32,509 bases of DNA from Gammaproteobacteria bacterium (GTDB taxonomy: Bacteria; Pseudomonadota; Gammaproteobacteria; Eutrophobiales; Eutrophobiaceae). Position 1 is the first letter of the stretch. The number at the start of each line of letters is the position of its first letter. The notes below the pieces were generated by a model. It was not told the DNA's origin. It did not search any database and worked only from the letters and a program-made list of their open reading frames with translations. The stretch spans positions 1 to 32,509 of the forward strand of contig JAURPG010000026.1 in NCBI GenBank assembly GCA_030835405.1, given 5' to 3'. The position numbers were made by a program, and so were the translations under genes. Positions 1 through 32,509 of the stretch are shown here, one piece after another.

Positions 1-100
1 CGTGATTAAATACGAAACACTACAGCAGAGGAGGAAGGAAAATTTAATACTATGTATAAATTAGTGAAACATGACTATAATATGTGAAAGTCTCTCTTAA

Positions 101-589
101 CTTTTAGACCTTTGTGTTCCATATCTTCTGACGACTTACAGTAGAATATATTTTAAACCCATTAACCCAGTAGACTTTATAAATGACATAAAAATTATAC
201 TAGAGCAATATGCAGCTAAGAATATCGGCATAAAAAATAATGAATTAGGAATAGATATTGATCGTCAGCTAATTTCACAACATATAAAAACTATCGGAAT
301 AGATGAATACAAATTAATTCTGAAATCATATGAAAAAGAGGTGCAAGGATATTTTTCCTCTTTAAATAACAATGATATTCAAGATATTAATTCAATTAAT
401 ATGATAATGCATAAATTCAAAGGTACATCATCTACAATTGGTGTTATAGGTCTAGAAAATATTTTAAAAGATGTGAATATAAATGATATTTTAGAAGATA
501 AAGAATTAATAAAATATCTAGAAAAATCACATAAAATATCAATTGGATTAATAGATGACTATTTAAAATCGTTCAGTAGGTATGGATAA
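101..589 (+). pseudogene. Remnant of a receiver-HPt protein, 5' end missing
   Basis: The frame is open from 101 (stop TAA at 98-100) to the TAA at 587-589. Its start reads like the end of a receiver domain: a strand-like VPYLLTT, then YFKPINP with the Lys-Pro pair typical of the last receiver strand. An HPt domain follows, with phospho-accepting His codon at 410-412 in the motif MHKFKGTSSTIG. The helix before that His needs sequence from about 254, so a start at GTG 341 would cut the HPt bundle; there is no in-frame ATG between 101 and 341. The receiver's aspartate part is absent and some residues between the TT and the KP motif seem deleted. Upstream, a purine-rich AGGAGGAAGG (29-38) precedes an ATG at 52 that stops after 11 codons in another frame. 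The TAA overlaps the next gene's ATG. I read it as the decayed 3' end of a hybrid kinase or receiver-HPt gene; a short functional HPt from a non-ATG start is the alternative. Confidence 0.6.
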
Positions 590-1041
590 TGATAGATCTT
601 GAAAATTTACCAGAAGACATAATTTCTGTATTAAAAACTAATTTTGGTGATGATTTTTCAGAAATCGATATACCACCCAGTGCTTTTAAAGCAATGGGTG
701 GTGTTTTGCATCAATACAATCTACTTGATAAAACACTTGTAATGAAATTTCCAGTAAAAGAATCATTTCTAAATCAATTTCGTAATATGAATGGGGGAAT
801 GATTGCTTCCGCAATTGATAATACTTTCGGGCCATTAAGTATGTTAGTTGCCCCTCCAAATTTCACTAGACAATTAGAAGTTAAATTTAGAAAACCAATT
901 CCAGAGTCGCTTGATTATATTTTTGTTCATGCTTATATAAATGAACGTAAAAAGAGACAATTAATTTTATCAGCAAAAGTTTCAGACGAGTTAGGTTGCG
1001 TATATGCAACCGCAAATGCAACACATTGGATCATATCTTAA
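589..1041 (+). CDS. PaaI-type hotdog thioesterase upstream of rpfF
   Basis: The protein has 150 residues, a normal length for a single hotdog-fold acyl-thioesterase of the PaaI/4HBT group. The central-helix motif NGGMIASAIDNTFGPL is at about 68-83, with Asp77 in the position of the usual catalytic acid and the preceding Gly-Gly for substrate carbonyl binding. The basic strand RQLEVKFRKPI follows at 94-104. Such enzymes hydrolyse acyl-CoA or acyl-ACP thioesters in the cytoplasm. The ATG overlaps the upstream stop as TAATG, with AGG at 578-580 as a likely ribosome site, suggesting translational coupling to the HPt remnant. It lies 110 bases before rpfF on the same strand, so a part in releasing or recycling the DSF acyl chain is a reasonable inference. 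The acyl substrate cannot be read from the sequence. It is very AT-rich, like rpfF. Confidence 0.85.
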   Translation: MIDLENLPEDIISVLKTNFGDDFSEIDIPPSAFKAMGGVLHQYNLLDKTLVMKFPVKESFLNQFRNMNGGMIASAIDNTFGPLSMLVAPPNFTRQLEVKFRKPIPESLDYIFVHAYINERKKRQLILSAKVSDELGCVYATANATHWIIS

Positions 1042-1151
1042 ATTGTAAACTGCCTAAGTTTGTATTAACTTATAGTGAATGATTTTATCGTTTTATTATA
1101 TTGGCGATAAAGTTGCGATGTTATTTAAATTAATATTTAGAGGAAGAGAAT

Positions 1152-2060
1152 ATGTTAGAAGCATACAAATTAACTCATGGTGCTCAAATAAGAAACTTAA
1201 AGCAAATATCATTAGATGTCGATCCCAATTATGGTTTAGTTTGGTTATATTTAAAACCAACGCCAAGGCCTTGTTTTAATCCAGACTTAGTTGAAGAAGT
1301 TAGAGCAGTTCAAAGAATACTAGAATCTAATAATGGTCAAATACCATGGAAAGGAAGCATGGTTAAAATTAATTATTTTGTCCTTGATTCATCTCTAGAA
1401 AATATATTTAGCATGGGAGGAGATCTAAGTTTATTTAGACAATTTATAACTAACAAAGATAAAGAAGGGTTTTTGAAATATATAAAAGTATGTATTGAAA
1501 CAATTCATGGTTTTCATGTTGGCTGTAGATTTCCTATTATAACTATTGCATGTGTCCGTGGCGACGCTATGGGTGGAGGGTTTGAAGTTGCATTGAGCTG
1601 CCAAGTATTAATAGCCGAGAAAAATATAGAAATGGGATTTCCTGAGGTTTTATTTAACTTATTTCCAGGCATGGGTGGTTATCACTTCTTATCTCAAAGA
1701 ATACCAGTAAAGCAAGTGGAAAGAATGATGTTAAATGGTAAGAAATATAAAACTAACGAATTATATGACATGGGTGTTATTGATAAATTGGCAGATGAAG
1801 GATGTGGGCGTGAGGCGGTATATTCATATATTAAAGAAGCAACAAAATATCGAAATTCATTCCATGCATTAAAAAATGTTAGAGAAAAAGTACATCCTAT
1901 AATTCATGATGAATTATTAGAGGTATGTAAACATTTTGTGGATGTTGCTATGAACATAAGCGAAAGAGATCTTAAGTTAATGAACAGGTTAGTTAAGGCT
2001 CAAGACAGGATGATGAATAGAAAAGTACTGCCTGAAATGAAAACAAAGCTAGCTAGCTGA
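1152..2060 (+). CDS. rpfF: DSF synthase RpfF (crotonase family)
   Basis: This 302-residue crotonase-fold protein matches the RpfF group closely. RpfF makes the cis-2-unsaturated fatty-acid signal DSF from 3-hydroxyacyl-ACP, acting as both dehydratase and thioesterase. Visible features are the oxyanion-hole segment SMGGDLSLF (87-95), the second glycine cluster GDAMGGGFE (137-145) and the segment MGFPEVLFNLFPGMGGY (161-177). The two catalytic glutamates are Glu145 and Glu165, spaced by 20 residues exactly as in Xanthomonas RpfF. The C-terminal helix LMNRLVKAQDR, also RpfF-like, is at 276-286. The ATG is preceded by a good ribosome site, AGAGGAAGAG at 1139-1148. The gene ends 5 bases before the convergent end of rpfC, so signal synthase and sensor sit back to back. 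Neighbours supply a thioesterase but no rpfB-like acyl-CoA ligase. The identification rests on motif spacing and context and is strong. Confidence 0.93.
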   Translation: MLEAYKLTHGAQIRNLKQISLDVDPNYGLVWLYLKPTPRPCFNPDLVEEVRAVQRILESNNGQIPWKGSMVKINYFVLDSSLENIFSMGGDLSLFRQFITNKDKEGFLKYIKVCIETIHGFHVGCRFPIITIACVRGDAMGGGFEVALSCQVLIAEKNIEMGFPEVLFNLFPGMGGYHFLSQRIPVKQVERMMLNGKKYKTNELYDMGVIDKLADEGCGREAVYSYIKEATKYRNSFHALKNVREKVHPIIHDELLEVCKHFVDVAMNISERDLKLMNRLVKAQDRMMNRKVLPEMKTKLAS

Positions 2061-2065
2061 TAATT

Positions 2066-4549
2066 TTATTTCAATGCGGAAATTTCAAGGTTATCTAAAT
2101 AGGAATTTAAGGCTAACGTGGTCTGGTCATGCAGATTCATTAATGTGCTGGATTGTATAGATATCGAGTCATAGTTGCTGCTGAGGGATTGTTTATAGAT
2201 ACTTGCTGCCATTTTACCTAATTCGGTAGCCCCTATACTTTGAGCACTACCTATCAAGGCATGTGCATATTCGGCAAGATCATGATAGTTGTTATTATTG
2301 TGAGATATAATAATAGAATTTATTAATTTCTTGCTATCAACAAGAAATACCTGGGTGAGCTCATGCATGAATTTCTTGCTATCTCCTAAAAGTGCGAGAT
2401 TATCTAATGTTGCAACATCAATAACATCAGCATCATCCTTGTGTTGTGGGTGTACAAGTTTCAGGCTGGGTTTATTAATGGAAGATCTAGTGTTCACTTC
2501 ATCTAAATTGATGAATGAGTAAGCTGTATCAAGAAGCTTCTCCCTTTTTATGGGCTTGGTCAAGTATGCATCTATACCTAAATCACAACATGCCTGTTCA
2601 GCATCTTTAGTTGCATCTGCAGTCAGCATGATTATTGGTATTTGTTTTGAACTCGGCGTCATAAATTTATATAGTTTTATGGTTTCAGGACCATCCATAT
2701 CAGGCATGTGCATATCTAAAATCATGATGTCGTAATCAGTTTCTTCAATAGCATCCAGTACAAGTTCCCCATTCTCGAACACATCGGCGCGGTGTCCAGC
2801 AGACTCTATATATCGCTTGATAACTTTTTGGTTGGTAATATTATCTTCACCAATAATAAATTTGAGTTGAACACCGTTTAATATTTCGGCATTCGCATCA
2901 GAACTATCTTTTTGCTTTAATCTTGCATTGTGAAAAGAAAATAAATGGTTTAGTTGTATATGGTTTACTGGGGATTCCAGGCTCGAGAAATACCAGGTGT
3001 TTGATATATCCTCACAGGCATCATCATTATTTAATAGAACTATGCATGTTTCAGATGAATCTGTGATCTCATGTATTTCATTTGCAAACGATTTGAAAGA
3101 TTCACCAACACCATTTTTATCAACGACAATAAAATCATATGCTTTATTATCGTTGAAGTCCTTAATGATTGATTTTGAATCAGGTGCTGTAATTGCATGC
3201 TCCCAGAAGATATCATTTTTGTCGAGAAAATTAACTAACCTGGAATGGTTATCACCATAGGTGGAAACTAGCAATACCTTTAAACCAGAAAAGCTCTGAT
3301 TATTATCAGGAGTATGGTTAAAATCCAATTCAAACCAAAAATTACTTCCATCACCTAATTGGCTTATTACTCCAATATCACCACCCATCATTTCAATAAT
3401 GTTTTTTGCAATTGATGCACCTAGCCCGGTTCCACCGTAGTTTGAAGAGATGCTCTCATCTGCTTGAATAAACTTGTCGAAAATGGTTGATTGAGCATCA
3501 TCTGCAATACCAATTCCAGTATCTTTGATTTCGTATCGTAAACGGGATTGTCGGCCTGTTGTATGTATACATTTTACAGATATATCAATATCACCAATTT
3601 TTGTGAATTTAATTGAATTTCCAATTAGGTTTATCAGTACCTGTTGTAAAAGCTTTTCATCGCCGATTATATTTCCGTTGATATCAGATGACATATGTAG
3701 CCTGCAGTTCAGTCCTGTCTTTTCTGCCAGGGGTTGCATAGTGTCAAGGGTTGTGGATAGTAGGGAGAATAAACTGAACTGGTTATGTCTAATTTCAGCC
3801 TTTCCTGTTTCGATCTTGGAAATATCAAGGATGTCATCAATTAAATTCAGGAGTGCTTTAGCAGATGATTGTATGGTCTTGACATAGTCATTTTGCTGTT
3901 TATCAAGTGACGTGGTTTCAAGAAGGTCACTCATTCCAATGACGCCATTTAGAGGTGTGCGAATTTCATGACTCATATTCGCCAAAAAAGATGATTTAGC
4001 ATTATTTGCGCTCTTAGCATTTTCAACTGCAGACTCTAATCTTTTTTGTAAAACGCCTATATAAACTGGGAGGACTATCATCGCAAGTAATATGGCAAAA
4101 CTTGCATAAATATGTTCATTCCAAAAAGGACTAATATTAATTACTAATAAGAATCCAAAAATTGTAAATAAAGTATTTATGAATAAATACTTAGTACCAA
4201 AGCGCAGGCCATTACCAAGTATTATCCAGAAATAAATTACAATATAAGGCGCACCTGCTTCATCTGATAAAGCAAGTGCATATGTAGCAGTACCAACGCC
4301 TGTTAATATAGCCAAGAAAAAACGAATTTCGTTGAATTCTCTTTTTATATATGACCAATAAATAAATAATAAACAGCATGGAATTGTTGCTAAAAAGATA
4401 TTGACTACCGCTTCATCTATTGAGTTATTTGCATTTTGAAATTTTGCATAAGCGATGCAAGACAAACAGGCAATTAATCTAATAATTGATTGTTCAAATT
4501 CCTTCCCTATACTTAGAATATTATTATTTAATTTGTGAAAACCATTCAT
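2066..4549 (-). CDS. rpfC: DSF sensor hybrid histidine kinase RpfC
   Basis: This 827-residue hybrid kinase has the RpfC layout. A short polar N-terminus ends in [10 protein letters not shown] (16-25), then about five or six membrane segments span 22-166. HisKA has phospho-His194 in [15 protein letters not shown], and HATPase_c has Asn311, the DTGIGI loop (343-348) and GGTGLG (372-377). A degenerate receiver-like stretch (about 421-545) comes next, then a true receiver with Asp612 in [12 protein letters not shown] and Lys665, and finally an HPt domain with His763 in [13 protein letters not shown]. It should sense DSF in the inner membrane and relay phosphate to RpfG. Xanthomonas RpfC is, from memory, about 100 residues shorter and has a single receiver, so the extra stretch is notable. 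The HPt motif has Ile766 where Lys is usual (H-x-L-K-G). The start is 10 bases after rpfG, without a clear ribosome site, so coupling to rpfG is likely. It converges with rpfF. Confidence 0.92.
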
Positions 4550-4559
4550 AGTAAATAAC

Positions 4560-5630
4560 TTAAAATTTTTCTTTAGTATTGAGAGAGTCGATATTTTTGA
4601 TTAATGCTATTACACACTCTTTATCAAAAGACTTATCTATCTCATCCTTAATAATTCTTATTGCTTCTTCAGTTGAGTTTAGCGGCCTATGATTTCTTTT
4701 GCTGGTCATTGCATTAAATGCGTCTGCTACTGATGCAATCCTGGCTTCAATTGGAATTTGATTGCCTTTTAGTTTGTTAGGGTAGCCTGTGCCATCTATT
4801 TTTTCATGATGATTTAGTGCAATATTTGCAGCAAGATCTAATACTGGAGAATTTCCTAGTTTTAGTAATTCATATCCGTAGGTTGTATGTTGTTTGACCA
4901 TTTCGAATTCGTCTTTTGACAATTCGCCAGATTTTAATAACAGATATGAGGGTAGTTTAACCTCACCAATATCGTGAAGTGGCGCGGCTATTTCTATATC
5001 ATTGCAAAACTTTTGATTCATCCCCATTTCTTTGGCAATTAGCATTGATATCATGCCCATTCTCAGTTGACTGAAACCTTCATGATCGCCCTTTATATCA
5101 ATTAGTTTGTTGATAATTGAAAGGGCACCTTTTTCTCGCTGATGAATGGTCTCATTTGAATTGAAGACAACCTTTTCCAGTGTTTCGGCACGTTCCTTGA
5201 TGATTTTTTGTTGTCTGCGTAATGTGAGTAGATTGCGGCACCTGACTTTACATTCATAATGGTCAATGGGTTTAGTCAAAAAATCTGTAGCGCCGGCTCC
5301 CAATGCTTCGTACATCACAGATTTATCATCAATTATTGTGAATACAATTATTGGCACATCCATGCATTCCGGGATGTTTCTAACCCGTTGTGTGAATTCA
5401 ACGCCATTCATCTTTGGCATTCTGTAGTCAACAACAATCAAGTCAGGTGGTGAATGGCATGTAGCTTCAAGGGCATCTTGAGGTGCGTTAAATGCAGACA
5501 CCTTAATATTATCACCAATACCCTTGATGATATTTTTCATAATGACCCGGCTGGTCAATTGATCATCTACAACATAAACATTAGCCGTAATTGGAAAATT
5601 CTTAGCATCTTTAAATAATACTGTAGCCAT
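4560..5630 (-). CDS. rpfG: Response regulator RpfG, receiver plus HD-GYP
   Basis: The protein has 356 residues. The receiver (about 16-135) has acidic pair Asp22-Asp23, phospho-Asp68 in [12 protein letters not shown] and Lys120 in TKPID. A coiled linker (about 136-165) leads to an HD-GYP domain, the class that hydrolyses cyclic-di-GMP. The domain keeps His219-Asp220 in [11 protein letters not shown], His248, His274-His275, the GYP loop ([11 protein letters not shown], 274-284) and Asp303 in [10 protein letters not shown]. Two usual early ligands seem changed: aligning on Arg190-Met191, the Glu and His of the E-x-G-x-H motif become His183 and Ser187. HDxGK also reads HDIGE, with Glu223 for Lys. 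RpfG is the known output partner of RpfC, and here it is the first gene of an rpfG-rpfC pair. The 82-base leader is AT-rich and includes a weak perfect inverted repeat at 5666-5683. The Rpf assignment is strong; catalytic activity is less certain. Confidence 0.9.
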
Positions 5631-5712
5631 AATATATATTTTTTATCATCCATGAGCCTTTTAGAATTATTATTTTTAATAATAGTAGCATATAGTAAAG
5701 AATGCAGTCTTT

Positions 5713-6258
5713 TTATTCCCGTTTTAAAAGAACATATACTGCACCTGTTCCACCATCAGATACAGGGCATGAACAATAAGCTAATACATGAGTATTTTCC
5801 TGTAACCATACAGGGATATACTGTTTGATCACAGGCGTTGCGTGTTGTGAACCATAGCCTTTCCCATGAATAATCCTCACACAACCCGGAGCATTAAATT
5901 GATTGATTTGACTAAAAAAAAGATCAAGGGATACTTTTGCTTGATGAATTGTATGACCATGTAGATCCAGTTCAGCAATTACTGGTACTTGTCCTTTTTT
6001 GAGTCTTTTAAATATTCTGTTTTGAATGCCATCGCGTTTGAACATCAGGATATCAGTTGGCCCTATCGTAGATGCATTTTCCGGGAGTATGGCATCGAAA
6101 TATTGGTTAAGCCTGTTTTCGGGTAGATCATTTGATGCCGAATATTTTTTCTTTTTCCTTGGCTTTGACATCAGGACCTTGTCCTGTGGAATGGGTTGCA
6201 CTTTACCAACAGAACTTCTGAACAATTCTATATCATCTTTATGTATTCGCTGTTTCAT
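5713..6258 (-). CDS. Smr-domain protein, SmrA/YdaL-like
   Basis: This 181-residue soluble protein has a basic N-terminal part (RKKKKY near 34-39) and a C-terminal Smr domain from about residue 90. The Smr hallmarks are LDLHGHTIHQAK, then IIHGKGYGS, and finally GGTGAVYVLLKR. The N-terminal pattern of a short acidic helix followed by VQPI, with FKRDGIQ in the middle, resembles the Escherichia YdaL (SmrA) family. Smr domains bind and nick nucleic acids; SmrB in Escherichia cleaves mRNA at collided ribosomes, and SmrA's role is less clear. The intact LDLHG motif argues for a functional nuclease here. It lies between msrQ (53-base gap) and rpfG (82-base gap) on the same strand and may be cotranscribed with either. 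I leave the symbol blank because orthology to SmrA is likely but not proven. Confidence 0.85.
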   Translation of the reverse strand: MKQRIHKDDIELFRSSVGKVQPIPQDKVLMSKPRKKKKYSASNDLPENRLNQYFDAILPENASTIGPTDILMFKRDGIQNRIFKRLKKGQVPVIAELDLHGHTIHQAKVSLDLFFSQINQFNAPGCVRIIHGKGYGSQHATPVIKQYIPVWLQENTHVLAYCSCPVSDGGTGAVYVLLKRE

Positions 6259-6311
6259 GTGCTACCCAATTGATGAACCAGGTTATAGGGTAACTAAATA
6301 TGATTAAATTT

Positions 6312-6923
6312 TCAGTGAGAAGACGGCTGAATTTCCGAAATAAAGAATTTTTTCACATTTTTTGCCCATGGAAGGCGCAATGTCATTAATACTGAAAATA
6401 TCAGTGCAAATGTAATTGGCAGGGTGGTATCGGCTTTAACCAACCATAAATAGTGAAGAATAGCCAGTGTGGTGATCACGTAGATCAATTTGTGTAAACG
6501 TTGCCAGTTACTTCCGAGGCGCGATATCATTTTTTTTGTTGATGTAACCGCAAGAGGTATGAGCAAGACGAATGCCGTAAAACCTACTGTGATATATGGC
6601 CTGTCAATGATATCTTCAATAATGGCATTAAAATCAAAGTACTGATCTAGTACAAAGTAGGTAAGAAAATGCAGGCAGGCATAAAAAAAAGCAAATAGTC
6701 CAAGCATTCTTCTAAAACATGTAAAGATGAGCTTCCCCGTCAAATTCCTCAGAGGGGTTATTGAAAGAGTAATTAATAAAAAATAGAGGGTCCAGTCACC
6801 TGTGTAATGGGTAATATACTCAATCGGATTGGCAGTTAGATTATCCCTAAAACCATTGTAGATCAGAACACCAAAGGGTATTAAAGAAACGCTGAATAAA
6901 AGCGGTTTATATAGTTTCTGCAT
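6312..6923 (-). CDS. msrQ: MsrQ, heme-binding membrane subunit of methionine sulfoxide reductase
   Basis: This 203-residue multi-pass protein has about six hydrophobic segments and belongs to the ferric-reductase-like MsrQ (YedZ) family. It takes electrons from the quinone pool or a flavoreductase and passes them to periplasmic MsrP. Candidate heme ligands are His85 in the helix FFYACLHFLTYF and His144 and His157 in the segment LHKLIYVITTLAILHYLW. The motifs GDWTLYFLLITLSITPLR (42-59) and RRMLGL (71-76) are standard for the family. The gene starts 10 bases after msrP ends on the same strand, so the two are surely one operon. Nothing appears damaged. Confidence 0.93.
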   Translation of the reverse strand: MQKLYKPLLFSVSLIPFGVLIYNGFRDNLTANPIEYITHYTGDWTLYFLLITLSITPLRNLTGKLIFTCFRRMLGLFAFFYACLHFLTYFVLDQYFDFNAIIEDIIDRPYITVGFTAFVLLIPLAVTSTKKMISRLGSNWQRLHKLIYVITTLAILHYLWLVKADTTLPITFALIFSVLMTLRLPWAKNVKKFFISEIQPSSH

Positions 6924-6933
6924 AAATGATAGA

Positions 6934-7875
6934 TCAGTGATATTTAAGCAGATTCATCCCCTCGTACATGGAAGCGACCTGGTCGGCATACCCATTAAAC
7001 ATCAGTGTATCCCTCTTTAAAAATTCACCAATCCTGCGTTCTTTCTTTTGACTCCATCGTGGGTGGTTTCTATTTGGATTAACATTAGAATAGAAACCAT
7101 ATTCTTTGGGTGCAGAATCATTCCAGGAAGTACGAGGTTCATCTTCAACAAAACTTATTTTCACTATAGACTTGATGCTTTTATATCCGTATTTCCAGGG
7201 TACTACCAGGCGTATTGGTGCGCCACTTTGATTTAATAACTCTTCACCGTATATTCCCACGGCAAGAATGGTTAAAGGATTCATCGCTTCATCTATCCTA
7301 AGTCCTTCCCTGTATGGCCACTGAAGAACACGTGAACGTTGACCAGGCATTTCATCTGGCCTGAACACGGTAGTGAATGCCACATATTTTGCATTTGAGG
7401 AGGGTTCAAAGCGTTTTAAAACATTGCCAAGCGGAATACCAACCCACGGTACCACCATAGACCAGGCTTCAACGCAGCGGAGCCTGTAAATTCTTTCTTC
7501 CAGGCGATGAGGCTTAATTAAATCTTCCAGACCGATTTCTCCTGGCTTGTTACATTCACCATCAACCGTTATTGACCAGGGTTTAGGATTAAACCCCCCG
7601 GAATATTTCACCGGGTCTTCTTTTGCAGTGCCAAATTCATAGAAATTATTGTAAGTGGTAATATCTTCGAAATCTGTGAGCTCTTCTTCCAGTGTGGAAT
7701 AGCGGCTTTTGCGGATATCATTCAGTGTCGCGGCATTGGTATTTCCAGCGAGTAAGAGTCCAGAACCGACTATCCCGGTATTAATGGAGGTTTTCAAAAA
7801 TTTTCTGCGTGATAAATAGGTCGATTTGCTGGTGATCTCTGAAGATTTAATATCAGATGGTGTTTTTATAAGCAT
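6934..7875 (-). CDS. msrP: MsrP, molybdopterin methionine sulfoxide reductase (copy 1)
   Basis: This 313-residue protein is a periplasmic catalytic subunit of the MsrPQ system, which reduces methionine sulfoxide in oxidised envelope proteins. The N-terminus carries a twin-arginine signal, [10 protein letters not shown] (Arg23-Arg24), followed by a hydrophobic stretch ending near AGNTNA. The sulfite-oxidase-type core has the molybdenum-ligand Cys134 in [19 protein letters not shown], preceded by HRLEERIY. The segment [20 protein letters not shown] is further along, and the C-terminus [17 protein letters not shown] is typical. It sits directly upstream of msrQ (10 bases) and 79 bases downstream of a second msrP copy, with which it shares most of its sequence including both ends. 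Substrate and partner are inferred from the family. Confidence 0.93.
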
Positions 7876-7954
7876 GCCTGGTTACCTTTATGTATTACTT
7901 GTAGTTTGATTCAGTTAAATAATAAAGTAAGTTACATTAATAAAACCTATCAGG

Positions 7955-8911
7955 TTAATATAATTTTTCTAAATCCATTCCGGAATATAAAGAAGCAACC
8001 TGATCAGCATACCCATTAAACATAAGAGTGTCCTGTTTAAAAAATTTACCAATCCGGCGTTCCCTTGCCTGGCTCCATCGCGGGTGTCTGACCTGGGGGT
8101 TAACATTGGCATAAAAACCAAATTCATCCGGGGCAAATTTATTGAATGTATTTGGTGGCATATCCCTGACAAAATTTATATTTACAATAGATTTGATACT
8201 TTTAAATCCGTATTTCCAGGGCACTACTAACCGAATCGGGGCACCATTCTGATTCAGTAATTCTTCTCCATATAGTCCCGTGGCAAAAATTGTTAGTGGA
8301 TGCATGGCCTCGTCAATTCTAAGGCCTTCAACAAATGGAAATTCATACGCTACCTTGCCGATCCCTGGCATCACATCAGGTTGATAGGGTGCTGTAAATG
8401 CAACATATTTTGCATTGGAATTGGGATTAAATTTCTTGAGAATGTCGGAAAGGGGGATTCCAATCCATGGTATGACCATAGACCATGCCTCAACACATCT
8501 TAACCGATAGATACGTTCCTCCAGTTGATGGGGATTGATGATATCTTCCAGGTCATACTCACCAGGATTATCGCATTCACCTTCAACTTTTATTTTCCAC
8601 GGACTGGTTTGAAAATCACCTGAATAGGCAGCCGGGTCTTCCTTATCCAGGCCAAACTCCGCAAAGTTGTTATAACTTATAATGGATGAATATTTGGTGA
8701 GTTCTTCATCAGTGGAAAAGTCTGTGTTTTTGATGAAATTTTCAATTTTTTCTGCAGCCAGAACCTTACCGCTTTTTAACAGGGAAGCATGTAAAATATA
8801 TAATGATAAAATCTTGCTGCTGGACAATGATATAAATTTTCGACGAGACAGGTAATCCGCTTTGGACGTAATCTCAGATGGTTTTATATCTCTAGCTTGT
8901 TTTATAAGCAT
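7955..8911 (-). CDS. MsrP paralog (tandem copy 2)
   Basis: This 318-residue protein is plainly a paralog of the next gene, MsrP copy 1. The opening MLIKQARDIKPSEITSK differs by few residues from copy 1. It has a twin-arginine signal LSRRKFISLS (Arg23-Arg24), with a less glycine-rich hydrophobic region ending near VLAAEK. The molybdopterin Cys139 lies in [19 protein letters not shown], and [20 protein letters not shown] and [17 protein letters not shown] are conserved. All visible catalytic landmarks are intact, so it should be an active oxidoreductase. Differences cluster between about residues 28 and 75 and in the segment 160-185. It is transcribed first in the msrP2-msrP1-msrQ order and probably shares MsrQ. 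Whether it has a different substrate preference cannot be judged. A 44-base gap separates it from the methyltransferase gene upstream. Confidence 0.9.
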   Translation of the reverse strand: MLIKQARDIKPSEITSKADYLSRRKFISLSSSKILSLYILHASLLKSGKVLAAEKIENFIKNTDFSTDEELTKYSSIISYNNFAEFGLDKEDPAAYSGDFQTSPWKIKVEGECDNPGEYDLEDIINPHQLEERIYRLRCVEAWSMVIPWIGIPLSDILKKFNPNSNAKYVAFTAPYQPDVMPGIGKVAYEFPFVEGLRIDEAMHPLTIFATGLYGEELLNQNGAPIRLVVPWKYGFKSIKSIVNINFVRDMPPNTFNKFAPDEFGFYANVNPQVRHPRWSQARERRIGKFFKQDTLMFNGYADQVASLYSGMDLEKLY

Positions 8912-8955
8912 TGCGGCCTCCAGAACTTTAGATTACAGATCTTTACCACAGTTCA

Positions 8956-9762
8956 CTATTTTAGTGAGTTACGCATAATTACCAAATCTTGTCGTCCGAT
9001 TCCTTTATCCACAAAATCCAGGATCTCAAAATAGGCCGACCACTTGTCCATTACATAATCTTTCCGATGTTTCGTCAAACGGTAATAGCCATCATCAAGA
9101 AAGTGTTTAAAAAACATCCATCTGTCGCCTTCGCGGTCAGCAATACCTGATTCAGATAAGGGGTTTGCAAGGGAGGGATCAGTTGTCGTTTCTCCATGAA
9201 CTGTCACCGCGACAATGCCATTCTTTTTGGATATTCGCTTAAGTTCATCCAGCCATAAAAACTGGGTCTGTTCCGTTAAATGTGTAAAGACAGATATTCC
9301 ATAAATCAAATCAAACTGGTTTTCAGTATATGGTGTTGGGGGATAGGGCGAAATTTTATCAAATGACATGTCAGGAAAGTTTTCTTTTAGCCACTTGATA
9401 GCGTCTGGATCAATGTCACAGCCATATAGCCTGGTGGACGGTGCAATTTCAGGGAAGTTACGAATTAATCGCCCACAGCCGCAACCCCAGTCTAGTATTG
9501 ACTGGCAGTCTTCCAGTTTAAGATATTTTTTTAATTGATTTCGCAGGCGCCGAGAGACTCTTTCACCGGTTATCAGGTAAATATGTCTACTGGCCTCTCC
9601 TACACGTAATCGCAGGGACGCAGGCGGAATGGGCAGGTGTCCGGTTTTATATCCGCTCAGGTCTTTATCTGGCGAGAATAATGGAAATTTATCTATGAAA
9701 CCTTCCCAGGCCTTCCACCTTGCCATTTTCAGCGTAAGTAAAATCTGTTGCCAGTTCTTCAT
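8956..9762 (-). CDS. Class I SAM-dependent methyltransferase
   Basis: This 268-residue soluble protein has a Rossmann methyltransferase core starting near residue 86. Motif I is ILDWGCGCGR (89-98), the acidic motif II is YGCDID (113-118), and the later FDLIYGISVFTHLTE resembles motif IV and following helix of Methyltransf_11/25 proteins. The N-terminal 80 residues are rich in aromatic and basic residues and include LPIPPASLRLRVG, seen in methyltransferases associated with surface glycan loci, but the acceptor is unknown. The C-terminal YFEILDFVDKGIGRQDLVIM is the usual final beta pair. No neighbour indicates a substrate. It starts the minus-strand run that leads into msrP2 and faces the lipoprotein gene across a 285-base divergent spacer. 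Confidence 0.8.
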   Translation of the reverse strand: MKNWQQILLTLKMARWKAWEGFIDKFPLFSPDKDLSGYKTGHLPIPPASLRLRVGEASRHIYLITGERVSRRLRNQLKKYLKLEDCQSILDWGCGCGRLIRNFPEIAPSTRLYGCDIDPDAIKWLKENFPDMSFDKISPYPPTPYTENQFDLIYGISVFTHLTEQTQFLWLDELKRISKKNGIVAVTVHGETTTDPSLANPLSESGIADREGDRWMFFKHFLDDGYYRLTKHRKDYVMDKWSAYFEILDFVDKGIGRQDLVIMRNSLK

Positions 9763-10047
9763 TTGCGGGAGATTACAACATCTGTGTCTTATTTGGAATG
9801 TATATGCAAAGTTTGCTAAAACAATAATGCTTTGCCGGGCATATTTTCTATTTACAACCGGCTATCTCTAATATAGCTAAACTAAGTATTGAGGCTAAGG
9901 TTTAGCATATGTTCTCCTTTTTATTAATCAGGCAATATAGCAAGTATAGTAATGTATTCTTTAATAATAAATTTCACATAAGCTTCACCTGTAATGATGA
10001 AAATTAATATATCAATCATAATTTAATATTCTAAGAATGGCCGGATT
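9763..10047. promoter_or_regulatory. Divergent intergenic region with inverted repeat
   Basis: This AT-rich spacer separates the divergent methyltransferase and lipoprotein genes and must carry both promoters, though no convincing -35/-10 pair stands out. It holds an inverted repeat, GCTAAAC at 9876-9882 and GTTTAGC at 9900-9906 (17-base loop), with CTAAG repeated directly inside it. Its centre is about 130 bases from the methyltransferase start and 155 from the lipoprotein start. It could be an operator; no further gene is visible. Confidence 0.35.
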
Positions 10048-11100
10048 ATGAAACAGATTAATCTTATATTGGCAATAATGTCGTTGTTACTGGTGTCATG
10101 CACTTCAAATCCGCATTATGATGCAAGTAAGGCACACCATACTGAATCGGGTTTTCGAAATATATACTATGAGCCCGAGCAGAGAGGGTTTTTTGCATTT
10201 TTGAAATGGCGCTGGGAAAGAAGGTCCAAAAATATTCTCGGGCCTGATGAATATACTTTTTCAATCGATGATTCCGCTCACCAGTACGTAAGGCAAAATG
10301 TATCAATGCCGACACTCACCTGGATAGGTCATGCAACATTTTTAATTCAATTAAATGGTTTAAATATACTGACCGATCCACACTTTTCTGAACGTGCATC
10401 TCCACTGAGTTGGGCAGGGCCACTACGAGTTGTGCCCCCGGCCATGGAAATAAATGATTTGCCGGATATTGATGTCGTTATTATCTCTCATGACCATTAT
10501 GATTCACTTGATATCGATTCGATAATTGCATTATCGAATCATAATAAACAACGAGAGATTAATTTTATTGTGCCCCTGGGAACGAAGTCATGGTTTGATT
10601 CGCTGGATATCGATTCAAAAGTTATTGAACTGGATTGGGGGGAAGGACATAACATACAAGATACCCGTTTTATTGCTGAACCAAGTCAACACTGGGGCAA
10701 ACGTAGCTTGTTTGATGCCTACAAAAGACTCTGGGCCTCATGGGTGATTCAATCTGATGATTATCGTGTTTTTTTTGCGGGCGATACTGGTTATTCGAGG
10801 CATTTCAGTGATATCGGCGATAAATACGGCGCTTTTAATCTGGCGTTATTGCCAATCGGTGCCTATGAACCGCGATGGTTCATGAAGCCCTATCATGTAA
10901 ACCCGGACGAAACAGTGCAGATACATCTGGATATAAAATCCAGATATTCAGTTGCGATGCATTGGGGAACATTCATATTAACGGATGAACCGCTTGATGA
11001 ACCACCTGTTAAATTACAAGAAGCCTTGAAAAAATATGCTGTGAATGATGCTGCATTTGAAGTCTACAAACATGGTGAGACAAAATTTCTAGATAAATAA
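10048..11100 (+). CDS. Lipoprotein metallo-beta-lactamase-fold hydrolase, NAPE-PLD type
   Basis: The protein has 350 residues. The N-terminus is a lipoprotein signal: a basic start, a hydrophobic stretch and the lipobox LLVSC with Cys18 as the lipidation site. The metallo-hydrolase domain follows: TWIGHATFLIQLNGLNILTDP (91-111), the metal motif ISHDHYDSLD with His148, His150 and Asp152, then EPSQHWGKR with His215, AGDTGYS with Asp246 and AMHWGTF with His305. The QHW and GDTGY combination places it in the NAPE-PLD/RomA-like branch, whose best-known member cleaves N-acylphosphatidylethanolamine. A lipid-anchored enzyme at the membrane fits a phospholipid substrate, but that is inference. A perfect 7-base hairpin lies just past the stop. 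It is followed after 115 bases by another, unrelated MBL-fold gene. Confidence 0.85.
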   Translation: MKQINLILAIMSLLLVSCTSNPHYDASKAHHTESGFRNIYYEPEQRGFFAFLKWRWERRSKNILGPDEYTFSIDDSAHQYVRQNVSMPTLTWIGHATFLIQLNGLNILTDPHFSERASPLSWAGPLRVVPPAMEINDLPDIDVVIISHDHYDSLDIDSIIALSNHNKQREINFIVPLGTKSWFDSLDIDSKVIELDWGEGHNIQDTRFIAEPSQHWGKRSLFDAYKRLWASWVIQSDDYRVFFAGDTGYSRHFSDIGDKYGAFNLALLPIGAYEPRWFMKPYHVNPDETVQIHLDIKSRYSVAMHWGTFILTDEPLDEPPVKLQEALKKYAVNDAAFEVYKHGETKFLDK

Positions 11101-11102
11101 TT

Positions 11103-11120
11103 AACCATATTTTTATGGTT
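11103..11120 (+). terminator. Possible hairpin after the lipoprotein gene
   Basis: AACCATA (11103-11109) and TATGGTT (11114-11120) form a perfect 7-base stem with a TTTT loop two bases after the stop codon. No T-run follows (the next bases are GGATTGG), so it is at best a weak or non-canonical terminator, or a 3'-end processing hairpin. Confidence 0.3.
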
Positions 11121-11215
11121 GGATTGGCTAAATTAAGTACCAAATAATTACTAATCTAGTTACTATGTAGACAAGACAATCAGGTTAGTGGTAACACTAA
11201 TATTGGAAATTATGT

Positions 11216-12580
11216 GTGGATATTCATTTTTTAGGCGCAGCAGAAACCGTTACCGGTTCCAGGTTCCTGCTGGATACGGGTAAGTATAGAATATTGGTAG
11301 ACTGTGGTCTGTTTCAGGGGCTGAAAAAGTTAAGGTTAAGAAACAGAGAACCCTTTCCGGTGGAGCCTTCATCAATTGATGCGGTGGTGTTAACACATGC
11401 CCACCTGGACCATAGTGGTTTCGTCCCGGCACTGATTAAGCAGAGATATACAGGAAAAATATACAGTACTCCCGCTACCTTCGACATTTGTAAAATCTTA
11501 TTGCCGGATTCAGGTTATTTGCAGGAGGAAGAGGCCGGTCACGCCAATCGGCATAAGTACAGTCGACACAAACCTGCCAAACCTTTGTATACAGAGAAGG
11601 ACGGGCGCAGAGCACTTAAGCAATTTGAAAGTATTCCATTTAATGAGGAATTTATGCCTGTAGAAGGCGTAAAAATAAAGTTATCACCTAATGGACATAT
11701 ACTTGGTGCCGGTACAGTCCAGGTTAAACAAAAAGATCTGCGTATTACCATATCAGGCGATGTGGGCAGACCAAATGATCCGGTTATGCTGCCTCCTTCA
11801 GACCTGGAAGAGACTGATTATCTCCTGGTGGAATCTACGTACGGAGATAGGAAACATACTACCCAACAACCGCAGGAAGTCTTAAAAGAGGCAATTAATT
11901 CGGCTTTTGAAAACAAGGGTACTGTAATCATTCCTTCGTTTGCCGTGGGGCGTGCTCAAACTATCTTGTATCTACTTTCCGTACTGTTTAAGGCTAACGA
12001 AATACCTGAACTTCCGGTATACCTGGACAGTCCCATGGCGATCAATGCCACAGAATTATTTTATAGACATCATGAACTGCATCGGCTGAGTGAACAGGAA
12101 TGTCGTGAGATCTTCGATATGGTGACATTCACACGGTCAATCAACGAATCAAAAGAATTACAGCTCAGCAGACAGTCAAAAATAATTATCAGTGCAAGTG
12201 GCATGTTGACGGGCGGTAGAGTATTACATCATCTGAAGCAGCATCTGCCAAATGAAAATAATGCCATTATCTTTGTGGGGTTTCAGGCGGCTGGAACACG
12301 GGGGGCAAAAATACTTTCAGGCTGTGAGAGCATAAAAATTCATGGTGAGTATGTCCCGGTAAAGGCCAGGCTGGTAAATATGGAAAATATTTCTGCCCAT
12401 GCAGATTACACTGAACTGGGAGACTGGTTGTCTCATTTGCCCAGTCCTCCGAAGAAGACCTTTATTGTCCATGGTGAACCGCAGGCCCAGGATGCATTTA
12501 GATTATATTTAAAAGACAGATTGAAATGGGACGTTGAAATTCCATCGCTTAATGATATTTATAAAATAAAACATAAATAA
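11216..12580 (+). CDS. Beta-CASP metallo-beta-lactamase-fold RNase-like protein
   Basis: The protein has 454 residues and matches bacterial CPSF73-like MBL/beta-CASP/KH-less nucleases in domain order. The first MBL half has GAAETVTGSRFLL (7-19), the motif THAHLDHSG with His61, His63, Asp65 and His66, then NGHILGAG with His161 and ISGDVGRP with Asp182. The signature ESTYGDRKH (206-214) leads into the beta-CASP insert, which includes PSFAVGRAQ (240-248) and SGMLTGGRVLHHL (328-340). The final MBL part returns with NISAHADY (His395) and VHGEPQAQ (His419). Members process RNA, though substrates for this branch are mostly unknown. The GTG start at 11216 is the only sensible in-frame start, since the ATG at 11212 is out of frame; a GGAAA stretch lies near 11204. 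It converges with the downstream HExxH gene across 30 bases. Confidence 0.87.
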   Translation: MDIHFLGAAETVTGSRFLLDTGKYRILVDCGLFQGLKKLRLRNREPFPVEPSSIDAVVLTHAHLDHSGFVPALIKQRYTGKIYSTPATFDICKILLPDSGYLQEEEAGHANRHKYSRHKPAKPLYTEKDGRRALKQFESIPFNEEFMPVEGVKIKLSPNGHILGAGTVQVKQKDLRITISGDVGRPNDPVMLPPSDLEETDYLLVESTYGDRKHTTQQPQEVLKEAINSAFENKGTVIIPSFAVGRAQTILYLLSVLFKANEIPELPVYLDSPMAINATELFYRHHELHRLSEQECREIFDMVTFTRSINESKELQLSRQSKIIISASGMLTGGRVLHHLKQHLPNENNAIIFVGFQAAGTRGAKILSGCESIKIHGEYVPVKARLVNMENISAHADYTELGDWLSHLPSPPKKTFIVHGEPQAQDAFRLYLKDRLKWDVEIPSLNDIYKIKHK

Positions 12581-12610
12581 TCTGTAATCAGCTGTCCTGT
12601 ACATACAGTC

Positions 12611-13468
12611 TTATGGGCAACGGCTGGCATGTCGGATGTGTTCCCCCGTAAAGTTGATGTCCTGACCCTGGCTAAACAGATACCTGGCCTGTAGACGATA
12701 CGCAAAGCCCTCAAGTTTCTGATTGCAATCAAAGAATAGATTGTCCCCATGTTCAAACTGTAAAAAATGGACGATTTCATGCACAAGGATTGCACGATCA
12801 ACTTCATTATTCATATCAAAATTATCAAGTATATAGATAGATTTTTGATTAAAATTATATAAACCTTTAATTTCAGCAGAATTCTGGTTAATTGAGGCTG
12901 GCATTTTAATGCCAACCGAAAGTTTCATGATGACCTCCTGACTCACCTTTACTAATGCAGGAATTTCATCAATTTGATAATCAAATGAAGAATTTTTATT
13001 GATCCAGTTTATTAAAGCTACTATTAGCTCATTTTCAGAATTTACCTTATCTATGTCAGCAGATAAATTCAGATACATTTTGATTTGTTCATCCGTAATA
13101 TTCTGGTTTATATAGCTAATATCACTTGATATTGAATCTGCATACGTCCTGGCCGTTAATAGACTGGCAATGATGATCAAAATATATATTAGATTGGATA
13201 TATGTAGCTCATGTATGCTGCGAACATTTTTAATGTGGTCGTTATTGGTGTTTTCGAATCCATTATGGTTGGCGAAACTTATAAGTAATCTATAAGCATG
13301 GGTTTCTTCAATATAAAAATTATCTTCATACCTCAGGTATGTGCGACCATTAATAATACAAAGATGGTATGGAATCCGCCTGGTGTCATTATGCGAAATA
13401 TAACTATTTCTAAAATGGCGCAGTAAAGCAGCCAGCTTGATATATAGAATTAAACTATATGCGCACAT
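12611..13468 (-). CDS. Membrane-anchored HExxH protein (DUF6647-like), N-terminus uncertain
   Basis: This 285-residue protein has a C-terminal domain (about 112-285) resembling the DUF6647 zincin-like family. The metal motif is ILVHEIVHFLQ with His230, Glu231 and His234, and EGFAYRLQARYL gives a possible third ligand at Glu253. A hydrophobic run, NLIYILIIIASLLTA (92-106), followed by TYADS looks like a signal peptide or membrane anchor. It is preceded by about 90 residues of unrecognised basic and aromatic sequence, although a normal exported protein would start near residue 85. No in-frame ATG, GTG or TTG is present near that point; the next Met, at 131, would lose the hydrophobic run. Either it is a type II membrane protein with a cytoplasmic head, or a frameshift or unusual start lies near 13230. 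The gene follows purL on the same strand after a 264-base spacer. Peptidase activity is unproven. Confidence 0.65.
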   Translation of the reverse strand: MCAYSLILYIKLAALLRHFRNSYISHNDTRRIPYHLCIINGRTYLRYEDNFYIEETHAYRLLISFANHNGFENTNNDHIKNVRSIHELHISNLIYILIIIASLLTARTYADSISSDISYINQNITDEQIKMYLNLSADIDKVNSENELIVALINWINKNSSFDYQIDEIPALVKVSQEVIMKLSVGIKMPASINQNSAEIKGLYNFNQKSIYILDNFDMNNEVDRAILVHEIVHFLQFEHGDNLFFDCNQKLEGFAYRLQARYLFSQGQDINFTGEHIRHASRCP

Positions 13469-13732
13469 TAAGGGTCTTGATTAAATTAATTAACTGTTTG
13501 TAAATATATGCTCCTGCTTTATAAGCATAGGCGATAAATAATTTAAAAAAATAAATAAAAAAGAAAAGGAATTATTTGTTGTCGCGCAACTAGAAAAGAC
13601 TTGGATATTAAAGTAATTTCAGGTTGCAAGTTGTCGTTGCGCAACAGAACAATTTTCGCAGTTGGAAATATTAATTGTAGTGCAGCAGTTAAATCTTACT
13701 GATGTGTTGCTGGTGGAATAATAAAAGAAATT
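13469..13732. promoter_or_regulatory. Spacer with paired GTTGTCG...GCGCAAC motifs
   Basis: This AT-rich gap lies between the end of purL and the start of the HExxH gene, both on the minus strand. It contains two related dyads: GTTGTCGCGCAAC at 13578-13590 and GTTGTCGTTGCGCAAC at 13630-13645. The second includes the perfect palindrome GTTGCGCAAC at 13636-13645. Their left ends are 52 bases apart, close to five helical turns. An A/T-rich tract at 13548-13566 lies between the motifs and the HExxH start. They could be operators for the downstream gene or part of a purL 3' structure. No gene is visible. Confidence 0.4.
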
Positions 13733-16700
13733 TCAGAGTTGATGATATGCATTTCTGAATAATTTCATCCAGGGTGTTTCTTCATGGTTCCAGTTATCTG
13801 GTTTCCATGACCACTGTTTACTGAGAAATACCCTTTCAGGGTGTGGCATCATGATGGTAAAACGGCCGTCCGTATTTGTGAAGCCTGTGAGGCCTTCTAT
13901 AGATCCATTAGGATTGCTGGGATATGAAACAGTGGTATTGCCTTCATTGTCTATATATCTCATGACCGGGTTAGACTTATTCATATCCTGGCCAGGTTTG
14001 AAAAAGGCCTGGCCTTCACCATGGGCGACCACCACCGGAATTTTTGATCCGACCATGTCCCTGGTGAATATGGAAGGTGAATCGAGAATTTCCACCATCA
14101 CCAATCGTGCTTCAAATTGTTCAGACCGGTTTTTGAGAAAATCTGGCCAGTGTGACGCGCCAGGAATCAATTCCCTAAGTTGTGAAAACATCTGGCAACC
14201 GTTACAAACCCCCAGGCCAAAGGAATCCTCTCGTTCAAAAAAGGCTTGAAATTCATCCCGCAGTCTTGGGTGGTAAAGGATAGATTTTGCCCAGCCACCA
14301 CCGGCCCCCAGTACGTCTCCATAGGAGAAACCGCCGCAGGCGACAATGCCGGTAAACTCATTGAGTGTCACCGATTGGTTTAATAAATCATTCATATGTA
14401 CATCAATGGCCTGAAATCCAGCACGGTCGAATGCTGCTGCCATTTCAATCTGCCCGTTGACGCCTTGTTCCCTGAAAATGGCAATCTTAGGTTGAGTACC
14501 TTTGATAACATCCGGTTTTGATGACTTCATATCAAAGCTGACACTCACATTTAATCCGGGGTCATCCATATTGATAACAGACTGGTATTCTTGTTCTGCA
14601 CATTCCGGATTATCACGAATTGTTTGCATCATTCGTGTTGTACTGGACCAATATCCATGTAGTTTACCAAGAGGTACCTGGTAAATGATATTTTTATCAC
14701 GTGATATTTTAATGTCTTTATTATGATTAGGTTTACCGATCACCTGAATCAGTTCAGAAGGGATTCCTGCATCCTGAAATGTGTTAATGACACTTTCTAG
14801 ATGTTCATTTTTAACCTGGATTACCGCACCTGGCTCTTCGGCAAACATTAACGCTAGAAGCTGGTCACTTCCATCTTCGATATGAATATCAATTCCAATA
14901 TGGCTGGCAAATGCCATCTCACAAAGGGTAACGAAGACACCACCATCAGAACGATCATGATAGGCTAATATCAGGTCCATTTCGTTGACTAACTGCATGG
15001 CCTGGAAAAAACCGCCAAGCAGGGCAGGGTCATCTAAATCTGCTGTTTCAGAACCGAATGTGTTGTAGACCTGAGCAAGGCACGAGCCTCCAAGTCGGTT
15101 TTTTTGATTTCCAAGATCGATTAACAGTAAAGACGAATCATCAATCTTCTGGATTTGTGGTGTTAATGATTTTCTTACATCACATACCGGTGCAAACGCA
15201 GTGATATTTACCGATAAGGGTGAATACACCTGGCGTGACTCATTCTCTTGTTCCCAAACGGTATTCATGGACAATGAATCCTTTCCTACCGGAATGCAGA
15301 TTTGTAAATTCCTGGCAAGCTCAGAGACTGCATTTACAGTATCAAATAGCTTTGCATCTTCTCCAGGCTGTCCACACGCGGCCATCCAGTTTGCCGATAA
15401 GGCAATATCTTCAATTTGTGTTATACGGGCGGCACAGATATTGGTAACCGCTTCAGCCAGTGCCAGACGTCCCGATGCCGGTGCATTGAGTACAGCGACG
15501 GGTGTACGTTCACCAACGGCCAGGGCTTCACCTGTAAATGCAGTAAATGATCCTGCAGTAACTGCACAGTCAGCAACAGGAGTTTGCCACGGACCTACCA
15601 TCTGGTCCCGGACTACCAGGCCAGATATACTTCGATCACCGATGGTGATTAAAAAACGTTTATCAGCCACGGTGGGAAGTTTCAGTACTCTTTCTACCGC
15701 ATCAGTGAAATCAATCTTATTATGGTCCAGTTCTTCGCCACTGAAATCTATATGTTCAACTTGCCTGTGCATTCTGGGGGGCTTGCCCAGGAGTAGATCC
15801 AGAGGCATATCAATTGGGGTATTTTTAAAATTTGAATCTTCCAGTCTTAACTGTCCTGAATCATCTGCCTCTCCTATAGCAGCATAGGGCGCGCGTTCGC
15901 GTTGGCATAAGGCATCGAATAAAGCTAGTGATTCAGGATGAATGGCGAGGACGTAGCGTTCCTGTGATTCATTACACCATATTTCCATAGGTGACATACT
16001 CAGATCGGCATTGGGAATTTCTCTTAATTGAAAGCTTGCCCCCCGGTGACTCTCATGAACAAGTTCCGGCAAGGCATTGGAAAGTCCTCCCGCACCGACA
16101 TCATGGATAGAGATTATAGGATTGTCATTACCCATGGCCCAACAACGGTCTATCACTTCCTGACAACGTCTTTGTATCTCCGGGTTATCACGTTGGACTG
16201 AAGCAAAATCCAGCTCTGCGTCACTCTCACCAGAACCCAAAGATGATGCAGCACCACCTCCCAGACCGATTAGCATCGCTGGACCACCGAGGACGACCAG
16301 TTTTGCCCTGGCTGGAATCACACCTTTGTTAATATGTTGATCTCGAATGGAGCCGAAACCACCTGCAAGCATAATGGGTTTGTGATAACCAAAAATTTTA
16401 TGGGTATTGGGGTCTATCTGTTCATAAGTTCGAAAAAAACCGTTCAGGGCAGGACGTCCAAACTCATTATTATATGAGGCCCCGCCAATAGGACCTTCCA
16501 GCATAATGTCCAGTGCACTGGCCATACGTTCCGGTTTGCCGTAATCAACCTCCCATGGCATGGTCTGTCCGGGAATTTTAAGATTAGAAACAGTAAAGCC
16601 ACACATACCTGCCTTGGGTTTGGCCCCACTACCGGTAGCAGCTTCATCCCGGATCTCGCCACCGGATCCAGTGGCAGCACCGGGGAATGGGGAGATCCCG

Positions 16701-17608
16701 GTAGGATGATTATGGGTCTCCACTTTCATTAATATATTAATATTTTCCTGGGAGTATTGATATTGTCGGGTATTCGGGTCCGGATAAAATCGACCTGCCT
16801 TGTAACCCTGCATTACAGCAGCATTATCCTTGTAGGCAGAGAGGACATTACCCGGATTGGCTTCAAAAGTAGACCTAATCATACCAAACAGTTTCTCTGG
16901 AACTTTCTGGCCATCTATGGTCCATTGTGCATTGAAAATTTTATGCCGGCAGTGTTCTGAATTGGCCTGGGCAAACATCATAATTTCCACGTCAGTGGGA
17001 TTTCGGTCCAGCTTGTTAAAGGCCTCACACAGGTAATCGACCTCATCGTCAGATAATGCCAGCCCCATCTCATTATTGGCATGTGACAGTGCAGGTTTTC
17101 CCTTGCCCAGTATATCGATGCTTGATAATTGTTTTGGTTCGCTGTTCCTAAACAATACTTCACACTGACTGATCTCGGTGACAACAACTTGCGTCATACG
17201 GTCATGGATTTGTGGGTATATACTCTCAAGAAAACTCTGTGACTGTTCAGGCGCGCTATCAATATTAATTCGCCAGAGAATTCCTCTTTCTATTCGAGTA
17301 ATCTTATTCAAGCCGCAATTATGCAGGATATCAGTTGCCTTGCTTGACCAGGGTGAAATGGTCCCTGGGCGTGGAATAATGAAACACGATGCACTAACAG
17401 ATTCATCATCAGATTTGGTAATTTTACCGTCAACAAGATTTTCAAGGATGGACGATTCATCCTTACTGAATTCCGATGACGTATCCGCAATATAGATATA
17501 ACGGGTAGAAATAGATTTTATAGACGGACAGATCGATTTCAGCGAGGCAAGTTTTTTATCTATCCTAAATTGTGAAAGGGCGGTTCCTCCGCAGACAACG
17601 AGCATCAC
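13733..17608 (-). CDS. purL: Phosphoribosylformylglycinamidine synthase PurL
   Basis: This 1291-residue single-chain FGAM synthase catalyses the fourth step of purine synthesis, converting FGAR, glutamine and ATP to FGAM. The length and domain order match the Escherichia enzyme (about 1295). The N-terminal part has [15 protein letters not shown], the linker has [16 protein letters not shown], and the synthase core has [19 protein letters not shown] and [11 protein letters not shown]. The C-terminal glutaminase has nucleophile Cys1135 in GVCNGCQMF and the His-Glu pair (about 1256 and 1258) in MMPHPERVF. The reading frame has no interruption. The first codon is GTG at 17608, directly followed by ATG at 17605; either could be the start. 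It is 39 bases after the secretin-domain gene on the same strand, an unusual companion. No PurR-like operator was recognised upstream. Confidence 0.98.
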
Positions 17609-17647
17609 AGTGTTCTGGACCTTATAGCGTGGTTTGAAAGCGACAGT

Positions 17648-18514
17648 TTACCGGATTTCTTCCACTTTGATCAGTATTGTCAGTGAATCTGTCTGTTTAC
17701 TCTGATTATTAGAAAGTATTCTCTGGTTGCTATCTTCCGAAGTAGTATTGATACCGCCAATTTCAATCCATTCTCCAAGCCTGCCAGATACAGTGGTTTG
17801 TGCGTTTTGAACGACAAAAGTTGGGCTGACCCGACCTGAAACGCTGGTCTGGTTTGGTGTGACCATGACATTTACCCGGTCACCATTGACCCTGGGTAAG
17901 ACATAAAAACCGGAAATTGCCTCTACATATTCAGTGGTATCCTGGACAATAACGCCGTTACGATTGACAAAGATTTGTTGATTTTGTATCGGTAAGGAGA
18001 GTCCGGACTGGATAAATGCCGGTTGGCCATCCAAAGTTTGTAGCGTGTATGAATTAGTGGAGTTTGTATCGGTTTGAGTATTGTTTGCTCGATAAGTGAT
18101 CCTGTTACCGTCACTATCAACCCCGGAAATAACAGTGCTCTGGCTTCTGGCAATTCTTGATGAGTTATTGCGTACAGATACATTATCTGAACCGACCTGC
18201 CCAGTAATTGACTGTGATTGGCTGGATAAGCTTAGATCCCGATTATTGCTGACCGTGATTAACAGGCGTCGTAAAGGCTGATCTATTGAATCGAGTAATT
18301 GCTTGATTTCAGCCAGGTTAGCCGGTGTTGATTTAACAATTAACTGGTTTTTTATGCCTGATACGGTGGCTCCGGAAGGCAATATTGGCCTTATGACATC
18401 TATGATTTGTTCAGCAGTGCGGTTTTTCAGGGGGATGACTTCAAGCTGCATCTGTTGTGCATAGGTATTAGTAACACAACTCAACAATACAAAAAGTAGT
18501 ACAGTCCGGGTCAT
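17648..18514 (-). CDS. Secretin N-domain-like exported protein
   Basis: The protein has 288 residues. The N-terminus is a Sec signal (LLFVLLSCVTNTYAQQ) with likely cleavage after TYA near residue 19; the internal Cys makes a lipoprotein reading possible but weak. Residues 22-85 form a secretin N1/NolW-like domain: VIPLKNRTAEQIIDVIRPIL, then ATVSGIKNQLIVKSTPANLA and EIKQLLDSIDQPLR. A low-complexity Ser/Asn/Thr/Gln stretch follows (about 95-155), then a region related to the start of the secretin core (FIQSGLSLPIQ, then GFYVLPRVNGDRVNVMVTP). The C-terminus (ILIKVEEIR) ends before a full pore domain, so it is not a complete secretin. The start overlaps the DUF7931-like gene's stop as ATGA, so the two are translationally coupled. 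A periplasmic accessory role is the best guess; the function is unknown. Confidence 0.75.
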   Translation of the reverse strand: MTRTVLLFVLLSCVTNTYAQQMQLEVIPLKNRTAEQIIDVIRPILPSGATVSGIKNQLIVKSTPANLAEIKQLLDSIDQPLRRLLITVSNNRDLSLSSQSQSITGQVGSDNVSVRNNSSRIARSQSTVISGVDSDGNRITYRANNTQTDTNSTNSYTLQTLDGQPAFIQSGLSLPIQNQQIFVNRNGVIVQDTTEYVEAISGFYVLPRVNGDRVNVMVTPNQTSVSGRVSPTFVVQNAQTTVSGRLGEWIEIGGINTTSEDSNQRILSNNQSKQTDSLTILIKVEEIR

Positions 18515-19023
18515 AATAACGCACGTCGCAAATAAGGATCACTCCGTGACTTTTCCCACATCTCATTAAATTCATGTATTAAAAACCGGGATGCCCGTTT
18601 ATCGTTGAAATTTACTTTTCCTTCGAAGCGTTCAGATTCTTTTCGGTAGATGTATCCGGTGGCATCGGCAATAAACAGGGACTCATTAAAACTGTCATGC
18701 TCTTTATTTGGGACATGGATAGTAATGTAACTGCTCAAATCCATGGAAAGATTCACCAATCTGTGACCTCGCTTGACGATTTGATCAGGTTCGAACACCA
18801 GTATCCGGACCTTCGCCCGTGAAGATTTTAAAATTAATTGTTTAGTCGCCTCAATAAATTCAGGTGTGTCATAGATTACCGGGTCCAGCTTGCGACTTAT
18901 AATATCAATAGATCGGTTTGCCTGTTTCGCCATAGCATGGGTGGCATAGACATGTTCCTCGCTGGAATTTACCTCCACCTCATCTTCGGTCTCACCCAGC
19001 CTGGCTTTATTAAATTTATACAT
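18511..19023 (-). CDS. DUF7931-like protein (PLD-like fold, no HKD)
   Basis: This 170-residue soluble protein resembles the DUF7931 family found next to or fused with GNAT acetyltransferases in gammaproteobacteria. It begins with an acidic segment, then AMAKQANRSIDIISRKLDPVIYD (31-53), a strand-helix unit like that of phospholipase D-fold proteins. AKVRILVFEPDQIVKRGHRLV is similar to a second such unit, and the end has FNEMWEKSRSDPYLRRALL. The His-Lys-Asp signature of active PLD enzymes is not visible, so it is probably not a phosphodiesterase. The upstream GNAT gene (59 bases away) fits the usual pairing, and the downstream secretin-domain gene overlaps by 4 bases. No biochemical role is known to me. 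Confidence 0.75.
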   Translation of the reverse strand: MYKFNKARLGETEDEVEVNSSEEHVYATHAMAKQANRSIDIISRKLDPVIYDTPEFIEATKQLILKSSRAKVRILVFEPDQIVKRGHRLVNLSMDLSSYITIHVPNKEHDSFNESLFIADATGYIYRKESERFEGKVNFNDKRASRFLIHEFNEMWEKSRSDPYLRRALL

Positions 19024-19082
19024 AATCAGGAAAGTTTAATTAAAAAGTTGTATACAGGCATTATTATGACATACCAGAACCT

Positions 19083-19520
19083 TCAGGGTTGAGGACTATA
19101 TCTCATTATATAGTGAGGTATACCTGCCTCATCAAATAACGGACCTGATTCTATAAAATTGTGTTTATTATAAAATGATTTGGCATGACTTTGACCATGT
19201 AAATACAGTTCATTAATAGAATGTAATCGGGCAACCTCTATTAATGCCTTGAGTATGGCGCTGCCAACACCCTGGTTACGATATTCTTTCAACACGGCCA
19301 TTCGGCCTATTTTTCCTGATGGCAATAGCCTGCCTGTGCCAATGGGATTTTCTGTTTTATCCATCGCCAGGACAAACCAGCAGTGTTCATCCAGACCGTC
19401 TATCTCTTCTTCCATGGGGACATTCTGTTCAACCACAAAGACTAATTCACGAATCATCATGATATTATTTCTTTGATCCGACCAGTTTACTTCTTTAATT
19501 GTAAACCCGACAGTCTGCAT
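19083..19520 (-). CDS. GNAT family N-acetyltransferase
   Basis: This 145-residue single-domain GNAT protein transfers an acyl group, usually acetyl, from its CoA ester. The family's order is present: IRELVFVVEQNVPMEEEIDGLDEHCWFVLA (24-53), then IGTGRLLP and KIGRMAVLKEYRNQGVGSAIL (70-90) containing the Q/R-x-x-G-x-G/A type pyrophosphate loop as RNQGVG. The end is FYNKHNFIESGPLFDEAGIPHYIM. The closing motif and the E-E-E-I-D-G-L-D segment match the YjcF/ElaA-like branch of small GNATs. The substrate is unknown. It leads a minus-strand run of GNAT, DUF7931-like, secretin-domain and purL genes. The 62 bases between its start and the downstream end of the DUF5916 gene probably hold its promoter. 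Confidence 0.87.
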   Translation of the reverse strand: MQTVGFTIKEVNWSDQRNNIMMIRELVFVVEQNVPMEEEIDGLDEHCWFVLAMDKTENPIGTGRLLPSGKIGRMAVLKEYRNQGVGSAILKALIEVARLHSINELYLHGQSHAKSFYNKHNFIESGPLFDEAGIPHYIMRYSPQP

Positions 19521-19582
19521 ATTTACCTATTCTTACAATTTGATAGCAGCTGTCAAGATGATGACAAGAAATTATTGGAGAA

Positions 19583-21790
19583 TTAAAAGCGGAATGTATA
19601 ACTAAACTTTACAGTGATATCACTTAACTCAGAACGAAACGAATTATTTTTATCTTCATCCTGCATTCGATGATTGAAAACGATGAGCCCTTCCTGGCCG
19701 GCCGTGGGTATCCATACCAGGCGGGTATTGAGTCCCAGTACTTCAGAGACATTATCGTATTGAATCAGGCTGACCCAGTAAAGGGTAGGGGAGAAATTGA
19801 CCTCGGTAGTCAGCCTGGTATTACGAGTAATGAAATTACCGCCAGACAGGTTGATATCATTCCAGTCATAAGAAGCTGACACCCTGAAATAACATGATTG
19901 TCGCCAGACTATTTCACCAAATAAATTGGTTCTGTCACCGTCAAAGAAGTCACCGTAGGAAATCGCAACACTGCCAGACAGATCCCGTTGGCTTCCGGTT
20001 GAAAGGCTAGCAGAGGCTTCTCCAAAGGAATATGTCCCGGGTTGGATGATAACCTGCTTGTTAATGTCTTCATATATTTCAAATGGTGTGGTAATGACTT
20101 CTTTATTCTGCCTGTAGTGAAGGCTGAATGAGTCTCTTGAATTGGTGCCTATCTCCAGCAGTCTTCCCAACAGGATTTGGGATTGTAGTCCACTACCAAT
20201 AAACTCAGTCCGCTGAATATCTATCCCCGAAAAGACCTCCTGGATAAAGTCGCTGTTCGGAAACCAGGTGTAACCCGCATCGGCTGTTGCCTCTTCTATA
20301 TCAGTGTTGCTGACAAATCCCAGGGCGGGATTAAAATTTCTCTGGACTTGTTTATAATGGAGTCCTCCACGAAAACCGGAATTATTGGGCGTACTGATCC
20401 CTATGCCAAATGCGGCATTGTCTCCACTCAATCCATCTGTATCAGATACTTGATACCATGCATCAGCCTCCAGTTCTTTACCGCCGGGTAATCGGGTATT
20501 TAGATATCGAAAATCGATACCGCCAAGTTTATTTCCAATATTGGACGTTGGATCTCCTGACGTTGCGATGATACCAATACTGGATTCGTCCAGGACATTT
20601 GCCGAGACACGCCCAATGAAAATATTACTGGCGTTAACATCATCCAGTCCATCCTGGCGTATTCCCAACATGCCCACGGTAAAGCGCCCAATCCGGCCGC
20701 TGAGTTTACCGCCTGCCTGCAGGTCTACCGGTCGACCTGTACCACTCAGTCCCAATCTTCTGGAGAAAAATGGCCGGGCATTATTATCACTGGAACGGGA
20801 GGTGGCCTCGTTACCGATATCACCAATTCGACCAAATGTGAAAAGATCAGAATCATTCAGGAAGAAATCACGCTTTTCAGGAAAAAACAGGTTGAAACGG
20901 CTCAGGTTTACCTGCCGGTCATCCACTTCGGTGGCGGAAAAATCAGTATTAATAGTTAATGAGGCATTGAGTGAGGGTGTGACCTTGTAGAATACATCCA
21001 AAGAGGGTTCAAAATTGAAATCATTATTCGCAGGATCATAGGTCCTTTGACGATTAAGTGAAATGGATGGTACCAAATCCAGCCCCACACCTTGGTCCAT
21101 CCCCGTTAGACCGGTGACCTTACCTAAAATACTGGCGTTGTATCGACGGTTGCGCGATACCCAGGCGATTTCTTCCCCTCTACGTCGTATACCTCTGCCA
21201 AAATTGAAACCCCAGGTATCGATATTGGGATCAAATGACAGTGTTTTAAAAGGGATGGCCATTTCCATTTCCCAACCACCCTCAAAGGTCGATGCGGCAG
21301 ATTCGTATATCGCAGTCCAGGCACTCTCAAACGAACTGACACTATCATAAAGTGCTTCGTGCCGTATGCCATTGGCATTGGTCTCAAAGCGGTAGGCCCC
21401 CCGGCCGGTATTGAAGGGGTCAAGAATTACAACAATACGGTCATCACGTCCCAGTCCGGAGCCGTGTCTTACTGTGGGGGCAGCAATTTGGTCTGGTTCA
21501 CTGTCGTACATCCTCGCCGCAACATAGATGGCATCGTCATCGTATAACAAATAGACTTCGGTGAGGTCCGAGGGAGGTGCACCGTTACCTGGTCGGGTCT
21601 GATGGAAATCAGTGAGCATTTCCGCCTGTTCCCATACAGATTCATCTATTTTTCCATCGATGACAGGGACCGAATCGACCCGGATGATTTTTACTTCCTT
21701 GTTACTATCTTCCTGTGACGCACTTTGTGCAATAACCCACTGAATATTGACAAATAATAGTAAAACTACGGGTAGAAATTTGATAAACAT
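19583..21790 (-). CDS. DUF5916 outer-membrane protein with CBM9-like N-terminal domain
   Basis: The protein has 735 residues. A Sec signal peptide (about 1-22, ending WVIAQS) precedes a CBM9-like beta-sandwich: PVIDGKIDESVWEQA (33-47), then VYLLYDDDAIYVAARMYDSEP, and later GWEMEMAIPFKTLSFDP and GFNFGRGIRRRGEE. From about residue 260 the sequence is a DUF5916 outer-membrane beta-barrel. It starts NTDFSATEVDDRQVNLSRF, a family hallmark, with FFPEKRDFFLND just after it, and ends in FSYTFRF with a terminal Phe as expected for outer-membrane insertion. The substrate is unknown; a sugar-binding role is only suggested by the CBM9 resemblance. The gene is divergent from an alpha/beta hydrolase gene across 192 bases. 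Confidence 0.85.
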   Translation of the reverse strand: MFIKFLPVVLLLFVNIQWVIAQSASQEDSNKEVKIIRVDSVPVIDGKIDESVWEQAEMLTDFHQTRPGNGAPPSDLTEVYLLYDDDAIYVAARMYDSEPDQIAAPTVRHGSGLGRDDRIVVILDPFNTGRGAYRFETNANGIRHEALYDSVSSFESAWTAIYESAASTFEGGWEMEMAIPFKTLSFDPNIDTWGFNFGRGIRRRGEEIAWVSRNRRYNASILGKVTGLTGMDQGVGLDLVPSISLNRQRTYDPANNDFNFEPSLDVFYKVTPSLNASLTINTDFSATEVDDRQVNLSRFNLFFPEKRDFFLNDSDLFTFGRIGDIGNEATSRSSDNNARPFFSRRLGLSGTGRPVDLQAGGKLSGRIGRFTVGMLGIRQDGLDDVNASNIFIGRVSANVLDESSIGIIATSGDPTSNIGNKLGGIDFRYLNTRLPGGKELEADAWYQVSDTDGLSGDNAAFGIGISTPNNSGFRGGLHYKQVQRNFNPALGFVSNTDIEEATADAGYTWFPNSDFIQEVFSGIDIQRTEFIGSGLQSQILLGRLLEIGTNSRDSFSLHYRQNKEVITTPFEIYEDINKQVIIQPGTYSFGEASASLSTGSQRDLSGSVAISYGDFFDGDRTNLFGEIVWRQSCYFRVSASYDWNDINLSGGNFITRNTRLTTEVNFSPTLYWVSLIQYDNVSEVLGLNTRLVWIPTAGQEGLIVFNHRMQDEDKNNSFRSELSDITVKFSYTFRF

Positions 21791-21982
21791 CCTGAGTGTG
21801 ATGGCCTGGTTAAAAATTTATTTGGCTAAGCCTAGAGTGATTACTGAATATTTACAACATAAGACTATGAAAATATTGAGAATATACCTGCCAATCAATA
21901 AATCATTTTACGATTAAGATACGCTTATAATATGCATTCCAATTAGTGAATAACGAATCAAATATCACATAATTTAATTAGT
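21791..21982. promoter_or_regulatory. Divergent promoter region, DUF5916 gene and hydrolase gene
   Basis: This 192-base AT-rich spacer lies between two divergent genes. A consensus -10 box TATAAT at 21926-21931 lies 52 bases before the hydrolase ATG on the plus strand, but no good -35 box is visible 16-18 bases before it. No other dyad or gene was seen. Confidence 0.4.
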
Positions 21983-22810
21983 ATGAGCGTGTCATATTCC
22001 ACAGAGTTAGAAGCCCAGCTCCTGAATGAGGGAGAACAGGACCTGTCTGGTTTGAATATTTATCATGATGTGGATTACATCGAATTGGCAGATTCTCCTG
22101 CTGATACAAATAAGCTCGATATCTTTATGCCAGAAGCTGCGAAAAATGTTCCAGTAGTGATGTACTTTCATGGTGGGGCATTGAAAGGCGGCTCAAAACT
22201 GGATGGTGAAGCCCTGGCTGCCAGGATTGGTCATGATGGGATTGGTGTAGTCTCGGCAAACTATAGATTAGCGCCCGCCGTACAACACCCCGGACACGTC
22301 CAGGATGCCGCCGCAGCCTTTGCCTGGGTGAAAGCAAATATTCATCATTATGGCGGTAATCCTGAAAATATATATTTGTCTGGTCATTCCGCCGGCGCTT
22401 ATCTTGCGGTATTACTGGCGTTGAATCCTGAATATTTAGAGAGCCAGGGTCTTGGCATAGATACCATCCGAGGTGTCGCCCCCATTAGTCCCTTTTTATA
22501 TGTGGAGGAAACGGCCAAAGACAGGCCCAAAGATGTCTGGGGAGAAGATCCGGATGGGTGGTTAAAAGCCTCAGTGACACCCTATATTAATCCAGGCAAA
22601 CCACCTATGTTGATGATCTATGCCGATGGCGATGAAGACTGGCGACGAGAACAGATAGAGCGGTTCGTGACGCAGATGAAAAAAGCCGGGAACGATGCCA
22701 TTTCGTTAAAACAGGTCAGCAATCGAGATCACTTTTCTATCATAACCAAAATGAATGAAGTAGATGATGAAATTCGACAGACACTAATAACATTTATTGA
22801 TATTCCTTAA
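21983..22810 (+). CDS. HSL-type alpha/beta hydrolase (esterase/lipase-like)
   Basis: This 275-residue cytoplasmic protein lacks a signal peptide. It has the hormone-sensitive-lipase/carboxylesterase signature: MYFHGGALKGG (60-70) for the oxyanion hole, NYRLAP (93-98), and the nucleophile elbow SGHSAGAYLA with Ser136. The acid is probably Asp215 or Asp219 in YADGDEDW, and the base is His250 in RDHFS. It should hydrolyse carboxylic esters of small or medium acyl chains; the exact substrate is unknown. The middle of the protein (SPFLYVEETAKDRPKDVWGEDP) resembles the lid of kynurenine-formamidase-like and BD-FAE-like enzymes. It is a single gene, divergent from the DUF5916 gene and convergent with the RND adaptor gene 49 bases further on. 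It looks intact. Confidence 0.87.
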   Translation: MSVSYSTELEAQLLNEGEQDLSGLNIYHDVDYIELADSPADTNKLDIFMPEAAKNVPVVMYFHGGALKGGSKLDGEALAARIGHDGIGVVSANYRLAPAVQHPGHVQDAAAAFAWVKANIHHYGGNPENIYLSGHSAGAYLAVLLALNPEYLESQGLGIDTIRGVAPISPFLYVEETAKDRPKDVWGEDPDGWLKASVTPYINPGKPPMLMIYADGDEDWRREQIERFVTQMKKAGNDAISLKQVSNRDHFSIITKMNEVDDEIRQTLITFIDIP

Positions 22811-22859
22811 TGGAATACCAATATCACAGATTAGCCTTATTCTATTAATGAATGAATAT

Positions 22860-23915
22860 TCATGGGGCAATGATTTTCTCACCAGGTTGTAACCCGCTCA
22901 GGACTTCAACCCTGTTATCAGAATCCATGCTGCCAGTTCGGATGTAACGACGTGATAACTGATTGTTGTCGTTGATAACCTGTACAAACTCAAGTTGTCC
23001 CATACGACTGATAGTATCAGCGGGGATATAAATCTTTTCCACCGTTCCAGTGGTAATTAGCAGTCGGCCAAACATGCCAGGATAAAGCAATTCGTTCATG
23101 GGAAGTAGGGCCCGAACGGTCATAGACCGCGAACCCGGATCAGCAGATGGGACGATTTCATCAATGATCGCAGGATAAGTTTTGTCAACGGCATCGATAT
23201 GAATTTCGAGTTTATCGCCTATTTTCAGGTCTGCTGCCAGGGATTCTCTTACCTGGGCATCAAGACGCATCAAGGCAGGATTATAGATCTTGAGTAATGG
23301 CATACCCGGTGTTGCTGTGTCACCGGGTTCTGCATATCGTTCGATGACATTGCCATCGATAGGGCTATAGATGGTACTGAATGAAAGGGCCGTTTGGGCT
23401 TCCTCTGCCAGTTGTTGCGCCCGTTCATATTCTGCCTGTCTTGATTTAAGGGTTGCCTGTACCCGATCGAATTCAGATCTTGATACAACCTGTCGGCCAT
23501 AAAGTGTATTGATCCGTTCATATTCAGCCTGGGTCTCTTCAAGATTGGCCGCTGCGGAAGCAATGGTCTGGTTTGCCTGTTCTACACGGGCTCTGAATTC
23601 ACGGTTATCCAGTTCAACTAACAGGTCTCCCTGACTGATACTGTCACCAGCTCGAAAATTGATAGACTGGATATTAGCCAAAATGCGAGATGATATGGAA
23701 GTTTCATCACGGGCCTGGATAGTTCCTGTCGCGGTTTCAATATTATCCTCAGTAAGACTGGTTATGGTGTATTGATTGTTTATTGTAATTTCAGCTTGCA
23801 AATCAATTTTTGATGGAGAGATTTTTTCATTAAATGCCCCGGCCAGCCAGGTGACAATCACGGTTATCAATATAGAAGCGGTAACAATCAGAGTGATTTT
23901 CAATGAGGTTTTCAT
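22860..23915 (-). CDS. RND efflux periplasmic adaptor subunit
   Basis: This 351-residue membrane-fusion protein links an inner-membrane RND permease to an outer-membrane channel. An N-terminal membrane anchor covers about 7-27. The lipoyl-type half-motifs flank a coiled-coil hairpin: SRILANIQSINFRAGDSI (76-93) leads to VEQANQTIAS (111-120) and a helical hairpin to about 177, then TIYSPIDGNVIERYAEPGD (181-199) completes the lipoyl domain. The following beta-barrel domain has RLDAQVRESLAADLKIGD and IIDEIVPSADPGSRSM. No lipobox is present. Its ATG overlaps the permease stop as ATGA, so it is translated after the permease, the reverse of the common adaptor-first order. No outer-membrane channel gene is in the window. 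Confidence 0.93.
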   Translation of the reverse strand: MKTSLKITLIVTASILITVIVTWLAGAFNEKISPSKIDLQAEITINNQYTITSLTEDNIETATGTIQARDETSISSRILANIQSINFRAGDSISQGDLLVELDNREFRARVEQANQTIASAAANLEETQAEYERINTLYGRQVVSRSEFDRVQATLKSRQAEYERAQQLAEEAQTALSFSTIYSPIDGNVIERYAEPGDTATPGMPLLKIYNPALMRLDAQVRESLAADLKIGDKLEIHIDAVDKTYPAIIDEIVPSADPGSRSMTVRALLPMNELLYPGMFGRLLITTGTVEKIYIPADTISRMGQLEFVQVINDNNQLSRRYIRTGSMDSDNRVEVLSGLQPGEKIIAP

Positions 23916-26900
23916 AGGGTTATTCCGTTATCAATTTTATTGGTTGGCAGTTTGGTTTCGTAAACCAGGTAGTAAGTAACCGGGATCACCATTAGGGTAA
24001 ACAGGGTTGAAGCAATAATCCCGAAGATAATTGCCCAGGCCAGGCCGCTGAATATGGGGTCCAGTGTAATGACAATATTGCCCAGCATTGTGGTACCTGC
24101 AGTTAATAACACAGGACGCATACGTACCGCTCCAGAGCGCATTAATGCGGTAGGTAAATCATGACCTTCGCCCAGTACCATGCGAATAAATTCTACAAGA
24201 ATAAGTGAATTGCGTATCACGATCCCCGCCAGGGCAATCATGCCTATCATGGCTGTGGCGGTGAATAATACAGGGTTTGGGTAGCCTTCTATTACACGTT
24301 CACCAACCTGGTTTAATAGCCAGAATCCCGGCATGATGCCAATGACTGTCAGCGGTATGGCAGACATGATAATAAAAGTCAGGCTCATAGAACTCGTCTG
24401 TATAAATAAAATAAAGAAGATGCCCGCCATAGCAGCGGCAAAGGCAAGACCCATATCACGAAATACCCGTAGGGTAATCTGCCATTCCCCTTCACCGTTC
24501 CAGACTGCCCTGATTTCATTTGGTAGTGACCAGGGTATTCCTGCGCCCGCATTGAGATGAGTGCGGCTATCAAGACTGCGTTCAGGCCCGGCAACACTAC
24601 TATCAAGATCGGACGTGACATCAAGGATTGCATCAACAGGCGGGCGTCCGGCCATTTCGGCAAATACATATGCGACCGGTCGTAAATTTTTATGATAAAT
24701 AGCAGCGGTCACTGGTTGGGTTTCAAATTCACCCAGTTCTGCGACGGGTACCAGTGGTTGAGGTGCATCCCTGATACCGGATTTTTCCCTGACCTTGGTG
24801 ATTCCCATCCTGCCTTTTAATTGCAAAGATGACAGGTCTGTGAGGGACGACCGTTTTTCTATGGGTAATCGAAGTACAATGGGTAATGGGTTTGCCTCGG
24901 TTTCTATTTGCAGAAATCCTGCCGTCATGCCATCTGTTGCCAGCTTTATGGTGTCAGCAATATCCTCGGTAGCAATGCCGGACAGGGAGGCCTTTTCCTT
25001 TTCAGTGATGAAGAGTAGTTTCTCATGTTCAGCTTCTACTGTGGTATCCACGTCCACTACAAATTTTTCCTCTCGCAAGCGGTTCGCAACCAGTATTGCG
25101 CCATCTTGTAAGGCGGCATAAGGTGTTGTTTCTTCACCATAGATTTCTACCGTCACTGTGGATAATACGGGTGGCCCGGGAGGGACTTCCACGATCTTGA
25201 TATTTGCCTCATGTTCTGTACCGATACTGTCCAGGTCAGTGCGAATCCTCGTGACAATCTCATGAGATTGGTGTTGACGGTTAATCCTGTCCACAAGTGT
25301 TACACGAATATCAGCAACATGACTGGACTGGCGAAGATAGTAGTGTCTGACCATTCCGTTAAAATCCATTGGGGAGGCGAGACCGGTGAAACCGACTATT
25401 TCACGGACTTCCGGTACAGTCTTTAGATAGTCTGCAATCTCCTGTGTAATCGCCTGGGTCCTCTCCAGGCTGGTACCCTCTGGCATGTCGACCACAATTT
25501 GGAATTCATTTTTATTATCATAAGGTAATAGTTTTAATGGGACCATCCGAAACAGAGGAAAGATGGAGGCCAGACAAAACAGGACGACTATAATGCTAAG
25601 GAATAGTTTTGCATTCCTGCGACTGGCGATAAGTGGTGTTAATATACGTGAATAAACCTGGTAAAGCGGGGTCTGTTCGATATTGGCGGTACCTGTAATG
25701 GTCTGGGGTTTTATGAGTTTCCAGGCCACCCAGGGGGTAACAAAAAATGCGACCAGGGTACTCATTGTTACAGCCACTGGGACGTTAAAGGCCATAGGGG
25801 CCATGTATGGACCCATCATCCCGGTAATGAAGGCAAGTGGAACAAAGGCCAGGATGATGGCAATCGTGGACATGACGAGGGCATTTCGGATCTCAAACAT
25901 GGCATTCTTAACATTACTGGCAGAACTGGCCTCCTTGTTTCGAAGGAAACGTTCAATATTATCAACACCGGTAATGGGATCATCTACCAGTAGACCCAGG
26001 GACAGTATCAGGGCAAATAGTGTCACGCGATTGATAGTGTAACCACCTATCAGATCCAGACCGAGAGTGGCGCCATAACACACGGGTATGGCGAGGCCGA
26101 CAACTATAGCAGCACGCCAGCCCAGAAAAATACCAATGAATATGACTACCGTGATGACAGCAAATAATAAACTACTTGTCAGGTTATTGACTTTATCATT
26201 GGCAGTCTCACCGTAGTTTCGTATCAGGCGATATTGAATGCCATCAGGAAGAATTTCCTGTTGCAACTCCCGTAAATAATTTTCCACGTCCCTTGCAACC
26301 CAAACCGCGTTGGCACCTTTCTGTTTTGCCACAGAAATCACCACAGTGGGAACATATCCAGGATAGTTATCGAATTCGTCATCTGCCGGGCCAAATCCCA
26401 TCCAGGTGTAATTTTCCGGTTCTGAAGGCCCATCAATCACATCGGCCACCTCGTCAAGGTAGACAGGGACCCCATCTACAACATTAATGACCAGTTTTCT
26501 CAATTCTTCAGCGTTACTTATGAAATCGCCCGCCTCGATAATAAGATTTCGGTCATTTTGCTGGATGGCACCGGATTGCGTACGTTGGTTGGAGATATTT
26601 AACGACCATGACACCTCCAGTGGTGATGTACGCCTGGCGGCAAGTGCCTCAGGGTCCAGCTCAACCCTGATCTGTCGTGGACGTCCGCCGGTGATTTCAA
26701 TTTTATTTGTATTTTTGATGACCTGGAGTTTTTCTGTCATCTCTTCGGCGAGACGCCTTAATTCATGATCTCCATAGCGCTCCGGGTCACTGCTCCAGAG
26801 CGCGATCAGAACGATGGGTACATCGTCTACTTCAATTGGTTTTACCACCCAGGATGAGACAGCTTCTGGTACTTTGTCCGTGTTGGAGTAGATCTTGTTA

Positions 26901-27244
26901 TAGATCTTGACCATGGAATCCTCACGGTCTTCGCCTACATAAAAACGTACCGTAACGACAGCACTTCCATTGTTTGATATGGAATAGACATGTTCGACCC
27001 CGTCTATCTGGGCAAGCAGTTTTTCCAGGGGTGTTGTGATCTGCCGTTCCACCTGACGGGCATCCAGACCAGGGGCTGAGATAAGCACATCGGCCATGGG
27101 TACGATTATTTGAGGTTCTTCTTCCCTGGGGGTGATATACAGCGACACCAGGCCAGCTATTAAAGCAAGCATGATAATCAGGACAGGGATTTGTCCTTCC
27201 AGGACCTTGCCTATCATGCGATGAAACCAGGTTTGATTCATCAT
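23912..27244 (-). CDS. RND efflux permease subunit (AcrB family)
   Basis: This 1110-residue inner-membrane proton-driven pump subunit has a normal RND length and layout. The first membrane helix (about 18-38) leads to the periplasmic porter domain with the PREEEPQIIVP segment common to the family. The helix 2-6 block (about 355-500) contains the proton-relay pair Asp421-Asp422 in GLLVDDPITGVDNIERFLR. A second porter loop (from about 560) includes MPEGTSLERTQAI. The final helices have GIVIRNSLILVEF, with Arg where AcrB has its relay Lys, a substitution common in this subgroup. It is cotranscribed with the adaptor gene, whose start its TGA overlaps. Substrates cannot be deduced. The MM start has ATG at 27244 and 27241. 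Confidence 0.95.
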   Translation of the reverse strand: MMNQTWFHRMIGKVLEGQIPVLIIMLALIAGLVSLYITPREEEPQIIVPMADVLISAPGLDARQVERQITTPLEKLLAQIDGVEHVYSISNNGSAVVTVRFYVGEDREDSMVKIYNKIYSNTDKVPEAVSSWVVKPIEVDDVPIVLIALWSSDPERYGDHELRRLAEEMTEKLQVIKNTNKIEITGGRPRQIRVELDPEALAARRTSPLEVSWSLNISNQRTQSGAIQQNDRNLIIEAGDFISNAEELRKLVINVVDGVPVYLDEVADVIDGPSEPENYTWMGFGPADDEFDNYPGYVPTVVISVAKQKGANAVWVARDVENYLRELQQEILPDGIQYRLIRNYGETANDKVNNLTSSLLFAVITVVIFIGIFLGWRAAIVVGLAIPVCYGATLGLDLIGGYTINRVTLFALILSLGLLVDDPITGVDNIERFLRNKEASSASNVKNAMFEIRNALVMSTIAIILAFVPLAFITGMMGPYMAPMAFNVPVAVTMSTLVAFFVTPWVAWKLIKPQTITGTANIEQTPLYQVYSRILTPLIASRRNAKLFLSIIVVLFCLASIFPLFRMVPLKLLPYDNKNEFQIVVDMPEGTSLERTQAITQEIADYLKTVPEVREIVGFTGLASPMDFNGMVRHYYLRQSSHVADIRVTLVDRINRQHQSHEIVTRIRTDLDSIGTEHEANIKIVEVPPGPPVLSTVTVEIYGEETTPYAALQDGAILVANRLREEKFVVDVDTTVEAEHEKLLFITEKEKASLSGIATEDIADTIKLATDGMTAGFLQIETEANPLPIVLRLPIEKRSSLTDLSSLQLKGRMGITKVREKSGIRDAPQPLVPVAELGEFETQPVTAAIYHKNLRPVAYVFAEMAGRPPVDAILDVTSDLDSSVAGPERSLDSRTHLNAGAGIPWSLPNEIRAVWNGEGEWQITLRVFRDMGLAFAAAMAGIFFILFIQTSSMSLTFIIMSAIPLTVIGIMPGFWLLNQVGERVIEGYPNPVLFTATAMIGMIALAGIVIRNSLILVEFIRMVLGEGHDLPTALMRSGAVRMRPVLLTAGTTMLGNIVITLDPIFSGLAWAIIFGIIASTLFTLMVIPVTYYLVYETKLPTNKIDNGITL

Positions 27245-27399
27245 GTATGTATTTTATCAGTTATCAAATGGACAGGCTTTATTGATACATGAAAATTTGG
27301 AAAGTAAATATGAGACAGGTCACATTTTATACGTAATTTTCTTCCCCATTTTGCAGAGCGGAGAATAATTACCTGTTGATATTCGGCTAGTATATAAAA

Positions 27400-29843
<2,444 letters not shown>

Positions 29844-29969
29844 GGTGTTCCCGTTTTGCGTCCGGTAACATAATAAACGAATACTCGATTGATCAACAAT
29901 CGCTAGCATATCAGACAAAGGTATTCGCTTGTGATACCTTTGCGGTTTACAGAGAATTAACGGGTAAAT
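29844..29969. promoter_or_regulatory. Divergent tas/pyrC regulatory region with two inverted repeats
   Basis: This 126-base spacer separates the tas-like and pyrC starts. It holds two adjacent perfect inverted repeats. CGATTG/CAATCG is at 29886-29891 and 29897-29902, around a TTGATCAA palindrome (29889-29896). CAAAGGTAT/ATACCTTTG is at 29916-29924 and 29934-29942, with a 9-base loop. The second lies 27 bases before the pyrC ATG and could form a leader hairpin or an operator. No clear -35/-10 pair was found. Confidence 0.5.
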
Positions 29970-31007
29970 ATGGATTCTATAACAATAATTCAGCCAGATG
30001 ATTTCCATCTCCATCTCAGGGATGAGGAGGCGTTGAATAGTGTGGTGCATGACAGTGCCAGGCAGTTTGCCCGTGCCGTGATCATGCCTAACCTTAAGCC
30101 ACCAGTGACGACTGTTGAGCTAGCGATGGCTTATCGTCAACGTATTCTCACATGTCTGCCGGAGGATACGGACTTTACGCCCTTGATGACCTTGTATCTA
30201 ACGGACAGGGCCCGAACTTCGGATATTGAAGAGATCGCAAAGGCTGAATTTGTTCATGCAGTGAAACTTTACCCGGCAGGGGCCACGACAAATTCCGAAT
30301 ATGGTGTTACGGAGCTGAAGAATGTCTTTCCAGTATTGGAAAAGATGCAGGAATCCGGTGTGCCTTTACTCATCCACGGCGAAGTGACCAACCCCGATGT
30401 CGATCCCTTTGACCGGGAGAAGGTATTCATTAATGATGTACTTGCACCACTACTTAAACAGTTCAGTGAACTCAAGGTTGTCCTTGAACATATCACCACC
30501 CGTGATGCGGTGGATTTTGTTTCGAACGGGCCGTCAACACTGGCAGCAACGGTAACACCTCAACACTTGCTCTATAATCGTGGTGCATTATTTAACAATG
30601 GACTAAGACCGCATAATTTTTGTCTGCCGGTACTGAAACGTGAAGAACATCGACTGGCAATCGTTGAGGCTGCGACCAGTGGCAATGAAAAGTTTTTTCT
30701 GGGCACCGATAGCGCGCCACATGCAAAAGACAGCAAGGAAAGTGACTGTGGTTGTGCCGGAATTTATTCGGCATTAAACGCCCTTGAGATTTATACCCAG
30801 GTATTTGAAGATCAGGGTTGCCTGGACAAGCTGGAACAGTTTGCCAGTATCAACGGGGCAAGGTTTTACGGAATCTCGCAAAATACTAAAAAAGTAACCC
30901 TGACAAAACAAACCTGGGAGGTGCCCAGGATATTACCCTTTGGAGACAATGAGGTGGTACCTTTAATGTCTGGCGAAACCCTGCGATGGAAACTGCAATC
31001 ACAATGA
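29970..31007 (+). CDS. pyrC: Dihydroorotase PyrC (class II)
   Basis: This 345-residue zinc enzyme of the class II (Escherichia) type closes the dihydroorotate ring in pyrimidine synthesis. Metal ligands are seen in order: His13 and His15 in [11 protein letters not shown], the carbamylated Lys99 in [18 protein letters not shown], His136 in LIHGEVT, His174 in VLEHITT and catalytic Asp247 in [32 protein letters not shown] continues the conserved core. The length agrees with the 348-residue Escherichia enzyme. The ATG at 29970 has only a weak ribosome site (ACGGG). The stop TGA at 31005-31007 overlaps the rnt ATG, so the two are translationally coupled. Leader hairpin sequences lie directly before it. 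Confidence 0.97.
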
Positions 31008-31633
31008 GCAATGAACAATCACTGGCAACCAGCCCTGTCTCACAGCGTTTCAGGGGGTACATGCCTGTGGTGATAGACGTGGAGACTGCCGGTTTTGAAC
31101 CGACCACCGATGCCTTGCTGGAAATTGCAGCCATTACCCTGGATACTGATGAGAAAGGCAACTGGTCGATCCATGAGAGTATTAGCCGGCATGTTGAACC
31201 ATTCGAAGGGGCCAATCTTGATAAGGCGGCGTTGGAGTTCACCGGTATTGATCCGGATCACCCTTTCAGAAAGCAGATTGCCGTACCTGAAAGGAAGGCC
31301 TTAACAGATATCTTCAAAGTGGTTCGTGGCCATATGAAGCAAAGGGATTGTAAACGGGCGATCCTGGTGGGCCACAATGCTGCCTTTGATATTGCCTTTT
31401 TGAATGCAGCGGTGGAACGGACCAATATTAAACGTAATCCTTTCCATCCCTTTAGCACCTTCGATACAGTATCCCTGGCTGGTCTGGCATACGGTCAGAC
31501 TGTACTATCGAGGGCAGCGGCAGCGGCTGGACTTTCCTGGGATGCCGAGCAGGCCCATTCTGCCTTGTATGATGCAGAAAAGACCGCGGAGCTGTTTTGT
31601 TCTGTGGTTAATCAATGGCATCACTATCAATAA
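31004..31633 (+). CDS. rnt: Ribonuclease T
   Basis: This 209-residue (from the chosen start) DEDDh exonuclease trims the 3' ends of tRNA and other stable RNAs. The active site is complete: Asp25 and Glu27 in [10 protein letters not shown], Asp129 in HNAAFDIAF, His185 and Asp190 in [28 protein letters not shown] (15-30) and [18 protein letters not shown] are near-identical to the Escherichia enzyme, and the [12 protein letters not shown] segment is conserved. I chose ATG 31004 because it overlaps the pyrC stop as ATGA and gives the family's MS-N-type start; the frame also permits ATG 30986, which adds METAIT. The pyrC-rnt order makes it a two-gene unit, with the amidohydrolase gene 43 bases later. 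Confidence 0.95.
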
Positions 31634-31676
31634 AGGTATTCCACAACATAGAAAAGAATCAGATGGGGGTAATACT

Positions 31677-32509
31677 ATGACACTGGTTAATAAGCTCCGC
31701 ATAATGGGTAAATTCATTGGTATATTTTGTCTCCTCACTTTAACTGTGCAAGCGGAAGAGTTTGATGTCCTGGTGACCGGCGGGCGAATAGTAGATGGTA
31801 CCGGTAATCCCTGGTATTACGGTGATGTGGGGATCAGGGATGGCATTATCACAGCTGTTGGCCAAATTGATGAACCAGAGGCAGACAGGATAATCAATGC
31901 TTCAGGAATGGTGGTATCACCAGGATTTATTGATTTGCATACTCATACTGATCTGTTAGGAGACGGTATGGCCAACAGTAAAATTCGCCAGGGTGTCACT
32001 GTGGATATTATGGGGGAACGTGATTCGGTTGCCCCCCGTGATGGACTGGATAAAATCGGTGAACATACCGACTGGACCACATTTTCTGAGTATTTTGATT
32101 TAATCGAACGCCAGGGAATATCCATGAATATCATCTCGCATGTGTCCGAGGGGCAGGTGCGCCTGGTGGTGAAGGGATATGATCCGGAACCGGCAACACC
32201 TGCTGAACTGGAACAAATGAAGACACTGGTGGATCGATCCTTACGCGAAGGTGCGTGGGGAATGGTGACCCGGTTTGAAAGTGGCGGGCCGGCACACCCT
32301 GAAGAAGTCCTGGAGATGGCAAAGGTGGTTGCCAATCACGGCAGTGTATATTTTTCTCATATCGGCTCTGAAGGCTTTGAACAACAAAAAGAAATGGATT
32401 TTGCCTTGCGCGTGGCCGAAGAGGCCGCACTCCCTGTACACATACTACATTTAAAAATCCGTGGTCAGGACTTGTGGGATACCTTGCCGCATTATGTAGA
32501 GCAAATTCA
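31677..32509 (+). CDS. Secreted amidohydrolase, N-acyl-D-amino-acid deacylase family (partial, runs off end)
   Basis: The frame is open from ATG 31677 to the end of the window (277 codons), with no stop, so the 3' part is missing. A good ribosome site, GATGGGGG (31662-31669), precedes it. An N-terminal signal is probable: basic LRIMGKFI then a hydrophobic run ending TVQAEEF near residue 27. The body is an amidohydrolase: DVLVTGGRIVDGTGNPWYYGD (29-49), then VVSPGFIDLHTHTDLL (78-93) with metal-binding His87 and His89. The family's Cys-containing loop is replaced by GVTVDIMGERDSVAP (105-119). Later SHIGSEG and VHILHLKIRG match the family. Relatives hydrolyse N-acyl-D-amino acids or related amides; the substrate is unknown, and a periplasmic location is inferred. 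Confidence 0.85.
   Translation, partial: MTLVNKLRIMGKFIGIFCLLTLTVQAEEFDVLVTGGRIVDGTGNPWYYGDVGIRDGIITAVGQIDEPEADRIINASGMVVSPGFIDLHTHTDLLGDGMANSKIRQGVTVDIMGERDSVAPRDGLDKIGEHTDWTTFSEYFDLIERQGISMNIISHVSEGQVRLVVKGYDPEPATPAELEQMKTLVDRSLREGAWGMVTRFESGGPAHPEEVLEMAKVVANHGSVYFSHIGSEGFEQQKEMDFALRVAEEAALPVHILHLKIRGQDLWDTLPHYVEQI

Follow-up and report, generated by a model that had tools for sequence, protein, structure and literature searches.

Can the genes for making, sensing and answering a diffusible signal factor (DSF), found side by side in a member of a little-studied gammaproteobacterial family, be read as a quorum-sensing circuit? To address this question, we analysed a window of 32,509 nucleotides (the whole stretch of DNA under study, which starts at base 1 of contig C5 in its assembly). 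We consider it highly probable that the window holds a DSF-type quorum-sensing locus, with a synthase, a membrane sensor and a c-di-GMP output protein, whose biochemistry we infer from its genes. In one part, the sensing of the signal, this locus appears to have departed from the known systems.

Genes of the locus

The four reading frames that make up the locus (thioesterase gene, rpfF, rpfC and rpfG; Table 1) are all open and intact, and at the level of sequence their identities are secure. rpfF is convergent to an rpfG-rpfC operon, in which rpfG comes first and is separated from rpfC by 10 bases. The original prediction had the stops of rpfF and rpfC 5 bases apart, and this is exact (2061-2065). 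It had also let the locus begin at 341; the genes do lie where it placed them, but position 341 falls inside a remnant of a second kinase (~146-589) that it did not describe. Within the locus we found no rpfB acyl-CoA ligase gene and no rpfH. Nine AMP-binding matches occur elsewhere in the genome, none of them assigned as rpfB. A scan for promoters and terminators found nothing beyond what shuffled sequences give.

Table 1. Position and strand of the features at and beside the putative DSF locus
Feature	Position	Strand	Remark
End of IS3-type element (3' end of transposase OrfB and terminal inverted repeat)	1..145	+	boundary approximate
3' remnant (receiver end, HPt) of a second RpfC-like hybrid kinase, pseudogene here	146..589	+	boundary approximate
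Predicted PaaI-type hotdog thioesterase gene, 150 aa	589..1041	+	
rpfF, predicted DSF-type synthase, 302 aa, E145 and E165 conserved	1152..2060	+	
rpfC, membrane hybrid kinase with receiver and HPt, 827 aa	2066..4549	-	
rpfG, receiver and HD-GYP response regulator, 356 aa	4560..5630	-	
smr-domain gene	5713..6258	-	Pfam Smr; conserved flanking marker of the site, outside the circuit

Pfam alone names the RpfF protein ECH_1, and for the neighbouring kinase NCBIfam offers BarA as its nearest name. Taken at face value, these names describe an ordinary enoyl-CoA hydratase next to a kinase and an HD-GYP protein that have nothing to do with it. We find this reading barely credible. The protein passes the RpfF-like NCBIfam model NF006452 (324 bits, cut-off 177), and it scores 221 bits against the strict RpfF equivalog NF053515, whose cut-off is 550. 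Its best solved-structure match is the Xanthomonas RpfF 3m6m (E 2e-54), one of four top structures (3m6m, 7zq7, 6dgn (RpfF) and 5fus) ahead of the ordinary hydratases, which come next at E 9e-14. The two predicted catalytic glutamates, E145 and E165, are indeed present 20 residues apart and are invariant in 18 aligned RpfF proteins, as are glycines G89, G90 and G141-143. A tree had been named beforehand as the comparison that could overturn the assignment: in our quick maximum-likelihood tree of 74 rows, 61 RpfF rows, among them 3m6m and 6dgn, stand apart from 13 ordinary crotonases with SH-aLRT support of 100. The window protein is placed with the RpfF side, inside the RpfF of its own family and together with those of G001 (a congener), G021 and G031. 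The repeated pairing of rpfF with rpfC and the RpfC-type input motif of the kinase also speak against a chance neighbourhood. Thus, by sequence comparison, the crotonase appears to be a DSF-type synthase, with predicted activity.

RpfF proteins also have a broad acyl-ACP thioesterase activity (PMC4504480, PMC4517397), and a further thioesterase adjoins rpfF in the window. One could therefore imagine that this RpfF makes no DSF-family signal at all and that the two enzymes mainly release free fatty acids. This is very improbable, because both dehydratase glutamates are invariant and because rpfF has been kept beside an RpfC-type sensor across many families.

The adjoining hotdog thioesterase, rightly recognized in the original prediction, proves to be specific to one clade. 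Its sequence gives little by itself, a 4HBT score of 19.1 bits, just under the cut-off, and a weak match to THEM4 (E 0.002). An AF2 model (pLDDT 74, built on only four sequences) retrieves PaaI-type thioesterases with Foldseek, the best being 2pim (E 1e-9, TM 0.71/0.80), and we assign the protein a PaaI-type hotdog fold as modelled. It shares this fold with PaaI- and THEM-type enzymes and retains D77, the aspartate of their active-site helix, which does not vary among the four sequences, but it is only ~20% identical to the solved members, its HGG motif has Asn or Gln in place of the usual His, and within the order searched this type is always linked to rpfF. Of the 53 genomes of the order covered by a profile search, four contain it, each time directly upstream of rpfF, and these four genomes form one RpfF clade (support 99). 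The association points to a single gain in a single clade, and chance linkage may account for it. Elsewhere, RpfB counteracts the thioesterase activity of RpfF by re-activating free acids (PMC4504480); a hydrolase where a ligase usually sits would be a chemically opposite helper.

The sensor and the output protein fit their predicted identities. RpfC has HisKA, HATPase_c, Response_reg and Hpt domains, all above the Pfam cut-offs, preceded by hydrophobic segments (~ residues 43 to 172) ahead of HisKA, in agreement with a membrane hybrid kinase with HPt. For its receiver there is a match to that of Xanthomonas RpfC, known from a crystal structure together with RpfF (3m6m_D, E 9e-23). The similarity to RpfC input domains on which the prediction depended is present, since the input region can be aligned with RpfC of Luteimonas, Rhodanobacter and many others, and in a quick tree that included other kinases of the same genome the protein groups with RpfC, again next to G001, G021 and G031. 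RpfG, encoded with rpfC, has the predicted receiver-HD-GYP architecture (Pfam Response_reg and HD_5, E 1.7e-34), the intact motifs HDIGE and [11 protein letters not shown], and as best solved match the HD-GYP protein 4mcw.

An altered sensor motif and a second kinase

In Xanthomonas RpfC, five residues (R15, D17, S18, E19 and Q22) are essential for DSF sensing (PMC5391125). The window protein, whose N-terminal motif reads [12 protein letters not shown], keeps two of them, E19 and Q22 (SIGKEFEQ), and has lost R15, D17 and S18. Most RpfC N-termini across the collected families read R-x-D-[ST]-[ED]-x-x-Q-x-x-x-R, as listed with a pattern that itself requires E/D and Q/M and misses some N-termini, perhaps with a wrong start codon. 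Two of the five residues are also what remains in G031 (VKGDEFEQ) and G021 (QRGDEFEQ); G001 has more (KINSEFEQ), and within the same family the RpfC of G012 (L046) retains RxDSE. The assays of these five residues come from Xanthomonas alone, and there is variation among other RpfC homologues as well. The changed motif thus makes it less likely that the same signal is bound and leaves the claim of homology where it was. The congener G002 has the altered stretch, [16 protein letters not shown], in identical form although the first 66 rpfC codons are only 59% identical between the two genomes, which argues that the motif is maintained; against this, the N-terminal part of rpfC has the highest pn/ps measured (0.41).

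A second kinase of this type appears to have been present once. The congener G001 carries an intact hybrid kinase of 782 aa between ispF and the thioesterase gene (L037:10472-12820). This kinase is related to RpfC (29% identity), with HisKA, HATPase and receiver domains and a marginal HPt, and its input region reads NEINQSLIR, carrying E19, Q22 and R26. The remnant at 146-589 of the window takes the corresponding position, and the reading frame that covers it (101-589) has weak matches to TorS and ArcB, in both cases to the C-terminal part. The other end was found on contig C68 of the window's genome, which ends with ispF, an N-terminal part of the second kinase with an in-frame stop and the start of an IS3-type OrfA; following the gene order of G001, we take C68 and C5 to be neighbouring contigs. 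The central part of the kinase was not found elsewhere in the assembly. The assignment of positions 1-145 to an IS3-type element rests on an element in G002, to the end of which (L164:10990-10855) positions 5-140 of the window are 84.6% identical over 136 bases, and whose reading frames match rve (PF00665) and HTH_Tnp_1 (PF01527). A search of the assembly for other copies of this end found only the contig end itself, and its inverted-repeat score is only marginal relative to shuffles. Together, these sequences indicate that in the window's genome the second RpfC-like kinase was lost to an IS3-type element.

The chromosomal site and its history in the genus

In the family, the usual order is ispF, rpfF convergent to rpfC and rpfG, then smr, followed by msrQ, msrP or purL. 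In relatives, pyrG-kdsA-eno-ftsB-ispD precede the site. Six conserved reading frames of ~553, 272, 427, 100, 236 and 161 aa were seen there; we considered them as a fatty-acid synthesis cassette upstream of rpfF and dropped this idea, as they are pyrG, kdsA, eno, ftsB, ispD and ispF. smr adjoins the rpf genes in many family members and adjoins ispF where these genes have been lost. Counting strong matches, rpfF occurs in about half of the sampled family genomes (19 of 37), and its convergence with rpfC, accompanied by rpfG, extends over many families, including Xanthomonadales, Methylophaga and Alphaproteobacteria. The fixed site between ispF and smr and the congruent placements of RpfF and RpfC suggest that the system is old, sits at its ancestral site and has been transmitted mainly vertically; they disfavour a recent horizontal acquisition.

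Old as it seems to be, the system is dispensable, since three of the five genomes of the genus (G002, G003 and G004) lack rpfF. In G002, an IS of the same type joins the N-terminal remnant of the second kinase to an rpfC broken near codon 325; the thioesterase gene, rpfF and the remainder of rpfC are missing and rpfG has stayed intact, a structure best read as an IS-linked deletion. G003 has only 54 rpfG codons left, and in G004 a gap of 187 bp separates smr from ispF.

Is the locus in the window then on the same path, its genes still open in a circuit that is losing its function throughout the genus? The truncations and deletions in these three congeners, the second kinase destroyed by an IS, a receptor motif eroded to E19 and Q22 and the long end branch of the window RpfC (0.93 vs 0.07-0.35 in its clade) would all fit such a decay. 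We nevertheless judge it unlikely. The four genes are intact and the altered sensor stretch is shared letter for letter with G002. Moreover, pn/ps between the window's genome and G002, for which synonymous sites are near saturation, is 0.16 for rpfG and 0.23 for the kinase part of rpfC, like that of neighbouring genes (0.12-0.28).

A proposed circuit and its place among known systems

To explain these observations, we propose a circuit modelled on the DSF pathway (PMC4504480, PMC5391125). RpfF would take a 3-hydroxyacyl-ACP from ordinary fatty-acid synthesis, turn it into a cis-2-unsaturated fatty acid, the presumed structure of the signal, and release it. The PaaI-type thioesterase may help to free this signal, or else clear related acyl thioesters. 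As the fatty acid accumulates, it would be sensed by the membrane input region of RpfC and provoke a phosphate relay from the HisKA domain through the receiver and HPt to RpfG, which would then degrade c-di-GMP with its HD-GYP domain. The cell plausibly makes c-di-GMP, because its genome encodes GGDEF proteins outside the locus. Within the clade, the sensor motif of the receptor has changed, and a second RpfC-like receptor existed, now broken in the window's genome.

The proposed circuit is supported by the family, structure and tree matches of RpfF, by the domains of RpfC and RpfG, by their pairing in many families and congruent placement, by the GGDEF proteins and by the low pn/ps of rpfG and the rpfC kinase part. 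It is weakened by the three lost sensing residues, by the RpfF score under the NF053515 cut-off and by the genomes of the genus without rpfF. The original prediction of a full synthesis, sensing and c-di-GMP output circuit therefore holds for the DSF-type gene set and has to be qualified on the sensing side, where RpfC keeps two of five residues and the gene of a second sensor is destroyed.

How far does this locus differ from known ones? The gene order was said to differ from that of Xanthomonas, which is right for the missing rpfB and the thioesterase upstream of rpfF but not for the layout, as Xanthomonas also has an rpfGHC operon convergent to rpfF (PMC4504480). Compared with the rpfB-rpfF and rpfC-rpfH-rpfG arrangement of Xanthomonas campestris, the window has the same RpfF, RpfC and RpfG domains in the same convergent layout; it differs in having neither rpfB nor rpfH, in its PaaI-type thioesterase, in three of five DSF-sensing residues and in the remnant of a second RpfC-like kinase. 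Linkage of rpfB does not strictly define the cluster, since the gene is unlinked in Xylella and Burkholderia as well, and rpfF-rpfG-rpfC clusters outside xanthomonads have been reported in Methylophaga, Leptospirillum, Thiobacillus and Methylobacillus (PMC4504480). The Methylophaga locus L087 has the same rpfF convergent to rpfC-rpfG, with an RpfF of ~38% identity, but no thioesterase was found there. The rpfF-rpfR system of Burkholderia, which uses BDSF, has an RpfF homologue and c-di-GMP output in common with the window; its receptor RpfR is a soluble PAS-GGDEF-EAL protein, and RpfF of the Burkholderia type forms a separate branch of our tree (6dgn with Paraburkholderia, Yersinia and Pantoea rows).

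Thus, the locus appears to be a variant of a known system. Its layout resembles that of Xanthomonas, its thioesterase is specific to one clade, its sensor motif is altered and its second sensor is broken. The convergent layout and the occurrence of rpf clusters outside Xanthomonas were already known. What seems to be new is the thioesterase directly upstream of rpfF in precisely those four genomes that make up one RpfF clade, a two-of-five RpfC motif identical in a congener, a second RpfC-like kinase intact in one congener and apparently IS3-destroyed here, and the absence of rpfF from three of five genus genomes, in one by an IS-linked deletion. It is tempting to go further and see in these features a shifted signalling chemistry, in which the thioesterase alters the acyl chain or thioester released and an RpfC without R15, D17 and S18 responds to another fatty acid. 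The clade would then have a DSF dialect to itself, once served by two RpfC-type receptors; we offer this tentatively, as a possibility with the odds against it.

The proposed circuit would extend DSF signalling to a little-studied gammaproteobacterial family in which it occupies a fixed ancestral site, and intact, broken and erased versions of a DSF locus can be compared as they occur in a single genus. The RpfC sensor motif R-x-D-[ST]-E-x-x-Q appears conserved well beyond Xanthomonadaceae. Thus, receptors with an altered motif, paired with an extra thioesterase, would allow direct tests of receptor specificity.

Loss of rpf genes, and loss or unlinking of their output partner

Within the genus of the window's genome the rpf locus has been lost by degrees, as its congeners G002, G003 and G004 record (see table). 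Elsewhere in the family (Eutrophobiaceae), the rpfF gene of genome G025 carries an in-frame TAA and rpfC is absent nearby; this is a probable further loss of the system. In L035 (G031), L073 (RIFCSPLOWO2_12_47_11), L048 (G028) and L049 (G017), rpfF and rpfC are kept, rpfG is missing from the locus and smr, the marker flanking the site, directly follows rpfC. In some relatives, then, the output partner has been lost or unlinked.

Other genes and records

The window also holds a diverged tandem pair of genes, presumably MsrP-like, adjoining a single gene that we take to be MsrQ-like; the tandem pair is present in G001, G002, G003 and G004 as well. Locus L076 comes from a record titled Mycobacterium sp. 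KBS0706 (NZ_VCCH02000095.1). Its RpfF clusters with alphaproteobacterial RpfF, and the organism name is probably wrong.

Features of the compared loci and of the window
Feature	Position	Remark
Putative MsrP-like pair, putative MsrQ-like gene	window 6934-8911 -	
rpfF	L040:9007-9834 (G025)	
rpf locus	L164 (G002)	IS-linked deletion
rpfG remnant	L165 (G003)	54 codons
rpf genes gone	L163 (G004)	clean 187-bp junction
Desaturase	L048:9977-11059	between rpfF and rpfC
Desaturase	L049:9985-11019	between rpfF and rpfC
Desaturase	L050:9988-11022	between rpfF and rpfC
Desaturase	L052:9938-10768	between rpfF and rpfC
Desaturase	L074:9920-10993	between rpfF and rpfC
Multiple RpfC-like genes or input-domain pieces	L074:11104-17488	
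Multiple RpfC-like genes or input-domain pieces	L076:10144-14199	
Multiple RpfC-like genes or input-domain pieces	L051:9958-15094	

Additional receptors and a desaturase

At least two RpfC-like genes or input-domain pieces occur per rpf locus in L074, L076 and L051; additional RpfC-type receptors are thus recurrent beyond the window's genus. In a sister group of the family, a fatty-acid desaturase gene (PF00487, E 2e-27) lies immediately 3' of rpfF, a further fatty-acid enzyme incorporated in the DSF locus.

Follow-up and report, generated by a model that had tools for sequence, protein, structure and literature searches.

Upstream of the DSF synthase gene (rpfF) of the gammaproteobacterium analyzed here, on the same strand, lies a gene for a predicted hotdog-fold thioesterase. 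The pairing is conserved beyond this genome and constitutes a clade-limited variant of the rpf locus. We consider it about an even call that this acyl-thioester hydrolase was inserted once between ispF and rpfF and has been kept as an accessory of the DSF locus. The observed basis of this reading consists of the position of the gene, its restriction to one clade, the purifying selection seen between the two most similar genomes, and the intact Asn and Asp residues; as for the substrate, the partner and the effect on DSF, these we infer.

Layout of the locus and its upstream region

The window, that is, the whole stretch of DNA analyzed (32,509 nucleotides), is a complete contig, C5 of genome G000, from start to end. 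Its left part contains the following features:

1-140, + strand: mobile-element-like repeat end, also found at other contig ends of the genome
141-589, + strand: remaining 3' part of another hybrid sensor kinase gene, the second at this locus (receiver tail and Hpt-like domain)
589-1041, + strand: predicted PaaI/THEM-type hotdog thioesterase, 150 aa, with Asn62 and Asp77 in the catalytic positions and Asn68 where the relatives have Gln
1042-1151, + strand: 110-base spacer, with a purine-rich ribosome-binding site at about 1139-1148, before rpfF
1152-2060, + strand: RpfF-like DSF synthase (crotonase fold), 302 aa, with Glu145/Glu165, Gly90 and Gly142 conserved
2066-4549, - strand: RpfC-like hybrid sensor kinase, convergent with rpfF
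4560-5630, - strand: RpfG-like receiver-HD-GYP response regulator

The original prediction, made from the letters of the DNA, described a hotdog gene with Asp77 in the catalytic slot that precedes rpfF by 110 bases, shares its strand and is similarly AT-rich, and this description is accurate: rpfF is intact, 110 bases separate the two ORFs, and the GC content is 0.316 for the hotdog gene and 0.325 for rpfF, against a window mean of 0.417. The linked RpfC/RpfG-like two-component genes (window 2066-5630) are present as well. As in the xanthomonad rpf locus (rpfB-rpfF-rpfC-rpfG), rpfF is thus accompanied by a convergent gene for an rpfC-like kinase and by one for an rpfG-like HD-GYP regulator. 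Unlike the xanthomonad locus, no rpfB-like gene was recognized by eye among the ORFs of window 1-8911; in the order to which the window belongs, the locus follows ispF, and it includes the hotdog gene as well as, in the genus of the window, another RpfC-like kinase gene or what is left of it. Farther downstream, at 6934-8911, there are two adjacent similar genes, of about 315 aa each, that by eye look like MsrP-type oxidoreductases.

The repeated mobile-element-like end is probably the reason why the contig starts here and why the second kinase gene is truncated. Window 1-106 has five matches at contig ends in its own genome, the window itself counted and one of the matches being partial; the other repeat-bearing contigs are C80, C111, C123 and C53. 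Three of the copies outside the window, compared in more detail, agree as far as base 140 and diverge just beyond it. A 12-base inverted match (window 88-99) ties the left edge to the end of contig C68, which contains ispF and then a kinase-like start with an in-frame stop (the kinase match is weak, E 3e-4). These observations fit a mobile element that broke both the second kinase gene and the assembly, though C68 and C5 need not be neighbors.

The start codon of the hotdog gene overlaps the stop of the upstream frame (TAATG, 587-591), which suggests coupling to the preceding gene rather than to rpfF. This upstream frame is the 3' end of the second hybrid kinase gene, the likely full counterpart of which, in G001, encodes 782 aa and lies 24 bases upstream of the hotdog gene, its product sharing 29% identity with RpfC across 723 residues; the remnant in the window is too short and diverged for a convincing alignment, so that the correspondence rests on position and domain type. 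In G001, this second full-length RpfC-like hybrid kinase (L044:10335-12680, - strand) is encoded between ispF and the hotdog gene and is possibly a second DSF sensor.

A shared operon of the hotdog gene and rpfF is not apparent from the spacer between them (1042-1151): we found no terminator-like site in it and promoter-like sites at no more than the chance level, and nothing sets its predicted folding apart (z -0.82). The corresponding spacer of G021 and G031 carries, besides a promoter-like block, the inverted repeat TACCC-N4-GGGTA, which is conserved, and an inverted repeat of the same kind precedes rpfF in G014, G015 and G026, all without the hotdog gene. Among the 32 loci scanned, TACCC-N4-GGGTA is present in five (L042, L043, L045, L046 and L051), 66-241 bases before rpfF, and is not seen in G000 or G001. 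Because hotdog-less relatives share the repeat, rpfF probably has its own regulatory region, with a promoter, in the G021/G031 genus, and the location of this conserved element between the two genes indicates that the hotdog gene was inserted on the ispF side there.

The predicted thioesterase and the RpfF-like synthase

Judging from sequence comparison and a structure model, the hotdog gene probably encodes a PaaI/THEM-type acyl-thioester hydrolase. The Pfam 4HBT score of the window protein is just under the cut-off (19.1 vs 20.6 bits), that of the G031 ortholog is above it (25.7 bits), and a Pfam scan of the G001 ortholog gave no match at E 0.01. The NCBIfam hotdog domain scores 17.9 bits, with a sub-threshold match also to TIGR00369/PaaD, and the score for the PaaI equivalog TIGR02286 (hydroxyphenylacetyl-CoA thioesterase), 14.6 bits, is far below the cut-off of 118.9. 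A phmmer search of the window protein retrieved human THEM4 and 2pim, and the predicted structure (pLDDT 87.5, pTM 0.82) matches PaaI of E. coli and Thermus, THEM2, THEM4, and YdiI-type thioesterases with Z 16-20. The likeness to the PaaI/THEM4/THEM2-type enzymes encompasses the fold, the single 150-aa domain, and the spacing of the catalytic positions, with the Asp 7 residues past the GG turn and the Asn 15 residues before the Asp; the differences are an identity of only 9-23% to the solved members listed and a QGG motif (NGG in the window copy) in place of HGG. Asp77, which falls in the helix that follows the GG turn, aligns with the corresponding residue in 2pim and THEM4, and neither it nor Asn62 varies in any of the 10 relatives compared. 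The presumed catalytic roles of these two positions are those of the PaaI, THEM2 and YdiI literature; the titles of the matched structures include the PA1618 mutants Q49A and E64A, likewise 15 residues apart.

On sequence grounds, we regard the 302-aa protein as an RpfF-like synthase and do not claim strict NF053515 equivalog identity: the score with this NCBI RpfF equivalog is 221.4 bits against a strict cut-off of 550, the wider PRK08788 crotonase model gives 324 bits, over its cut-off of 177, and the best structure match is X. campestris RpfF (3m6m, E 2.1e-54). According to PMC9040811, Xcc RpfF has the catalytic Glu pair E141/E161 and the thioesterase Gly residues G86/G138; with the residue offset taken from the alignment to 3m6m, these correspond to Glu145/Glu165 and Gly90/Gly142 in the window protein, and all four residues are invariant in 19 of 19 RpfFs aligned. 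The supposition that RpfF has thioesterase activity of its own is in line with the retention of these glycines. RpfF dehydrates 3-hydroxyacyl-ACP and also releases the acid, and its leakage of free fatty acids is counteracted in xanthomonads by RpfB (PMC4504480, PMC4542539). As a thioesterase, RpfF is of broad specificity. Because the window RpfF retains both its thioesterase and its dehydratase residues, it would have no need to depend on a helper, and the hotdog protein should not be required for RpfF catalysis.

Distribution and evolution of the hotdog-rpfF pair

We searched 53 genomes of the window's family, which make up the entire order sampled. The hotdog gene is present in four of these (G000, G001, G021 and G031, representing two genera), in each case as the immediate upstream neighbor of rpfF and in the same orientation; the distance between the two genes is 110 (G000), 136 (G001), 284 (G031) and 297 bases (G021). 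A match to rpfF at E 1e-30 or better was found in 25 of the 53 genomes (the G007 copy is partial, at a contig end), and none of the 28 genomes without such a match contains the hotdog gene. The gene is missing from 22 of the 26 rpfF loci in the order, counting the window and two loci in G028. Most often in the order, the genes run eno-ftsB-ispD-ispF-rpfF and face a convergent rpfC (IspD and IspF were confirmed with Pfam, eno and ftsB were assigned by reading the sequences), and the hotdog gene, where present, is wedged between ispF and rpfF. Surveyed in this way, the rpfF neighborhoods show the adjacency in four genomes of the order and not in the window's genome alone; being found in all four hotdog-bearing genomes, the adjacency exceeds chance, though it traces to one gain.

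In a phylogenetic tree of 29 RpfFs, short or split sequences excluded, the four hotdog-linked RpfFs form one clade (support 100/98), so that one gain suffices. The adjacency has been kept while these RpfFs diverged to about 60% identity, and the hotdog proteins, 43-50% identical between the genera, are still intact. Against the accessory reading, the adjacency is effectively one evolutionary event. The losses in the window's genus do not alter this count: G002, G003 and G004 lack both genes; G002 retains an intact rpfG and a truncated rpfC, G003 only a piece of rpfG, and G004 nothing. These co-losses are whole-locus deletions and therefore not independent evidence. With rpfF gone, G002 (L164) seems to have lost signal synthesis and kept the response regulator.

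Between G021 and G031, the most closely related pair, the hotdog gene has a dN/dS of 0.07 and rpfF one of 0.05, and the hotdog gene is under strong purifying selection in this pair. For G000/G001, the values are 0.37 and 0.09 at near-saturated dS, so constraint on the hotdog gene in the window's own genus may be weaker; all other pairs are saturated. The value of 0.37 would agree with decay of the hotdog gene in the window genome, to the point of no longer working, after disruption of the upstream kinase gene. The mobile-element end and kinase remnant lie directly upstream, the window copy alone among the aligned sequences (10 relatives) is changed at the otherwise near-invariant P63, G65 and Q68, and it scores 61 bits against outside PaaI proteins, compared with 82-84 bits for its orthologs. 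Nevertheless, the open frame is full-length, Asn62 and Asp77 are kept, and the predicted fold is confident, and we view decay as very improbable.

The AT-richness of the hotdog gene does not count as evidence of a foreign origin: the GC contents of the hotdog gene and rpfF agree in each of the four linked genomes (0.32/0.33, 0.35/0.36, 0.52/0.50 and 0.60/0.58). Other loci show a different addition: in L055, a membrane fatty-acid desaturase gene (PF00487; 9615-10697) is the next gene after rpfF and has the same orientation. It belongs to a cluster of nine members, the others being in L056-L061, L064 and L066, and one member was scanned with Pfam. This rpfF-linked desaturase could produce doubly unsaturated DSF-type signals.

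With HMMs built from the subfamily and from PaaI relatives, we surveyed the neighborhoods of rpfF at 92 loci, of which 26 belong to the order and 66 to other parts of the class, some of the regions ending at contig ends and ORFs being taken from 60 aa. This survey yielded no pairs other than the known four, 88 of the 92 loci being without the gene, and none of the 66 loci elsewhere in the class (from 65 of the 66 non-order rpfF genomes, G260 being left out) has a hotdog gene of this kind near rpfF. The sensitivity of the survey was checked with an HMM built on six PaaI proteins from outside, which recovers all four linked hotdog proteins and 10 of 10 subfamily members; the YbgC-type HMM, built from three members only, is a weak test. 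In a Pfam scan of 115 proteins (the window hotdog protein and selected small same-strand ORFs near rpfF, mainly outside the order, several ORFs overlapping others being left out), 4HBT does not occur again in the 25 families listed out of 33.

The hotdog family itself does not need DSF. Searched with the hotdog profile, the class sample of 369 genomes gives nine with a match of E 1e-6 or better, including two from the family of the window, and the phylum sample of 398 genomes gives three at 1e-15 or better, including the genome of the window itself. Strong outside hotdogs are encoded in G149, G150, G418, G419 and G539, which show no match to rpfF at 1e-20, and in G684, which does possess rpfF but on another contig. 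These unlinked hotdogs are 44-48% identical, as close as the linked ones, and reside in unrelated contexts, with genes for an EF-hand protein, a TPR protein and a glucose/sorbosone dehydrogenase as neighbors and no common theme; in a tree of the hotdogs, linked and unlinked members are intermingled, the sequences being too short to resolve. Given the 0/66 loci elsewhere in the class and the hotdogs in rpfF-less genomes, DSF loci do not generally include the gene. A general rpfF partner is likewise ruled out, with only four pairs among the 92 loci. The predicted thioesterase-rpfF link thus stands in its narrow form, as conserved in four genomes of two genera, and does not extend past one clade, being absent from the other 22 of 26 loci in the order and from 66 of 66 sampled elsewhere in the class.

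Among plasmids, Leptospira and Legionella yielded distant relatives of PaaI; a single such region, from Leptospira kobayashii, was inspected and has no annotated rpfF, and the plasmid rpfF regions in 5 of 16 records inspected have no annotated thioesterase. An E. coli plasmid (L078, NZ_CP060058.1) encodes a distant RpfF-like crotonase, 28% identical, next to ABC-transporter and lipoprotein-sorting genes.

A dedicated biosynthetic partner of RpfF, as initially suggested, would release the cis-2-enoyl chain from ACP or set the chain length; removal of the saturated free acids that RpfF forms as by-products was also put forward at first as something such a partner may do. The conserved same-strand adjacency, the predicted thioesterase fold and the catalytic residues speak for such a partner, and the linkage part of the idea has held up. 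What does not sit well with it is that RpfF retains Gly90/Gly142, the equivalents of G86/G138 (PMC9040811), and the Glu pair, that the great majority of rpfF loci do without the hotdog gene, that the subfamily occurs where rpfF is missing, and that rpfF in two of the linked genomes probably has a regulatory region of its own. We consider the role of a dedicated biosynthetic partner unlikely. In the literature searched, we found no description of an rpfF-hotdog thioesterase pair, in agreement with the original statement that no role for such a gene in DSF synthesis was known.

Possible roles around DSF

The strongest competing explanation is that the thioesterase gene next to ispF is a passenger: it would encode a general acyl-CoA housekeeping enzyme, acquired by horizontal transfer downstream of ispF and without a link to DSF. 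This interpretation, which we hold to be less probable but well worth considering, is compatible with the life of the subfamily elsewhere without rpfF, with the single gain, and with the arrangement in G021, where the hotdog gene starts 27 bases after ispF and the conserved pre-rpfF element lies downstream of it. It accounts less readily for the fact that, within the order, the gene is never found away from rpfF or in an rpfF-less genome, and for the persistence of the adjacency over large divergence. In G001, moreover, the hotdog gene is parted from ispF by the RpfC-like kinase gene, yet still adjoins rpfF.

The accessory reading starts with the insertion between ispF and rpfF in the ancestor of the small clade. 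The enzyme would then hydrolyze medium- or long-chain fatty-acyl thioesters, of CoA or ACP, coming from the DSF branch or returning to it, and so might adjust how much free acid is present, for instance by counteracting the re-esterification of DSF or by clearing stalled acyl thioesters. The result would be a shifted balance between free and thioester-bound acids around DSF. Since a PaaI/THEM-type enzyme would be expected to act on fatty-acyl thioesters, we favor an accessory of this kind. The second RpfC-like kinase gene inserted at the same place in the window's genus makes the other insertion at this site DSF-system-like. There is a parallel with the RpfB acyl-CoA ligase, another product of an rpfF-linked gene that acts on fatty acids around RpfF (PMC4504480, PMC4542539); unlike the ligase, which activates free acids, a thioesterase frees them, the opposite chemistry.

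More tentatively, and with somewhat less confidence than we have in the accessory role as such, we propose a lineage-specific DSF circuit in which the hotdog enzyme, coupled in one genus to the second RpfC-like sensor, controls the accumulation of DSF or related free fatty acids, opposing acyl-CoA ligases. If such a circuit exists, it would add to the signal pathway an extra tuning enzyme of a kind that has not been described for the known rpf loci. A clade that added a thioesterase would have, compared with the RpfB of xanthomonads, another way to balance DSF output and fatty-acid loss, and would offer a simple two-gene system in which to ask whether the release of DSF or its turnover is the controlled step.
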